A stretch of DNA of 61,012 nucleotides, taken from Candidatus Omnitrophota bacterium (GTDB lineage: Bacteria > Omnitrophota > Omnitrophia > Omnitrophales > JACROU01). Every line of letters starts with the position of its first letter. The first letter of the stretch is position 1. This document shows positions 1 to 61,012 of this stretch, one piece after another. A program made the position numbers and the translations under genes. The notes under the pieces were generated by a model. It was not told the DNA's origin and ran no database searches. It worked only from the letters and a program-made list of their open reading frames with translations. The DNA lies in NCBI GenBank assembly GCA_016214265.1, contig JACROU010000078.1, positions 1-61,012 on the forward strand. Reading direction: 5' to 3'.

Positions 1-78
1 AATCCGAAGGATGCTATTCATTCCCTGATGAACCGCCAGCTCCGGCCGGAGTTTGTGGTGAGTCAAGGGCACCGTTAA
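1..78 (+). CDS. C-terminal end of an unidentified protein (partial)
   Basis: An open frame enters from the left edge and ends at TAA 76-78, giving about 25 residues that finish in SQGHR. It lies 21 bases upstream of the HU gene on the same strand, so it may be co-transcribed with it. The fragment is too short to assign to a family; I do not recognise it. Confidence 0.5.
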   Translation, partial: NPKDAIHSLMNRQLRPEFVVSQGHR

Positions 79-99
79 ATAACGAAAGGGGGTGACATA

Positions 100-372
100 A
101 TGAATAAACAGGAATTAGCTCAGGAAATCGCGAAGAAGACTGAAATTTCCAAAGCCAAAGCCTTGGAGACGATCAACACGACGTTTGATGCCATTAAAGG
201 GGCACTCAAAAAAGGTCAGCGTGTCCAGCTCGTGGGTTTCGGAAGTTTTCTGGTCCGCAAAAGAAAAGCGCGTACTGGACGTAATCCGAAAACCGGCCAG
301 ACCATTCAAATTGCCGCGAAAAAAGTTCCCGCTTTCTCAGCAGGCGCCGAACTGAAAAACGCAGTGAAATAA
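100..372 (+). CDS. hup: HU-family DNA-binding protein
   Basis: A 90-residue histone-like protein that bends and compacts DNA as a dimer. Family features are clear: an N-terminal helical body (start MNKQELAQEI), the GFGSF turn near residues 47-51, and the beta-arm signature VRKRKARTGRNPKTG near 53-67 that inserts into the minor groove. Length matches the usual 90 residues. The ATG at 100 follows a strong AAAGGGGGTG ribosome-binding site. A long imperfect hairpin and a tRNA gene follow. HU versus IHF subunit cannot be decided from sequence alone, but the short size and single copy here fit HU. Confidence 0.95.
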   Translation: MNKQELAQEIAKKTEISKAKALETINTTFDAIKGALKKGQRVQLVGFGSFLVRKRKARTGRNPKTGQTIQIAAKKVPAFSAGAELKNAVK

Positions 373-389
373 TGGTGGGTTAGTAGAGT

Positions 390-456
390 TTCGGTCTCGA
401 GGCGACAGGGGACTTACTCCAAGGATGCGAGTAGGTTTTCCTGTCGGTCGACCGAA
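390..456 (+). other. Long imperfect hairpin between hup and tRNA-Pro
   Basis: Three nested complementary blocks can be seen: TTCGGTC 390-396 with GACCGAA 450-456, CGACAGG 403-409 with CCTGTCG 440-446, and TACTC 415-419 with GAGTA 429-433, closing on a 9-base loop. There is no T-run directly after it, so it is not a standard intrinsic terminator. It could be a 3'-UTR structure of the HU mRNA, a small structured RNA or a mobile palindrome. Confidence 0.6.
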
Positions 457-476
457 CCAAAATCTTCATGTATAAT
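448..476 (+). promoter_or_regulatory. Probable sigma70 promoter of tRNA-Pro
   Basis: A perfect -10 box TATAAT at 471-476 lies 17 bases after TCGACC (448-453), a 4/6 match to TTGACA. The predicted start near 483 is about 30 bases upstream of the mature tRNA. The -35 overlaps the right arm of the preceding hairpin. Confidence 0.5.
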
Positions 477-513
477 GCCAACCCTTCAGTCCCCAGTCAT
501 AAACCTTTTTCGT

Positions 514-590
514 CGGGCTGTAGCGCAGCTTGGTAGCGCACACGCTTGGGGTGCGTGTGGTCGTGGGTTCGAATCCCGCCAGCCCGACCA
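514..590 (+). tRNA. tRNA-Pro (anticodon GGG)
   Basis: A 77-nt cloverleaf: acceptor CGGGCTG 514-520 pairs with CAGCCCG 580-586, and the encoded A-CCA end is 587-590. The D arm contains AGCTTGGTAGC, the anticodon stem CACGC/GCGTG encloses the 7-base loop TTGGGGT with anticodon GGG at 548-550, and the T arm carries GGTTCGAATCC. A run of seven T residues immediately follows the CCA (591-597) and may help end transcription. Confidence 0.97.
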
Positions 591-641
591 TTTTTTTCAT
601 TTCACTCACAATGACTTTGTAAATTTGGGATGGATAGAGCT

Positions 642-3600
642 CTACATCTGTCCGGTAAAAGGATCTGCACCGATAGTGCCGTTCAGGCGGTCCAGGTAGG
701 TGGGGGATTGCACCAGATTCAAATGTTCTTTCGCTTTTGTAAGTCGGGCGCGGAGGTTCAGTTCATTGACGGCGTCTTTGTGATTTTGGTCATTCACCAT
801 TTGCTCCAGATATTTGATGTGCCGAGACCATAACGCGATGTCCCGCAATTGTTTTGTGACAAGGCGTTCCCGGTACCAGGAATTATTTAAAAGATGCTCG
901 CGGGTAAACAGGGCCCGGATCGATGGATCAGTCAGCAATTTCCCCTCAAAATTTCCAAACGCCATGATGTGCAGTAGCGCCTTAAGCGGCGGTGAGGCCG
1001 CGCTTACGCTTCCATCCTCAAAATAATGCCGGGCCACCCGTTGTTGTGTTGTGACGATATTGTCAATGCCTTGAATAAATATGGCCATGTCCTGTTTTTC
1101 CGGCGCCAGCATTTCCTCGTGAAAAACGGCGTTGGGATTGTTGAAAATCCGGCCGAGGAATGTGTGCGCAAACCGCATCGTGATGCGGTAGCCGAGAAGA
1201 CTGGCGTGAACTTTTTTTCCCTGATAATCAAAATCGTTCAGCTTTTCAAGATAACCTTTAGCAATCAGGAATTTCGGGTCCCGCTCCGCGACGGTCATGC
1301 GGGCCCAAATCTCGGGAACTAGGAGACTGATATCATGATCAACCCGGTAATTTGGGCCGATGGACCCGGCGGCTGAAGAAAAGCCGTCAGAACCGGTTAG
1401 GATCCACGAGACCAGCGTGTTGTTCAAATCCACGATGGGCCAAAGCGCGTTGAACGGCCCCTTGGTCAGCGCTCCTTCCGAACCAAAGCCGGTAGTCGAG
1501 GGCGACTTTCCGGTCACACTCGAAATAAAATCCATAAACAACTCCGGCAATTCCTGATAATGAATAGGATTGTAAACAGCCAGTGCGGGAATATTATTTT
1601 TGGAATCGGGAGGATTGCCCCGTCTTCCCGTCAAAACGGCATTTACTGGAAAATGAACGGGCTGATCCGCCGGCACTTTCCGGATAAAGCGCGTGCCGGT
1701 TTCTGCCAAATATTTTTGGCGCGGATTCGCCAGATCGGGTCGCTGTTGAAGATAGCGCGGATTTTTCGAGGGTTTTCCCCCGACAAGGCGGGGGTGGGCG
1801 GATGAAACGATGTAAGCGGGTTTTCTCTCCGCGATAAAATCCCGGATTAAATTTTTTACAGGTTCAGTGTAAAGATCGAAACCGATGGCGTCTTGAATCA
1901 AATCCTGCGCTTGCCCGTAATTGAGCGGTTCAAAATTGGACAAAAAGGTGTTGGGGCTGGATAAATCTTGTTCCGCCTGCTTGTCATATCCGCGGTGAAT
2001 GGCTTCGTCAGGACGCTGGAAAAGAAATTGTTCACAGTTGGTGACCAGCTTCACATCCGGATTGGTGTAGTCGGGGTTCAGATCATTCACATGCTCTTGT
2101 GAAACGACGATCGAAGAGGTAATATCATCCTCCATCTGAATTTTTTCACAAGCGGCGAAATCCTGCCGCACGCGGTAAATGCGCCATGAACCGTCTTTTT
2201 CCTGACCCACGCGCAAATAATTAGCCACCAATTTTTGATCGCGGTATTTCAGCTCGTGACCCAACCGTCCGTTCACCACATCCACGCTAAAATATTGGCG
2301 CCAGTCATCACCCCACTCTTCCAGATAAAAACGTTTTACCAGAAATATAATTTCCAGAATGTGATGGGGAATAGCCCCAAGCCAGGCATTGAATTCATCG
2401 TTATATTCCGGTGACGGCGTAAATAATTTGATGACTGAACCGAGGGATCTGAGCGGACTCAAAATAGGCCGGCTCGGCCGGTTGCGTTCGACCGGATTTT
2501 TAAAACGATGTGCAAAATTACGTTTCAGAATTTCAGCAACCATGTCCATATCTTTGTGAAAGTCGCTGACAAAAATCGGCCCCTGAATCATGGAATTGAT
2601 AATCGATTTCGAAATTTCCGATTTGCCGCCGCCTGAAACCGTGCAGGGTTTGTGACAAAAAGTTCCTTCGGCTACGATGCCGATTAAATGCCACGTGTTC
2701 CCGCCCGTTTGCTTCTTCATGAAAATTTTGTAGCCATTGGGCAGAACATAAGTGTGAGAGATGAGGAGCTTGATTTTTTGCTCTTTTCCACTGAGAGTCC
2801 AGGTAATGGATTGTTTCGGCATGTCGAATTTCGCGTTTTCGGGCACGTAAATAATGTCGGGATGTTTTTTGTCGACGCCGTAGCCTTCCGGTTTGACATC
2901 CATTATGGAACCGTAAAGCCGGGCCAATTCTTTAAACGTGAGGCTCTCACGGAAAATGGGATCGTCAAGATGAAACTCTTCTCCCAAGTCAAAGCTCGGG
3001 AAAGCGATAGCGCCGCCCGCATGCTCTTCTTCCGCCAGGCCGAAAAGATTTGCTGAGTAACTGATTTGCGTTTTGACTTCTTTTTTGCAATAGCCGAAAT
3101 AATTATCCGCGATGATGGTGACAATCACACCATGCTGGTCGCGTCCGGTGATTTTGAACGGTTCGCCGTCATTGTAAAGATCCTCTTCACTGCGCCAGCA
3201 CATACCTTCGCGACGCTGTTTGTCGGTGGCGTTATCGTAATGCGGCAATCCCAATTCTTTTTTTGTGAGACAAACCAGATGGGGGGCCAGAATCACGCAG
3301 CCGGTATGTCCCGTCCAGTGTTCGGTATCCAGCGCGGCATCGTTTTCCGGCAAATAAGGCGAGCCGCCATTGCCAAAAATGGATTCCACAAAATCCAGAT
3401 TGCTTACCAGACTTCCGGGCGCAAAAAAACGAATCTCCATCGATTTTTCGGGAATGTAATTGCTGACCTCCGGGCAAACAACCGGTCTGAGGAGCAGGGA
3501 AACAAATAATTTGGCCTGATGCTCTTGAGCCGCGGTGAATGGCAGCTGCAACAGTTCTTCCGGCGGATTGAGGGCATGCGCCAGCATCCGGCCAAAAGCA

Positions 3601-4082
3601 ATTTTGGGAACGGATAGTTTATCCTCGGGAATTGGAAATCCGCCTTCGGCAATATGAAAAACGCCCTGCGTGGTTCGGCGGTCACTTTTGGGATTATGAA
3701 GCACGCCCTGTTTAACGCGGTACGAATTTACCGTGCTCGAGAAAAAATGATCCTGATTCGGCGGCAATGACATGATGCGCGCCAGTCCCTGGCGATCCAA
3801 AATAAACGTACTGGCGGGAATTCGGGGAGGCAGTTTTAGTTCGACACCTTTCAAATATTCATCGATAAAATCCTGAATGCGCCGGTCGACGGGGCAGAGG
3901 AAATTAGAAAGCAGGCGGACTCTTTCCAGGTGAATGACAAGCAATGGATGAGCGATTTCCAAAAAATCGTTGTCGCTTTTGTTTCCATAAATAGGCTCTC
4001 CCATGGCGGCCAGTTTTAAATTGATGTAGAGGATGACCTTGCCCTGATCATCCCAATGTGTTCCTTCGAGTTTGTAATTCAT
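642..4082 (-). CDS. Probable PPi-type phosphoenolpyruvate carboxykinase
   Basis: A 1146-residue soluble protein with no signal peptide. The length (about 130 kDa) and general layout match the PPi-dependent PEP carboxykinase family described from Propionibacterium and Entamoeba, which converts oxaloacetate and pyrophosphate to PEP, CO2 and phosphate, or the reverse. Near residues 480-492 the segment TVSGGGKSEISKS resembles the phosphate-binding loop (kinase-1a) of PEP carboxykinases, and an acidic metal-site-like segment FVSDFHKDMD follows about 30 residues later. The ATG at 4082 (read leftward) has an AGGGG ribosome site. It is transcribed divergently from the DUF2721 gene and converges on the tRNA. 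The family assignment rests on size and remembered motifs, not an alignment; GTP- and ATP-PEPCKs are only half this length. Confidence 0.6.
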   Translation of the reverse strand: MNYKLEGTHWDDQGKVILYINLKLAAMGEPIYGNKSDNDFLEIAHPLLVIHLERVRLLSNFLCPVDRRIQDFIDEYLKGVELKLPPRIPASTFILDRQGLARIMSLPPNQDHFFSSTVNSYRVKQGVLHNPKSDRRTTQGVFHIAEGGFPIPEDKLSVPKIAFGRMLAHALNPPEELLQLPFTAAQEHQAKLFVSLLLRPVVCPEVSNYIPEKSMEIRFFAPGSLVSNLDFVESIFGNGGSPYLPENDAALDTEHWTGHTGCVILAPHLVCLTKKELGLPHYDNATDKQRREGMCWRSEEDLYNDGEPFKITGRDQHGVIVTIIADNYFGYCKKEVKTQISYSANLFGLAEEEHAGGAIAFPSFDLGEEFHLDDPIFRESLTFKELARLYGSIMDVKPEGYGVDKKHPDIIYVPENAKFDMPKQSITWTLSGKEQKIKLLISHTYVLPNGYKIFMKKQTGGNTWHLIGIVAEGTFCHKPCTVSGGGKSEISKSIINSMIQGPIFVSDFHKDMDMVAEILKRNFAHRFKNPVERNRPSRPILSPLRSLGSVIKLFTPSPEYNDEFNAWLGAIPHHILEIIFLVKRFYLEEWGDDWRQYFSVDVVNGRLGHELKYRDQKLVANYLRVGQEKDGSWRIYRVRQDFAACEKIQMEDDITSSIVVSQEHVNDLNPDYTNPDVKLVTNCEQFLFQRPDEAIHRGYDKQAEQDLSSPNTFLSNFEPLNYGQAQDLIQDAIGFDLYTEPVKNLIRDFIAERKPAYIVSSAHPRLVGGKPSKNPRYLQQRPDLANPRQKYLAETGTRFIRKVPADQPVHFPVNAVLTGRRGNPPDSKNNIPALAVYNPIHYQELPELFMDFISSVTGKSPSTTGFGSEGALTKGPFNALWPIVDLNNTLVSWILTGSDGFSSAAGSIGPNYRVDHDISLLVPEIWARMTVAERDPKFLIAKGYLEKLNDFDYQGKKVHASLLGYRITMRFAHTFLGRIFNNPNAVFHEEMLAPEKQDMAIFIQGIDNIVTTQQRVARHYFEDGSVSAASPPLKALLHIMAFGNFEGKLLTDPSIRALFTREHLLNNSWYRERLVTKQLRDIALWSRHIKYLEQMVNDQNHKDAVNELNLRARLTKAKEHLNLVQSPTYLDRLNGTIGADPFTGQM

Positions 4083-4176
4083 AGCTTGAACCCCTGAAAG
4101 GATTAGAGTTACAATCTGAATAATAAATATATCATATTCTCTGCTTCGGTAGGGGGATAGCTAAAGAGGGGGATTT

Positions 4177-4635
4177 GTGGATATTTCAAAAGCGATTCAG
4201 GAAATTCAGTATGTTCTAGCACCGGCCATCATGGTCTCAAGCGCGGCACTGCTGATGCTTGGGTTTCAGAATAAATTTTCGAATTTGGCCAGCCGTTTTC
4301 GGCTGTTGAATCAGGAAAAGCGGCAGCTAAGCCACAAACCCAACCGGACAGAGCAGGAGCAGGTCCGCCTGGGTAATTTGGAAGACCAAGTCGGCCATTT
4401 ATTCCGCCGGGCCGCCAAAGTTAAGAACGCAATTCTGCTCACCTACGGCGCCATCGCCTGTTTTATGGGCGCTTCTATCCTGATTTCGCTTAACATTCAT
4501 TCTGCCTGGCAGCTCTACTACGCCATTGTCACAGCCTTTTTGACGGGACTTTTCTTTATCTTTACCGCGTCGATTATCATGATTTCAGAGACCCGTCTTT
4601 TCTTTCACGTCATTCATCTCGAAAAAAAATCATAA
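4177..4635 (+). CDS. DUF2721-family membrane protein
   Basis: A 152-residue inner-membrane protein with one hydrophobic segment near residues 10-28, a charged helical middle (about 35-85) and two further membrane helices (about 88-135). The opening IQYVLAPAIMVSSAALLMLG followed by NKFSNLASRFRLL is the pattern of the DUF2721 family, whose function is unknown. The start is GTG at 4177, justified by the AGAGGGGGA ribosome site at 4163-4171. It stands alone between the divergent carboxykinase and the first sensor kinase. Confidence 0.8.
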   Translation: MDISKAIQEIQYVLAPAIMVSSAALLMLGFQNKFSNLASRFRLLNQEKRQLSHKPNRTEQEQVRLGNLEDQVGHLFRRAAKVKNAILLTYGAIACFMGASILISLNIHSAWQLYYAIVTAFLTGLFFIFTASIIMISETRLFFHVIHLEKKS

Positions 4636-4686
4636 AAAACAAAGGACAGCCGCTGCGAATGCCGCTTCCTTCTCGCCGCCGCTTTT

Positions 4687-4715
4687 TTGCTATTCTATTC
4701 ATGACTGGGTAGACT
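4687..4715 (+). promoter_or_regulatory. Promoter of the first hybrid kinase (shared motif)
   Basis: TTGCTA 4687-4692, 17-base spacer, TAGACT 4710-4715. The same two hexamers with the same spacing, plus matching flanks (TTTTGCTATT and TAGACTTT), recur upstream of the second kinase at 7214-7242, which supports it as a real promoter. The leader to the ATG at 4736 is about 14 bases. Confidence 0.6.
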
Positions 4716-4735
4716 TTTAGGAGGAGGGGAAAATT

Positions 4736-6913
4736 ATGGATAATGATGTCCCTTCACCGATGAACTTAAAAGAGCTTTCTTCCAGGATTTCTGATGAAGT
4801 CAGAAGCAAAAGCGTGGAAGAGGGAAATCGGTACTCTGAAGATCACCTAAGAAAGCTCTGGCTTGCCATCGAGGTCAGTCCTAGCATCGTAATGATTACC
4901 GATAAAAACGGTAATATCGAATATACCAATCCCAAATTTGTCAATCTTACCGGCTACAGCTCCGAAGAAGTTCTAGGAAAAAATCCCCGATTCTTAAAAT
5001 CAGGAAAGACGTCCCCTGATGAGTACAAAAAATTATGGGACACCATCTTGTCTCGATCAGCGTGGGAAGGGGAGTTCTGCAACAGAAAAAAGAACGGAGA
5101 ACTATATTGGGAAAGAGCCTCTATTTCGCCCGTCAAAAATTCCGCAGGCGTTACCATTAATTTCGTGAAAGTGGCGGAAGATATTACGGAACTCAAAAAA
5201 GTGAATGAGGAGCTTAATGTACACGCCATTCAGCAAAGAGCCATTACGGAATTGGGGCAGCTGGTGCTTGAGGAAAATGATATGGATCTGCTGATTCAGG
5301 CGGTGTGCTCCCGTATCGTCAAGACGCTTGGAGTCGAGTTTTCTGCCATGTTCAAACTTCTTCCCGACGGCAGACGGTTAATGCTTGCAGAAGGATTGGG
5401 TTGGAAGAAAGGATGCGTTGGGTCCCTCATTGTGGATTGTGAGTGCTTTCAAGGGGGCGGTATTTTTCTGGGCGGTGGGGTGATATTCACGGAGGATTTT
5501 CGAAATGAAAAAAGGTTCAAGGTCCCTTCGGCTCTCCTGGATCATCATGTGGTAAGTGGAATGAGCGTGATTATTCGAACAAGAGGAAAACCGTTTGGCG
5601 TGTTGGGTGCGTACACAACCGAAAACCGGATTTTTGGCAAGGATGACAGTAATTTTCTTGAGGCCATTGCGAATATGCTCGCGGGTGCTTTGGAACGAAA
5701 AAAGACGGAGGAGATCTTGTCCGAAAAAGAAGAACAATTTCGTCAGGCTCAGAAAATGGAAGCTGTCGGACGGCTGGCGGGAGGTATTGCCCACGATTTC
5801 AACAATCTGTTGACCGCTATTTTGGGCTACAGTGATCTTGTTCTTTTAAATTTTTCGAAAGATCATCCCCAACGTAAAGATATTGAAGAAATCAAAATCG
5901 CCGCCGAACGCGCCGCGCTATTGACGAATCAGCTTTTGGTATTTAGCCGTAAGCAAGTGCTGGAACTGCGCGTTATTGATTTAAATACCGTTGTGACCGA
6001 TATGAACAAAATGCTCCACCGTCTTATCGGGGAAGATATTGATTTGGCGATTATTCAAGAACCAAACCTTTGGCATATCAGAGCAGACTCGGCCCAGCTT
6101 GGGCAGGTAATTGTGAATTTATTGGTGAACGCGCGGGATGCCATGCCGAACGGAGGCAAGCTCGTGATCAAGACGGAAAATATTCATATTGATGAAGCTT
6201 ACTGCCGTCAGCAGCATCGCGAACTTTTTCCCGGAAACTACGTCACAATGATTGTCGAAGATTCGGGCTGCGGCATGGATAAAGAGACGCAATCTCATAT
6301 TTTCGAGCCGTTTTTTACGACGAAGGAAAAAGGGAAGGGAACGGGGCTTGGCTTATCGACGGTTTATGGCATTGTCAAGCAAAGCGGCGGTTATATTTCA
6401 GTTTATAGCGAAGCCGGGAAGGGCACTTCATTCAAAATGTATTTTCCCCGTTTTTATCAGGATGTTCAAGAAACCCCTAAATCTGCCGTAGTATCGTCCG
6501 GTGCGCCAGCGGGTAGTGAAACGATTTTTCTTGTCGAAGATGAAAACCTGCTGCGTAAATTGATTCGGGAAATTCTGGAACGAAATGGATATACGGTTCT
6601 TATGGCGGCCGATGCTATTGAAGCAATCCGGGTTGCTGAAAGGTACGAAGGACATATCCACCTGCTCTTGTCGGATCTCGTGATACCTAAAATGAATGGA
6701 AAAGAATTGAAAGAGCATATCCTCAAATTACACCCGGAAATAAAGACTCTTTTTATTTCAGGTTATACAGATGTTGCCGCGACGTATCAGGGATTGATGG
6801 ATTCATCAGAAGCTTTTGTCCAAAAGCCTTTTACGGCCGATGCCCTGAACAAAAAAATCCGTGAAGTTTTAGATGCGCCTTCGAAAAAACACGAAATGAA
6901 ATCAGCCGCGTAA
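4736..6913 (+). CDS. Hybrid sensor histidine kinase (PAS-GAF-HisKA-HATPase-REC)
   Basis: A 725-residue cytoplasmic sensor; no membrane segment is visible. Domains in order: PAS about 42-155 (GNIEYTNPKFVNLTGYSSEE), GAF about 168-322, dimerisation/phosphoacceptor helix with GGIAHDFNN and phospho-His353, ATPase about 445-580 with the N box NLLVNARDAMP and the G boxes SGCGMD and GKGTGLGLS, and a C-terminal receiver about 593-710 with phosphoacceptor Asp647 in LLLSDLVIPKMNG. All catalytic residues appear present. A strong TAGGAGGAGGGG ribosome site precedes the ATG. A small secreted protein and a terminator follow. The receiver has no output domain, so the signal probably goes to a histidine phosphotransferase or stays self-regulatory. 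The ligand is unknown. Confidence 0.92.
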   Translation: MDNDVPSPMNLKELSSRISDEVRSKSVEEGNRYSEDHLRKLWLAIEVSPSIVMITDKNGNIEYTNPKFVNLTGYSSEEVLGKNPRFLKSGKTSPDEYKKLWDTILSRSAWEGEFCNRKKNGELYWERASISPVKNSAGVTINFVKVAEDITELKKVNEELNVHAIQQRAITELGQLVLEENDMDLLIQAVCSRIVKTLGVEFSAMFKLLPDGRRLMLAEGLGWKKGCVGSLIVDCECFQGGGIFLGGGVIFTEDFRNEKRFKVPSALLDHHVVSGMSVIIRTRGKPFGVLGAYTTENRIFGKDDSNFLEAIANMLAGALERKKTEEILSEKEEQFRQAQKMEAVGRLAGGIAHDFNNLLTAILGYSDLVLLNFSKDHPQRKDIEEIKIAAERAALLTNQLLVFSRKQVLELRVIDLNTVVTDMNKMLHRLIGEDIDLAIIQEPNLWHIRADSAQLGQVIVNLLVNARDAMPNGGKLVIKTENIHIDEAYCRQQHRELFPGNYVTMIVEDSGCGMDKETQSHIFEPFFTTKEKGKGTGLGLSTVYGIVKQSGGYISVYSEAGKGTSFKMYFPRFYQDVQETPKSAVVSSGAPAGSETIFLVEDENLLRKLIREILERNGYTVLMAADAIEAIRVAERYEGHIHLLLSDLVIPKMNGKELKEHILKLHPEIKTLFISGYTDVAATYQGLMDSSEAFVQKPFTADALNKKIREVLDAPSKKHEMKSAA

Positions 6914-6929
6914 ATTCAAAGGAGGTGTT

Positions 6930-7160
6930 ATGAAAAAGTATTTTATTCTCGCAGTGATTCTAATTACCGCAATGTCATCCCCGCTTCTGGCTCAGAAAGC
7001 AGATGATACTCGGGACGGGCTTGTTAATCCGGATGCGGATCAAACAACGCTCAAATCCAGAGTGTCCGAACTCGAATCCACTAACCGCGATCTTACAAAC
7101 AAAGTTGACGATTTAGAAGACCGCGTAACCGACATTGAAGACCGCCTCAGCCGCTCATAA
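6930..7160 (+). CDS. Small secreted coiled-coil protein
   Basis: A 76-residue protein with a perfect AAAGGAGGTG ribosome site. Residues 1-21 form a signal peptide ending in a likely signal peptidase I site (SPLLAQ). Residues about 40-76 (SRVSELESTNRDL...VDDLEDRVTDIEDRL) show a clean heptad pattern of a coiled coil. There is no lipobox cysteine, so it is probably periplasmic. It lies 16 bases after the first hybrid kinase and before a strong terminator, so the two form a two-gene unit; a sensory or envelope role is only inference. No family recognised. Confidence 0.75.
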   Translation: MKKYFILAVILITAMSSPLLAQKADDTRDGLVNPDADQTTLKSRVSELESTNRDLTNKVDDLEDRVTDIEDRLSRS

Positions 7161-7166
7161 TTAACC

Positions 7167-7200
7167 GGGAAGGTAGCGGGGCTGCTACCTTCCCTTTTTT
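7167..7200 (+). terminator. Intrinsic terminator
   Basis: Perfect 11-bp stem GGGAAGGTAGC 7167-7177 with GCTACCTTCCC 7184-7194, a 6-base loop and six T residues. It ends the first kinase unit and separates it from the second kinase promoter. Confidence 0.93.
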
Positions 7201-7213
7201 CTACCCCCTCATT

Positions 7214-7242
7214 TTGCTATTTACCCCTTTACTAGCTAGACT
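7214..7242 (+). promoter_or_regulatory. Promoter of the second/third kinase operon (shared motif)
   Basis: TTGCTA 7214-7219, 17-base spacer, TAGACT 7237-7242, directly after a terminator. It is identical in both hexamers and spacing to the box at 4687-4715. The leader to the ATG at 7286 is about 35 bases. Confidence 0.65.
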
Positions 7243-7285
7243 TTACGTAGGTATCACAATAGATGCTTAATTCAGGGGGCATAGT

Positions 7286-9529
7286 ATGTCTCTTATTCAG
7301 AAAACGCTGCTAATTGTCGGATCGGTTCTGATCTCTATACTTGTTATTTTCTACTTTCTGGTTTCGGCCGTTGTGTCTAATAATTTTTCGGAATTGGAAA
7401 AAGAAGCAGTGCGTGAAAATGTCCAGCGTGTTCTGGACGCTTTTGCTGATGATATCGGCAAGTTAAATTTTACCGCAAAAGACTGGTCGAAGTGGGATGG
7501 TACGTATGCTTACGTCAAGGATCACAACGAAAGTTATTTTACAGCCAATCTCAATGAAAACAGTATCGCCATAATCAAGCTGAATATCATCGAGTATGTG
7601 GACAGTTCGGGCCGGGTGGTGTTTGGTACGGAAATGGATTTGGAGACGAAGAAAAAAATCCCGGTTCCGGAAAGTTTTGCGCAGTTCCTTTCTTTGCATC
7701 CAGAACTCACAAAACATACCGATGTTAACAGCGCTATTGCCGGAGTTGCCGTTCTTCCGGAAGGCCCGCTTTTAATTGCTTCCCGGCCGATTCTCACAAG
7801 CCAAAGTGAAGGGCCTATTCGCGGAACATTGATATTTGGAAGGTATTACGATCAACATCTTTTGAAAGTGCTGTCTGAGCGCACCCGATTCAAAATTGAA
7901 ATGCGGATATACCGTGACCCCAAACTGCCAAATGCATTTCAGAAAGCGCGCACGCTTTTGTCTAATGAAAACCCCACTGTGATTGAAATTCTTGAGCCGA
8001 ATTTGATAGCGGGATATACCGTGATTAAAGATATTTTTGGTGCCCCCGCGCTATTAATGCGCGTTGATCAAGACAGGGATATTTACCATCAGGGGCAGAT
8101 GAGTTTGCGGTATCTTCTTTTTTGCTTTCTTGCCATTGGGGTTATATTTTTGGGTGTGATTTTTGTTCTGATTAACCGGTTGATTCTTGTGCGACTTTCA
8201 CAGTTTGAGGCCGCTCTTCGAAAGATACGGGGAAATCATGATCTTTCCGCGCGTATTTCTGCTGATGGGCAGGATGAGCTGGCAAGACTGGGGCAAACAA
8301 TTAACAGCATGCTGGGAGAAATAGAAAAATCCCGTGCCGATCGAATTAAAGTTGATGAACAATTGCAGCAAACGCAAAAGATCGACGCGGTAGGTGCTCT
8401 TGCGGGCGGTGTTGCGCATGATTTTAACAATTTGTTGACGGCCATTATCTGCCACAGCGATTTTTTGCTGAAAAATCTTCCCGGTGACAGTCCCTTGAGA
8501 AAAGAAGCCTCAGGAATCTATAAAGCGGGTGAAAAAGCGGCGACTTTAACTCAGCAGTTGATGGCCCTCGGCCGCAAACAGGTGCTTGAGACGGAAGTGC
8601 TTAATTTGAATTCTCTTATTTCTAATACAGAAAGTATTTTGCGGCAGATAGCGGGAAAAAATATTGAATTGGTGATTATTCTTGAAAAAGATCTTGCGCC
8701 GGTGAAAACCGATTTGTTACAGATTGAGCAGGTAATCATCAACCTTGTAACTAATGCACGTGATGCCATGCCTGCCGGAGGCCGGTTGATTATTGAAACG
8801 GCGAATGTGGCATTGGATGAGGCTTATGTGCTGCAAAATGTCAGCTTGCCTGTCGGTCAATACGTGATGCTTGCTGTCAGTGATACGGGAAGTGGAATCA
8901 GCAAGGAAAATTTAACTCATCTGTTCGAGCCGTTTTTTACGACCAAAGGCGGCGATAAAGGAAAAGGGCTTGGTCTTTCGGCTGCTTACGGAATTGTGAA
9001 ACAAAGTGGCGGCGATATTCATGTTTACAGCGAGCCGGATGTGGGGTCCACGTTCAAGATTTATCTGCCCAGGGCGGGGGAGCAAATGGAGATCGAAAAG
9101 CCGGTTCATGTCCCATCACAGCCGGCGCGCAGCCACGAAACCATTTTACTGGTTGAAGATGAAGCCGTTGTCCGCAGACTAGCATACGAAATTCTGAAGC
9201 GCGAAGGCTATACGGTGCTTGAAGCTTCCTGCGGAGAAGAAGCGCTTCAGATTTCTGAAAAGCATAAAGATCCCATTCATCTTCTTCTTACGGATGTTGT
9301 CATGCCCAAAATGAGCGGCCCTGAATTATCTGAGAAGCTGGGACTTTTGCGTCCGGAAATGAAAGTGGTTCTTATGTCGGGGTATACGGACAAAAATATT
9401 GTTTCGGACGATCCGAAGAAACGAAAAATAAATTTTGTTCAAAAGCCGTTTACGCCGGTGATTATAACCCGCAAACTTCGGGAAGTGTTGGATTTAGCGC
9501 GGAATGGAATGGGAGAAATGATCGGATAA
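7286..9529 (+). CDS. Membrane hybrid sensor kinase with CHASE4 domain
   Basis: A 747-residue inner-membrane sensor. A first membrane helix (about 8-30) and a second (about 271-297) enclose an extracytoplasmic CHASE4-type domain, recognised by KDWSKWDGTYAYV near residue 63. After this come HAMP (about 295-348), HisKA with GGVAHDFNN and phospho-His378, ATPase (about 450-590; NLVTNARDAMP, SDTGSGIS, GKGLGLS), and a receiver with Asp670 in LLLTDVVMPKMSG. The ATG follows AGGGGGCATAGT. Its kinase-receiver half closely resembles that of the first kinase, suggesting duplication with a swapped sensor. The next kinase begins 4 bases after its stop. Confidence 0.92.
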   Translation: MSLIQKTLLIVGSVLISILVIFYFLVSAVVSNNFSELEKEAVRENVQRVLDAFADDIGKLNFTAKDWSKWDGTYAYVKDHNESYFTANLNENSIAIIKLNIIEYVDSSGRVVFGTEMDLETKKKIPVPESFAQFLSLHPELTKHTDVNSAIAGVAVLPEGPLLIASRPILTSQSEGPIRGTLIFGRYYDQHLLKVLSERTRFKIEMRIYRDPKLPNAFQKARTLLSNENPTVIEILEPNLIAGYTVIKDIFGAPALLMRVDQDRDIYHQGQMSLRYLLFCFLAIGVIFLGVIFVLINRLILVRLSQFEAALRKIRGNHDLSARISADGQDELARLGQTINSMLGEIEKSRADRIKVDEQLQQTQKIDAVGALAGGVAHDFNNLLTAIICHSDFLLKNLPGDSPLRKEASGIYKAGEKAATLTQQLMALGRKQVLETEVLNLNSLISNTESILRQIAGKNIELVIILEKDLAPVKTDLLQIEQVIINLVTNARDAMPAGGRLIIETANVALDEAYVLQNVSLPVGQYVMLAVSDTGSGISKENLTHLFEPFFTTKGGDKGKGLGLSAAYGIVKQSGGDIHVYSEPDVGSTFKIYLPRAGEQMEIEKPVHVPSQPARSHETILLVEDEAVVRRLAYEILKREGYTVLEASCGEEALQISEKHKDPIHLLLTDVVMPKMSGPELSEKLGLLRPEMKVVLMSGYTDKNIVSDDPKKRKINFVQKPFTPVIITRKLREVLDLARNGMGEMIG

Positions 9530-9533
9530 TTTT

Positions 9534-12500
9534 ATGAGTGTTGAAAAAACAGCTAAAACTCAAATGAGCTGGAAACAACGAATGGTGTCGATGTGGTTGG
9601 CGCCTGTCGCCATTCTTGTAATTTCTTTAACGTTCACCTTGTTGATCTGGAAAGCCACCGAATATGTTATTTACATGAAGGAATGGAATCGATTCGAGAT
9701 GGGGGTTATGGAAATTAAACATTTGATTGAAGACCGCGTTCATCTCTTAGATGACGCATTACCCGGCCTTAATGGATTGTTTGCCGCGAGCATAGCGGTT
9801 GACAGAAATGAGTGGGACGCTTATCTGGCCAAGGTCATGGTTCACAGAGAGTATCCTGGAATCAAGGCTTACCGGTTTATTGAACGGGTCAAGGCCCAGG
9901 ATCTATCCAGTTTTATTGAAGGAGTTAAAAATGACAGAAGCGTACTTGCTTCCGGTTATCCTGATTTTGAAATTTTTCCTGAGGGTAAGCGCGATGAGTA
10001 TTTTGTTGTGAAATATATTGTCCCTTATGCCGGAAATGAGCATTTGATGGGGTTTGATTTGGGCGGGGATTCTCTTCGCAGAAAAGTTCTTGAGACGGCG
10101 CGGGATACCGGAAGAATAGTCACCTCTGGCCAGTTATTTATTCCGGATAAACATCATCAAGCCGGTAAATCCGGATTTTTAATGGCAATGCCGGTTTATC
10201 GAAATGGCGCTCCGGTAAAAACGGTTTCAGAACGCCGGGAGGCCTTGACCGGATTTGTGGATATTTTGATTGAGGATGAGCAATTGTTTGTGAATATTTC
10301 TTCCAACATGGGAGAAGATTTTATTGAAAAGCGTGTTGCTTTGAAAATTCTGGATGAGGGTGAGCTCGGAACTCGTACGGAGGATAATACTTTGCTTTAC
10401 GCCAGTGACCAGGGAGTTTATTTTGGCGATTCAAGTTATCACCCCGTTTTTTTGAAAGAAGTCCATCTTAATATTCCGGGCAGATCTTGGAAATTAATTG
10501 TTATAACCCAACCGATGTTTTTTACGGATGTTGATGATAATCTCGACAAGTATTTAAGGGGCGGCGTTATTTTCGGCGGGATGGGCTTAAGTATAGCCAT
10601 TTTTTTCATTTCTCTTCTTCTCGGTACGGCAAGGTCTAGAGCGGTGTCGCTTGCCGAAAAAATGACCGCGGAGCTTAGAGAATCGAAACTCTTTCTGAAA
10701 TCCACGCTGGATTCTCTTTCCGCCCACATTGCCATTCTCGACAACAAAGGAACGATTGTTGCTGTGAACAAAGCCTGGCGCCAGTTTGCGGATGAAAATC
10801 ATTTTACGCTGCCGGATTATGGGGTGGGAACAAATTATTTTGACGTTTGCGATAAAACCGGGAAAAACAAATCTGAAAAGATCTCCGAGGTGGTCAAGGG
10901 CATTCGCATGGTTTTGATGCATCACAACTACGTTTTCACTCAGGAATATACGTGCCATTCCCCCGGGCAAAAACGGTGGTTTGTGATGCACGTGACCCGC
11001 TTTGAGCAAGGCGGGGTGCATGACGGAGGATACATTACCGTGGCGCATGAGGATATTACTCAGCAAAAATTGGCCGAGGAGACGAAAATTCGTCTGGCAA
11101 ATATTGTGGAAAGTTCTGACGATGCTATTTACGCGATGGGGTTGGATGGCGTTGTTGTTTCCTGGAATAAGGGTGCAGAGCAAATGTACGGTTACACCGC
11201 TGAAGAAATGATAGGCAGTTCCATCACGAAGCTTCAGCCGCCGGACCGGCAAAGCGAGATACCGCAGCTTATGGAACGGATCAAAAAGGCGAAAAGCATT
11301 AAGCATCATGAGACCGTGAGAATCAGAAAAGACGGAAAGCCGATTTTCGAAATTCTGGTTCTTTCACCGTTATTGAATGAATCCGGGGAAATTGTTGGGG
11401 CATCGGGGATTGCACGGGACGTTACGGAACGTCACAACATGGAGGAGGTAATTAAAGAAAATCAAGCAAGATTGAAATTATTTCTTGATTCTGCCGTCGA
11501 GGCGATTTTTGGTTTGGATTTGAATGGTGATATTGTCTCGGTTAATCCCGCATGTCTTCGGCTGCTAAAATATCAGGATCCGGTTGAGTTGCTTGGCAAA
11601 AATAGCCACAAACTATTTCATTATAGCCATTCGGACGGCAGTTCGTATCCCCAGGGAGAGTGCGGCATTTACCGGGCTTTTGTAGAAGGAAAAGCGACTC
11701 ATTCGGATGAAGATTTCTTTTGGCGCTCGGATGGGACATGTTTTCCTATCGAATATTGGTCCTATCCCATTTTTCATTCCGGCAAGATTGCGGGCTGTGT
11801 GGTTTCGTTTTTTGATATTACCGTGCGCAAACGGGCTCAAAAAAGAATTTCCATAGAATATCAAATCACGAAAGTTCTGGCTGAATCGGATGCATTGAAA
11901 GAGGCATCCCCGAAAATTCTTAAAATGCTTACCGAATGTTTTGGATGGAAAGCGGGCGCAATTTGGCTCATTAGCACGAAAGCGAACGTTCTGGAATTTA
12001 TTGATGGTTGGTATGAGCCTTCTTTCAGGGGGGCTGAATTTAAAGCGGTGAGTCGTTCCAGAACTTTTGAAAAAGGTATCGGACTTCCGGGGCGGGTTTG
12101 GGCCAGCGGCCAGCCTGCATGGATTGAGGATGTTACCCGGGATAAAAATTTCCCCAGGGCGTTACCTGCCGCAAAGGCGGGACTGCGCGGAGCTTTCGGT
12201 TTTCCTATCTATTCGGGAAATGAAATTCTTGGTGTTATGGAATTTTTCAACGATCGTATCGAAGAGCCTGATGAAGAATTTACCATTATTATGTCCTCAA
12301 TTGCGGGTCAGATGGGGCAGTTTGTGATCAGAGAGAAATATAAGAATGAATTATGTGAAGCACGCGACGTTGCCTTGGAGGCTTCGCGAGCCAAGTCGGA
12401 TTTTTTGGCGACGATGAGTCATGAAATCCGGACTCCGATGAATGCCATTATCGGGATGGCCGAGCTTCTGGATGAGACCTCGCTTAGTACCGAGCAAAAA

Positions 12501-13976
12501 GAATTCGTCCGGATTTTTAGAAGGGCGGGCGACACTCTTTTGAATCTTATCAATGACATTCTGGATTTATCGAAGGTGGAGTCGGGGAATCTTGAATTGG
12601 AAGACATTGAATTTGATTTGAACGAAACTATCGAAAAAATTATGGAAATTATGGCGATTCGCGCCCATCAAAAAGGTTTGGAACTTTCGTATCATATTAT
12701 GCCCGATGTGATGACGTATTTGATGGGGGATCCCAACCGGCTTCGTCAAATTCTGACTAATCTGATTGGAAACGCCATCAAATTTACGGAAAAGGGTGAG
12801 ATTGTGGTCGAGGTAAAACGGCTTAATGGAGAATCTGTTTTTGAAGGATCTTCTATCGGTAAATATGGTTTGCTCTTTTCGGTGAAGGATACAGGCATTG
12901 GGGTTGGTGGAAATAAATTATCATCCATTTTCGAGCCTTTTGTTCAGGCCGATTCGAGTACGACCCGGAAATACGGGGGCAGCGGATTGGGGCTTGCCAT
13001 TACAAAACGGTTGGTGGAATTGATGGGTGGAAAAATTTGGGTGGAAAGCAAGGAGTCCGAGGGTAGTGTCTTTTATTTTACGATTCAATTGGGCACTCTC
13101 AAAGAAGCTCAAATACGTCCATTTTCTCAATCACAGCACAATTTTACCGGACTGCGTGTTCTGATTATCGATGATAATGCCACTAACCGGCTTATTCTAA
13201 GAGAGACTCTGACTGCTTACGGCATGTCCGTGGTGGATGTGGCCAGTGCGGATAAGGGAATTGAAGAATTAAAAAATGCCAGAGTTTCTGGGAAGCCGTA
13301 TCAGCTTCTTCTTCTTGATTGCCGTATGCCGGGGAAGGATGGTTTTCAAGCGGCTGAAGAAATAAAAAAAGATTCCAATATCGAGGGAGTTATTATCATG
13401 ATGCTGACTTCCGAGGGCCGGTACGGGGATATTGCCCGTGCCCGCAAACTGGGACTTTCGGGTTATGTCGTAAAACCCATTAAGAGGCAGGATTTGTTGA
13501 ATACGATTTCACTTGTTTTGAGTCACGGTGAAATAAAGGAAAAAGAGGCTTCTGTCCAAAAACAAGTTTTGCCGCACGGCGTATTATGGAAAATTCTTTT
13601 GGTGGAAGATTCTCTGGATAATCAACTGCTGATGAAGGCGTATTTTAAAAATCTTCCTTATCAACTGGATATTGTTGAAAACGGGGAAGAGGCCGTCAAC
13701 AAGTTTAAAAACAATTCTTATGATCTGGTGTTGATGGATGTTCAAATGCCGGTGATGGATGGACTGACAGCAACGCAGTTGATTCGTGGATGGGAGCGGG
13801 AAAATAAAACGAAACTGACGCCCATTGTGGCGCTTACGGCGCACGCGTTCAAAGAAGATGTTCAGAGATGTCTGGATGCGGGGTGCGATGAGTGTCTTAC
13901 CAAACCCGTTAAGAAAGCAAAACTTTTTGATATGATCACGGCAATAACAAGCAAAATTAATAAGGCCGCGGCATAA
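9534..13976 (+). CDS. Large hybrid kinase: CHASE, three PAS, GAF, two receivers
   Basis: A 1480-residue membrane sensor. The first membrane helix is about residues 18-42, a CHASE-type extracytoplasmic domain about 60-280 (LPGLNGLFAAS...YPGIKAYRFIE), and the second helix about 343-365. Three PAS domains start near 391, 524 and 650, and a GAF domain spans about 775-940. The kinase core has FLATMSHEIRTPMNAIIGM with phospho-His963, followed by the ATPase (LTNLIGNAIKFT, SGLGLAI). Two receivers follow, with Asp1262 (LLLLDCRMPGKDG) and Asp1402 (LVLMDVQMPVMDG). The ATPase and H box are of the BarA/ArcB-like class, unlike the two upstream kinases. It is translationally close to the second kinase, and FIST and YceI genes follow. 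Ligand unknown. Confidence 0.92.
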   Translation: MSVEKTAKTQMSWKQRMVSMWLAPVAILVISLTFTLLIWKATEYVIYMKEWNRFEMGVMEIKHLIEDRVHLLDDALPGLNGLFAASIAVDRNEWDAYLAKVMVHREYPGIKAYRFIERVKAQDLSSFIEGVKNDRSVLASGYPDFEIFPEGKRDEYFVVKYIVPYAGNEHLMGFDLGGDSLRRKVLETARDTGRIVTSGQLFIPDKHHQAGKSGFLMAMPVYRNGAPVKTVSERREALTGFVDILIEDEQLFVNISSNMGEDFIEKRVALKILDEGELGTRTEDNTLLYASDQGVYFGDSSYHPVFLKEVHLNIPGRSWKLIVITQPMFFTDVDDNLDKYLRGGVIFGGMGLSIAIFFISLLLGTARSRAVSLAEKMTAELRESKLFLKSTLDSLSAHIAILDNKGTIVAVNKAWRQFADENHFTLPDYGVGTNYFDVCDKTGKNKSEKISEVVKGIRMVLMHHNYVFTQEYTCHSPGQKRWFVMHVTRFEQGGVHDGGYITVAHEDITQQKLAEETKIRLANIVESSDDAIYAMGLDGVVVSWNKGAEQMYGYTAEEMIGSSITKLQPPDRQSEIPQLMERIKKAKSIKHHETVRIRKDGKPIFEILVLSPLLNESGEIVGASGIARDVTERHNMEEVIKENQARLKLFLDSAVEAIFGLDLNGDIVSVNPACLRLLKYQDPVELLGKNSHKLFHYSHSDGSSYPQGECGIYRAFVEGKATHSDEDFFWRSDGTCFPIEYWSYPIFHSGKIAGCVVSFFDITVRKRAQKRISIEYQITKVLAESDALKEASPKILKMLTECFGWKAGAIWLISTKANVLEFIDGWYEPSFRGAEFKAVSRSRTFEKGIGLPGRVWASGQPAWIEDVTRDKNFPRALPAAKAGLRGAFGFPIYSGNEILGVMEFFNDRIEEPDEEFTIIMSSIAGQMGQFVIREKYKNELCEARDVALEASRAKSDFLATMSHEIRTPMNAIIGMAELLDETSLSTEQKEFVRIFRRAGDTLLNLINDILDLSKVESGNLELEDIEFDLNETIEKIMEIMAIRAHQKGLELSYHIMPDVMTYLMGDPNRLRQILTNLIGNAIKFTEKGEIVVEVKRLNGESVFEGSSIGKYGLLFSVKDTGIGVGGNKLSSIFEPFVQADSSTTRKYGGSGLGLAITKRLVELMGGKIWVESKESEGSVFYFTIQLGTLKEAQIRPFSQSQHNFTGLRVLIIDDNATNRLILRETLTAYGMSVVDVASADKGIEELKNARVSGKPYQLLLLDCRMPGKDGFQAAEEIKKDSNIEGVIIMMLTSEGRYGDIARARKLGLSGYVVKPIKRQDLLNTISLVLSHGEIKEKEASVQKQVLPHGVLWKILLVEDSLDNQLLMKAYFKNLPYQLDIVENGEEAVNKFKNNSYDLVLMDVQMPVMDGLTATQLIRGWERENKTKLTPIVALTAHAFKEDVQRCLDAGCDECLTKPVKKAKLFDMITAITSKINKAAA

Positions 13977-14005
13977 TCCATCAATTGTTCTTGTGGGTGA
14001 CTTCC

Positions 14006-15235
14006 ATGGACGAATCCAATCAAAAGTCGAATCGTATGGTGTTTGGCTCCGGCATTGCCCGCGGCGAAAGTTACCGGGCTTTGGTCGAGGAAGTGACGGA
14101 TCAGGTGCTTAAAGAGTTGAACGGCGAGCCGGTTGATCTGGCTTTTTTGTTTGTTACGCCGCATTTTCCCGGCCATTACGCGCGCATTCAGGAGGCGGTT
14201 CAGAAAAAAATGAAAGCGCACGTGATTTTGGGATGCACGGCCGTGAGCGTGATTGGCCACGATCGCGAAATCGAATGGGAGCCGGCAATGTCTCTTTTCG
14301 CCGCACATCTTGCCGGTGTCCATAAAGTTCCATTCTGGCTGAAACAATCCGGGCTTGAGGAGTTATCGGATATTGAAAAATGCCGCAGTTATTTTGGCGT
14401 TTCGCCCGCTGATTCGCCTGTCTTTTTCATTCTGCCCGATCCTTTTTCATTCGATATCAACATGTTTATGGAACGCATTCACGCAGCTTATCCGGGCTCG
14501 CCGGTGATGGGCGGCATGGCGAGCGGGTCCGGCGAGCCGGGAGGGAATACGCTTTTTTGGACCGAGGGAGTTTGTGATTCCGGCGCGGTTGGTGTGGTGC
14601 TGACCGGAAATGTTCATGTCAGTCCGTTGGTGTCTCAGGGGTGCCGGCCGTTTGGTGAACCGGTGGTGATTACTGGGGCGCAGGAGAATATTATTTTGTC
14701 GCTGGCGGGTAAACCGGCGCTGGAGTATTTGGAAGAAACGTATCGGAAGGCCTCGGCCAAAGATCAGGTGTTGGCGCGCAATGCCTTGTTTATCGGAGCG
14801 CTGGCGGATGAATACAAACAATATCCGAAGCGCGGCGATTTTGTGATTCGCAACGTGGTCGGGCTGGACCGAGATTCCGGCGCGCTTGCGATTTCCGATT
14901 ATGTGCATTTGGGCGACACGGTTCAGTTTCACGTTCGGGACGCCGAAACAGCGCATGAGGATTTGGAGTCGCTTTGCGAACATCAGAAAGTCCACGGCGA
15001 TTTTCCGAATATCGCTCCGGATCCGAAAGCGGCGCTGATTTTCAGCTGCAATGGCCGCGGTTCCAACATGTTCAAAACGAAAAATCACGATATTGGAACG
15101 CTTCAGGAACATCTTGGGAAATTTCCAACAGCCGGATTTTTCTGCGCCGGAGAGCTGGGGCCGATCGGGAAGAAAAATTTTATGCACAGTTTTACCGCCA
15201 GCATCGCTCTTTTCTACGAAAAAAAACCGCAGTAA
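14006..15235 (+). CDS. FIST domain sensory protein
   Basis: A 409-residue protein with FIST-N (about 15-220) and FIST-C (about 225-390) features: an N-terminal FGSGIARGESYRALVEE, VILGCTAVSVIG, and the C-terminal NGRG / TAGFFCAGELGPIG / HSFTASIALF. FIST domains are proposed small-ligand sensors found with signalling proteins, and this gene sits 29 bases after a CHASE hybrid kinase, which supports that role. I prefer the ATG at 14006, seven bases after GGGTGA, to the in-frame TTG at 13985. It probably belongs to the kinase operon that ends at the terminator at 15870. Confidence 0.85.
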   Translation: MDESNQKSNRMVFGSGIARGESYRALVEEVTDQVLKELNGEPVDLAFLFVTPHFPGHYARIQEAVQKKMKAHVILGCTAVSVIGHDREIEWEPAMSLFAAHLAGVHKVPFWLKQSGLEELSDIEKCRSYFGVSPADSPVFFILPDPFSFDINMFMERIHAAYPGSPVMGGMASGSGEPGGNTLFWTEGVCDSGAVGVVLTGNVHVSPLVSQGCRPFGEPVVITGAQENIILSLAGKPALEYLEETYRKASAKDQVLARNALFIGALADEYKQYPKRGDFVIRNVVGLDRDSGALAISDYVHLGDTVQFHVRDAETAHEDLESLCEHQKVHGDFPNIAPDPKAALIFSCNGRGSNMFKTKNHDIGTLQEHLGKFPTAGFFCAGELGPIGKKNFMHSFTASIALFYEKKPQ

Positions 15236-15252
15236 TTAACGGAGGTGTCAGC

Positions 15253-15837
15253 ATGAAACGTTTGATGGTTGCTTTGACGATGATTTCGGTTGGTTTGTTG
15301 GCGAACACGGTTTGGGCCGACACATTTAAAGTCGATCCGGATCATTCCACGGTGGGTTTTAAAATCCGCCACTTACTTGGAAATGTCAACGGTACGTTCG
15401 ATCAATTCGAAGGCACCATCGACTATGATCCCGCCCAGCCTGAATTGTCCAAAACTAGCGGCACGATTCAAACGGCAAGTATTAACACCCGGGTGTCAAA
15501 ACGGGATGATCATCTTCGCGGAGGAGATTTTTTTGATGTCGAAAAATTCCCGCAGATTGCGTTTACAAGCACGAAAGTGCTGGAATCAACTCCCGAAGGT
15601 GGAAAGTTGGAAGGCGTGCTCATGATTCACGGAGTCGAGAAGCCCGTGGTGCTGAATGTCGAAATTCACGGTATCGCCAACGATCCGTGGGGGCACACCC
15701 GCGCGGCGTTTACCGCCACCACGAAAATCAATCGGCAGGACTTTGGCCTGACATGGAACAAAGCCGTCGAGGCCGGTAAATTTCTGGTGGGTGATGAGGT
15801 CACGATCACCATCGAAGCCGAGGCGATCAAGCAGTAA
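15253..15837 (+). CDS. YceI-family periplasmic lipid-binding protein
   Basis: A 194-residue secreted protein with a signal peptide (about 1-22, ending TVWAD) and the YceI lipocalin-like fold: FKVDPDHSTVGFKIRH at the start, GTFDQFEGTI, DDHLRGGDFFDVEKFPQI in the middle and LTWNKAVEAG / VGDEVTITIE at the end. Family members bind isoprenoid or other hydrophobic molecules. A GGAGGTG ribosome site lies 6 bases upstream of the ATG. It is the last gene of the kinase-FIST operon, followed by a short palindrome and an intrinsic terminator. Confidence 0.9.
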   Translation: MKRLMVALTMISVGLLANTVWADTFKVDPDHSTVGFKIRHLLGNVNGTFDQFEGTIDYDPAQPELSKTSGTIQTASINTRVSKRDDHLRGGDFFDVEKFPQIAFTSTKVLESTPEGGKLEGVLMIHGVEKPVVLNVEIHGIANDPWGHTRAAFTATTKINRQDFGLTWNKAVEAGKFLVGDEVTITIEAEAIKQ

Positions 15838-15838
15838 A

Positions 15839-15862
15839 AGGTTCCTGGAACCTAAGTGCCAC
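15839..15862. repeat. Left inverted repeat flanking the flippase gene
   Basis: Begins with the palindrome AGGTTCC-T-GGAACCT (15839-15853) followed by AAGTGCCAC. The reverse complement of 17462-17485 matches it at 23 of 24 bases, so the pair brackets the flippase gene. Confidence 0.7.
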
Positions 15863-15869
15863 CTTAAAT

Positions 15870-15902
15870 GACAAGCCTGTTGTTGACAGGCTTGTCGTTT
15901 TC
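15870..15902 (+). terminator. Intrinsic terminator after yceI
   Basis: Perfect 10-bp stem GACAAGCCTG 15870-15879 with CAGGCTTGTC 15887-15896, a 7-base loop, then GTTTTC. It ends the kinase-FIST-YceI operon. Confidence 0.85.
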
Positions 15903-15919
15903 ATCTAGGCTCCCAACTT

Positions 15920-17452
15920 ATGAGTTCTAAAAAAGAAATTATCAAAGACGTCGGTCTTTATGCCTTCGCGACTTATCTGACTCAGGCCATCGATATTGTC
16001 ATTTCCGTGGTCATGAAGCGCCTCCTTGGCCCCACGTTCAGCGGGGTGTGGGCCAGCTTGCAGGTTATCCTCATTTACGCCAAACATATCAATCTGGGCA
16101 CTACGGATGCCTCCTATCGCGAAATTCCTTATCTGATGGGCAAGGGCGAGGTAAAGCAGGCGGAGATGATTAAGAATACCGTATTCTGGTTCGCGTTTAT
16201 CAACGCCGTAATTCTTTCGGTCGGAATTATTGGTTATGCGCTGATTTTTCGTTCAAAACTCTCGGCCCCGGTTTTTTGGGGACTTATTACTATCGCCATT
16301 CTTGTTGTGCTTCAGCGTGTTTATAATTTTTTCGTGGTGCTTCTGCGCGCCTTCAAAAATTTCACTCTGGCCAGTAAAGTCATGGTGTTCTCGAGCGCGG
16401 CGGGCGCGCTCCCGCTTCTTTTTTTCACCTGGAAATTCAAAATTTACGGATACTTTGCCGCTACTCTGCTGATTTTTTCGATGAATATTATTTTTATTCA
16501 GCTCAATCAGCATTACCGATTTCCCTGGACGCTATCGTGGGAGCGCCTGAAACCGCTGATTATTTTCGGTTTCAGCATCATGGTGCTGGGAATGGTGGAC
16601 AGCGTGTTTCGCAGTATCGACCGCATTGTCATTCCCAAGTTTATGGGTTTCGAACAGATGGGATTTTATTCGCTGGCGATTATGGCTACGAATTATCTGA
16701 CCAGTTTTCCGAATATGCTGAACGTGGTTTTGTTCCCGCATTTTCAGGAAAAATTTTCGAAGCGGGATAAACCTGAGGATTTGAAAAATTTTGTGATGCA
16801 TAGCACGATTGCGCTCGGATACTTGTTCCCGTTTTTGCTCGGCGCCTGCTGGATTTTTGCGGAACTTCTTGTTGCCTGGATTCTGCCTCAATTCCGTCCC
16901 GGAATATTTCCACTCAAAATTCTGGCCGTCGGTGTTTTCTTTATTTGCCTCAATCAGCAATTCTCGATTTTGCTGATTACGATCAAAAAACACGTAATTA
17001 TGATTCCGATTATCGCAGTTCTGGCCGCACTTTCAGGATTCATGCAATACCTTGCGATTAAAAACGGATACGGTCTTCCGGGATGCGCAATTGTGATGTC
17101 TGTGAGTTATTTCATTTACTTCATGGTTTATTTCCGTCTTGCGTCGCGGCATGTGATGTCAAAAGGGGAGGCCTTTCAATTGCTGGCCCGCATTATGGGA
17201 ATTTTTATTTATTTCGTGGCGCTCTTGCTTGTCATCGACTTCGTGATTCCCGCGCCCAAATCGGTGCTGCTGCGCACCCTGATGCGCTACGCCATCTTCG
17301 CGACTGCCCTGATGCCGTTCATGTTTCACCTGAATAAAGAAACCCGGATGTGGTCTCATCTGAAAGAAATGTTTCTGGAGCGTATCCAGAAACGCAAAAA
17401 AGGGGAAGAACCGGATCTCCTCCCGCCGAACGGCCCGAACGGAATTTCGTAA
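15920..17452 (+). CDS. Oligosaccharide flippase (Wzx/MATE-like)
   Basis: A 510-residue inner-membrane protein with about 12-14 hydrophobic segments. The start KDVGLYAFATYLTQAIDIV and the placement of charged loops match the polysaccharide transport protein family that moves lipid-linked glycans across the membrane. The C-terminus is a basic, proline-rich cytoplasmic tail. It stands alone: no glycan-synthesis genes adjoin it, a terminator precedes it, the nuo promoter follows, and inverted copies of a 24-base repeat lie on either side. That isolation suggests it may have arrived as a unit. Confidence 0.85.
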   Translation: MSSKKEIIKDVGLYAFATYLTQAIDIVISVVMKRLLGPTFSGVWASLQVILIYAKHINLGTTDASYREIPYLMGKGEVKQAEMIKNTVFWFAFINAVILSVGIIGYALIFRSKLSAPVFWGLITIAILVVLQRVYNFFVVLLRAFKNFTLASKVMVFSSAAGALPLLFFTWKFKIYGYFAATLLIFSMNIIFIQLNQHYRFPWTLSWERLKPLIIFGFSIMVLGMVDSVFRSIDRIVIPKFMGFEQMGFYSLAIMATNYLTSFPNMLNVVLFPHFQEKFSKRDKPEDLKNFVMHSTIALGYLFPFLLGACWIFAELLVAWILPQFRPGIFPLKILAVGVFFICLNQQFSILLITIKKHVIMIPIIAVLAALSGFMQYLAIKNGYGLPGCAIVMSVSYFIYFMVYFRLASRHVMSKGEAFQLLARIMGIFIYFVALLLVIDFVIPAPKSVLLRTLMRYAIFATALMPFMFHLNKETRMWSHLKEMFLERIQKRKKGEEPDLLPPNGPNGIS

Positions 17453-17461
17453 AGAACCAAC

Positions 17462-17485
17462 GTGGCACTAAGGTTCCAGGAACCT
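17462..17485. repeat. Right inverted repeat flanking the flippase gene
   Basis: GTGGCACTA followed by the palindrome AGGTTCC-A-GGAACCT (17471-17485). It is the inverted partner of 15839-15862 with one mismatch. A further short GGTATCCGGTACC-type palindrome follows at 17491-17503. Confidence 0.7.
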
Positions 17486-17545
17486 ATCCGGTATCCGGTA
17501 CCTTCTCTCATTTTGTCTTTTTCCCATTTTCAAACCCGCTTTTTT

Positions 17546-17554
17546 TGATATAAT
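17546..17554 (+). promoter_or_regulatory. Extended -10 promoter of the nuo operon
   Basis: TGATATAAT at 17546-17554 is a perfect extended -10 element (TGn + TATAAT). No strong -35 is visible, as is usual for this class. The expected start near 17561 is followed by the TAGGAG ribosome site and nuoA at 17588. Confidence 0.65.
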
Positions 17555-17587
17555 CCGCACTTTTCCCACATTGCTAGGAGTCAGTAA

Positions 17588-17947
17588 ATGCTTCTCGATT
17601 ATTTCTGGGTGTTTGTTTTCATGATCATCAGCCTGCTCTTTGCCGGCTTCGCCACCCTTATCCCCTATTTCATCGCGCCGAAAAGCCGTGGTCTTACCCG
17701 CGGAAGCACCTACGAAAGCGGCATGCCCACCATCGGTACGGCCTGGATTCAATTCAATGTCCTCTATTATTTATACGCCCTCGTTTTTCTGGTGTTTGAC
17801 GTTGAGGTTGTTTTTCTCTTTCCGCTCGCGCTTGCTTTTCGTAAAACCGAAGGTTTTCTTGTCCTTATCGAGATCGTGATTTTTATCGGCATCCTGTCCC
17901 TCGCACTGGTTTATGCCATTCGCAAAGGGGTATTCAAATGGAAATGA
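17588..17947 (+). CDS. nuoA: NADH-quinone oxidoreductase subunit A
   Basis: A 119-residue membrane subunit of complex I with three transmembrane helices. The loop [16 protein letters not shown] corresponds to the conserved segment after helix 1 (normally YECG; here Ser replaces the Cys), and [12 protein letters not shown] holds the conserved acidic residue of helix 2. First gene of the nuo operon, with a TAGGAG ribosome site; its end overlaps nuoB by 10 bases. Confidence 0.95.
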
Positions 17948-18420
17948 ACGTGAACCCTCAGCAGGCGGCGGCACATCAGAAAGACGGTTTGATGGGTGTG
18001 GTGTTCGCGTCGCTGGAAAAACTGTTGAATATCGGCCGCGCCAATTCGCTGTGGCCGCTCACGTTTGGACTGCATTGCTGCGCTATCGAGATGATGGCCG
18101 CGAGCGCGTCGCGTTTCGACCTGGATCGTTTCGGCGCCGGCGTGTTCCGTGGATCTCCCCGCCAGGCCGATTTGATGATTGTGGCCGGAACGGTATCTCG
18201 CAAAATGGCGCCCCGTATCAAAATGCTTTACGATCAAATGCCCGCTCCGAAATATGTGATTGCGATGGGTGGCTGTGCGATGTGGGGAGGCCCTTATCAA
18301 TATGATGGGCAGTACGCGATTATTGAAGGCGTTGACCGGATCGTTCCGGCGGACGTTCACGTGCCGGGCTGTCCGCCCCGGCCGGAAGGATTAATCGAAG
18401 GATTACTTTCGTCCGCCTGA
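17938..18420 (+). CDS. nuoB: NADH-quinone oxidoreductase subunit B (C-terminus cut by deletion)
   Basis: The subunit that carries iron-sulfur cluster N2, which passes electrons to quinone. The four ligands are visible: adjacent Cys47-Cys48 in [10 protein letters not shown], Cys113 in MGGCAMWGG and Cys145 in VPGCPPRPE. The protein stops after 160 residues at EGLLSSA. The last three codons read out of frame through sequence that encodes the middle of NuoC, so the normal C-terminal tail is missing. The core fold should be intact. It overlaps nuoA. Confidence 0.9.
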
Positions 18421-18503
18421 AGCAGCCGTGGAACGAATACCGTGTCCCTTCGATTACGGGTGTTTATGCCGGCGCAAATTGGTACGAGCGCGAGGCGTTT
18501 GAT
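18405..18503 (+). pseudogene. nuoC: Remnant of nuoC N-terminal half at a deletion junction
   Basis: In the frame of the downstream nuoCD gene, sequence from about 18408 reads [18 protein letters not shown], then NWYEREAFDMYGM, which is the conserved central part of NuoC (30-kDa subunit). Before about 18405 the same frame is nuoB sequence read out of register. About 80-90 N-terminal NuoC residues and the start codon are therefore absent. It is either a true deletion or a wrong join in the assembly. Confidence 0.75.
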
Positions 18504-19781
18504 ATGTACGGTATGAAGATCGATAATCATCCGAAACTTGATCGTCTGCTTTTGCCCGAGTATTCCAATTTTCATCCGCTTCGCAAAGGGTTCAAGTTCG
18601 AAGGTGATTCCGTGGACGACATGAACCGCACTTGGGAGATTGAGCGCGAGGCGGATCAGAAAGTCAGTTCGACAGTTTTGGAGCATCATCGCCGCGATTA
18701 TTTCGTGAACATGGGCCCTCAGCATCCCAGTACTCACGGTGTGCTGCGCCTTTTGCTTCACATGGATGGCGAGACGATTTTGGAAATTGATCCGGTGATT
18801 GGTTACGCACACCGGGCGGACGAGAAAATGGGTGAGAATGGAAATTACATGCAGTTTTATCCGTATCCGAGCCGTGTCGATTATTTGGCCGGAATGATTT
18901 ATAACTGGGGCTATGTCGGCACCGTCGAGCGCGCGATCGGCATCGAGATTACCGAACGGGCCCAATACATCCGCGTGATTGTTTCCGAGCTTCAGCGTCT
19001 TGCCAGCCACCTGATGTGGTATGGCGCTTTCCTGATGGATGTTGGCAGTTTCACGCCGTTTCTTTACTGCTTTCAGGACCGGGAAGAAATTCTGGATATG
19101 TTCGAAATGTGTGACGGGAGTCGACTGACCTACAACTATTTTCGTTTCGGCGGCCAGGAGCGCGATTTATCGCCCGAAATGCTCGACCGCGCGCGCAAAT
19201 TTATTCCGATGATGAAATCCCACCTGAAAGATTATGAAAAGCTGGTTCAGAAAAATATTATTTTTCGGAAACGTACCGAAGGGGTTGGTGTGATTACGAA
19301 GGATATGGCTATTCAATATGGTGTGACGGGGGCCTCTCTGCGGGCCAGCGGATTTGCCTACGATGTTCGCAAAAGCGAGCCCTACGGCATTTACAATCAA
19401 TTTGAGTGGGACGTGCCGACGGCAACCACCGGGGATGCTTACGGGCGGTTCGCGGTTCGTGTGCAGGAAATGTGGCAGTCGCTTCGAATTCTGGAACAGG
19501 CGCTGACACGTATTCCGGAAGGGCCGTACAACAATCCCGCCGCGCCGAAACGGTTCAAACCGAATCCGGGTGAATTTTATTTTTGCGTGGAGTCGCCGCG
19601 CGGCGAGATGGGAATTTATTTGATTTCGGACGGAACCGAAAATCCGTACCGGATTAAAATGCGCACACCGTGCTATTCCAATTTGCAGGTGATTAAAGAT
19701 GTCGGGCGCAAGAATTTTCTGGCGGACGTCGTGTGTATTTTGGGAAGTTTGGATATCGTGGTTCCGGACGTGGACCGGTAG
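18504..19781 (+). CDS. nuoD: NADH-quinone oxidoreductase fused subunits C (truncated) and D
   Basis: The first in-frame ATG (18504) lies inside the NuoC C-terminal region (DMYGMKIDNHPKLDRLLLP), which continues without a stop into a full NuoD (49-kDa subunit, about residues 60-425). NuoD motifs include GPQHPSTHG, GYAHRADEKM, ERAQYIRV, the SPRGEMG segment and the canonical end DIVVPDVDR. NuoD lines the quinone cavity with NuoB. Fused NuoCD is known in other bacteria; what is odd is the loss of the NuoC N-terminal half. No ribosome site is obvious at 18504, so expression of this frame is uncertain if the deletion is real. A heptad hairpin follows the stop by three bases. Confidence 0.85.
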   Translation: MYGMKIDNHPKLDRLLLPEYSNFHPLRKGFKFEGDSVDDMNRTWEIEREADQKVSSTVLEHHRRDYFVNMGPQHPSTHGVLRLLLHMDGETILEIDPVIGYAHRADEKMGENGNYMQFYPYPSRVDYLAGMIYNWGYVGTVERAIGIEITERAQYIRVIVSELQRLASHLMWYGAFLMDVGSFTPFLYCFQDREEILDMFEMCDGSRLTYNYFRFGGQERDLSPEMLDRARKFIPMMKSHLKDYEKLVQKNIIFRKRTEGVGVITKDMAIQYGVTGASLRASGFAYDVRKSEPYGIYNQFEWDVPTATTGDAYGRFAVRVQEMWQSLRILEQALTRIPEGPYNNPAAPKRFKPNPGEFYFCVESPRGEMGIYLISDGTENPYRIKMRTPCYSNLQVIKDVGRKNFLADVVCILGSLDIVVPDVDR

Positions 19782-19784
19782 GAT

Positions 19785-19863
19785 CGTGAGCCGTGGACCG
19801 GGTACCGTGAACCGGAAAAGAAACCGCTTTTTTTCGGATCACGGATCACGGATCACGGTCCAC
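19785..19863. repeat. Heptad hairpin element between nuoD and nuoH
   Basis: The left arm holds four degenerate heptamers CGTGAGC, CGTGGAC, CGGGTAC, CGTGAAC (19785-19812); the right arm has GGATCAC three times then GGTCCAC (19836-19863), with about 23 bases between. The arms can pair imperfectly. It lies inside the nuo operon and is the same family as the elements at 28702, 33031/33426 and 55695. Confidence 0.8.
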
Positions 19864-19873
19864 TAAAACAATT

Positions 19874-20830
19874 ATGATAAATATCGCAATTCAAATTCTG
19901 ATCTGGGCTGTTGGCATCATTGCCGTCGTGACGGTAAATGCGCTGGCGCTGGTGTATCTTGAGCGAAAGGTGAGCGCGCATATTCAGTGCCGCCTGGGAC
20001 CGATGCAGGTGGGCTTTCACGGATTGCTGCAGACCGTTGCGGATGCCGTGAAACTGGTGTCGAAAGAGCAAATCATCCCAAAGAATGCGGATAAAGTTCT
20101 GTTCATCCTAGCGCCCATTCTGGCTTTTTTCCCGGTGATCGTTCTTTTTGTGGTGATGCCGTTTGCGCCGAATCTGATTTGCCGCGATCTGAATATCGGT
20201 GTGCTGTACGTGTTTTCGTTCGCCAGCTTGGAAGTGATCGCGATTTTTATGGCGGGGTGGTCGTCAAATAACAAATATTCGCTGCTGGGCGCGATGCGTT
20301 CGGTAGCTCAGGTAGTTTCCTACGAAGTGCCGCTTCTTCTCGCGGTACTCGCCGTCGTACTGGTGATCGGTTCCCTAAAAATGTCTGAAGTGGTTCAGTA
20401 TCAACATAAAATTTGGATGATATTTCTTCAGCCGGCGGCGTTCCTTATTTTTATGATGGGTGGACTTGCGGACACGAACCGTTCTCCCTTCGACATTCCT
20501 GAAGCTGAGTCAGAATTGATCGCCGGATTTCACACGGAATATTCTGGAATGCGTTTTGCGCTCTTTTTTCTGTCTGAATATTCAAACGTGTTTTTGGTTT
20601 CCTGTATTGCGACCGCGCTTTTTCTGGGCGGATGGTACGGGCCGTTTGTGAACGGCATTCACTGGTTTGTGATTAAGGTGTACGCGCTTGTGTTCGTGAT
20701 GATGTGGGTTCGCTGGACTTTGCCGCGCCTACGTCCGGATCAGTTGATGAATTTTTGCTGGAAAATTTTGACACCGATCGCCATTCTGAATTTGTTGGTG
20801 ACGGGCGTTGTACTGAAATTGGTGCATTAA
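19874..20830 (+). CDS. nuoH: NADH-quinone oxidoreductase subunit H
   Basis: A 318-residue membrane subunit with eight or so helices that forms the quinone entry chamber. Clear signatures are YLERKVSAHIQCRLGPMQVG (about 32-51), FASLEVIAIFMAGW, AQVVSYEVPL and the GLADTNRSPFDIPEAESEL loop followed by FHTEYSGMRFALFFLSEY. It directly follows the D subunit: there is no nuoE, F or G anywhere in the operon. Confidence 0.96.
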   Translation: MINIAIQILIWAVGIIAVVTVNALALVYLERKVSAHIQCRLGPMQVGFHGLLQTVADAVKLVSKEQIIPKNADKVLFILAPILAFFPVIVLFVVMPFAPNLICRDLNIGVLYVFSFASLEVIAIFMAGWSSNNKYSLLGAMRSVAQVVSYEVPLLLAVLAVVLVIGSLKMSEVVQYQHKIWMIFLQPAAFLIFMMGGLADTNRSPFDIPEAESELIAGFHTEYSGMRFALFFLSEYSNVFLVSCIATALFLGGWYGPFVNGIHWFVIKVYALVFVMMWVRWTLPRLRPDQLMNFCWKILTPIAILNLLVTGVVLKLVH

Positions 20831-20832
20831 TC

Positions 20833-21300
20833 ATGTTCAAAAATATCAAAGAAATATTTACCGGCGCCTGGAGCATTCTGGTCGGCATGTTCATCACGTT
20901 CAAATGGATGCTGAAACGACCGGTTACAATTCAGTATCCCAAACAGCCGACCCGTCCTTCACCGGTACACAAGGGCCGCATTCGTTTCGTGATTTTCCCG
21001 GCAACCGGAACTCATGATTGCATCGCGTGTTTGAAGTGTCAGAATATTTGTCCGTCCGATTGTTTCGAGATTAAAGGAGATAAGCCGGCGGAAGGTGGAA
21101 AGAAACGCCCCAACTTTTTCACGTACAATTTTTCAAATTGTTCGCTCTGCAGTCTCTGTATCGAGGCTTGTCCTACGAAGACACTGGAGCATTCTCCGGA
21201 GTTTAATCTTGCCAGCGAGAATAAAGATGATTATTTTTATAATTTCTTGAACGACGTTGAAGAGAGAAAGAAAAAAGTAGATGCCACTGTCAATCGGTGA
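20833..21300 (+). CDS. nuoI: NADH-quinone oxidoreductase subunit I (2x 4Fe-4S)
   Basis: A 155-residue ferredoxin-like subunit carrying clusters N6a and N6b: Cys63-66-69-73 (CIACLKCQNIC) and Cys103-106-109-113 (CSLCSLCIEAC). The ATG at 20833, two bases after the nuoH stop, gives the standard N-terminus; earlier in-frame starts lie inside nuoH. With NuoEFG missing, this subunit would be the natural point for a ferredoxin or other donor to feed electrons in. Confidence 0.95.
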   Translation: MFKNIKEIFTGAWSILVGMFITFKWMLKRPVTIQYPKQPTRPSPVHKGRIRFVIFPATGTHDCIACLKCQNICPSDCFEIKGDKPAEGGKKRPNFFTYNFSNCSLCSLCIEACPTKTLEHSPEFNLASENKDDYFYNFLNDVEERKKKVDATVNR

Positions 21301-21838
21301 TTTGATTTTCGTGTGTTTTGTCGGCATCACGTTCGCCGGGGCCATTATGGCCGTGAGCCTCAAGAATATTTTTCATAACGCGCTCAGCCTTGCTTTGACA
21401 CTGTTGGGGACCGCGGGAATTTTTGTTTTTCTGCACTGTGAGTTTTTGGGCCTGATGCAGATCCTGATTTACGCGGGTGCTATTTCGATTGCCATTATTT
21501 TTGCCGTAATGTTGTCGCCCCCGCTTTCGCTGAAACCGAAGAAGAGGAGTGTGACCAAAGTTCTGGTTTCGCTTTCCGTCAGCACGCTTACGTTTGTTAC
21601 ATTGGCCTACATTTTTATCCGTACGCCGTGGCCGATTTCCGCCAATGCGGACGCGGGAGATTTTTCGGCGACTCATATCGGAGAAATCTTGATCAGCCGT
21701 TACGCGTTTGCGTTCGAGCTGATTTCAATCGTGCTTTTGGTCGCGATTCTCGGCGCTCTCGTGATTGCCCACGAAGAGCCAGGGGACCGGAGACTGGATC
21801 CCGAGATTTCTTTGGAAGACGAAAGGTGGGCGTCATGA
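21281..21838 (+). CDS. nuoJ: NADH-quinone oxidoreductase subunit J
   Basis: A 185-residue membrane subunit with five predicted helices. The helix HCEFLGLMQILIYAGAISIAIIFAVML contains the pi-bulge region typical of NuoJ (QILIYAGA). The last helix carries the charged tail seen in the family. It overlaps the nuoI end by 20 bases and nuoK by 4 bases. Confidence 0.94.
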   Translation: MPLSIGDLIFVCFVGITFAGAIMAVSLKNIFHNALSLALTLLGTAGIFVFLHCEFLGLMQILIYAGAISIAIIFAVMLSPPLSLKPKKRSVTKVLVSLSVSTLTFVTLAYIFIRTPWPISANADAGDFSATHIGEILISRYAFAFELISIVLLVAILGALVIAHEEPGDRRLDPEISLEDERWAS

Positions 21839-22149
21839 TTTACAATCAGCTCACGCCGTATCTTTTGGTTTCCGCCGTTCTTTTTTGCGCGGGGCTTTAC
21901 GGCATTATCGAGCGCCGGTCTTTGATCGGAATTCTGATTGCCGCCGAACTGATTTTGAACGCGGCCAATATCAACTTTCTGGCGTTCGGGCGTTTCATGG
22001 ATGTGGATAAAGCAATCGGGCAGATTTACGCGATTTTTGTGATTGGCCTTGCCGCGGCTGAGGTGGCAGTGGGCTTGAGCATTGTGATTATGATTCACCG
22101 GAAATTCAAAAGCATCAACGTTGAAAAATTGGTGAAGTTGAAGGGTTAA
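21835..22149 (+). CDS. nuoK: NADH-quinone oxidoreductase subunit K
   Basis: A 104-residue, three-helix subunit. Conserved features are GLYGIIERRSLIGILIAAELILNAANINF with the helix-2 glutamate, and the second glutamate in GLAAAEVAVGLSI, both part of the proton path. The ATG at 21835 overlaps the nuoJ stop (ATGA) and has AAAGGTGGG upstream; the longer open frame upstream is nuoJ read in another frame. Confidence 0.95.
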   Translation: MIYNQLTPYLLVSAVLFCAGLYGIIERRSLIGILIAAELILNAANINFLAFGRFMDVDKAIGQIYAIFVIGLAAAEVAVGLSIVIMIHRKFKSINVEKLVKLKG

Positions 22150-22155
22150 CGAATA

Positions 22156-24003
22156 ATGAATTTGAATCTGTTACACATTTCCGTTTTTGCCAACTTTCTG
22201 GCATTCGTCGTCATCGTCTTTTTGCCGAAGACGTGGGTGAAGCGGTCCGTGACGGTGGCGGTGTCTTTCGCCGGTATCGGCGCTCTGGCCTCGACGATAC
22301 TTTTATTCCGTCAGTTCAGCGCGCCCGCTCCGATTGAATGGGTGATTCCGTGGCTGAAATGGAATTCCGCGCAGGTGAACGTCGGCTACTATCTCGACAC
22401 GCTCGCGCTGGTGATGCTTACTTCGGTGTGCGTGATCAGTTTCCTCATCCAGCTTTATTCCGTCTGGTACATGAATGAAGATCCCGCGAAGAAACGTTTC
22501 TTCGGGACGATCACGTTTTTTACCTGGGCGATGATTTCGTTCGTCGTCTCCGTCAATCTGTTTGCCAGCTATTTATTCTGGGAATTAATCGGTCTGGCTT
22601 CCTATTTATTAATTGGATTTTGGCACGAGAAAGCTTCCGCTCGCGCTGCCGCGATCAAGGCCTTTGTCATGACGCGCTTCGGCGATTTGGGATTTATGGC
22701 AGCCGTGATTTTGCTCATCATTCAAGTTCACAATACCGATATTTCATTTTTGATCACACAGGCGGGTTCCCAGCTTGGCCAGACTCAGCTGTTAATTATC
22801 GTGGGGCTGATTTTCCTCGGCGTGATGGGGAAGTCGGCGCAGTTTCCACTGTACACTTGGTTGCCCGATGCCATGGAAGGTCCGACACCAGTCAGCGCGC
22901 TGATTCATTCGGCGACGATGGTGGCGGCGGGCGTTTTTTTGCTGGTTCGCCTTTTTCCGCTCATCGAACTTTCGAGCGCGGGGATGCATTACATCTGTTT
23001 TATCGGGGGGCTTTCATCCCTCCTTACCGCGATTCTGGCCCTGCTCGAGCGGGATATGAAGCGGATTCTCGCGTACTCCACCTGCAGTCAGCTGGGATTT
23101 ATGGTGATGGCGGTGGGGGCGGGGACGTGGTCGGGCGGCATGTTTCATCTTCTGACGCACGCGTTTTTCAAATCGATGCTCTTTTTGCTTTCCGGCTATT
23201 TTATTTTCGCCTCGCATCATTCCAATGACATTTTCGATATGGCCAAGGTGCCGCTGAAAGATAAATCGAAACTGATGCTTGCGCTCCTGTGGATTGGTGC
23301 GCTTGCGCTCGCCGGACTGTTTCCACTTTCCGGATTTATGAGCAAAGAAAATATTTTCGGCTATCTTCTCGAGCATCATCATTACGGCATTTACAGCGTA
23401 GCGCTTACGATTAGTTTTCTCACCGCTTATTACACGTCGCGCATGGCGTTTGTGGTGTCGAGGGACGGGCATCATCAAATGGAACATCACACAATTTCGA
23501 AGGGGCTCAACATTGCGCTTCGTGTACCGGTGACCGTGCTGGGCTTGGTGACGGTGGCCGGAGTTTGGGTGTTTTTTCCGTGGCTCAAAGAATTTTTCCA
23601 GCTTCATCTGGAATTGAATCGGGAGTTCTGGCTGAATTTTGGGATTACCACCACGGTCGTTCTGACGGGCATCGGCATCGCGTATCTTTATTTCGGAAGA
23701 AAAACGTTTAGCGAAAAAGGATGGGTGGGATTTGTTCCGGGACTGGATTTTCTGATCGCTAAGAAATTTTATCTCGATATTTTCTGGAACGCCGTGATGC
23801 AAAAGGGCGTGTATGGACTGGCGAAAGCCGGATTCTGGAGCGAGGCGCATATCGTGAATGCCGCGGTGAATAATGTCGGCTATGCCTGCGTGCGTGGTGG
23901 AAAAGCTGTCACGAAGCTGCAGGCAGGCGAGGTGCAGCGCTACATTGTGATTGCGGTGCTGGTGATTGTTGCCGTGGTGCTCTATTTGACGTTTAGGGGA
24001 TAG
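22156..24003 (+). CDS. nuoL: NADH-quinone oxidoreductase subunit L
   Basis: A 615-residue antiporter-like proton-pumping subunit with about 15-16 helices. Signatures include YFWELIGLASYLLIGFW-like residues, MGKSAQFPLYTWLPDAMEGP with HSATMVAAGVFLL, the LERDMKRILAYSTCSQLGFM segment and LTHAFFKSMLFLLSG. The C-terminal part is long enough for the lateral helix that clamps M and N. Seven bases separate it from nuoK. Confidence 0.96.
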   Translation: MNLNLLHISVFANFLAFVVIVFLPKTWVKRSVTVAVSFAGIGALASTILLFRQFSAPAPIEWVIPWLKWNSAQVNVGYYLDTLALVMLTSVCVISFLIQLYSVWYMNEDPAKKRFFGTITFFTWAMISFVVSVNLFASYLFWELIGLASYLLIGFWHEKASARAAAIKAFVMTRFGDLGFMAAVILLIIQVHNTDISFLITQAGSQLGQTQLLIIVGLIFLGVMGKSAQFPLYTWLPDAMEGPTPVSALIHSATMVAAGVFLLVRLFPLIELSSAGMHYICFIGGLSSLLTAILALLERDMKRILAYSTCSQLGFMVMAVGAGTWSGGMFHLLTHAFFKSMLFLLSGYFIFASHHSNDIFDMAKVPLKDKSKLMLALLWIGALALAGLFPLSGFMSKENIFGYLLEHHHYGIYSVALTISFLTAYYTSRMAFVVSRDGHHQMEHHTISKGLNIALRVPVTVLGLVTVAGVWVFFPWLKEFFQLHLELNREFWLNFGITTTVVLTGIGIAYLYFGRKTFSEKGWVGFVPGLDFLIAKKFYLDIFWNAVMQKGVYGLAKAGFWSEAHIVNAAVNNVGYACVRGGKAVTKLQAGEVQRYIVIAVLVIVAVVLYLTFRG

Positions 24004-24009
24004 GACAGT

Positions 24010-25512
24010 ATGAAATTTCCAATTCTGACTACTATTTTATTGGCTCCGATTACGGCCATGATTCTCATCATGCTCGTCAAAGAGACCCAGACCAAACTGA
24101 TCAAGACACTGGCTTTGGTCGGGAGCGGCATTTCGTTCGTGCTGTCTGCCTACCTGGTGTGCACGTTTGACTTTCAGCACCCCAGTTTTCAGTGGACCGA
24201 ACAATTTTTCACGGTGCCGGGGTGGGGGATTCAATTTCTGCTGGCCGTTGACGGACTCAGCATTCCACTGCTCCTTCTGACCTCGATTATCATGGTGTCC
24301 GGCGTGCTGGTGACTCAGCGCCTTACGTTCCGTGTGAAAGAATATTTTGCCCTGCTTCTTTTCCTTGTTTCCGGCGCGTACGGTGTGCTTCTTTCGATGG
24401 ATATGTTTTTCTTCTTTCTCTTTTACGAAGTCGCCGTGATCCCGATGTTTTTACTCGTCAATGTTTGGGGATCCGGGAATAAAGTGTACGCGGCGAACAA
24501 ACTGACACTCTATCTTCTGGCCGGATCCGCGCTGGTGCTTTTCGGATTTTTTATTCTCTATTTCAAGTCCGGACTTTACTCCTTCGATCTGAAAGCGCTG
24601 TTGGACGGGAACATTCACTTTGATGCCGGAACTCAGAAATGGCTGTTTATCCTTTTCTTGATCGGATTCGGCACGTTGGCCGCGACGTGGCCGTTTCACT
24701 CCTGGTCGCCCGACGGATACGCTTCGGCGCCGACCGCGGCCAGCATGCTGCACGCCGCTGTGCTGAAAACGCTGGGAGCTTACGGCATTTTGCGCGTCGC
24801 GATTCCGCTGTTTCCGGAAGGGGCCAAATATTGGCAGCCGCTGATGCTCGCGCTTGGCACCATCAACATTCTTTACGCGGCGTTCTGCGTTATCGCGCAG
24901 AAAGATTTGAAATATATCGTGGGTTATTCCTGCGTGTCCCACATGGGCGTAGTGATGCTCGGCATCGGAACCCTCACGCAAACCGGTTTTAACGGAGCGA
25001 TGTTTCAAATGTTCTCGCATGGGATTATGGTGGCGCTTCTGTTCGCCTGCGTCGGCTATGTGTATGACACCAAACATACCCGGAATATTGAAGAGCTTGG
25101 AGGTTTATTCAAAGAGATGCCTCGACTTTCCATTTTCTTCATTTTGGCTGGTTTGACGGCGCTGGGACTTCCCGGACTTTCAGGATTTGTCGCGGAATTT
25201 CTCGTAATTTATTCGACGTACACCGTCTCGCCGATTTACGGAACGCTGGCTCTTGCCGGACTGGTGCTTTCAGCGATTTATATCCTGCGCGTCGTCAAAC
25301 GCGCGTTCTGGGGCGTGCCGGCCGGAGTGGTTTCGGTGGGAAAAGGCCACGGCCACGATCAAGGCCCCATTTTGGCGGGGGAGGATTTAAATTGGAGCAT
25401 GTCGATCCCAAATTATTTGCTCTTTTCATTTTTATTGGTTCTTGGAATTTACCCTAAACTGTTCACGGATTTTGTGATGCAAACGACCGCGTTGCTCTTG
25501 AAGGGATTTTAA
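24010..25512 (+). CDS. nuoM: NADH-quinone oxidoreductase subunit M
   Basis: A 500-residue antiporter-like subunit. Conserved parts: FYEVAVIPMFLLVNVWG with the key Glu, ATWPFHSWSPDGYASAPTAASMLHAAVLKTLGAYG (normally PPH or PFH in this position), QKDLKYIVGYSCVSHMG and MFSHGIMVALLF. It lies 6 bases after nuoL and 2 bases before nuoN. Confidence 0.96.
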   Translation: MKFPILTTILLAPITAMILIMLVKETQTKLIKTLALVGSGISFVLSAYLVCTFDFQHPSFQWTEQFFTVPGWGIQFLLAVDGLSIPLLLLTSIIMVSGVLVTQRLTFRVKEYFALLLFLVSGAYGVLLSMDMFFFFLFYEVAVIPMFLLVNVWGSGNKVYAANKLTLYLLAGSALVLFGFFILYFKSGLYSFDLKALLDGNIHFDAGTQKWLFILFLIGFGTLAATWPFHSWSPDGYASAPTAASMLHAAVLKTLGAYGILRVAIPLFPEGAKYWQPLMLALGTINILYAAFCVIAQKDLKYIVGYSCVSHMGVVMLGIGTLTQTGFNGAMFQMFSHGIMVALLFACVGYVYDTKHTRNIEELGGLFKEMPRLSIFFILAGLTALGLPGLSGFVAEFLVIYSTYTVSPIYGTLALAGLVLSAIYILRVVKRAFWGVPAGVVSVGKGHGHDQGPILAGEDLNWSMSIPNYLLFSFLLVLGIYPKLFTDFVMQTTALLLKGF

Positions 25513-25514
25513 TT

Positions 25515-26933
25515 ATGTGGTTTTACGCGATTGAAACTATTTTAACTGTTGCCGCGATTTTTTTCTTTGCTTCAAGTTTGCGCCGCGATCTTAATGTGGA
25601 AGCGCTCGAGAAATTCGCTTCGGTGTGCGGAGCGGTTGTGCTTGCTTCCGCCGTTTTGTCGTTTGGTTTTCGCGGAATCTTTTTCGCGGGCACTTACGAG
25701 ATGGATGCCTTCAGCCAGTTTGTGAAATTGATTCTGGCCCTCGGATATTTCATCGCGCTCTTGATCTCACGCAACATTCACGACATTGAAGGAAAATATC
25801 GGCCGGAATATTTTCTGTTTCTGACCACTGCCACACTTGGCATGACCGTGCTGGTGAGCGCGAAGGATTTAATTACGCTGTACACGGGGCTCGAGCTTTC
25901 CTCGTATTCGTTGTATCTCTTGATCCCGATGAGAAAACATGACAACGCGAGTATTGAGGCTGCAATCAAATATTTAATCATCGGCATCGCCTCGACTGGC
26001 GTCATGATTTACGGATTCAGTTTGCTGTTCGGCCTCACGCAGACGACGTATCTGAATGAAATTGCGGCCAAACTGCCCGGCCTGATTCATCTTCATGTTT
26101 TCTGGGTCGCGTTTTTTCTTTCGGTCGTGGCGTTCCTGTTCAAACTTTCGCTCTTTCCGCTTCATGCCTGGGCCCCGGATGTTTATGAAGGGGGCAACGC
26201 TCAGACGGTGGGATTTATTTCCACGGTGTCGAAAGTGGCAGGACTGGCTGTGTTCATTCGTTTCGTGATGATGGCGGGGCATGACAACCGGGTTCTTGAA
26301 GGTGTGTGGATTTCTCTGGCGATCGCGTCGATGACGCTCGGAAACCTTTCCGCGCTGATTCAGGGCGATATGAAGCGCCTTTTGGCTTATTCCAGCATCG
26401 CCCAGGCCGGGTATCTCTTGGTTGGTGTGCTGTGTCTGAACGATAAAGGTTTGAGCGCGGCGATGTTTTATGCCGCGGTGTATGTCGTGATGAATTTCGC
26501 GGCCTTCTTCGTCGTGACGCAAATTTCCGAGGGCGGAAAAAATGTCAGCATCAGCCAATTCCGCGGACTTTCCAGCCGCTCACCGCTTTTGGCGCTCGTG
26601 CTGATGCTCGCCCTTTTCTCTTTGGCCGGAGTTCCGCCACTTGCGGGGTTTACCGGAAAATGGTTTTTGTTCACCGCTGCTGTTTCCAGCGGTTTTAAAG
26701 TGGTTGCGATGATCGCGATTATCAACAGCGTCATTTCACTCTACTATTATTTAGTGATTATCAAAGAAGCCTACACATCACCGGATCAAGGTGCCTACAT
26801 TCAGCCGCTGGTTTTAAGTCCTGTGTCGCGCCTGTTCTGCTTTGCGGTTATTTTAGTGCTTGCCGTCGCCGGATTTTTTCCGGGAATTCTGATGCCGCTT
26901 GCCGCTAAGAGCGTGTCGATGTTTTTTGGGTAA
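25515..26933 (+). CDS. nuoN: NADH-quinone oxidoreductase subunit N
   Basis: A 472-residue antiporter-like subunit and last gene of the operon. Conserved parts: LYTGLELSSYSLYLL, FKLSLFPLHAWAPDVYEG, QGDMKRLLAYSSIAQAGYLLVG and FSLAGVPPLAGFTGKW. A composite palindromic element starts two bases after its stop and may shape the 3' end of the nuo transcript. Confidence 0.96.
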   Translation: MWFYAIETILTVAAIFFFASSLRRDLNVEALEKFASVCGAVVLASAVLSFGFRGIFFAGTYEMDAFSQFVKLILALGYFIALLISRNIHDIEGKYRPEYFLFLTTATLGMTVLVSAKDLITLYTGLELSSYSLYLLIPMRKHDNASIEAAIKYLIIGIASTGVMIYGFSLLFGLTQTTYLNEIAAKLPGLIHLHVFWVAFFLSVVAFLFKLSLFPLHAWAPDVYEGGNAQTVGFISTVSKVAGLAVFIRFVMMAGHDNRVLEGVWISLAIASMTLGNLSALIQGDMKRLLAYSSIAQAGYLLVGVLCLNDKGLSAAMFYAAVYVVMNFAAFFVVTQISEGGKNVSISQFRGLSSRSPLLALVLMLALFSLAGVPPLAGFTGKWFLFTAAVSSGFKVVAMIAIINSVISLYYYLVIIKEAYTSPDQGAYIQPLVLSPVSRLFCFAVILVLAVAGFFPGILMPLAAKSVSMFFG

Positions 26934-26935
26934 TT

Positions 26936-27031
26936 GTCATCCCGGCGAAGGCCGGGATCCAGAAATTAAGTGCCAGGTTCATGAACCTGGCACCTAATAC
27001 GACTGGATTCTGGGTCAAGCCTGGAATGACA
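26936..27031. repeat. Composite palindromic element, copy A
   Basis: Outer ends are GTCATCCCGGC...GCCGGGATCCAG (26936-26962) and CTGGATTCTGGG...GGAATGACA (to 27031). Nested inside is a near-perfect palindrome AGTGCCAGGTTCATGAACCTGGCACCT. The central 50 bases match the reverse complement of copy B (52412-52521) at about 47 positions. It fills the gap between nuoN and the next gene. REP/MITE-like; no transposase seen. Confidence 0.8.
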
Positions 27032-27042
27032 GAGAAACGACT

Positions 27043-27312
27043 ATGTCTAACATTCAACAAATTGGTGTGATTGCGAGTGCTGTTCTTCCATTATTTAATA
27101 TCCCGCTGATTATTAAGCTCGTATCCCGGAAATCGTCGAGAGATTTCAGTCTTGTGTGGGTGCTCGGCTGTTGGGCGTGTACGATTTTGATGTTTCCTGC
27201 CGCCATGGTGAGTCAGGATCTTGCTTTCAAAGTGTTTGTGACTGTGAACGTAGTTCTGTTTTCCATCGTAACATTTCTCGTGGTAAGATACCGAAATGGA
27301 GCCAAATCATGA
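27043..27312 (+). CDS. PQ-loop / SWEET-like small membrane protein
   Basis: An 89-residue protein with three membrane helices, QQIGVIASAVLPLFNIPLII first, then a polar KLVSRKSSRDFS turn, as in half-size SemiSWEET or PQ-loop proteins, which work as dimers in sugar or other small-molecule transport. The expected PQ pair is replaced by FN-IP, so the assignment is to the fold rather than the activity. It begins just after the composite element and overlaps the aspartase start by 4 bases. Confidence 0.65.
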   Translation: MSNIQQIGVIASAVLPLFNIPLIIKLVSRKSSRDFSLVWVLGCWACTILMFPAAMVSQDLAFKVFVTVNVVLFSIVTFLVVRYRNGAKS

Positions 27313-28694
27313 ACATGCGAACTGAAAAAGACACTATGGGCACCAAAGAAGTTCCGGCTGACTCACTTTATGGCATTCAAACGTTCCGCGCCGTCGAAAA
27401 TTTTCCTATCAGCGGTTTGCGCGCGCACAAACATTTTGTGTGGGCGACGGTGGTGATCAAGAAAGCTGCCGCGCTCGTGAATATGCAAGTCGGCAAACTC
27501 CCGAAAGATATGGGCGAGGCGATCGTGAAAGCCTGCGACGAAGTTCTGGCGGGGCAGTGGCGTGAGCATTTCGTGGTGGATGTGTATCAGGCCGGTGCGG
27601 GAACGTCCCACAACATGAACGCCAACGAAGTCATCGCCAATCGTGCGGCCGAAATTCTGGGACTCCCGAAAGGTGACTATACCAAAATCAATCCCAACGA
27701 TCACGTCAACATGGGCCAGTCGACGAATGATATTTTTCCGACGGCGATGCGGCTGGCAATTCTGAAACAGCTGGAGGATTTTTATCCGCCGCTTCTTCAG
27801 CTTGAAAAAACGTTTATCAAAAAAGGCGAGGAATTTAAACATATATTGAAGTCGGGCCGCACGCATCTTCAGGATGCCGTGCCGGTGACGCTGGGACAGG
27901 AATTTAACGCTTACGGTCTGGCGATGAAAAAAGCGCATGAGCGCATTCACCAGGCGGCTGAGGGGATCAAAGTGCTTGGCATCGGCGGCAGCGCGGTTGG
28001 TACCGGACTGAACGCGGCTCCGGGATACCGCGAGGGCATGATTCGCGAGCTTTCAAAAATCACGGGCTGGCAGCTTTCCAGCGCGAAAAGTTTGTTTGAG
28101 GCGATGGAAAGTGCGGCGGATTTTACCGGCATTTCATCCGCCATTAAAAATTTAGCGGTTGAGTTGATTCGAATTGCCAACGATCTTCGGCTTCTGGCCT
28201 CGGGTCCGCGCACCGGATTTAACGAAATTATTCTTCCGCCGGTTCAGCCGGGATCCAGCATTATGCCGGGCAAAGTCAATCCCGTGATGGCCGAGATGCT
28301 CGACATGGTGGGCTATCAGGTGCTGGGTTACGACCAGACGGTGACGCTGGCGGCGCAGGCCGGTCAGCTGGAGTTGAACGTGATGATGCCGGTGATGATT
28401 CACAGCATTCTCTCCTCGCTTGAGATTCTTAAAAATTCCATCGCGGTATTTGATAAACGCTGTATTGACGGTATCAAAGCGAATATCGAAATCTGCGAAG
28501 AATTCATGCACAAAAGTTTAGGCATCGCGACGGTGCTCAATCCTTTCATCGGATACGCGAAAGCGGCCGAGGTGAATAAAGAAGCGTACCGGAGCGGAAA
28601 AACAGTTCGCGAAGTGATTCTGGAAAAGAAAATTCTTTCGGAAGAGGAACTGAATAAAATTCTGACGCCGAAATATTTGACGGGAGTGGAATAA
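27309..28694 (+). CDS. aspA: Aspartate ammonia-lyase (fumarase/aspartase superfamily)
   Basis: A 461-residue enzyme interconverting aspartate with fumarate and ammonia. Features: TEKDTMGTKEVPADSLYGIQ near the N-terminus, AGAGTSHNMNANEVIANRA, GQSTNDIFPTAMR and the superfamily signature GSSIMPGKVNPVMAEM with its catalytic serine. KVNPVMAE favours aspartase over class II fumarase, which usually has KVNPTQCE, though YGIQTFRAVENFPISG also occurs in fumarases. The ATG at 27309 overlaps the stop of the PQ-loop gene; the upstream in-frame start lies within that gene. In this context it could link aspartate-family synthesis to fumarate. Confidence 0.85.
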   Translation: MNMRTEKDTMGTKEVPADSLYGIQTFRAVENFPISGLRAHKHFVWATVVIKKAAALVNMQVGKLPKDMGEAIVKACDEVLAGQWREHFVVDVYQAGAGTSHNMNANEVIANRAAEILGLPKGDYTKINPNDHVNMGQSTNDIFPTAMRLAILKQLEDFYPPLLQLEKTFIKKGEEFKHILKSGRTHLQDAVPVTLGQEFNAYGLAMKKAHERIHQAAEGIKVLGIGGSAVGTGLNAAPGYREGMIRELSKITGWQLSSAKSLFEAMESAADFTGISSAIKNLAVELIRIANDLRLLASGPRTGFNEIILPPVQPGSSIMPGKVNPVMAEMLDMVGYQVLGYDQTVTLAAQAGQLELNVMMPVMIHSILSSLEILKNSIAVFDKRCIDGIKANIEICEEFMHKSLGIATVLNPFIGYAKAAEVNKEAYRSGKTVREVILEKKILSEEELNKILTPKYLTGVE

Positions 28695-28695
28695 C

Positions 28696-29313
28696 ATGAA
28701 TCGTGGACCGTGGACCGTGGACCGTGGGTTGCTGCTGATTTTGGTGCTGACGGTGGGTTTAGCTATTCCCGCGTGCGGCAAGAAAAAAGATAAGACGGAT
28801 ATCATTGCCGATCTGGAATCCAAGCCCGTGGTGACGGAAGTAAAGTCCGAAGCCAAGCCGGCGGCGGAAGAAAAGAAAGAGGCGGAACCCAAGGTCGTGG
28901 ACAACAGTCCGAATCCGGTTTCGACAGACATTCAGCCCACGCAAACACCTGTGCCGTCAACGTCGGCAACGCCTGCTACAACTCCGACTCAAGGCTATGA
29001 AGTATCTGCACAGAAAGTGGGGGCTCCGTCAGTTCCATCAGCTCCCGGGGTACCTCAAGTGCCGGCTGTGCCGCAGACGCCGGCGCCATATCCGCCGTAT
29101 CAGGGGTACAAAGCGCCGCAGCAGGGAGCCGCCTCGCCGTATTCGAATCCTTACGGAGCGCCTCCGCCCAATCCTTATTACGGGGGATACACTCCGCCTC
29201 AGAAATACAAAGCGCCGGGTCCGATTGAATCCACTGGCGAATTTATCGGTCATCTCGTCAATCCGTTCAAACGCAAGGAAGATGAGAGCAAGAAAACCTA
29301 CAAGGGAATTTAA
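28696..29313 (+). CDS. Proline-rich lipoprotein with repeat-derived N-terminus
   Basis: A 205-residue predicted lipoprotein: hydrophobic segment about 11-24 and a lipobox-like IPAC with Cys27, followed by Lys/Glu-rich (30-75) and then Pro/Tyr/Gly-rich low-complexity sequence (95-190, PPYQGYK, PPPNPYYGGY). Such tails are usually disordered and may reach through the cell wall. The N-terminal MNRGPWTVDRG is encoded by the heptamer repeat 28702-28727, so the charged n-region of the signal peptide comes from a repeat. The stop overlaps the glycosyltransferase start by one base. Function unknown. Confidence 0.75.
   Translation: MNRGPWTVDRGLLLILVLTVGLAIPACGKKKDKTDIIADLESKPVVTEVKSEAKPAAEEKKEAEPKVVDNSPNPVSTDIQPTQTPVPSTSATPATTPTQGYEVSAQKVGAPSVPSAPGVPQVPAVPQTPAPYPPYQGYKAPQQGAASPYSNPYGAPPPNPYYGGYTPPQKYKAPGPIESTGEFIGHLVNPFKRKEDESKKTYKGI
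28702..28727. repeat. Single heptad arm inside a coding region
   Basis: CGTGGAC three times in tandem followed by CGTGG. It is the same unit as the heptad hairpins elsewhere but without a right-hand arm, and it is translated as part of the lipoprotein N-terminus. Confidence 0.75.
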
Positions 29314-30497
29314 TGTTTCTCACGATCGTTATTGCCTGCGTTATTTTGACGGTTCTTCAACATTCGTTTATTGCCAATTTCTTTTTCGTCACCGAGAAAA
29401 ATTTATTAGTCAAACATCCACCGTATACCCCGAAAGTTTCCATCATTATTCCATGTCGAGGCATTGACCCACATTTTGACACCAGTATCAAATCGATTTT
29501 GAATCAGGATTATCCTGATTACGAAATTGTGTTTGCCACGAGTGATGAAGAAGACCCCGCGTACGCACGGCTTCAAGAACTGATCCAAAATCACGCGTGT
29601 GTGAAAGCGCAGATTGTCATCGCGGGCCACCCTACGATTTCGACGGGCAAGCTCAATAATTTGGTCGCGGGTGTTGGGCAGGTCCGCGCGGATTCTGAGA
29701 TTCTCGTGTTTATGGATTCCGACACGTGCCCGCAGCCAAAATGGCTCGAGCACTTGATTGCGCCGATGCAGTATCCGCATGTCGGCATTACTACAGGCAT
29801 TCCGGTGTATGTGCCGCTGAAACACACTTTTTGGTCGCTCGTCAAATCGATGTGGATGGCGGGGCTGGGCGCGTTCGTGACGGTGAAGCGTTTCCGCGGC
29901 TGTTACGGCGGGGCGATGGCCGTGCGTAAAAAACATTTCGATCAATTTAACGTGCGTGAAATTTGGAAAACGGCGCTGACGGATGATCTCACGCTCAGCA
30001 TGGCGCTGAAACCGACGGGAACCATCAATTATTTTGTGCCGCAGTGCATGGTTCCGATTTACGAAGGAACCAATCTAATCGATTTTATCAAATGGGCGAA
30101 CCGTCAGTCGCTTTTGTCCCGCGTTTATTTCCGGAAACAGTGGGCATTTGTGGCGGTGATGTTTGCTTTGCGGATGATTTTTATGGTGGCCAGTCCGATT
30201 GTTTTTCTATCAGCCCTTTTTACCGGATCGCTTGGGCTTATTCACTGGATTTTTCTGTGTCCGGTTTATGTCGCGGTGTATAACGGGATTCTCTTGATGA
30301 AAGCGACCGATGACGCGATGAGACACGAAGTAGCCGGCATTCATAAAATCACGCGCTGGTATCCCGTGCTTGCGCCCACGACCCAAATTTTAGCGATTGT
30401 TAATTTTGTCATTCCGCTTTTTGCCCGCAAAATGACTTGGAGGGGAATTACCTACAAATTCACTTCAAGTACCGAAGTCATCGTAGAAAAACGTTAA
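29313..30497 (+). CDS. Family 2/21-type membrane glycosyltransferase
   Basis: A 394-residue protein with one N-terminal membrane helix and about three at the C-terminus. The catalytic domain (about 40-260) has VSIIIPCRGID, the metal-binding FMDSDTCP, GGAMAVRKK and the acceptor-side Asp pair TDDLTL. The following NRQSLLSRV stands where QxxRW is normal in GT2, and the Trp is absent, as in ceramide-glucosyltransferase-like (GT21) enzymes and HpnI. A lipid-linked sugar transfer is likely; the acceptor is unknown. It ends overlapping the convergent nuclease-like gene by 4 bases. Confidence 0.8.
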   Translation: MFLTIVIACVILTVLQHSFIANFFFVTEKNLLVKHPPYTPKVSIIIPCRGIDPHFDTSIKSILNQDYPDYEIVFATSDEEDPAYARLQELIQNHACVKAQIVIAGHPTISTGKLNNLVAGVGQVRADSEILVFMDSDTCPQPKWLEHLIAPMQYPHVGITTGIPVYVPLKHTFWSLVKSMWMAGLGAFVTVKRFRGCYGGAMAVRKKHFDQFNVREIWKTALTDDLTLSMALKPTGTINYFVPQCMVPIYEGTNLIDFIKWANRQSLLSRVYFRKQWAFVAVMFALRMIFMVASPIVFLSALFTGSLGLIHWIFLCPVYVAVYNGILLMKATDDAMRHEVAGIHKITRWYPVLAPTTQILAIVNFVIPLFARKMTWRGITYKFTSSTEVIVEKR

Positions 30498-31000
30498 CGA
30501 GTTCCTTCCCAAACTCCGCGATTCGCTTTCTTCGCGCCTTTTTCATAAAACCGAAACCGGTGGTATTGCTTACACGGAAATTTTTTCGACGAATAAACGT
30601 ATCCGCGCCACAGCAGATCTTCTTGGATCGTGCCCGCCGGGGCAGGCGTTGATTCCAGCGTTACGTAAGCCAGCAGTCGTCCCATGTCATCCCGCATTTT
30701 TTTATCATACGCCAGCCGAATCGTCTTTCCTTTAATTTCCGCGCTGAGGAATTCAATGGCCTTCCGGTTCACATCAATTTTCCGGCTGGCTTCAACGCCG
30801 AGCAGGCGGACGGATTCTCCCGTCTCGATCTGAATAATATTCGGAGCGTAAACCTCCTTCACTTTTGCGCTGATCGGAGCTTTGGGTTTGGCGGATTCAG
30901 GGGCAATATCGTAGAACTTGGGTGGGGCCATCTCCTCGGCGGAGAGGATAGAAGGGAGCGCCAGCAAGCCTACAATGATTAGGGATATCCATCGAGTCAT
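30494..31000 (-). CDS. Secreted SNase-like (thermonuclease fold) protein, probably degenerate
   Basis: A 168-residue protein with a signal peptide (about 1-21) and an SNase-like OB fold: VRLLGVEAS (about 64-72), DDMGRLLAYV (about 104-113) and the C-terminal ANRGVWEG. Staphylococcal nuclease-type enzymes use Arg-35, Glu-43 and Arg-87. Here Arg65 and Arg108 remain but the usual DTPE after the first Arg reads VEAS, so catalysis may be lost. It is divergent from the SOS operon. Confidence 0.65.
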   Translation of the reverse strand: MTRWISLIIVGLLALPSILSAEEMAPPKFYDIAPESAKPKAPISAKVKEVYAPNIIQIETGESVRLLGVEASRKIDVNRKAIEFLSAEIKGKTIRLAYDKKMRDDMGRLLAYVTLESTPAPAGTIQEDLLWRGYVYSSKKFPCKQYHRFRFYEKGAKKANRGVWEGTR

Positions 31001-31057
31001 GAAGGCATTTTAGCACTCTATCAATAGGGGGCAAAAAAATAATTAAAGAAATTCCGC

Positions 31058-31086
31058 TTGAATACCGAACATTTGTTCGGTATCAT
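31058..31086 (+). promoter_or_regulatory. SOS promoter with LexA operator between -35 and -10
   Basis: TTGAAT (31058-31063), 17-base spacer, TATCAT (31081-31086). Across the spacer lies a perfect 9-4-9 palindrome (31062-31083) containing CGAAC-ATTT-GTTCG, the LexA box of Gram-positive and many other non-gamma bacteria. LexA bound here would cover the polymerase site. The predicted start falls around 31092-31094, only a few bases before the ATG at 31096. Confidence 0.9.
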
Positions 31087-31095
31087 CTTAACCCT

Positions 31096-32169
31096 ATGGC
31101 AAACGCAACGATTCAAGAAAATACAATATTACCTTCCCAGGTAAGCAAGAGGCTTTTCGAGGATGTCCGTTCGCTTATCGAGCAGTCCCGCGGACGGGTA
31201 GCCCAGTACGTCAATTCGGAGCTTGTGATGTTGTATTGGAAAGTAGGGCGGCGAGTGCGCAAAGATATATTGGGAAATGAGCGTAGTCCTTATGGAAAAG
31301 AAATTGTCCAGACAGTGTCTGGACAATTAGTGGCAGATTATGGAAAAGGGTTTAGTCGAAGCAATTTGTTTAATATGGTTCGTTTCTCAAATATTTTCCC
31401 TAAACCGGGAATTGTCGCGACACTGTCGCTCCAATTGGGCTGGAGTCATTTTATCGAGATTATTCCAATTGAAGATTCTCTTAAACGCGATTTTTATTCT
31501 GAAATGTGCCGTATTGAGCGATGGAGTGTCCGGACACTGAGAGCCAAAATCGACAGCATGCTTTTCGAGCGTACCGCCCTTTCGAAGAAACCAAAGAAAC
31601 TCATTCAACAGGAAATCGATACGCTGAGAAAAGAAGATCAGATGACGCCCGATCTTGTTTTTCGGGATCCGTACTTTCTGGATTTTCTGGGATTGAAAGG
31701 TTCTTTCAGTGAAAAAGATGTTGAATCGGCAATCTTAAGAGAGCTTGAAAAATTCATTTTGGAACTCGGAACAGATTTCACTTTTGTGGATCGTCAGAAA
31801 CGGATGACAATTGGCGGGGAAGATTTTTATCTGGATTTGCTTTTTTATCACCGCCGGCTCCGGCGATTGGTTGTTTTTGAATTGAAGCTCGGGAAATTTC
31901 AGGCGGGGGATAAAGGGCAAATGGAACTTTATTTGAGATGGCTGGAAAAGTACGAAAAACGTGAAGGGGAGGAGTCTCCGTTGGGTTTGATTCTGTGCAG
32001 CGAGAAAAGCCAGGAGCAAGTTTCATTGCTGAAGTTGGATCATGGCGAGATTCGGGTTGCGGAGTATCTCACAGAACTACCGTCTCAAGAGGTCTTCGAA
32101 AAGAAACTTCATGATGCGATTTCGATCGCGAAAGAACAATTGACGGTCAATGGGAAAGGGTCTTCATGA
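31096..32169 (+). CDS. YhcG/DUF1016-type PDDEXK nuclease in the SOS operon
   Basis: A 357-residue protein with the DUF1016 N-terminal helical domain (about 15-160; LIEQSRGRVAQYVNSELVMLYWKVGRR) and a C-terminal PDDEXK nuclease domain (about 185-335). FYLDLLFYHRRLRRLVVFELK supplies the Asp and the ExK pair, so the active site looks intact. Family members are linked to DNA processing and defence islands; the substrate is not established. No Shine-Dalgarno precedes the ATG, which is almost at the predicted transcription start, so it is probably read from a leaderless mRNA. Its stop overlaps the lexA start (ATGA). Confidence 0.88.
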   Translation: MANATIQENTILPSQVSKRLFEDVRSLIEQSRGRVAQYVNSELVMLYWKVGRRVRKDILGNERSPYGKEIVQTVSGQLVADYGKGFSRSNLFNMVRFSNIFPKPGIVATLSLQLGWSHFIEIIPIEDSLKRDFYSEMCRIERWSVRTLRAKIDSMLFERTALSKKPKKLIQQEIDTLRKEDQMTPDLVFRDPYFLDFLGLKGSFSEKDVESAILRELEKFILELGTDFTFVDRQKRMTIGGEDFYLDLLFYHRRLRRLVVFELKLGKFQAGDKGQMELYLRWLEKYEKREGEESPLGLILCSEKSQEQVSLLKLDHGEIRVAEYLTELPSQEVFEKKLHDAISIAKEQLTVNGKGSS

Positions 32170-32750
32170 AACAAATCGGATCCACTCAAAAACATATTCT
32201 GGAATTGATCAAAGACTTTTCGGCGGCGGAGGGCTATCCGCCAACGGTGCGGGATATCGCGAAGGTGCTTAAGCTCGCGGTCAGTACGGTGCATGAGCAT
32301 TTGGCGAAATTGCGGGAGAAGGGACTTTTGAGGCATGAAGCGGGGCGGTCTCGCGGTGTGTGGTTTTCGGGAAGACGGGAGGCGGTGGAGCTTCCAATCG
32401 TCGGTCAAATAGCTGCGGGCCGTCCTATTCTTGCCGTGGAGGAAAAGCGCGATTGGGTTCCGCTTCCGAAAGATTTGGTGGGCGGGGGCGACTTCATTAT
32501 TCAAGTGAAGGGTGACAGTATGACGGGGGAAGGGATTCACGATGGAGATCATGTTGTCATTCGCCAACAGGAGACGGCGGCTGACGGAGACATTGTGGCC
32601 GCGCTAATCGACGAAGAAGTCACACTCAAAACAATTTATAAGAAAAAAGATTATGTCATTTTAAAAGCAGCCAATCCCAAATATGACGATTTGAAATATC
32701 CAAGCATAAAAATTATCGGGAAATTGGTGGGCTTGTTTCGTAAATACTAA
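32166..32750 (+). CDS. lexA: LexA repressor
   Basis: A 194-residue SOS repressor. The N-terminal winged helix (about 1-65; PPTVRDIAKVLKLAVSTVHEHL) binds the operator, and the C-terminal S24 peptidase domain cuts itself when RecA is active. The cleavage bond is Ala84-Gly85 (IAAGRP), with catalytic Ser118 (GDSMTG) and Lys155 (EVTLKT). It is the second gene of the operon whose promoter holds a matching LexA box, so it controls itself. Translationally coupled to the nuclease gene by a 4-base overlap. Confidence 0.96.
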   Translation: MKQIGSTQKHILELIKDFSAAEGYPPTVRDIAKVLKLAVSTVHEHLAKLREKGLLRHEAGRSRGVWFSGRREAVELPIVGQIAAGRPILAVEEKRDWVPLPKDLVGGGDFIIQVKGDSMTGEGIHDGDHVVIRQQETAADGDIVAALIDEEVTLKTIYKKKDYVILKAANPKYDDLKYPSIKIIGKLVGLFRKY

Positions 32751-32779
32751 TCAACAATCAATAAGGAGGGGTTATGGTG

Positions 32780-33025
32780 ATGGAAGTCGCTGAAAAAATC
32801 GAAGTGGGGGCTATTTTTAGACGAGGGCATGTGAAACCGGTTTGGTTTATTTGGAAAAGCAGGCGGCATTCCGTCAAAGATGTCACTTACGAATGGCATG
32901 AAAAACGGGGTGAGAATTTTCTGCACTATTTCCAGTTGGTTGCGGAAGAGGGGATTTACAAAGTCAGCCTTGATTCCAAATGCCTCAGTTGGAATCTTGA
33001 GAAGGTTTATGACGATGTAGCTTGA
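32780..33025 (+). CDS. Small conserved protein of lexA-dinB operons
   Basis: An 81-residue soluble protein rich in aromatic residues and beta-prone (VKPVWFIWKSRRHSVKDVTYEWHEKRG...HYFQLV). Proteins of this kind are often encoded between lexA and a Y-family polymerase; no biochemical role is known to me. AGGAGGGG sits 9 bases before the ATG at 32780, so I prefer it to the ATG at 32774, which is too close. A 30-bp inverted repeat starts 6 bases after its stop. Confidence 0.7.
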   Translation: MEVAEKIEVGAIFRRGHVKPVWFIWKSRRHSVKDVTYEWHEKRGENFLHYFQLVAEEGIYKVSLDSKCLSWNLEKVYDDVA

Positions 33026-33030
33026 AAACC

Positions 33031-33060
33031 GTGAACCGTGGTCCGTGGACAGTGAACCGT
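33031..33060. repeat. Left 30-bp inverted repeat of the S23 element (heptad arm)
   Basis: Heptamers CGTGGTC, CGTGGAC and AGTGAAC within a 30-base block that is the exact reverse complement of 33426-33455. It lies between the small SOS gene and the S23 gene. Confidence 0.92.
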
Positions 33061-33066
33061 GAATTG

Positions 33067-33426
33067 ATGAAGATACAAAGCTACAAGGATCTCAATGTTT
33101 GGAAAAAGGGGATAGAAATAGTAAACCTTGTTTATGATTTGTCAGAAAAATTTCCGAATCAGGAAAGGTTTGGTTTGATATCTCAAGTGCAGCGTTCGGC
33201 CGTTTCAATCCCTTCTAACATTGCAGAAGGTTTTTCTCGGCAGCATACAAAAGAGTATCAGCAATTCTGTTACATCGCGCTTGGTTCTTGTGCGGAGCTG
33301 GAGACTCAAATGATAATCGCGAAATTTCGCGGGTTTGTAGAGAAAGAAACATTCGCCAAGTTAGAGGAATTTTTGAATCATGAGAGTAGGATGTTGGAGA
33401 ATCTAATAAAAAGCTTAAATCGTTAA
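33067..33426 (+). CDS. S23 four-helix-bundle protein (23S rRNA intervening-sequence family)
   Basis: A 119-residue all-helical protein with the family signature SIPSNIAEGFSR followed by KEYQQF and GSCAELETQ. These proteins were first found encoded in intervening sequences within 23S rRNA genes; their molecular role is unclear. Here the gene sits inside an SOS operon and is tightly enclosed by perfect 30-bp inverted repeats: the right one shares the last base of the stop codon. The ATG at 33067 gives the normal start. A TTG at 33022, overlapping the upstream stop, is in frame and would add a repeat-encoded peptide. No good ribosome site is seen, so translational coupling is possible. Confidence 0.88.
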   Translation: MKIQSYKDLNVWKKGIEIVNLVYDLSEKFPNQERFGLISQVQRSAVSIPSNIAEGFSRQHTKEYQQFCYIALGSCAELETQMIIAKFRGFVEKETFAKLEEFLNHESRMLENLIKSLNR

Positions 33427-33455
33427 CGGTTCACTGTCCACGGACCACGGTTCAC
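33426..33455. repeat. Right 30-bp inverted repeat of the S23 element
   Basis: Exact reverse complement of 33031-33060. In the operon mRNA the two would form a 30-bp stem with the S23 gene as the loop. No target-site duplication is visible outside the pair. Confidence 0.92.
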
Positions 33456-33471
33456 AATCCACGAGTAATCA

Positions 33472-34746
33472 GTGCTTACCCGAAAATCCATTACTTATGA
33501 CCGGAGTGATTCACCTCCTGAAATAAACCGCATCATCTTCCATGCGGATATGGACGCGTTTTTTGCGTCCGTGGAGCAAAGCGCGAATCCATTGCTTCGC
33601 GGCAAACCGGTACTGGTGGGCGGGCATTCGCTGACACGCGGGGTGGTAACCACCGCCAGTTATGAGGCCCGGCCTTACGGGATTAAAGCCGGGATGAGTT
33701 TGGGGGAGGCGCGGCGGTTGTGTCCTCACGCCATTATCGTTCCCGCCGACAGCGGCAAATACGTTGAAACCTCGCAGGTCATTTTTTCAAAACTCCGTCA
33801 ATATACTCCGCTGGTGGAGGTGTTTTCGATCGACGAAGCATTTTTGGATGTGACTGCGACATTCCGTCATTTCTTTAAAACCCCGGAGGATTTGGCTCTT
33901 CATCTTAAATCCTGGGTGACGAAACAATTCCGGATTACGATGTCCGTCGGCATCGCGTCGAACAAGCTTCTTGCCAAATTGGCCAGCGATGTTCGTAAGC
34001 CCAACGGCCTTTTCCGCATTCATCATGAGAGGATTTCCTCTTTTCTCGAAAAACTTCCTGTCGAAACATTGTGCGGTATCGGACCTTCTCTGAAAGAGCA
34101 TTTGCATGGAATGGGAGTGCGCACTTGCGGGGAATTAGGCCGGTTTTCCGAACATCTTCTTTTCGAACGATTCGGCGTGATTGGTCCCGTGCTCAAAAAT
34201 ATGGGGATGGGGATAGATCACGCTCCAGTGATGCCGGCCGATGCGCCTGATATTACCAAATCGATGGGGCATTCCTACACGCTGTTGGAAGACATTTTTG
34301 AATTACGCGACGTGAAAAAATATTTGCTTTGGCTGGCTGAGCGCGTGGGCCGGCGTCTTCGGAGGGAAAATTTTCGCGGCTGTGTGGTGCATTTGTGGAT
34401 CCGTTACGGTGACCGGAGTTCATTCGTTCGTCAGCGCGCCTGCCATTATGATTTGGATGATGGGCAAGATATTTATCACGAGGCGCTTAAAATTTTCGGA
34501 GGTTCCGGTTCTGTGTGGAAAGAAAAGGGGGTCCGCGCGCTGGGGGTCAGTGTTTCCGGTCTCAGACAATCAGGGCATGAACTCTGGCTTCTGGAGGAAT
34601 ACGAAAAACACCGACGTCTCCGGAAATCGTTGGATGCGATTAACGATAGATTTGGTGAATTTACCGTAAAACCGGCCTCCATCAATTTTAAGGGTGATGA
34701 TAAAGCAGAAAGCGATGTGATTGATTTGTTTGGATCAGGGAAATAA
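33472..34746 (+). CDS. dinB: Y-family translesion DNA polymerase IV
   Basis: A 424-residue error-prone polymerase. The palm has FHADMDAFFASVEQ and the catalytic SIDEAFLDVT, then RKPNGLF and helix-hairpin-helix LCGIGPSLKEHL (about 200-215), with the little finger beyond 240. All three metal-binding acidic residues are present, unlike inactive ImuB proteins. It ends with a hydrophobic VIDLFGS tail that may be a clamp-binding motif. GTG 33472 is the assumed start, 16 bases after the right repeat, with no clear ribosome site; the insertion may have changed its original leader. Confidence 0.93.
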   Translation: MLTRKSITYDRSDSPPEINRIIFHADMDAFFASVEQSANPLLRGKPVLVGGHSLTRGVVTTASYEARPYGIKAGMSLGEARRLCPHAIIVPADSGKYVETSQVIFSKLRQYTPLVEVFSIDEAFLDVTATFRHFFKTPEDLALHLKSWVTKQFRITMSVGIASNKLLAKLASDVRKPNGLFRIHHERISSFLEKLPVETLCGIGPSLKEHLHGMGVRTCGELGRFSEHLLFERFGVIGPVLKNMGMGIDHAPVMPADAPDITKSMGHSYTLLEDIFELRDVKKYLLWLAERVGRRLRRENFRGCVVHLWIRYGDRSSFVRQRACHYDLDDGQDIYHEALKIFGGSGSVWKEKGVRALGVSVSGLRQSGHELWLLEEYEKHRRLRKSLDAINDRFGEFTVKPASINFKGDDKAESDVIDLFGSGK

Positions 34747-34752
34747 ATATTG

Positions 34753-35229
34753 CTACTGGCTTCGCGAATCAAAAGTTTCTTCGCGCGGCGCCTGGTATTT
34801 CCAGGTGCTGGCAGAGGTCTGCATTTGAATTGGGCCGATGCCAAATCGTTTACTGCGCCGCGATTCATCTGACTGTTCTTCACGCGTAAACTGAAAATGG
34901 TAGTCAAATACGGGGCGCGGATCCGAAGGTCCTGTCGGCAACAACAATTCAAAACGAGTTCTGGAGTCGGGAAGCAAGTTCGGCAGGCGGGTGGTTAGCT
35001 CCTGTTTTAACGATGTTCCTTCATAAACCTGAGTGATGAGATCCACGTTATAAACCAGATAGGGGCTGTTGTTGCTGACGGCGCCTTCCAGAGTTTTTTT
35101 TCCGTCAGCCCCGCGCAGAATCTGCCACTCGGTGACTTCAACTTTAGCGCCTTCCGGAAAGGGTTTTGGCGTGCTAGCGCATCCGGTGATGAGGAGTAAC
35201 GTCAGAACCATGACGGCTGTGTTTTTCAT
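34753..35229 (-). CDS. Lipoprotein with FxLYD-like domain
   Basis: A 158-residue predicted lipoprotein: a 16-residue signal ending in the lipobox ITGC (Cys17), then ASTPKPFPEG. The segment EGAVSNNSPYLVYNVDLITQVYEG resembles FxLYD-type beta domains found in secreted and membrane-attached proteins. The C-terminal 40 residues are polar and probably flexible. It converges on dinB with 6 bases between the stops and diverges from the PEGA gene. Function unknown. Confidence 0.7.
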   Translation of the reverse strand: MKNTAVMVLTLLLITGCASTPKPFPEGAKVEVTEWQILRGADGKKTLEGAVSNNSPYLVYNVDLITQVYEGTSLKQELTTRLPNLLPDSRTRFELLLPTGPSDPRPVFDYHFQFTREEQSDESRRSKRFGIGPIQMQTSASTWKYQAPREETFDSRSQ

Positions 35230-35265
35230 ATCAAAGATGATACCCGATAAATTTTGTTTTGTTTA

Positions 35266-35274
35266 TGCTAAAAT
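35266..35274 (+). promoter_or_regulatory. Extended -10 promoter of the PEGA-GT2 pair
   Basis: TGCTAAAAT at 35266-35274 fits an extended -10 (TGn + TAAAAT). About 30 bases later the AGAGGAG ribosome site leads to the ATG at 35305. Confidence 0.5.
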
Positions 35275-35304
35275 ACGCGTTCATTTCAGAGGAGTTTTTC
35301 ACGA

Positions 35305-36312
35305 ATGCCCGTTGCGTTACGATTAGTTCTCTTTTATTTTTTTGTCGCTCTCTTTCTTATTCTTCTGCCCATTTTTATGCTTTCATCGCTGGGCTATCGT
35401 TACAATAGCGCTACCCACAGTTTTCAACGCCTGGGCATGATTTCTCTCCGCACATATCCCGAAGAAGCCTCAATCACCTTGAATAAAAAGAGGCTCAAAC
35501 AAAAAACTCCCGCGAAGCTTACCAATTTATTTCCAGGAAAATATTCTTTGCTGCTTGAAAAAAAAGGTTTCAAATCCTGGTCTGAAGAAGTAGAAGTCCG
35601 GTCTAACTGGGTGACTCAGCTGGAATCCATTTTTCTTTTCCCGGAAAAAATGCGATTTTTGCCGGTGACAGACCTGGCCGCGGCAAGTTTCTTTCCGTCT
35701 CCCAAATCGCGAAAAATGGTTATCTGGGGTAAATCTTCCGAAGACAGCGGGCTATGGCTTTTGAATTTGTTTCTGGAGGAAGAAACGCTGATTCTCGAAG
35801 AAAATCAGGTGCCGCCCGGATTTTTTTCGCGGGATATGGAAATTTATTGGTCTAAAAATGAACGTTCGATCGTAATTCAAAAAAAAGGCCAGTGCTTTCT
35901 TCTCAATTTTAAAAAACCCAATCACATTGTGAATGTAAAAAATATTATTGGATTTGACGAAGAGCCCACGGTTTCCCAGGGCACTGAGAAAACATTTCAA
36001 TTTGACGCTAATAAAATTATTTCATTAAATCAAAAACATGCGTTTTTGCGACAGGTGGGCCCGGAGGCCGTAGGATATACTCAGAAAATTTTTTCATTTC
36101 CAGCGGGATGGAAGCAAATTTATTTTGATTCACAATTTAAACAATTGTATTTTATTCAAGGAAGCCGCTTGATGCGCGTGAATCTGGCTTACGGGCGTTT
36201 CAGTAAGCTGATGGAAAATATGCGCGAAACTATGTCGGGTAGCGTGCAGTTTTTTGATTCGCGTGACTTATTTGACCATTCTGCTTCTTTTGGCTTATCG
36301 CAATCTTCGTAA
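35305..36312 (+). CDS. Membrane-anchored PEGA-domain protein
   Basis: A 335-residue protein with one N-terminal membrane helix (about 5-30), then a PEGA-like beta domain (about 45-112: ISLRTYPEEASITLNKK...LTNLFPGKYSLLLEKKGFKSW), and a C-terminal part (about 115-330) with repeated SPKSRKMVIWGK / KNERSIVIQKKGQ units that resemble WD-type propeller blades. PEGA domains occur in surface and sortase-linked proteins. It has AGAGGAG upstream of the ATG. Its end overlaps the proposed start of the next glycosyltransferase. Confidence 0.75.
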   Translation: MPVALRLVLFYFFVALFLILLPIFMLSSLGYRYNSATHSFQRLGMISLRTYPEEASITLNKKRLKQKTPAKLTNLFPGKYSLLLEKKGFKSWSEEVEVRSNWVTQLESIFLFPEKMRFLPVTDLAAASFFPSPKSRKMVIWGKSSEDSGLWLLNLFLEEETLILEENQVPPGFFSRDMEIYWSKNERSIVIQKKGQCFLLNFKKPNHIVNVKNIIGFDEEPTVSQGTEKTFQFDANKIISLNQKHAFLRQVGPEAVGYTQKIFSFPAGWKQIYFDSQFKQLYFIQGSRLMRVNLAYGRFSKLMENMRETMSGSVQFFDSRDLFDHSASFGLSQSS

Positions 36313-37609
36313 AATGAAACAGGAAGATTGGATGGCGAAGTGTAAAACTTTAGAGCTTGCCGGATGCGATAAGCGGACGGACCAGCTCTGGCACGCGGTT
36401 ATTTTTCCGGCATTCCGGGAAACTGAATCGACATTAGCACCATCCATCGAAGCGCTGATCCGGTCTCATTATCCGCTCAAACGGATTATCGTAGTGCTTG
36501 CCATTGAAGATCGGGGTGGTGAGGCGGTGTGGAAAGCGGCGCATCAGATGAAAGCCGAGTACGAATCTCATTTTGCCGATTTTCTGGTTTATGTGCATCC
36601 CGACGGTTTGCCGGGTGAATTCAAAACGAAGGGGGCGAATATCACCTGGGCCGGTAGGAAATTGAAAGAATATTTTGATGAACGCAAAATCGCGTATGAC
36701 GATGTTTTGATTTCCTGTTTCGATTCCGACACGCGCGTAAATCATAATTATTTTTCCTGCCTGACCTATCAATATCTGGCCAATCCGAAAAGAACGCGCG
36801 CCAGTTATCAGCCCGTCCCGGTATATCACAATAATATTTGGGAGGCAAAATCGTTCGCCCGTGTGATTGAGATTACCTCTTCATTCTGGCAGCTGGTGGA
36901 GGGGATGAAACGCGAAAAATTTGTCAGTTTTTCCAGTCACAGTTTGAGTATGAAGGCGCTGGTCGACGTTGATTTCTGGCCTGTCGATATGATCTCGGAT
37001 GACTCCGCTATTTTCTGGCGTTGCTACATTCATTATCACGGGGACTATCATGTGGTTCCGATGTATGTGACTGTATCGATGGATATCGCGACTGCGCCGA
37101 CGATTTGGGGAACCATCAAAAATCAATACAAACAAAAACGTCGCTGGGCGTGGGGCGTGGAAAATTTTCCGGTGATGATGATGGCCTTTCGTAAAGACAC
37201 GAAAATTTCATTCATAGAAAAACTGAGGCGTTCGACCCAAATTTTGGGGGAGCATTTTACGTGGGCCACGTGGGCCATTGTGATTGGCTGGATCAGCCCT
37301 CTGCCTATTCTTTTCCGCGATTACCTTTTTTCGCAAAGCATCATCGGCTATCAATTCCCCAGCATTACGGGGACTCTTCTTAATTTAACCGGATTTTCCA
37401 TAATTATTTGTATCTTGATTAGTTTTGCGCTGTTACCGCATAAACCTGCCAATGTCCGGCGTGTTCAAATTGTGAAAATGTTTACCCAATGGTTGTTCAC
37501 ACCCGTAATCACTCTTGTGATTGCGTCTTTGCCGACGCTGGATGCCCAGACCCGTTTAATGACTGGTAAATATCTTGGTGTTTTGGTGACGCCAAAGGCG
37601 GGTGGCTAG
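36254..37609 (+). CDS. Processive-type GT2 membrane glycosyltransferase
   Basis: A GT2 enzyme of up to 451 residues. The catalytic domain spans about 45-320: IIVVLAIEDRGG, metal site CFDSDTRVN, acidic SDDSAIFW and QKRRWAWG as the QxxRW motif, so the active site is complete. About three membrane helices follow (340-430). The start is uncertain: TTG 36254 keeps a short hydrophobic N-terminus but overlaps the PEGA gene by 59 bases, while ATG 36314 starts right after its stop; neither has a good ribosome site. Most homologues have a full N-terminal membrane helix. Product unknown. Confidence 0.82.
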   Translation: MIRVTYLTILLLLAYRNLRKMKQEDWMAKCKTLELAGCDKRTDQLWHAVIFPAFRETESTLAPSIEALIRSHYPLKRIIVVLAIEDRGGEAVWKAAHQMKAEYESHFADFLVYVHPDGLPGEFKTKGANITWAGRKLKEYFDERKIAYDDVLISCFDSDTRVNHNYFSCLTYQYLANPKRTRASYQPVPVYHNNIWEAKSFARVIEITSSFWQLVEGMKREKFVSFSSHSLSMKALVDVDFWPVDMISDDSAIFWRCYIHYHGDYHVVPMYVTVSMDIATAPTIWGTIKNQYKQKRRWAWGVENFPVMMMAFRKDTKISFIEKLRRSTQILGEHFTWATWAIVIGWISPLPILFRDYLFSQSIIGYQFPSITGTLLNLTGFSIIICILISFALLPHKPANVRRVQIVKMFTQWLFTPVITLVIASLPTLDAQTRLMTGKYLGVLVTPKAGG

Positions 37610-37611
37610 AC

Positions 37612-37632
37612 AGAAGGTATCAGATACCTTCT
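37612..37632. repeat. Short palindrome, possible terminator
   Basis: AGAAGGTATC-A-GATACCTTCT followed by a pyrimidine stretch CTTTCTCCCCC. The sequence starts 2 bases after the GT2 stop. It may end the transcript, though the T-run is interrupted. Confidence 0.55.
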
Positions 37633-37659
37633 CTTTCTCCCCCATCCCTCGATTTAGTC

Positions 37660-37687
37660 TTGAGTTATGGAAAAGCTTCAGTATAAT
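37660..37687 (+). promoter_or_regulatory. Sigma70-type promoter
   Basis: TTGAGT (37660-37665), 16-base spacer, perfect TATAAT (37682-37687). It precedes the charged-protein gene at 37773 with a leader of about 80 bases. Confidence 0.6.
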
Positions 37688-37772
37688 TGCCCCGATTTTT
37701 CGCAGGTGAGAATTTTTCATTATCCTTTTGAAATGGCATACTTGATTTGACGAGAGAAAGAGGACGAACACG

Positions 37773-38201
37773 ATGGCGAAGAAACAAAAAAAATCCAAAG
37801 TAAAATTGAAAGCCCAAAAGGCGAAACCCGCCCAAAAAAAAGTTGCGAAAAAAGTAAAAGCTAAAATTCAGAAAAAAAATGTAAAAGTTAAGGCGGCTGC
37901 AAAGCCGGTGCCCGGAAAAAAACCGGCGCTTACGGTAAAAGATGAAAAAAAGAAACCGGTAAAAGCATTTGTTCCTGACGAGGAAAAGGATTTGTTCGAT
38001 GAGAAAGTCGGGGAAGATATTTTCGAAAAGAAAGGTTTAGCAGGAAAGGATGACGAACCTGCGGCTAAGCCGGATGAAGATGAGGACGAAGACGCCGATT
38101 GGGATGATGATGATGAAAAAGAGGTCGGTGAGGGAAACAAGAAAGAAGACTGGCAAACTCCTCTGCCTGGCCGCTTTGAAGAAGACGACGACGATCTTTA
38201 A
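37773..38201 (+). CDS. Charged disordered protein: lysine-rich head, acidic tail
   Basis: A 142-residue protein of very low complexity. Residues 1-55 are Lys/Ala/Val-rich (AKKQKKSKVKLKAQKAKP), like histone H1-type tails; residues about 65-142 are Asp/Glu-rich (DEDEDEDADWDDDDEKE) with an acidic end. There is no signal or membrane segment. The head could bind nucleic acid and the tail could act as an autoinhibitor or partner site; this is inference from composition. It has its own promoter, and an inverted-repeat element overlaps its stop codon. The long minus-strand open frame opposite is a composition artefact. Confidence 0.75.
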   Translation: MAKKQKKSKVKLKAQKAKPAQKKVAKKVKAKIQKKNVKVKAAAKPVPGKKPALTVKDEKKKPVKAFVPDEEKDLFDEKVGEDIFEKKGLAGKDDEPAAKPDEDEDEDADWDDDDEKEVGEGNKKEDWQTPLPGRFEEDDDDL

Positions 38202-38255
38202 TACAGAAGGTGCCAGGCACCTTTAGAACGTAAGGTGCCAGGCACCTTCTGTATT
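38200..38255. repeat. Double palindrome element
   Basis: Two copies of the palindrome AAGGTGCC-A-GGCACCTT (near 38208-38224 and 38232-38248) sit inside an outer inverted repeat AATACAG...CTGTATT. It starts within the stop codon of the charged-protein gene. There is no T-run after it. Confidence 0.8.
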
Positions 38256-38272
38256 ATCCTCACCCCCAAGTT

Positions 38273-38800
38273 ATGCAAAAACTCACCCATCAGGAAATTT
38301 TAAGCTCCCGAACTAAAAACAAAAATTTAGAACGCCTGCCGGTTTGTCTTCTGGCCGATAATATTCGCAGTCTTTATAATGTTGGCAGCCTGTTTCGTCT
38401 GGCCGACGGCGCCCGGCTTGAGCGCATTCTTCTCGCTGGTATTACCGGTACGCCGCCTCAATTGGGGATACGAAAAACCGCTCTAGGTGCCGATGAATGT
38501 GTTCCGTGGGAATATCATGTCGACAGTGTGAAACTGGCCAAACGGCTGTCGAATTTGGGCTATCAGCTGGTGGTGCTCGAGCATGTGGATTCCGCGAAAA
38601 TTCACTGGGAAATTAATTATCAATTTCCGCTGTGTCTGATTGTCGGCAATGAAGTGAGTGGAGTGCGGTCTGAAATTGTTGAACTCGCTGATTATGCGAT
38701 CGAAGTGCCGATGAAAGGCGAGAAGAATTCATTGAATGTTGCGATGGCTGCCGGAGTGGCGGTTTACGAAATGGTGAGGCAGTATGCCCAATTGGGATAG
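38273..38800 (+). CDS. SPOUT-family RNA 2'-O-methyltransferase (TrmH-like)
   Basis: A 175-residue minimal SpoU-type methylase. SPOUT motifs: NIRSLYNVGSLFRLADG (motif 1, with the catalytic Arg region), LCLIVGNEVSGV (motif 2) and VPMKGEKNSLNVAMAAGVA (motif 3), which form the knotted S-adenosylmethionine site. There is no N-terminal RNA-binding extension, so the target tRNA or rRNA site is unknown. Its last 17 bases overlap the aminotransferase gene. Confidence 0.9.
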   Translation: MQKLTHQEILSSRTKNKNLERLPVCLLADNIRSLYNVGSLFRLADGARLERILLAGITGTPPQLGIRKTALGADECVPWEYHVDSVKLAKRLSNLGYQLVVLEHVDSAKIHWEINYQFPLCLIVGNEVSGVRSEIVELADYAIEVPMKGEKNSLNVAMAAGVAVYEMVRQYAQLG

Positions 38801-39896
38801 TATCCGCAAAATTGATTTTCCGATTACGCAAAAATTTACTTACCTGGATCATGCCGCTGGCGGAGTAGTTTCGCGTCCGGCGTTTCAAGCGGCGAACGAA
38901 TTTTGGAAGCAGGCTCTTCGAGAAGGCGATTTCCGCTGGATTGAATGGCTTGAACGCAAAGAAGTAGCCCGCCGCCAGATTGCTGCATTTATTAATGCTG
39001 AACCTGAAGAAATCGCGTTTGTTCCAAATACCTCCGAAGGCATGAATCTGATCGCAGAGCTTTTTGACTCGAAAGCAGAGGTGATTGCCAGTGATATGGA
39101 ATTTCCGGCCTCAACGATCCCGTTTCTTTACCGGAAATTTCCGGTCCGTTTTTTGAAGGCTCGCGGCAACAAAACCCTGCCGGAAGATTTCCGGAAAGCG
39201 CTTCGTCCCAAAACAAAAATAATTATTTCCAGCTACGTTCAGTATGCGTCCGGCTTTCGTCAAAATATCCGCGAACTATCCCGTGTTGCGAAACGACATG
39301 GAGCCGTGCTTGTTGTGAACGCGTCACAGGCGCTCGGCGCTTTTCCGATCGACGTGAAGGCGCTCGGCATCGATTGTCTTGCCGCGAACAGCTACAAATG
39401 GATGCTGGCGGGCTACGGCGGAGGTATCGTGTTTGTCCGTAAAGGCCTGCTTCGGAAAAGGAAACCCCGGTTCGCCGGATGGAGAAGTGTGAATGAACCT
39501 GATTGTTACGATAATCGCCGGATTGATGTGAAATCGGAGGCATCCCGCTATGAGTATGGAGGGCCGGCTTTCCCGAACTTTTTCGCGTTGGGCACCGCTT
39601 GCGATTATTTGACTTCAATCGGTAAAGAGGCAATCGCCAAGCGAATTCTTAGTTTGACGGATTATTTAGTCGATGAACTGAGAGCGCATTCAATACCCGT
39701 TTTGTCGCCGCTTGAGCCAGAATTCCGATCAGGCATTGTTATCGCGAAAGTCCAAAATCCGGCGGAGACTTCAAAGAAATTATTTCGCCATAAAATTTTC
39801 GCCATCCCCAGAGGCGAAGGGCTTCGCATTGCGCCGCATTTTTATAATAATGAGTCGGATGTGGACCGCCTCATCCGATTCCTAAGAAAGGGATAA
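38784..39896 (+). CDS. Class V aminotransferase (cysteine desulfurase-like)
   Basis: A 370-residue PLP enzyme. Start YLDHAAGGVVSRP matches the family N-terminus (usually YLDNAA), NTSEGMN binds the cofactor phosphate, NASQALGAFPIDV carries the Asp/Gln region, and ANSYKWMLAGYGGG contains the Schiff-base Lys near residue 204. A clear catalytic-loop cysteine of NifS/IscS desulfurases is not evident, so it may be a selenocysteine-lyase-like or other class V enzyme. Coupled to the methylase upstream and a 33-residue gene downstream. Confidence 0.85.
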   Translation: MPNWDSIRKIDFPITQKFTYLDHAAGGVVSRPAFQAANEFWKQALREGDFRWIEWLERKEVARRQIAAFINAEPEEIAFVPNTSEGMNLIAELFDSKAEVIASDMEFPASTIPFLYRKFPVRFLKARGNKTLPEDFRKALRPKTKIIISSYVQYASGFRQNIRELSRVAKRHGAVLVVNASQALGAFPIDVKALGIDCLAANSYKWMLAGYGGGIVFVRKGLLRKRKPRFAGWRSVNEPDCYDNRRIDVKSEASRYEYGGPAFPNFFALGTACDYLTSIGKEAIAKRILSLTDYLVDELRAHSIPVLSPLEPEFRSGIVIAKVQNPAETSKKLFRHKIFAIPRGEGLRIAPHFYNNESDVDRLIRFLRKG

Positions 39897-39897
39897 G

Positions 39898-39999
39898 ATG
39901 AAACCTCATCACAAAGTAATTTGGATTGCGATAGTGATCGCTGCATTGCTGTTTTTGGCCATTATTTTCTTGCCCAGGGTTATGCATGGAACAAATTGA
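39898..39999 (+). CDS. 33-residue single-pass membrane peptide
   Basis: ATG 39898 lies one base after the aminotransferase stop, with AGAAAGGGATAAG as ribosome site. The peptide has a basic N-terminus (MKPHHK), one membrane helix (VIWIAIVIAALLFLAIIFL) and a short tail PRVMHGTN; its end overlaps the ETF-QO start by 14 bases. Position, spacing and overlap argue for a real gene. Role unknown; it could be a membrane partner of the oxidoreductase. Confidence 0.6.
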   Translation: MKPHHKVIWIAIVIAALLFLAIIFLPRVMHGTN

Positions 40000-41512
40000 A
40001 GTCGATGTTTTGTTCGTCGGCGCCGGACCTGCTTCGTTAGCCGCGGCGTATCGTCTGTCCGCACTCATTAAGAAAAATAATCTCCCCAATATTTCCATCG
40101 CCATCATTGAAAAGTCCAAAGAACCGGGCGATCACATTCTCTCTGGCGCTGTGATGGATCCATCCGCGCTTCGGGAGCTCATCCCGGATTTTATCGAGCG
40201 GGGCGCTCCGGTGGATACTCCGGTTAAGCGGGATGACGTGATGTTCCTGACACGCAATGGAAAATTTACTTTTCCGATTCTTCCCCCAGCATTTCAAAAT
40301 CACGGAAATTTTATTCTTTCAGCAGGAAAGTTGACTCAGTGGCTTGGCGAGCAGGTTCAAAAAATGGGGGTCGATATTTTTTTTGCGACGCCCGGCGCTG
40401 AGATTTTATACGACGGTGAGCGTGTCATCGGTGTCCGCACCGCTCCTCGGGGGCTGAATAAGTCAGGCGAGAAAAAAAACAATTTTCAGCCGGAGGTCGA
40501 CATTAAAGCCAAAGTCACGATTTTGGGCGAGGGAGCTTTCGGATCGCTGTCTCAATCTTTGATTCAGAAATTAAATTTGTCTCTTGGAAAAAAACGCCAG
40601 CACTTTTCTCTTGGGGTCAAAGAGATTTGGGAAATTTCCCGTGAAAACCATGAAGAAGCGCGCGTCATTCATACGCTCGGATTTCCCCTCAAATTCGGGA
40701 CATTCGGAGGCGGATGGATTTATCAGATGAAAAATAATCAGGTCTCGATCGGATTTGTCGTCGGGCTTGATTATTCCAATCCGGATATGGATGTTCAAGA
40801 GGAACTTCAAAAATACAAAACGCATCCTCTGATCGCCAAGCTGCTCACCGGCGGAAAACAAATTGCCTACGGCGCAAAAACGATTTCGGAGGGTGGTTAT
40901 TTTTCTATGCCTCGACTTTATGGCGACGGTTTTCTGTTGATTGGGGAAAGTGGGGGATTTCTGAATCTCGCGCGTCTGAAAGGAATTCATTTGGCAATGA
41001 AATCGGGAATGCTCGCCGCCGAGACCGTTGTTGAATCCTTAAGGAAAAACGATTTCTCAAAAGCCGCTCTTTCAGATTATGAAAAACGTTTTGAAGCCAG
41101 CTGGGCAAAAAAAGAATTGTGGAACTCTCGTTACTTTTATCAAATTTTCAATCCCGGAAAAAAAGAAGATTGGCAAACGCTTCGTTATCAGCCCAGGCTT
41201 TCGAAAAGGGATAGGAGCAATAAACTTTCCGATCTCTATCTTTCCGGCGTTTATCACGAGGAAGATCAGCCGAGTCACATCGTGATTCTGGACAACAACA
41301 TTTGCCACATGCGCTGCCGTCAGGAATATGGAAATCCGTGCCAGAATTTCTGCCCGGCCGGGGTGTTTGAAATTGTCGGCGATGAGAAACTGCTTCGACT
41401 CAGTCCTTCAAACTGTGTGCATTGCAAAACCTGCCAAATCAAAGATCCCTACCAAATTGTCCTCTGGAAAGTCCCCGAAGGCGGGGGCGGTCCGCGCTAT
41501 AAAAGCATGTAA
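39986..41512 (+). CDS. Electron-transfer flavoprotein:quinone oxidoreductase
   Basis: A 508-residue FAD and 4Fe-4S enzyme that passes electrons from electron-transfer flavoprotein to membrane quinone. FAD site VLFVGAGPASLAAAYRL near the N-terminus, the ETF-QO segments GDHILSGAVMDP and GGYFSMPRLYGDGFLLIGESGGFLN, and the C-terminal cluster region (CHMRCRQEYGNPCQNFCPAG...NCVHCKTCQIKDP) ending in VPEGGGGPRYKSM, a hallmark of the family. No etfAB lies in this window. Translation is probably coupled to the 33-residue peptide. It fits beside complex I as another quinone feeder. Confidence 0.93.
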   Translation: MEQIEVDVLFVGAGPASLAAAYRLSALIKKNNLPNISIAIIEKSKEPGDHILSGAVMDPSALRELIPDFIERGAPVDTPVKRDDVMFLTRNGKFTFPILPPAFQNHGNFILSAGKLTQWLGEQVQKMGVDIFFATPGAEILYDGERVIGVRTAPRGLNKSGEKKNNFQPEVDIKAKVTILGEGAFGSLSQSLIQKLNLSLGKKRQHFSLGVKEIWEISRENHEEARVIHTLGFPLKFGTFGGGWIYQMKNNQVSIGFVVGLDYSNPDMDVQEELQKYKTHPLIAKLLTGGKQIAYGAKTISEGGYFSMPRLYGDGFLLIGESGGFLNLARLKGIHLAMKSGMLAAETVVESLRKNDFSKAALSDYEKRFEASWAKKELWNSRYFYQIFNPGKKEDWQTLRYQPRLSKRDRSNKLSDLYLSGVYHEEDQPSHIVILDNNICHMRCRQEYGNPCQNFCPAGVFEIVGDEKLLRLSPSNCVHCKTCQIKDPYQIVLWKVPEGGGGPRYKSM

Positions 41513-41529
41513 GACGGGGGTGGGCTGTC

Positions 41530-41558
41530 TTGCTTTTCACCCGTTATTCGAGTATCAT
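41530..41558 (+). promoter_or_regulatory. Sigma70 promoter of the threonine/isoleucine operon
   Basis: TTGCTT (41530-41535), 17-base spacer, TATCAT (41553-41558). The -10 is identical to that of the SOS promoter. GGAGG at about 41583 is the ribosome site for hom at 41592. Confidence 0.6.
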
Positions 41559-41591
41559 ACCCCGCTTTATTCAGATAGTTCCGGAGGCGTT

Positions 41592-42869
41592 ATGCGGTCT
41601 ATCCATGTGGGACTTCTCGGGTTAGGACAAATTGGTTCCGGGCTATATAAACTTATTAGCCGGAAAAGCAGTTTTTGTGAGCGTCGCTACGGTGTCCGTT
41701 TCGAAATTTCGAAAATTCTCGTGAAAAATCTCAAGAAAAAACGTTTTCCGGGATTAAATTCGCGCCTTATCACTTCGGATGCCAATCAGATTTTGGATGA
41801 TCCGTCTATCGACGTGATTGTGGAACTCATCGGCGGTATTCTGCCCGCCAAGAAATTGATTATCGAAGCACTTCGTAAAGGCAAGGATGTGATTACGGCC
41901 AACAAGGCCCTTTTAGCCGAAGAAGGTGAGGAGATATTTACGTTGGCGCGCAAGCTGGACCGTCAGGTTTTTTTCGAAGCCAGTGTTGGCGGAGGCATTC
42001 CGGTAATTAAAACTCTGCGTGAAGGACTTTCGGCCAATCGTATCGATTCGATTTTGGGCATCGTCAATGGAACCTGCAATTACATTTTGACTCAGATGAG
42101 TCACGGAGGTATGGATTTTGACGCGGCGCTTAGGCAGGCTCAGGAAAAAGGATTTGCCGAAGCCGATCCCAGTTTTGACATCGATGGCATTGATTCCGCA
42201 CACAAAATGGCTGTGTTAGCGCGGCTTGCGTTTGAACAACCCATTCCTTTTCGGGAAGTTTATTGCGAAGGTATACGACACATTGCTGAGCAGGACATCA
42301 CTTTCGCTAAAGATTTTGGTTATTGCATCAAGTTGCTGGCAATTGCCAAGCGTGAGAAAGACGGAATTGAGGCGCGTATTCAGCCGACGCTTGTTCCGAA
42401 AGATCATATTCTTGCGAAAGTGGATGGTTCGTTTAACGCGATTCTTTTTGACGGCGATGAAGTAGGTGAAATCCTGCTTTATGGCAAAGGCGCGGGCCCT
42501 GAACCCACGGCCAGTGCGGTGATGAGCGATCTGATCGACTGGTCAAAAGGAATCGAAAGTAAATTACCCGCGGATGGTGAAAAGCCGCTTAAAATAAAAA
42601 GTATTTCCACGATTTTGTCGCGCTACTACCTGAGATTTTCTGTGCTGGATCAGCCTGGTGCACTGTCGAAAATCGCGGGCGTGCTGGGTAAGCACAATGT
42701 CAGCATTTCTGATGTGATTCAGACGGAGCGGAAAAGCGGGACGGTGGTTCCGCTGATTTTGTTGACGCATCATGTGCATGAAAAAGATATTCGCGAAGCC
42801 ATCCGCATTATTGATGGAATGAAAACGATGATTCGCGCCAAATCAAGATTGATTCGAATCGAGGCCTAA
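41592..42869 (+). CDS. hom: Homoserine dehydrogenase with ACT domain
   Basis: A 425-residue enzyme reducing aspartate semialdehyde to homoserine. Rossmann motif VGLLGLGQIGSGL at the N-terminus, DVIVELIGG, VITANKALL, the catalytic region ASVGGGIPVIKTL and GIVNGTCNYIL, and a C-terminal ACT domain (about 345-420: YYLRFSVLDQPGALSKIAG) for feedback by threonine. The ATG at 41592 has GGAGG 5 bases upstream; the longer open frame overlaps ETF-QO and is rejected. First gene of hom-thrC-apgM-lysC-cimA. Confidence 0.96.
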   Translation: MRSIHVGLLGLGQIGSGLYKLISRKSSFCERRYGVRFEISKILVKNLKKKRFPGLNSRLITSDANQILDDPSIDVIVELIGGILPAKKLIIEALRKGKDVITANKALLAEEGEEIFTLARKLDRQVFFEASVGGGIPVIKTLREGLSANRIDSILGIVNGTCNYILTQMSHGGMDFDAALRQAQEKGFAEADPSFDIDGIDSAHKMAVLARLAFEQPIPFREVYCEGIRHIAEQDITFAKDFGYCIKLLAIAKREKDGIEARIQPTLVPKDHILAKVDGSFNAILFDGDEVGEILLYGKGAGPEPTASAVMSDLIDWSKGIESKLPADGEKPLKIKSISTILSRYYLRFSVLDQPGALSKIAGVLGKHNVSISDVIQTERKSGTVVPLILLTHHVHEKDIREAIRIIDGMKTMIRAKSRLIRIEA

Positions 42870-42873
42870 CCTA

Positions 42874-43950
42874 ATGCCAAAAAAAATTGAGAAAAAAATA
42901 GGAATTATTGAACGATACGCGGAATTTCTACCCATTACGGTGAATACACCAATTGTATCTTTGAATGAAGGTAATACGCCGCTTATTCTGTCGGAGGCGC
43001 TTCCGAAAGAGTTCAATTTGAACTTGAGAATTTACTACAAGTTCGAGGGATTGAATCCGACCGGATCTTTCAAAGACCGTGGCATGACGATGGCCGTCTC
43101 GAAAGCGATTGAGGAAGGGTTCAAGGCAATTGTTTGCGCCTCCACCGGAAACACATCCGCTTCTGCGGCGGCATATGCGTCGCGGTCGGGACTGAAATGT
43201 TACGTGTTTGTTCCGGAAGGCAATATCGCGAAAGGAAAGTTGGTTCAGGCGTACCGCTATGGCGCGACGGTGATTTCCGTGCGCGGTAATTTTGACGACG
43301 CGCTTCGGCTCGTCAAAGAAATCGCAGAGAAATATCCGATTAAACTCGTTAATTCAGTGAATCCGTATCGGATTGAAGGACAGAAGTCCGCGGCGTTTGA
43401 AATTTGCGACGAGTTGGGCGATGCGCCAGAATATCATTTAATTCCGGTCGGTAACGCGGGAAATATCACGGCGTACTGGAAAGGCTACAAAGAATATAAG
43501 GCTAAAGGATTATCCGAAACGCTTCCGATCATGTGTGGTTTTCAGGCGGCTGGATCCGCGCCGATTGTGCTGGGTCACATTGTCGAAAAACCGCAAACGA
43601 TTGCGACGGCTATCAAAATTGGAAATCCGGCGAGCTGGAAACAGGCCGAAGCCGCGCGCGATGAATCCGGCGGACTGATCGAAGCGGTGACCGACGAGGA
43701 AATTGGCTGGGCCTATCGATTTATCGCGGAGCGAGACGGTGTTTTCGCCGAGCCGGCTTCCGCGGCTTCTGTGGCCGGTTTGATCAAGCTGGCGAAGCGA
43801 AATTATTTCAAGCCCGGCAGCCGCGTGGTGTGTACGCTGACCGGTTCAGGATTAAAAGATCCGGATTATGCGATGAGTTTTGATGACAAGATGACCAGTG
43901 TGGCCCCGAATATTGAAGAAGTGCTCAAAGTGATGGGGCTCAAAAAATGA
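42874..43950 (+). CDS. thrC: Threonine synthase
   Basis: A 358-residue PLP enzyme making threonine from phosphohomoserine. SLNEGNTPLILSEALP opens the domain, GSFKDRGMT contains the Schiff-base Lys, ASTGNTSASAAAYASRSG binds the substrate phosphate and LTGSGLKDP lies near the C-terminus. Length and motifs match the short class of threonine synthases. It starts 4 bases after hom and overlaps apgM by 4. Confidence 0.95.
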   Translation: MPKKIEKKIGIIERYAEFLPITVNTPIVSLNEGNTPLILSEALPKEFNLNLRIYYKFEGLNPTGSFKDRGMTMAVSKAIEEGFKAIVCASTGNTSASAAAYASRSGLKCYVFVPEGNIAKGKLVQAYRYGATVISVRGNFDDALRLVKEIAEKYPIKLVNSVNPYRIEGQKSAAFEICDELGDAPEYHLIPVGNAGNITAYWKGYKEYKAKGLSETLPIMCGFQAAGSAPIVLGHIVEKPQTIATAIKIGNPASWKQAEAARDESGGLIEAVTDEEIGWAYRFIAERDGVFAEPASAASVAGLIKLAKRNYFKPGSRVVCTLTGSGLKDPDYAMSFDDKMTSVAPNIEEVLKVMGLKK

Positions 43951-45140
43951 AATACATCGTTCTTGTTCCCGACGGAGTCAGTGATCACGCCTGTGACGAG
44001 CTGAACGGGAAAACGCCGCTTGAAGCCGCGTCGATCCCCAATATGAATTGGTTTTCGAAAATCGGGCGGATGGGAGCCGCCAATACGATTCCGGATGGCT
44101 TGCTTCCGGGATCCGATGTCGGGCATCTTTCGATTTTGGGGTATGACCCCAAAACCTGCTACACCGGCCGCGCCCCGATTGAAGCTGCCAGCATGGGGAT
44201 CGGACTGAAAGATGGTGAAGTCGCGTTCCGTATGAATTTGATTACCGAAGCCGACGGCAAGCTGATCGATTACAGCGCCGGACATATCAGCACAAAAGAA
44301 GCGCAATCGATTGTGAATTTTTTGAAAACGCGTCTGGATTCCGATCGTGTGAAACTGCATCCAGGCATTCAATACCGCCACATTGCCGTTATCAGCGATC
44401 CGGAGGGAATCGAGGGGCTTTCGGCGAAATGCACACCGCCGCACGATATTCAGGGCAAGGCGTTTGACGAATATTTGCCTAAGGGCCATGGCGCTGAGAT
44501 GCTTAAAAAAGTGATGGATGAAGCGCGCATTTTGTTGCGCGATCACGAAGTCAATCGCGTGCGTGTTGATCTGAAAGAAAATCCGGCTAACATGATTTGG
44601 TTTTGGGGCCAGGGCGTGATGCCGAAGATCGAGAGCTTTCAGAAGAAATTCGGCAAAACCGGCTCGCTGATTTCTGCCGTGGATTTGGTGAAGGGCATCG
44701 GGCACCTCGCCGGTCTTGAGATTTTGAAGGTTCCCGGAATTACCGGCTACATCGACACCAATTATGAAGGCAAGGTAGAGTACGGCCTGAAAAGTTTGGA
44801 AAAAAAAGATCTGACTTACATTCACGTTGAGGCGACGGATGAAGCCGGTCATGAAGGCAATGTGAAACTGAAAATTATGGCTATCGAGGATTTTGACAAA
44901 AAAGTCGTGGGGCCGATTCGGGAGTACGTGAAATCGCATCCCGCGACTCGCGTGTTGATTATGCCGGATCATTCCACATCCTGCAAAGTGAAGACGCATG
45001 TGCGCGGGAGTGTTCCGTTTGTGATGGCCGGGGAAGGTATTGAGCGTGCCGGGGCCGATGAATTTACCGAATCCGCCGCCGCCGCCTCTTCCGTCCAAGT
45101 GCCGCAAGCGCATCATTTGATGAGAGAGTTTTTGAGTTAG
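43947..45140 (+). CDS. apgM: ApgM-family protein, proposed homoserine kinase analogue
   Basis: A 397-residue member of the archaeal-type cofactor-independent phosphoglycerate mutase family (alkaline-phosphatase fold): [17 protein letters not shown] with the metal Asp, [18 protein letters not shown] with the nucleophile Ser, [12 protein letters not shown] and IMPDHSTSC as metal sites. A branch of this family found in species lacking thrB is annotated as the proposed homoserine kinase, and here it sits overlapped with thrC between hom and lysC with no thrB. I infer that it makes phosphohomoserine; phosphoglycerate mutase activity cannot be excluded. Confidence 0.85.
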
Positions 45141-45141
45141 T

Positions 45142-45172
45142 TGTAGGGGCGACCCTCGTGGTCGCCCCTACA
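45142..45172. repeat. REP-like palindrome between apgM and lysC
   Basis: A perfect 13-bp inverted repeat TGTAGGGGCGACC / GGTCGCCCCTACA with a 5-base loop, starting 2 bases after the apgM stop. GTAGGGGCGACC-type palindromes recur in many bacterial genomes. Confidence 0.8.
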
Positions 45173-45228
45173 CGCCTTCGCGCGTTCAGAATGACAATAT
45201 GGTATTTTCGAGATACCGGAGTTTTATA

Positions 45229-46449
45229 ATGATTATCGTTCAAAAATTTGGCGGCAGTTCAGTTGCTAATGTAAAAAAAATTAAAAATGTGGCCCGCCGC
45301 ATTGTCAGCACAAAGCGGAAAGGTTACGACGTTGTGGTCGTGGTTTCCGCACCCGGAGACACGACGGATGATTTGATTGAATTGGCCGGAAAAATTTCGA
45401 AGATCCCGAGTCGTCGGGAAATGGATATGCTACTTTCAACCGGAGAACAGATGTCGGTCGCGCTCCTCGCGATGGCGATTCATGAATTGGGCGAAGATGC
45501 CGTGTCGATGACCGGCTATCAAGTCGGAATTATTACTGATGATGTTCACGGGTCGGCGAAGATCGAGGATATTCATTCCGGGCGCATGCTGGAAGAACTA
45601 AAAAAAGGCAAAGTGGTGATTGTGGCGGGGTTTCAGGGGAAAACTCCGAATCATGAGATTACGACATTGGGCCGCGGTGGTTCCGATTTGACGGCGGTGG
45701 CGCTTGCCAGCGTGCTGAAGGCGAAGGTATGTGAAATTTACACGGACGTTGACGGGGTTTACACCACAGATCCCAGGATTTGTAAAGACGCACGGAAACT
45801 CGATGAGATCAGCTATGAAGAAATGATGGAGATGGCCGCGCTCGGCGCGAAAGTGATGCAGAGCCGCTCCGTGGAGGTTGGTAAGAAATATGACATTCCG
45901 ATTTTAGTCAGAAACAGCATGAACCATACTCAAGGGACTTTGATTACGAAGGAGAATAAGAAAATGGAAAAAGTTTTAGTGAGTGGTGTGACCATCAATG
46001 AAGATGAAGCGAAAGTAACCCTTTTGAAAGTTCCGGACAAACCCGGAATTGCCGCCAAAGTGTTTCAGAAAATCGCGGAAAAAAATATTAACGTCGATAT
46101 GATCATTCAGAACAAGTCGACCACCAATTACAACGATATTTCGTTTACGGTAATGCGTTCGGATCTGAAGCGATCACTGCCGGTGGTTCGCGAAGCCGCC
46201 AATCTGGTTAAGGCGCGGGGAATTCAGGTGGATGACAAGATCGCCAAGGTTAGCATCGTCGGCGTCGGTATGAAATCGCATTCCGGTGTGGCCGCAAAAA
46301 TGTTCAGCGCGCTGGCCGAAAAAGGAATCAATATTGACATGATTTCCACTTCCGAGATCAAGATTTCGTGCGTGGTGGACGGGCGCAGGGGCAAAGACGC
46401 GGTTAAAGTGCTTCACAAAAAGTTTGAATTGGGAAAGAAGAGCAAATGA
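45229..46449 (+). CDS. lysC: Aspartate kinase
   Basis: A 406-residue enzyme phosphorylating aspartate, the first step of the lysine, threonine and methionine branches. [18 protein letters not shown] at the start, [29 protein letters not shown] and the [12 protein letters not shown] segment mark the kinase domain. Two ACT domains follow (about 270-400) for feedback control. I choose ATG 45229, preceded by GGAG at a good distance, over an upstream ATG that adds ten unrelated residues. Its stop overlaps the cimA start. Confidence 0.95.
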
Positions 46450-48011
46450 AAATCACAATCTATGACACAACGTTAAGAGACGGGACGCAGGGCGAGGGAA
46501 TGAGTCTGTCCCTCGATGACAAATTGAAGCTGGCCAAACGGCTGGATCAATTCGGCATTCATTACATTGAGGGCGGCTGGCCGGGTTCCAATCCGAAGGA
46601 TATGGAATTCTTCAAAGAGGTCAAGAAACTGAAACTCAAGCACGCGAAAATCGCCGCTTTTGGTTCCACGCGCCGCGCCAACATCAAAGTGACTCAGGAT
46701 GATAATTTGGCCAAAATTCTTGAGACGAAAACCGAAGCGGCCACGATTTTTGGCAAAACCTGGGATTTTCACGTCAAAGAAGTTCTGAAAACGACGCCGA
46801 AAGAAAATCTGGCGATGATTGAGGAGTCTGTTGCTTATTTGAAATCCAAAGGTTTAGAAGTGATTTACGACGCCGAACATTTTTTTGACGGTTACAAAGC
46901 CAATCCGAAATACGCGGTGGAGACGTTGCGAGCAGCGGAGAAGGGTGGAGCCAGTTATTTGGTGCTTTGTGACACGAACGGCGGCACATTGCCGACCGAA
47001 GTGTTCGACTTCATCACGAAAATTAAAAAAGAAGTGAAAACCCCGCTCGGTATTCACTGTCACAACGATTGTAATCTGGGTGTAGCTAATTCTATCGCCG
47101 CGATTCAGGCCGGAGCCGGACAGGTTCAGGGAACCATCAACGGTTACGGCGAACGTTGCGGCAACGCGAATCTGACGAGCGTGATTCCGGTACTGGTGCT
47201 GAAAATGGGAATTCCGGTGATGCCGCAAGAAAAAATGAAAGAGTTGACCGAGCTCAGTCGGTATGTCACCGAAGTGTGCAATATGCCGCTTGAGCGTAAT
47301 CAGCCGTTTGTCGGCAAGTCGGCGTTTGCCCACAAAGGCGGCGTGCATGTCAACGCGATGGTGAAAAATGCCAGGACGTATGAGCATATCGATCCCAAGC
47401 TGGTCGGCAACGCGACACGTTTTCTGGTTTCCGAACTTTCCGGAAAGTCGAATGTGCTTGTGAAGGCGAAAGAGTTATCGCTTGATATGGATAGCGAATC
47501 GCCCGAGACGCGGAAAATTCTGGAGAAAGTCCGCGAGCTTGAAAATCAAGGCTATCAATTCGAAGCTGCGGAAGCGTCGTTCGATCTTCTGATGCGCCGC
47601 ATGATGGGCAAAGAAAAGAAATTTTTCGAGCTGATGGAAGCGCATGTCCACGATGAGCTGTTGAAAGATGGTAAAGTTAATTCCAACGCCACGGTGAAAC
47701 TTCGTATCAACGGGGTGGTAGAACATACTGCCGCGGAAGGCGACGGACCTGTCAACGCGCTGGATAAGGCTCTGCGCAAGGCTCTGATCAAATTTTTCCC
47801 TGTTGTCGAAAAAATACACCTCATCGATTTTAAAGTGCGCGTGATTAATGAATCTGCCGGCACGGCCGGCCGTGTGCGCGTGTTCATCACGTTTCAGGAC
47901 GAGAAAGACACGTGGACCACGGTGGGTGTGTCCGAAAACATTATCGAAGCCAGCTGGCAAGCGCTCGTCGAAGCAGTTGAGTATAAATTGTTGAAAGGCG
48001 AAAAGATTTAA
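46446..48011 (+). CDS. cimA: Citramalate synthase
   Basis: A 521-residue enzyme condensing pyruvate with acetyl-CoA to citramalate, giving a threonine-independent entry to isoleucine. The TIM barrel has [49 protein letters not shown] and [12 protein letters not shown], which separate it from 2-isopropylmalate synthase. [12 protein letters not shown] and the C-terminal regulatory domain (about 400-515) complete it. Overlaps lysC by 4 bases (ATGA). Confidence 0.93.
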
Positions 48012-48014
48012 TAG

Positions 48015-48089
48015 TGTCGAATGACGAATGACGAATGTCGATCTGGAACGCCGCGTTTTTTTTCGACATTTGACATTCGAAATTCGACA
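48015..48089. repeat. Heptad hairpin element, TGNCGAA type
   Basis: Left arm TGTCGAA, TGACGAA, TGACGAA, TGTCGAT (48015-48042); a 19-base spacer; right arm TTCGACA, TTTGACA, TTCGAAA, TTCGACA (48062-48089). Four 7-base units per arm, as in the CGTGRNC elements but with a different unit. It lies between cimA and valS. Confidence 0.8.
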
Positions 48090-48118
48090 TTTTTATTTTG
48101 AGAATGTGAAATTTTATT

Positions 48119-50752
48119 ATGAAAATCGAACTCGACAAAACATACAATCCCCGAGAAATTGAGACAAAGTGGTATGAACATTGGGAAAAGTCCGGATACT
48201 TTTCTCCGAAAGTAAATGCCGCTAAAAAGCCGTTTGTCATCGTCATTCCTCCGCCCAATGTGACGGGCATTCTCCACATGGGCCATGCGCTCAATAACAC
48301 CATTCAGGATATTCTGATCCGCTGGCACCGGATGCGGCAGGAGCCGACTTTGTGGGTTCCGGGAACGGATCACGCCGGTATCGCGACGCAGAACGTGGTT
48401 GAGAAAAAACTCGCCAAACAGAATAAGACCCGCCACGATTTCAGCCGCGAAGAATTTTTGAGCGAAGTTTGGAAATGGAAAGAAGAGCACGGTTCGACGA
48501 TTGTCCGTCAGCTGCGCCGTCTCGGGGCTTCTTGCGATTGGACGCGCGAGCGGTTCACGATGGATGAAGGGCTGTCAAAAGCCGTGCGCGAAGCGTTTGT
48601 CCGGCTCTACGAAAAGGACATGATTTATCAAGGCTACCGCATCATCAACTGGTGCCCGCGCTGCCACACCGCACTTTCCGACGAAGAAGCGCCTCACAAA
48701 GAGCTTGAAGGAATGCTTTACTACATCAAATATCCAGTGAAGGGCAAGACCGGCGAGCATATCACCGTCGCCACCACGCGCCCCGAAACGATGCTGGGCG
48801 ACACGGCCGTCGCGGTCAATCCGAAGGATGAGCGCTATCACGCGATTCACCATCACAAAATTATTCTCCCGCTCGTAGACCGCGAACTTTCCGTAATTCA
48901 GGATGAATTTGTCGATCCGGATTTCGGATCCGGCATCGTGAAAGTGACGCCGGCTCATGATCCAAACGATTTTGAAATGGGCCAGCGTCACAAACTGGAA
49001 TTTATCAATGTCCTCAATCCGGATGGAACCATCAACGAAAAGGGCGGCGCCTACGCCGGCATGGACCGATTTAAAGCCCGCAAGCAGATTGTCGAAGACC
49101 TCGAGGCGCAGGGATTGCTCGTCAAAAAAGTGTCGCATCTGCACGCCGTCGGCCATTGCTATCGCTGTCATACTGTGATCGAGCCGTATTATTCGAAGCA
49201 GTGGTTCGTGAAAATGAGACCGCTTGCGGATATGGCTGCCAAAGCTGTCCGTGAACAAAAAGTCAATTTCGTTCCCGACCGGTGGACCAAAGTTTATCTG
49301 AACTGGATGGATAATATCCGCGACTGGTGCATTTCGCGTCAGATCTGGTGGGGCCATCAAATCCCGGTCTGGTATTGCGATAATAAAAATTGTAAGCCGA
49401 TTGTATCGCGCGAAAACCCGACGAAATGTCCGGCCTGCGGTTCGGCGAAACTCAAGCAGGATGAGGATGTGCTCGACACCTGGTTTTCCTCGTGGTTGTG
49501 GCCGTTTTCCACGCTTGGCTGGCCGGAGAAAACACCGGACCTGAAATGTTTTTATCCCACTTCGGATTTGGTGACCGCCTCCGAAATTATTTTTTTCTGG
49601 GTGGCGCGTATGATTATGGCCGGATGTGAATTTATGGGCGCGGCGCCATTTAACACGGTCAACATTCACGGGACGATCCGCACCGAAACCGGGCAGAAAA
49701 TGTCGAAATCGCTGGGCAATATTATCGATCCGCTCGATGTGATCGATCATGTCGGCGCCGACGCGCTCCGGTTCAGCTTGATGATGATTACCGGAGCCGG
49801 GCAGGACGCGTTTCTATCGCCTGAGAAATTTGAAATCGGTAGGAATTTCACGAATAAAATCTGGAACGCCTGCCGTTTCGTGTTTATGAATATGAAAACC
49901 GAGTCATTCGACAATTTTGAATTGACCGCGGAGAAAATCAAAAATTTAGGCTGGGTGGATCAATGGATTCTTTCCGAGCTGAATCGTTCCATTGATGAAA
50001 CGAACCGGGCTTTGGAAACGTATCGCTTCAACGATGCCTGCGGCACTCTTTACCATTTCTTCTGGCATGATTTCTGCGATTGGTATGTCGAGCTGTCGAA
50101 ACAGAAACTGTCCGAAAAGGTTTTTTTGCACGTGCTTGAGAAAAGCTTGCGGCTTCTTCATCCGCTCATGCCTTTCCAGACCGAGGAGATTTGGCAGAAA
50201 TTGAAACTCATTACCAAAAAGGATTTAGGCGAAACGATCTCACTCGCCGAATGGCCGGTTTCGAATAAGTCACAGGTATTCGATGCCGCGGTAAAAAAGG
50301 CGGAATTGTTGAAAGATGTGGTGTTTCTGCTCCGGAACTTTCGGGCCGAAAATGACATCGATCCCAAAAAAGGAATTCACGTGGCCATTGATTCCCAGGA
50401 TGCGCTCATTAAAGAATTAAGCTCGGAAATCAAATTGCTGGTGCGCGCGGAGGAAGTCGCCTTCAAATCGGGAGTGAAAGGCTGGCTCAAAGTGGGCGTT
50501 GTGAAGGGGGCGGTTGTTTATGTCGACGCCAGCAAGGATATCGACATTGCCAAGCGCAAGAAGGCGATCGAAGATAACGTCAAAAAACTCGAAGGTTATC
50601 TGAAAGCGCTCGACGCGAAGCTTGCAAACGACGACTTCAAAAAGCGCGCGCCGAAAGAAGTGTATGACGGGGAACTTGCCAAACAGCAGGAATCTCTCCA
50701 AAAACTCAATCATTTCAAGGACGAACAGAAAGCGCTTGAAACGCTTTCATAA
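48119..50752 (+). CDS. valS: Valyl-tRNA synthetase
   Basis: An 877-residue class I synthetase charging tRNA-Val. PPPNVTGILHMGHAL holds the HIGH-type motif, GTDHAGIATQ and the editing domain (TTRPETMLGDTAVAV) follow. WGHQIPVWYC and the CPACGSAK zinc-like site are visible, then TGQKMSKSLGN as the KMSKS loop near residue 525. The anticodon-binding domain and a C-terminal coiled coil (about 810-877) finish the chain. Length is normal. Confidence 0.96.
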   Translation: MKIELDKTYNPREIETKWYEHWEKSGYFSPKVNAAKKPFVIVIPPPNVTGILHMGHALNNTIQDILIRWHRMRQEPTLWVPGTDHAGIATQNVVEKKLAKQNKTRHDFSREEFLSEVWKWKEEHGSTIVRQLRRLGASCDWTRERFTMDEGLSKAVREAFVRLYEKDMIYQGYRIINWCPRCHTALSDEEAPHKELEGMLYYIKYPVKGKTGEHITVATTRPETMLGDTAVAVNPKDERYHAIHHHKIILPLVDRELSVIQDEFVDPDFGSGIVKVTPAHDPNDFEMGQRHKLEFINVLNPDGTINEKGGAYAGMDRFKARKQIVEDLEAQGLLVKKVSHLHAVGHCYRCHTVIEPYYSKQWFVKMRPLADMAAKAVREQKVNFVPDRWTKVYLNWMDNIRDWCISRQIWWGHQIPVWYCDNKNCKPIVSRENPTKCPACGSAKLKQDEDVLDTWFSSWLWPFSTLGWPEKTPDLKCFYPTSDLVTASEIIFFWVARMIMAGCEFMGAAPFNTVNIHGTIRTETGQKMSKSLGNIIDPLDVIDHVGADALRFSLMMITGAGQDAFLSPEKFEIGRNFTNKIWNACRFVFMNMKTESFDNFELTAEKIKNLGWVDQWILSELNRSIDETNRALETYRFNDACGTLYHFFWHDFCDWYVELSKQKLSEKVFLHVLEKSLRLLHPLMPFQTEEIWQKLKLITKKDLGETISLAEWPVSNKSQVFDAAVKKAELLKDVVFLLRNFRAENDIDPKKGIHVAIDSQDALIKELSSEIKLLVRAEEVAFKSGVKGWLKVGVVKGAVVYVDASKDIDIAKRKKAIEDNVKKLEGYLKALDAKLANDDFKKRAPKEVYDGELAKQQESLQKLNHFKDEQKALETLS

Positions 50753-50767
50753 CCCGATCGGAATATC

Positions 50768-51514
50768 ATGAAAGAACGTCTCGCAAAATATTTGGCGCAT
50801 GCCGGAGTGGCCAGCCGCCGCAAGGCTGAAACGTGGATTCGGCTCGGCAGTATTTCGGTAAACGGAAAAATTGTGACGGAAGTGGCGACGCTTGTTGACC
50901 CGCAGGAAGATCGTATCGAGGTCGAGGGCAAGCGCGTTCGGCCGGAGCATGTCACTTATGTGGCGTTCAACAAGCCGAAAGGCGTGATGTGTACACTCGA
51001 GGATCCGCATTCCCACAACACGCTCACCGAATGGCTGCCGCAAAAACTCGGACGTATTTATCCGGTCGGCCGGCTCGACAAAAATTCTACTGGTCTTCTA
51101 CTTCTGACCAACGATGGTGAGCTCGCGAATCGATTGATTCATCCGCGCTACAAAGTGGACAAGATTTATCTGGTGGATGTCTCGGGTGCGTTCCGGTCTG
51201 ATGACGTGAAGCGTCTCGAGCGGGGTATTGTGCTCGAGGAAGGAAAAACGCATCCATGCAAAGTTGAAATTTTAAATTTGGGAAACAAAATCTCGAAACT
51301 CCGGTTCACACTTCAAGAAGGAAAAAAACGTCAAATCCGGCGCATGCTCGAGGTTATTGGTTATGAAGTTAAAATGCTGCACCGGGTTTCGATCGGCCCA
51401 ATTCAATTGGGACCACTCAAAGAAGGAAAATGGCGTTTCTTAAGTCCCGTCGAGGTGAGCCGCCTTAAAACCGCGGCCGGACTGGGCGTTCAGGTCATCA
51501 TTCGTGAAAAATAA
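50768..51514 (+). CDS. Pseudouridine synthase, RsuA/RluB type
   Basis: A 248-residue enzyme converting uridine to pseudouridine in ribosomal RNA. An S4 RNA-binding domain (about 1-60: RLAKYLAHAGVASRRKAE) precedes the catalytic domain with PVGRLDKNSTGLLLLTNDG, where the Asp is the nucleophile. KKRQIRRMLE near the C-terminus is typical of the family. It lies 15 bases after valS. The large-subunit (RluB) role is the likelier one, but RsuA/RluE/RluF cannot be excluded. Confidence 0.92.
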   Translation: MKERLAKYLAHAGVASRRKAETWIRLGSISVNGKIVTEVATLVDPQEDRIEVEGKRVRPEHVTYVAFNKPKGVMCTLEDPHSHNTLTEWLPQKLGRIYPVGRLDKNSTGLLLLTNDGELANRLIHPRYKVDKIYLVDVSGAFRSDDVKRLERGIVLEEGKTHPCKVEILNLGNKISKLRFTLQEGKKRQIRRMLEVIGYEVKMLHRVSIGPIQLGPLKEGKWRFLSPVEVSRLKTAAGLGVQVIIREK

Positions 51515-51515
51515 C

Positions 51516-52427
51516 ATGCCTCTCAATCTCTATTTCAGCCCCACATTAATTCGCCGGCTCAAACTGGCGCTGTATGAAGATATCCAGTCCGGGGATATCA
51601 CCACCAATTTGATTGTACCGCGCAACTTTGACATTACGGCGAAACTGATTACGCGCGAATCATGTGTTATCTCGGGATTGATTCTTATCCCTATAATTTT
51701 CCGGTTTTTGAGCGCCAAAGTTAAAGTTACTTTGATAGCGAAGGAAGGCTCACAGGTAAAAGCCGGTCAGACGATTGCGACGATATCCGGCCCGGCCCGG
51801 GCGATTCTGACAGGTGAGCGCGTTGCGATTAATTTTGCGGCGAAACTTTCCGGTATTGCGACGGCCACGCACGAATTTGTGAAACGCATCGAGCCCTATC
51901 ACACCGAACTATTGGCCACACGAAAAACGGCACCGCTTCTTCGGGATGTGGAAAAATACGCGGTTCAGTGCGGCGGTGGGCATACGCATCGTCAGGGCCT
52001 TTTCGATCAATACATGGTTAAAGACAATCATAAAGAAGTTTTAAAGGCGATGGGAGCAAGGCTGGCTAGCAAAGCCATCGAACGATTGCGTCGATCAAGA
52101 AAAAAAGGAGTTCTTTTGACTGTTGAAGTAGATTCGGTTCGAGAAATTCCTTGGGCCATGTCGTTTCGTCCCGAGATTATTTTGCTCGATAATTTTAGCA
52201 TTTCCGATCTCAGAAAAGCGGTTCGTTTTGTGCGAGAATTGTCAAAGGACGAAGGCGTGGCGAAGCCGCTACTGGAAGCTTCGGGCGGCATCGCGTTGGA
52301 TAAGGTGCGCGCGATCGCGAAAACCGGGGTCGAGCGGATTTCTGTCGGCAGTATCACGCATTCCGTGCGATCGATGAATTTTAGCTTGGAGGTGACATCG
52401 CCTGAGGCGTTGTCATCCCGGGCTTGA
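51516..52427 (+). CDS. nadC: Nicotinate-nucleotide pyrophosphorylase (quinolinate PRTase)
   Basis: A 303-residue enzyme of NAD synthesis, turning quinolinate and PRPP into nicotinate mononucleotide. Motifs: EDIQSGDITTNLIVP, TGERVAINF, LLATRKTAPLLRDVEKYAV, CGGGHTHRQGLFDQYMVKDNH and SGGIALDKVRAIAKTGVERISVG. ATG 51516 follows the upstream stop by one base; an in-frame GTG at 51504 is an alternative. The last residues (LSSRA) and the stop codon come from composite element B, so the original C-terminus has been replaced or extended. No nadA or nadB is in the window. Confidence 0.93.
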   Translation: MPLNLYFSPTLIRRLKLALYEDIQSGDITTNLIVPRNFDITAKLITRESCVISGLILIPIIFRFLSAKVKVTLIAKEGSQVKAGQTIATISGPARAILTGERVAINFAAKLSGIATATHEFVKRIEPYHTELLATRKTAPLLRDVEKYAVQCGGGHTHRQGLFDQYMVKDNHKEVLKAMGARLASKAIERLRRSRKKGVLLTVEVDSVREIPWAMSFRPEIILLDNFSISDLRKAVRFVRELSKDEGVAKPLLEASGGIALDKVRAIAKTGVERISVGSITHSVRSMNFSLEVTSPEALSSRA

Positions 52428-52521
52428 CCCGGGATCCAGTCGTATTAGGTGCCAGGTTCATGAACCTGGCACCTAATTCCTCGGAGTTTGCCCCGGACAC
52501 CGATCCGGGGCGGGAATGACA
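52412..52521. repeat. Composite palindromic element, copy B
   Basis: GTCATCCCGGG...CCCGGGATCCAG at the left, GGGAATGACA at the right, and a nested palindrome AGGTGCCAGGTTCATGAACCTGGCACCT. It is an inverted relative of copy A (26936-27031) 25 kb away. It overlaps the nadC 3' end and stops 8 bases before the uvrB start codon. A second short stem CCCCGGA...TCCGGGG lies in its right part. Confidence 0.82.
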
Positions 52522-52529
52522 AAAAAAAT

Positions 52530-54554
52530 ATGTTCACTCTTGTCTCATCATTCAAACCGGAAGGCGATCAGCCGCAAGCGATTGAAAAATTAGTTTCCGG
52601 ACTCCGGCAGGGAATGAAAGAGCAGGTGCTCGTCGGCGTTACCGGATCCGGAAAAACGTTTACGATGGCCAATATCATTCGCGAGTTGGGCCGTCCGACG
52701 CTGGTGATTTCCCACAACAAAACACTCGCTGCTCAGCTTTATTCCGAGCTTAAAGAATTTTTTCCGTCGAACGCCGTCGAATATTTCGTTTCCTACTACG
52801 ATTATTATCAGCCCGAAGCGTACATTCCGCACACCGATACCTACATCGAAAAAGACGCGTCGATCAATGATGACCTCGACCGCCTGCGTTTGGCCGCGAC
52901 CAGTTCACTGTTGTCGCGCAAAGATGCGATTATCGTGGCGTCGGTGTCCTGCATTTACGGATTGGGTTCCCCGGAAGATTGGGCGGGACTCTTGGTTCAA
53001 ATTGAGCGGGGCCAAACCATCGATCGGGATGATTTGATTCGCCAACTCGTCGCGATTCAGTACGCCCGGGCCGACTCCGATTTTAAGCGCGGCTCACTGC
53101 GCGTTCGCGGAGACGTCATCGAAATTTTTCCGTCATACCGGGAAAATCCCTATCGAATTCAAATGTCCGGCGATAAAGTGGAGCAGATTACGCTTTTGGA
53201 TAAAGAAAATTTCACGCCCATCGAGGATTTGGCGAAGCTTGCGGTTTATCCGGCAAAACACTTCGTTTCATCCTCCGACCGGATCAAAGAAGCCATCAAG
53301 TCCATCGAGACGGAAGCCGCCGAGCAGGTGCGTGAATTGGAGCGATCGGGGAAAATGCTCGAGGCGAAGCGTCTTCATTCCCGGACGATGTATGATTTGG
53401 AAATGCTTCAAGAGGTGGGATACTGTTCCGGCATCGAAAATTATTCCCGCCATTTGTCCGGACGCTTGCCGGGCTCGAAGCCGTACACGCTCATCGATTA
53501 TTTCCCAAAAGATTTTTTGACCATCATCGACGAATCGCACGCGACGGTGCCACAAATCCGCGGAATGTACAACGGAGACCTGGCCCGAAAAAAGACACTC
53601 GTGGAACACGGATTCCGCCTGCCGTCAGCCCTCGACAATCGTCCGCTGAATTTCGCCGAGTTCGAGAAAATGGTCGGGCAGGTGATTTATGTTTCCGCCA
53701 CACCCGGTCCTTACGAAATGAACCGGACGGATCAAATCGTCGAACAGATTATCCGTCCGACCGGATTGATGGACCCAGAAATCGAAGTGCGTCCGACGAA
53801 AGGGCAGATCGATGATCTGGTCGGCGAAATCAAAAAGCGCGCAGCGGTTCATGAGCGCGTGCTTGTCACGACGCTCACGAAACGGATGTCGGAAGATTTG
53901 ACGACTTATCTGAAAGATATGGGCGTTCAGGTGCGGTATCTGCATTCTGAAATCGACGCGATCAAACGTATGGAAATTCTGCGCGATCTCAGGATGCGGA
54001 AATTCGATTGTCTCGTGGGCATCAATCTGCTGCGTGAAGGATTGGATTTGCCTGAGGTGTCACTCGTCGTGATTCTGGACGCCGATAAAGAAGGATTCCT
54101 CCGGAGTGACGTTTCGTTGATTCAGACCTCGGGGCGCGCGGCGCGAAATGTGAACGGACGCGTCATCATGTACGCCGATCAAATTACCGATTCGATGCGC
54201 GTCGCTATTCAAGAAACCGAACGCCGCCGGAAAATTCAGGGACGTTACAATCAGGAAAATAATGTCACGCCCACCTCCATCGTGAAAGCCATTCGCGACG
54301 GCATCGAATCCGTGCGCCGCGCGGAAGAATTCGTGAACGAAGTGGTGGGCGAATCCAGAGAAGAGTACGAGCTTAAATCGTATGTGGCCTATCTGAAAGA
54401 GCGTATGGAACGTGCTTCCGTTGCCCTCGATTTCGAAAAAGCTGCCCGCTTCCGCGACGAAATCCGCAAAGTCGAGTCGGAATACGGCATGGAAGTCATC
54501 CCCAAAGCAGCACCTAAGACCAAGCCCAAACCTAAGTTAAGACCGAAGAAATAA
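52530..54554 (+). CDS. uvrB: Excinuclease ABC subunit B
   Basis: A 674-residue DNA-damage recognition helicase. Walker [14 protein letters not shown] (near residue 38), the beta-hairpin region [16 protein letters not shown], the DESH motif in [11 protein letters not shown], ATPase motifs V/VI ([25 protein letters not shown]) and the UVR domain at 620-660 that contacts UvrC. The ATG at 52530 gives the standard [15 protein letters not shown] start. No LexA box is visible upstream, since the leader is taken up by repeat element B, and no good ribosome site is seen. Confidence 0.96.
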
Positions 54555-54568
54555 GCCTCTTCTGGACC

Positions 54569-54596
54569 TTGAAATCCTCCAATCATGTGCTACATT
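54569..54596 (+). promoter_or_regulatory. Promoter of the giant exported protein
   Basis: TTGAAA (54569-54574), 16-base spacer, TACATT (54591-54596), a 4/6 match to TATAAT. The expected start near 54603 lies after an upstream ATG at 54585 and just before ATG 54615. Confidence 0.5.
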
Positions 54597-54614
54597 TATT
54601 ATCTTACTAAAGAC

Positions 54615-57188
54615 ATGAGAAAAATCTTTACCTTCCTAACGTTATTCTTCTTCACGGCCAACACTTTGGTGTGGGGGGCTCCGGCAGATGCGGCTACTTT
54701 GCTGGCCGGCACTTCGCGCTCTGAAGGCGACTTTGCCATTATTCATATTCAGGACGCGCATTCCAATTATGAAGTGCAGAAAAGCATTCGCGAAATTTTG
54801 TCGCATCTTCATGACGATGAAGGTGTTAGTTTCGTCGCGCTCGAGGGTGCCTGGCAGCCGCTCGCTCCCAATGTTTACCATTTTTTTCCGGATGCAAAAT
54901 CTAATCTTAAAGTTGCCGATTATTTGGCGCAAAAAGGGGAAATGTCGGGCGCGGAACTGTACGCGCTCGAGTTGTCAGTAGGAGCGGTTCGCGAACCGCC
55001 CGTACACTTCGAGGGTGTCGAAGACGCGAAAATTTATCGCGAAGATTACGAGCTTTTCAAAAAAGTACTGGCTAGGCAGGACGAAGTTAAAAAATATTAT
55101 GATGATCTGTTTGCGAAACTGGATGTTGAAAAGTCCAAAGTCTACTCTTCTGAATTTTTAAGATTCGACCGGAATATCCGCGATTACGAAAATAAGCATC
55201 TTGAACTCGCGGCTTTTTTGAGAATTCTCGAGAAATCCGCGAAAGAAAAACTTCAAACAGAATTAACCAGCCCCGATAATCAGCGCGAATGGCCATATCT
55301 TTGCCGTATGCTTCGGGTCATGAATGCTTCGCAGGGATTGAATATGAAGGCGGTGGAAAAAGACGCCGCGAAACTCTGTATTGATTTGAACGATAAATCT
55401 CTTGCGGCCAATCCCCGCGGATTTTTCGAATCCGTTTACTTGGATTCCCTCAATAAGGGTATGCCTCTCGATGGCTATCAAGCCTTGCGTCAATATTCCG
55501 AGCATCTCATTCTCAAAAGCGAAATCATCGGCCCGGAACTTTTTGCGGAAATGGATTCATTGATCGGCAAGCTCTCCAATGCTTATGCCGCGAACGCGAA
55601 GGAAAAGGAACTTCTGAATCGTTCCCGCGAAGCGCGACTTACCGAGAAACTTTTGAAATTTGAGGCGACAGGGAGGGAATGGCAAGAATATTCTCGTGAG
55701 CCGTGGTCTGTGTACCGTGGTCCGGTTCACAGTTCACTGTCCACGGTCCACGAAACAGCTTTTCGATTTTACCAACTCGCCGAACAACGCAACCAAATCC
55801 TTCTCGACAACACGCTCGCGAAAATGAAATCGCGCGGCGTGAAAAAAGCCGTTCTCATTACCGGCGGATTTCACTCGCGGGGGATCGAAACTTTAGCGAA
55901 ACAGAAAAACATTTCGTACCGCACTATTCAACCGAAAATTCGCGAAGAATTTTCAAATCAGCGTTATCGTGATGCTGTCCTCGGCACTTGGTGGCGAAAA
56001 ACGGCTGAATCAAAAATTCCAAAACCGCTTTGGATGGTGCAAGAGCCTGACGATGCTGTTGAGCGCTCGAAGATCATAAGGATTGCCATTGCACAAATGT
56101 CACGAGCCGCTTCTCTTGGTCAGCAGATTCCAAACGCAAATACTCACTCGCTTATCCAACCACTTACGGAAGCTGAATCCCATCAGTTGGCTGAACGGGT
56201 TCTCGTAAAATTACACGGAACAAAATTCACCGAGCACGAACCCATCATTGTCAACGGCCGGCGATTTGGTTTTGAATCTGACCAAGAATTTGATCCGGCC
56301 GATCCATGGTTTGCTCTTTCCCGCATCATTCGTCTTGGTCCGCTGGTTTTTGTTGTCATTTCGCGGAGATTTGACGCTGCTGCTGTTGAACGGAAAGTCG
56401 GCTTGATGAAACAGACGCTGGGTGATGTTTTTGCCAGAAATTCCGGAAATATATTTTTTATTCAACCGACATCAGACGGAACCGAGACAAATAAAATGCC
56501 TCTAAGTCCATACTCGCGTTCCATGATTGCGGCGATGCTGGCGTACCCGGAAAAATTTAAGGGTGCCATTGCAGCTGATTTTGGTGCTGGCGACGGATTG
56601 CTTTCCCGTATCGCTCTGGGGCTTGGCGCGAAACAAGTATTTTTGATCGAAAGGGATGCTGTGAATTCGAGGATAGCCGAAGCGTTTTTACGGCAGGATG
56701 GCCGCGATAATTTCATTATTTCATCCAACGATATTACTTCGCAGCAATTCGAAACCTTTTCGCGAGAATATCAGTTGTCAGAAAAAGTAAATGTGGTGCT
56801 TGCAAACTTGGGGCCCTGGAAACATTACGGAGATGCTAATCAGCAAGTTTTGAATTTTATTGCTCGATGGAAAAATATTGAATTGCTGATTAACGGAGGG
56901 TATGGATTCCCAGAAGGCTGGATCGGAAAAGCGGGACTTCTTTTAAAGGGATTGTGGCATGTCAGTCATGAGCCCGCGTTCAAGATCGCAAAACAAAATC
57001 TTGAAAAAAATCTTTTTCTGACAGTTCTAACGCTCGCGGACGCATTCTGGATGAAATCACGCGGGCGCATTCACCCGAGGAAGCTGCCGAGGGGCTTAAA
57101 CAATTGTCCGCGATTTTGGCCGCGGAAGCTGAAACCGAATTCCGCCAGGGAGAGGATGACGGTTACAATCGTCCGGGACCTGATGTGA
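54615..57188 (+). CDS. Giant exported multidomain protein, N-terminal part (frameshifted)
   Basis: This part has 857 codons. A signal peptide (MRKIFTFLTLFFFTANTLVWG) leads into a domain (about 25-440) with IIHIQDAHSNYEVQKSI and, much later, AVLITGGFHSRGIETL; His-containing motifs spaced like this are reminiscent of ChaN/Tiki-type folds, but I cannot assign a family. A methyltransferase-like Rossmann domain follows (about 640-800: ADFGAGDGLLSRIALGLGA). A heptad repeat is translated in frame at 55695-55752. After about 57010 the frame loses coding character (MKSRGRIHPRK...), while another frame carries the obvious continuation, so the true protein probably runs on from there. The ATG at 54615 fits the signal peptide and the promoter. 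Confidence 0.75.
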   Translation: MRKIFTFLTLFFFTANTLVWGAPADAATLLAGTSRSEGDFAIIHIQDAHSNYEVQKSIREILSHLHDDEGVSFVALEGAWQPLAPNVYHFFPDAKSNLKVADYLAQKGEMSGAELYALELSVGAVREPPVHFEGVEDAKIYREDYELFKKVLARQDEVKKYYDDLFAKLDVEKSKVYSSEFLRFDRNIRDYENKHLELAAFLRILEKSAKEKLQTELTSPDNQREWPYLCRMLRVMNASQGLNMKAVEKDAAKLCIDLNDKSLAANPRGFFESVYLDSLNKGMPLDGYQALRQYSEHLILKSEIIGPELFAEMDSLIGKLSNAYAANAKEKELLNRSREARLTEKLLKFEATGREWQEYSREPWSVYRGPVHSSLSTVHETAFRFYQLAEQRNQILLDNTLAKMKSRGVKKAVLITGGFHSRGIETLAKQKNISYRTIQPKIREEFSNQRYRDAVLGTWWRKTAESKIPKPLWMVQEPDDAVERSKIIRIAIAQMSRAASLGQQIPNANTHSLIQPLTEAESHQLAERVLVKLHGTKFTEHEPIIVNGRRFGFESDQEFDPADPWFALSRIIRLGPLVFVVISRRFDAAAVERKVGLMKQTLGDVFARNSGNIFFIQPTSDGTETNKMPLSPYSRSMIAAMLAYPEKFKGAIAADFGAGDGLLSRIALGLGAKQVFLIERDAVNSRIAEAFLRQDGRDNFIISSNDITSQQFETFSREYQLSEKVNVVLANLGPWKHYGDANQQVLNFIARWKNIELLINGGYGFPEGWIGKAGLLLKGLWHVSHEPAFKIAKQNLEKNLFLTVLTLADAFWMKSRGRIHPRKLPRGLNNCPRFWPRKLKPNSARERMTVTIVRDLM
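55695..55752. repeat. Heptad hairpin translated inside a coding region
   Basis: Left arm CGTGAGC, CGTGGTC, TGTGTAC, CGTGGTC (55695-55722); right arm GGTTCAC, AGTTCAC, TGTCCAC, GGTCCAC (55724-55751). It keeps the reading frame open and encodes REPWSVYRGPVHSSLSTVH within the giant protein. Confidence 0.82.
57004..57010 (+). other. Likely one-base frameshift in an A7 run
   Basis: Adding a single A to this run of seven A residues joins the upstream frame (…NLEK) to the downstream frame (KSFSDSSNARGRILDEI…) without loss of sequence. The frame downstream has no stop to the end of the window. A sequencing or assembly error in a homopolymer, a real mutation or programmed slippage are all possible. 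Confidence 0.65.
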
Positions 57189-60100
57189 TTGCGCTGAGTC
57201 AGGCCGCGGATCAAGCCGCTAAGCTTGCCCGAATGGTGGTGAATCCTGTCCGCTATCTGTATGAAATCGAGTATCCGCCGATTCTCAGCCGCGTGCACTA
57301 TGCCGCTGTTGCCGGAGTTATTTCTGTGACTGTACTGGTGGCGGCGTATCAATCCCTGTTCAAACTGTTGGCCGGAGCTGTTCTTGCCGGCGTGATGGCT
57401 TTGTTTCTCGCAGCAGTCATTTTCACGATGATGCGGACTTTATTCCCATCGCAGAACGCGACTCTACCCGTCGATTTGGAAAATGTTTTCGGCCCAAATG
57501 ATCTCGAGATTTTCAAAGATTTCCGCCGAAAATTTTGGGATGGCGAGCATGATTTCTCCGACATCAGCAAAATTGAAAACATAAGTCTGAAATTGGCCCT
57601 CGTGTCTGAAACCATCTATGCTTACAACAATGGAATGCCGGTCAGTGCCGGAGAAATAGAAAAATTTGAAGCTCTTCTGAAAGTATTAAAACAATCAAAC
57701 AAGCCGCGCCTTATTTCTGCCGCCGAGAAACTTCTGGATGAGAGACCTTATCAAACCGCGAAAGTGCGCAAAGCCGAAGGCGCTTCGCTCGGCTCCCGCC
57801 AAAGCGACGCGGAAGTTTTTGCCGGTCTGAAAAAAATATTCGAAGACGCCGCGGTAGAACAAAAGCTTGTAAAACTAATCAAGGGGATTCAGCTTGAAGA
57901 TTTGAAATATCCCAAAGACGGGCTGATTGTTTCCGGCGATAAGCTGGGCAATCAAAAATTTTCATCAGAAAATCTTTACGGCATTTCGATTCCCGAAGAC
58001 GCCAGCGGCTACAGCGGCGATATTATGGAGGCCTACATTAAAGACAACGCGTTGCATCTTGTTGTGGCCGACGCGGTGAATCACGGCCTTTCCGCCTCAT
58101 TTAATCGATATCTGTTCCAATGCTTGATCCGGCATTATCCCCTTGAAGAGGCGAGCCGGATTTTTTCGCGTCTGCACCAGCAGCTTCGCGCTCAAAAACC
58201 CAATCTTCTTTTTGGAATCCGTTATTTTGAACTTAAACTGGATTTGGAGCGCGGAAAAATTCTGGCTCGAACAGCCACTGCGGTGAATGATCAACTGATA
58301 GAAAATTTGCAGGGACAAATGAGCCGTCTTGAGATTCTTGATTTGGAAGAAGGGGAGCAGATGATCGGCATGATGCGGCTTGATGAAACGCCATCAATGC
58401 CTTCTCCGTGGCACGAGTTGATGTTAAAAGATGGATTTCTGATTTTGCTTCAAACCGATGGAGCGTACGAGGCCCGTAACGCGCAGAAAAAAGAGTTTGA
58501 GCTGGAGCGAATCAAGGTTCTCATCAATGAGATGCTTGCGAAGAATCCTAAAATTTCCGCGAAAGCAGTTGTGGAAGGCATTCTCAGTGAAGTGAAGGCT
58601 CATTTGGGCTCTGCGCGGCTGTCCGACGATATTACGTTGCTGGTATTGCGCATGCCGAAATTTCAGGCCAGTTCACTGGGTATTAGCGAACAAAAAGATT
58701 TTGATAAATTCCAAATTGAATTAAGAAAAGGAAAAGTCGCGGATCAACGTTTGAAAGAAATTGTCGACCGTGCGGAAGCAGCGGGGCAGTTTGATTATCT
58801 GAGGAAGGTTTTCCTCAGCCGGTTGTTTGAGCAGGATGTTGATATCTTCGCTTACCGCGGATTGAAATTATTGAATGCGCGTGAAGCTATGTACCGGGAA
58901 CTATTCGGTATGTCGGTTCCAACTAAAATTTTGGATGGCGGTTCGGTAACGGTTCGCGCGGTGGCCTTCAGTCCGGATAAAAAGCGGTTTGCTTCCGGTA
59001 CATCCGAAGGATTGGTAAAAATTTGGGATGTGGAAACGGGGCGACTGGTTTTTCGATTCGACGAAAAAGGATTTTCCATTAAATCTCTGGATTTTAATTC
59101 CAATGGCAGTCAGATTTGCGCGGAGGGTGCCGATTTTTCATCCAGAATTTGGAAGCTGGGCACAGGACAAAAAATATTCTTCCCGGCACCTTCGGCGGCA
59201 AATCATAAATTATTTGATGCGGACATCCGGCCGATTAATCTCAAAACCCACGATGGCACACGTTTGGTAGCTGTGAACCGGATGGGGGATGTGGACGTTT
59301 GGCAATGGGATGAAAAAAATCCCCGCAAGTGCCGGGTGCTTTATGGAATTAAAGGGCAGTATATTTTTTCCGCGGATGTCAGCGCCGATGGCCGGTATTT
59401 TGTGACAGGAAGTCGTGATGGCCGGATTGTTGTTTGGGATTTTGAAACCGATTATCCCCGTCAGCGCGCGTATTTGGCGGGTCATGAAAGTTGTGTTTAC
59501 TCAATAAAATTTTCTCCCGATTCCCGGTGGTTGATTTCGGGCTCGCAGGATCAAACAGTAAAATTGTGGCAAAATCATGGACGTAAACTTGACGGTTTTT
59601 GGTCCCGGTTCCAAATGGGATTTGCTCTGACTGACGAAGAGGTCAGGAATCTGAAAGATTTTCTAAATAGTCTGGATCCGCGCCAGCAGGGGAACCTTAA
59701 TTATGAAGAGCGTGCTCAGCTGGAGGCCTATGCGCTTAAATGGCAGCAGGATATCGCGGTAATGGTTGGGTTTCAAGGCGAGCGTTTGGCCAGACAGCCG
59801 GACCGCGATCCGAAATGGAAAGATGATCCTTCATGGCTGGTGGAGGCGCTGGTTGAATATCTTAAGCCGTCTACGGGAATTCTTTCGGCTTATTCCATGG
59901 ACAAGCTTGAAGAGATGGAAGAGGAAATGAGGGCACAGTTAAAAATCTCCCGGCCCCGTCCACTAATAAATACTTACTGGAACGATGCGCAGAATATCCT
60001 TCTCGTCCTCGAACTTCTTCGCCGCCACGATCACATTTTCAAACTTCCCAATCCGGAATTTCCGAAAGCTTCCGGCGCGTCGCTGGGCGCTGTTCTCAAT

Positions 60101-61012
60101 CAGGCAGTGCAAGGGCTCGCGGATTTTAGGTTGAGCGACATTGATGAGCGAGACAAAGAAATATTATTCGGGCACATTCTGGAAGAGCGATTCGCGCCGG
60201 TGCGCGCGGCGCTCGAGTCGCGCGAAGGCCGTGCGCCGCTGGAAGAGATGGCGCTTGGAGACATCTTCGAACTTCTTTCCGAAAAAAGACCGCTCATTTC
60301 CGACCCGCCTCTTCCCGTGACGGGAACGCCGCTCGGCGATATCGATTTATCCAAACTCAATGATGTTACCCGGTACGAAGGCTATGACGCCGCCGCCCAA
60401 ATCGCGCGCGATCTTATGCTGGCCCATTACCTGGGATTGATCCGGATAAAAAAATTCAAAGGAGCCGTTAGTCCGCGAACCGTGTATGGACAAATAAATA
60501 AATTATTCCCGAAAGGAAAAATCATTTCAGTGAATTCAACCGTATCGGACTGGCTGAGGATTAAGTCTGGATTAAGGGAATTGGCAGGAGATTATTCAAG
60601 ATATCAAGATGACGAGGGCCAGATCGCATTTTACGAACGGGTATTTGGCGGCGACGTGGGCGAAAAACATTTGGGCAATCTATATTCCGCGCTGCCGAAA
60701 GCCGTGAAGCGGGCAGCGCACTGGAGCATGCTCAGTCTTAATTACCGGGAGGTGAAAAAGCTGAGGGAGGCGGCAAACACACTTACGGAAGAAGAGAAGC
60801 GGGATGACGAGGGTCAGATCTTATTTTATGAGCGGGTATTTGGCGATGAGGTGGGTGAGAAACATTTGGGCGCTCTTTATTCCGCGTTGCCGAAAGCGGT
60901 GAAGCAACAAGCGCACTGGAGCGTGCTCAATCTTAATTACCGGGAGGTGAAGCAATTGAGAGAAGCGGCAAACACACTTACGGAAGAAGAGAAGCGGGAT
61001 GACGAGGGTCAG
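57005..61012 (+). CDS. Giant exported multidomain protein, C-terminal part (runs off the window)
   Basis: An open frame of 1336 codons with no stop, reaching the right edge. In order: a helical region, two membrane helices near 57300-57430 (AVAGVISVTVLVAAY, VLAGVMALFLAAVIF), a linker with GASLGSRQ, and a SpoIIE/RsbU-type PP2C phosphatase domain (about 57880-58660: VVADAVNHGLSA, LLQTDGAYEARN, SDDITLLVLRM). WD40-like blades follow (about 58940-59580: VRAVAFSPDKKRFASG, GRIVVWDFE, VKLWQN), then a helical region and 65-residue tandem repeats from 60608. No start codon of its own fits well, so it is read as the continuation of the frame at 54615. Phosphatase plus WD40 suggests signalling; substrate unknown. 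Confidence 0.75.
60608..61012 (+). repeat. 195-bp (65-residue) coding tandem repeat
   Basis: Units start at GAT 60608, 60803 and 60998, exactly 195 bases apart, and the third is cut by the window edge. Each unit encodes DDEGQI.FYERVFG, then GEKHLG.LYSALPKAVK, AHWS.L.LNYREVK and LREAANTLTEEEKR. The two complete units differ at a modest number of positions. Confidence 0.92.

What the first reader, a model, noticed from the sequence alone, without database searches (positions are those of the whole stretch)
33031..33455. S23 gene in an intervening-sequence-like cassette inside an SOS operon
Seen: an S23 four-helix-bundle gene (33067-33426) is enclosed by a perfect 30-bp inverted repeat (33031-33060 and 33426-33455), and the cassette splits lexA and its small partner gene from dinB. 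Known: S23 proteins were found in intervening sequences of 23S rRNA, whose complementary ends form a stem cut by RNase III. Inference: this may be the same kind of element in an mRNA. The transcript would fold with the S23 gene as the loop, and cleavage could separate dinB from lexA or release the insert.
Basis: partly seen in the sequence, partly recalled or inferred. Interest (0 to 1): 0.85.

Follow-up and report, generated by a model that had tools for sequence, protein, structure and literature searches.

The report
Mobile S23 cassette between heptamer repeats
A small S23-family gene sits between two mirror-image stacks of a seven-letter DNA repeat, and comparison with about 200 other S23 genes shows that this is the usual layout of an apparently unrecognised kind of small mobile cassette that lodges between neighbouring genes in many bacterial phyla.

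Summary
In detail: a 119-aa S23 (PF05635) gene, 33067-33426, lies inside an inverted repeat (33031-33063 / 33423-33455; 32 of 33 bases, perfect over 30) between the lexA-partner genes and dinB. The arms are tandem 7-nt units (GTGGWCC).

This is general. Of 122 S23 genes in the phylum and 85 from many phyla, 75% and 60% lie between inverted heptamer arrays (random windows 0.7%); none of the fetched loci is in 23S rRNA. The heptamer differs from locus to locus but tracks S23 protein similarity even where neighbouring genes differ, so gene and arms travel together. Each S23 heptamer is also dispersed, without S23, in its own genome (21-fold enriched); here about 47 places, none in two same-family genomes. 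In Flavobacterium the S23 cassette comes and goes at the gmk|nadD spacer, with divergence dropping exactly at the cassette ends, and S23 is under purifying selection (dN/dS about 0.10).

I read it as a mobile intercistronic cassette with S23-less MITE/REPIN-like derivatives, akin to rRNA intervening sequences. The SOS location is incidental. The proposed RNA processing is untested, and arm mismatches show no G.U excess.

The parts
33031..33063 (+). 5' arm: heptamer array (GTGAACC GTGGTCC GTGGACA GTGAACC GTGAA), outer end 6 nt after the stop codon of the 83-aa gene
33067..33426 (+). S23 / 23S_rRNA_IVP four-helix-bundle gene, 119 aa; the only S23 gene found in this assembly
   Evidence: PF05635 E=1.1e-37, TIGR02436, single genome match
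33423..33455 (+). 3' arm: reverse complement of the 5' arm (32/33), overlapping the S23 stop codon; one more degenerate unit runs to 33463
32166..32750 (+). lexA (host operon, upstream)
   Evidence: TIGR00498 above cut-off
32774..33025 (+). 83-aa conserved partner gene, directly upstream of the cassette; adjacent to dinB in G001 and G050
33472..34746 (+). dinB (DNA polymerase IV), directly downstream of the cassette
   Evidence: PF00817, NF002677
19793..19863 (.). S23-less hairpin of the same heptamer between two co-directional ORFs (upstream ORF ends about 44 nt before, downstream ATG about 48 nt after the hairpin centre)
55700..55754 (.). S23-less hairpin of the same heptamer; lies in a long open frame (locus L017, 345-2958), apparently inside a coding sequence
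28696..28730 (+). single (not inverted) array of the same heptamer that supplies the start codon and first residues (MNRGPWTVDRG) of a lipoprotein-like ORF

Best explanation
The feature is one copy of a mobile intercistronic cassette: an S23 gene bounded by two inverted arrays of a lineage-specific heptamer. The cassette lodges in the spacer between the stop codon of one gene and the start codon of the next, with S23 reading in the direction of the operon, so that both neighbours stay intact. S23 and its arms move together, including laterally between species. Copies without S23 (short hairpins of the same heptamer) are dispersed in the same genome, as non-autonomous derivatives. I infer that the S23 oligomer binds its own heptamer arrays at DNA level and promotes capture or copying of anything that lies between such arrays, using host recombination or replication enzymes, because S23 has no recognised catalytic domain. 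Shown here: anatomy, generality, orientation, co-inheritance of gene and arms, genome-specific S23-less copies, presence/absence turnover, transfer tracts ending at the arms, purifying selection on S23. Inferred: binding of the heptamer by S23, mobilisation in trans, the molecular mechanism of movement.
For: Inverted heptamer arrays flank 75% of 122 S23 genes in the phylum and 60% of 85 in many phyla (arm score >=30), against 0.7% of random windows and 2% of ORFs >=150 aa; identity at lag 7 within arms is 0.70 and 0.63, against about 0.25 at most other lags. Where both neighbours share a strand, S23 agrees with them 154 times and opposes them twice. Heptamer similarity rises with S23 identity in sense orientation only, also in 155 pairs of 60-70% identity with no homologous neighbours (4.26 against 3.05). 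Same-genome enrichment of S23-less arrays is 21-fold; 42 of 89 elements have at least one, 5 expected; paired copies keep the arm polarity 22:0. Own heptamer: 47 places in G000, none in G001 or G002; the heptamer of G002's S23: 53 places in G002, none in G000 or G001. Flavobacterium gmk|nadD: S23 presence changes 14 times on a 69-species tree, as often as shuffled labels (14.6); cassette identity 92-98% in most 60-nt bins against 75-88% just outside it, in L320/L242 and L316/L242; dN/dS 0.10.
Against: No excision or transposition was observed and no target duplication was found. S23 has no recognised nuclease, transposase or polymerase domain. G001 carries about 30 places of its own heptamer but no detected S23, so hairpin families can exist or persist without it. 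S23 copies within one Flavobacterium genome are old and divergent, about 53% identity or less to one another, so there is no burst of S23 transposition. Heptamer tracking of S23 is also explained by mere co-inheritance, without binding. Exchange at gmk|nadD might be short-tract homologous recombination using the arms rather than insertion by the element. A minority of S23 genes (11-40%, by set and cut-off) have weak or no detectable arms.
Confidence: 0.6

Rival explanations
1. RNA-level intervening sequence: the cassette is maintained because its transcript folds into a long stem that RNase III cuts, releasing S23 mRNA and separating the upstream from the downstream cistron.
For: Strong predicted fold (-158 kcal/mol, z -7.3, all 30 arm pairs formed). 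Sense orientation 154:2. The Coxiella rRNA IVS with S23 ORF, terminal stem and heptamers is cut by RNase III (PMC4990558).
Against: Arm mismatches show no excess of G.U-type over A.C-type (218:252 overall; 38:47 at >=85% identity), expected if pairing in the sense RNA were selected. The tRNA control for that test was small (11:5 in 28 tRNAs), so this is moderate evidence. No RNA data were available.
Confidence: 0.2
2. Resident host gene with an autoregulatory site: S23 binds its own flanking arrays to control the operon; the arrays are operators, not element ends.
For: Strong purifying selection on S23 (dN/dS 0.10); arms persist while synonymous sites saturate; S23-less arrays could be further target sites of a regulon.
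Against: S23 presence at gmk|nadD turns over as fast as shuffled labels, sites differ between related genomes (1 shared site between the G000 and G001 hairpin sets), and related arms accompany S23 in unrelated operons.
Confidence: 0.12
3. Passive repeats: slippage and quasipalindrome correction by template switching make heptamer hairpins in spacers, and S23 genes happen to survive in the loops.
For: Watson-Crick arms without G.U bias fit template-switch correction; hairpins exist in a genome without S23.
Against: Does not explain why S23, among all genes, is so enclosed (75% against 2%), nor the lateral moves with breakpoints at the arms, nor same-genome copies of one heptamer.
Confidence: 0.08

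Closest known systems
23S rRNA intervening sequence (IVS) with S23p ORF, e.g. Coxiella burnetii (PMC4990558)
   Same: S23 ORF enclosed by a terminal inverted repeat of about 28-30 bp, total about 430 nt, tandem heptamers next to the ORF, presence varies among relatives
   Different: Here in the spacer of a protein operon, not in rRNA; heptamers form both arms; S23-less copies of the same heptamer are dispersed in the genome; RNase III processing untested; S23 is under strong purifying selection in Flavobacterium, whereas the Coxiella ORF is described as expendable and probably not expressed
REPIN / RAYT (TnpA-REP) systems (PMC3116915, PMC8266576)
   Same: A single gene flanked by inverted palindromic repeats plus many gene-less copies of the same repeat in that genome
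   Different: S23 is not a tyrosine HUH transposase; repeats are heptamer arrays with a sequence peculiar to each lineage
STRR heptamers of cyanobacteria and TAACTGA heptamers of Beggiatoaceae (PMC4679880)
   Same: Genome-specific tandem 7-nt repeats in intergenic regions; S23 genes occur on cyanobacterial plasmids
   Different: Described as direct arrays (STRR from general knowledge); no S23 link in the papers found
Avd accessory proteins of diversity-generating retroelements
   Same: Homologous four-helix fold (PMC10053308); S23 structures 2GSC and 2RLD are the sequence matches in the PDB
   Different: No reverse transcriptase or template/variable repeat is part of the cassette

Membership tests
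S23 / 23S_rRNA_IVP protein family (PF05635) | Profile match over the whole domain above the gathering cut-off | tested here: met
   129 bits, cut-off 33.8, positions 1-105/106
23S rRNA intervening sequence | Lies inside a 23S rRNA gene | tested here: not met
   Lies between lexA-partner and dinB; no 23S similarity in the fetched S23 loci L039-L248
23S rRNA intervening sequence | Terminal inverted repeat enclosing an S23 ORF | tested here: met
23S rRNA intervening sequence | Excised from the transcript by RNase III without religation | not testable with these tools
   needs RNA end mapping
REPIN/RAYT | Gene flanked by inverted repeats that also occur dispersed and gene-less in the same genome | tested here: met
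REPIN/RAYT | Gene encodes a Y1 HUH transposase | tested here: not met
   Only PF05635 matches in Pfam
REPIN/RAYT | REP motif with a fixed GTAG or CGTC tag | tested here: not met
   Arms are tandem heptamers that differ between loci
Diversity-generating retroelement (Avd) | Reverse transcriptase and template/variable repeats beside the gene | tested here: inconclusive
   The genes next to the window S23 are lexA, an 83-aa gene and dinB; a distant reverse transcriptase was not searched for
Autonomous DNA transposon | Transposase gene and target-site duplication | tested here: inconclusive
   No transposase domain in the cassette; target duplication not determinable from the divergent empty sites

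The most novel reading that the evidence does not exclude
S23 four-helix proteins are the specificity and mobility factor of a widespread class of cassettes without transposase or nuclease: each S23 lineage reads its own heptamer, mobilises S23 genes and S23-less hairpins between inverted heptamer arrays into operon spacers, and rRNA IVSs are the special case in which the target was a ribosomal RNA helix.
Probability: 0.35. Interest if true: 0.92.

Novelty: new variant of a known kind. Interest (0 to 1): 0.8.

Why it matters
S23 genes are common and annotated only as 'four helix bundle protein' or by their rRNA context. The data tie them to genome-specific heptamer palindromes, give the family a function to test (recognition of its own heptamer), connect rRNA intervening sequences with dispersed intergenic palindromes, and offer an explanation for heptamer repeats reported separately in other bacteria. 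The question of what S23 does and how IVSs move becomes directly testable in cultured Flavobacterium.

Tried and rejected
Simple transposon family with fixed ends: rejected, arms differ between loci. One heptamer per genome: only partly true, several S23 genes of one genome often have different heptamers. RNA-pairing selection: not supported by the G.U test. Location inside rRNA: none of the fetched loci. Phage cargo: no S23 match in phage records. Ancestral hairpin shared by G000 and G001 genome-wide: only the lexA-partner|dinB site is shared, so independent insertion or chance coincidence there is possible. Rfam: no family; the one weak hit (CRISPR-DR8, below its cut-off) lies in the S23 coding region and is probably chance. 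A first attempt to find own-genome hairpins by score missed degenerate ones and was replaced by reading the sites.

Full report
Observation. It stands between lexA plus an 83-aa gene and dinB, all on the + strand. The predicted RNA fold pairs the arms completely (-158.1 kcal/mol, z -7.3). The arms are tandem heptamers: GTGAACC GTGGTCC GTGGACA GTGAACC GTG. The assembly has one S23 gene, but 42 places match a 20-nt version of the array with up to 3 mismatches.

The lineage. One fetched genome of the same order (G008) holds a locus (L164) whose arms and S23 protein are the same as those of a GenBank contig of Candidatus Omnitrophica (L191); the contigs have the same length, so the phylum is Omnitrophota.

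Relatives at the same site. In G001 (same family) the 83-aa gene and dinB are separated by about 130 nt that hold an S23-less hairpin of another heptamer (AGTCRGA); in G050 (same phylum) they are almost adjacent (about 20 nt) with no hairpin; in G002 the 83-aa gene is no longer beside dinB. G001 has no detected S23 gene, yet has 30 places of AGTCRGA arrays, against 1 in G000 and none in G002. Of the hairpin sites fetched from G000 and G001, only this one is shared.

Generality. I fetched about 100 S23 regions from genomes of the phylum and 80 loci from all of GTDB. Across the S23 gene, 75% of 122 (phylum) and 60% of 85 (many phyla) have an inverted-repeat score of at least 30; the figure is 0.7% for random windows of the same loci and 2% for ORFs of 150 aa or more. 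Identity within arms at lag 7 is 0.70 and 0.63, and about 0.25 at most other lags except multiples of 7. No rRNA similarity was found in the fetched loci. In published work the Coxiella 23S rRNA IVS shows the same parts: 28-bp terminal stem, S23 ORF, tandem GACAGAT heptamers before the ORF with variable copy number (PMC4990558). I found no paper that links S23 genes generally with inverted heptamer arrays; the library is open-access only, so this is not proof of novelty.

Placement. Where both neighbours lie on one strand, S23 agrees with them in 154 cases and opposes them in 2; gene calls there are a simple longest-ORF selection. Arms typically begin at or near the upstream stop codon and end shortly before the next start codon; in Flavobacterium the heptamer itself (TAGTNAT) supplies stop codons. 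Operons hit include gmk-nadD, sdhA-sdhB, hemC-hemE and fad genes (names by my reading of the sequences), so SOS is not special.

Gene and arms travel together. Heptamer similarity rises with S23 protein identity (Spearman 0.23; 60-70% identity 4.27, 40-50% identity 3.12), only when both are read in the sense of S23 (antisense correlation 0.007). It does so in pairs with no homologous neighbouring gene (155 pairs, 4.26).

Gene-less copies. S23-less arrays of an element's own heptamer are 21 times denser in its own genome than in others; 42 of 89 elements have at least one in the few kilobases sampled, 5 expected. When such arrays form hairpins, the arm polarity is that of the S23 cassette in 22 of 22. 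Whole-genome counts agree: GTGGWCC arrays 47 in G000, 0 in G001 and G002; GTGAGTC arrays (the heptamer of G002's S23) 53 in G002, 0 in G000 and G001. The counts are of overlapping 21-mers, so the number of separate sites is smaller. A few other genomes also score (G042, G030, G050, G027). In G000 most S23-less hairpins that I read lie between two genes.

Dynamics. In 72 Flavobacterium gmk-nadD spacers the states are compact (4-60 nt), S23-less hairpin (about 65-116 nt, several repeat types), S23 cassette (423-530 nt), one shortened cassette (L336, 162 nt), and five long unrelated inserts. On a gmk+nadD tree S23 presence changes 14 times, as often as with shuffled labels (mean 14.6); sister species at 93.5% identity differ (L299, L301). 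S23 DNA is 91-95% identical between species whose gmk+nadD are 79-87% identical, and the rise in identity begins and ends at the cassette. Over all pairs S23 and the host genes are equally diverged on average (0.79 each), so slow evolution of S23 does not explain this. S23 is under purifying selection (median dN/dS 0.10, NG86, many dS above 1). S23 copies within one genome are old and divergent; the best match is usually in another species.

RNA or DNA. If the stem were kept for pairing in the sense RNA, G.U-type mismatches should exceed A.C-type ones. They do not: 218 against 252, and 38 against 47 for arms at 85% identity or more. The tRNA control gave 11 against 5 but is small. I take this as moderate evidence that the arms are kept alike at DNA level (binding-site arrays, conversion or recent insertion). 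It does not exclude RNase III cutting of the transcript.

Interpretation. The best-supported reading is a mobile intercistronic cassette with gene-less derivatives. That S23 recognises its heptamer, and that it acts in trans on S23-less hairpins, are inferences from co-variation and genome-specific copies. The persistence of a heptamer family in G001 without S23 shows that dependence, if real, is not absolute.

Limits. Most genomes are drafts; score cut-offs are mine; arm detection in periodic DNA is register-tolerant; the lexA-dinB site itself has only three usable comparisons.

Noticed in passing
window 28696-28730: A single GTGGACC array supplies the start codon and first residues (MNRGPWTVDRG) of a lipoprotein-like ORF: a heptamer array that has become coding sequence.
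   Followed up: partly
window 55700-55754: An S23-less hairpin of the same heptamer appears to lie inside a long ORF.
   Followed up: partly
window 32774-33025: Conserved 83-aa gene between lexA and dinB, no Pfam or NCBIfam match, also beside lexA and dinB in G001 and G050.
   Followed up: partly
window 33202-33241: Sub-threshold Rfam CRISPR-DR8 hit over the codons of the conserved IPSNIAEGF motif of S23, which contain a small palindrome (CCTTCT...AGAAGG).
   Followed up: no
L331, L322, L334: Another palindrome type (GAGACGCGATTAATCGCGTCTC), also in tandem, occupies the same gmk|nadD spacer in some Flavobacterium.
   Followed up: no
L273, L278, L279, L280, L296: About 570-600 nt unrelated inserts in the gmk|nadD spacer of five Flavobacterium species; content not identified.
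   Followed up: no
L036 (G002), about 1750-2000: Downstream of the 83-aa gene lies a different palindromic repeat (TGTCATTCCTGCGAAAGCAGGAATC...), of a MITE-like type.
   Followed up: no
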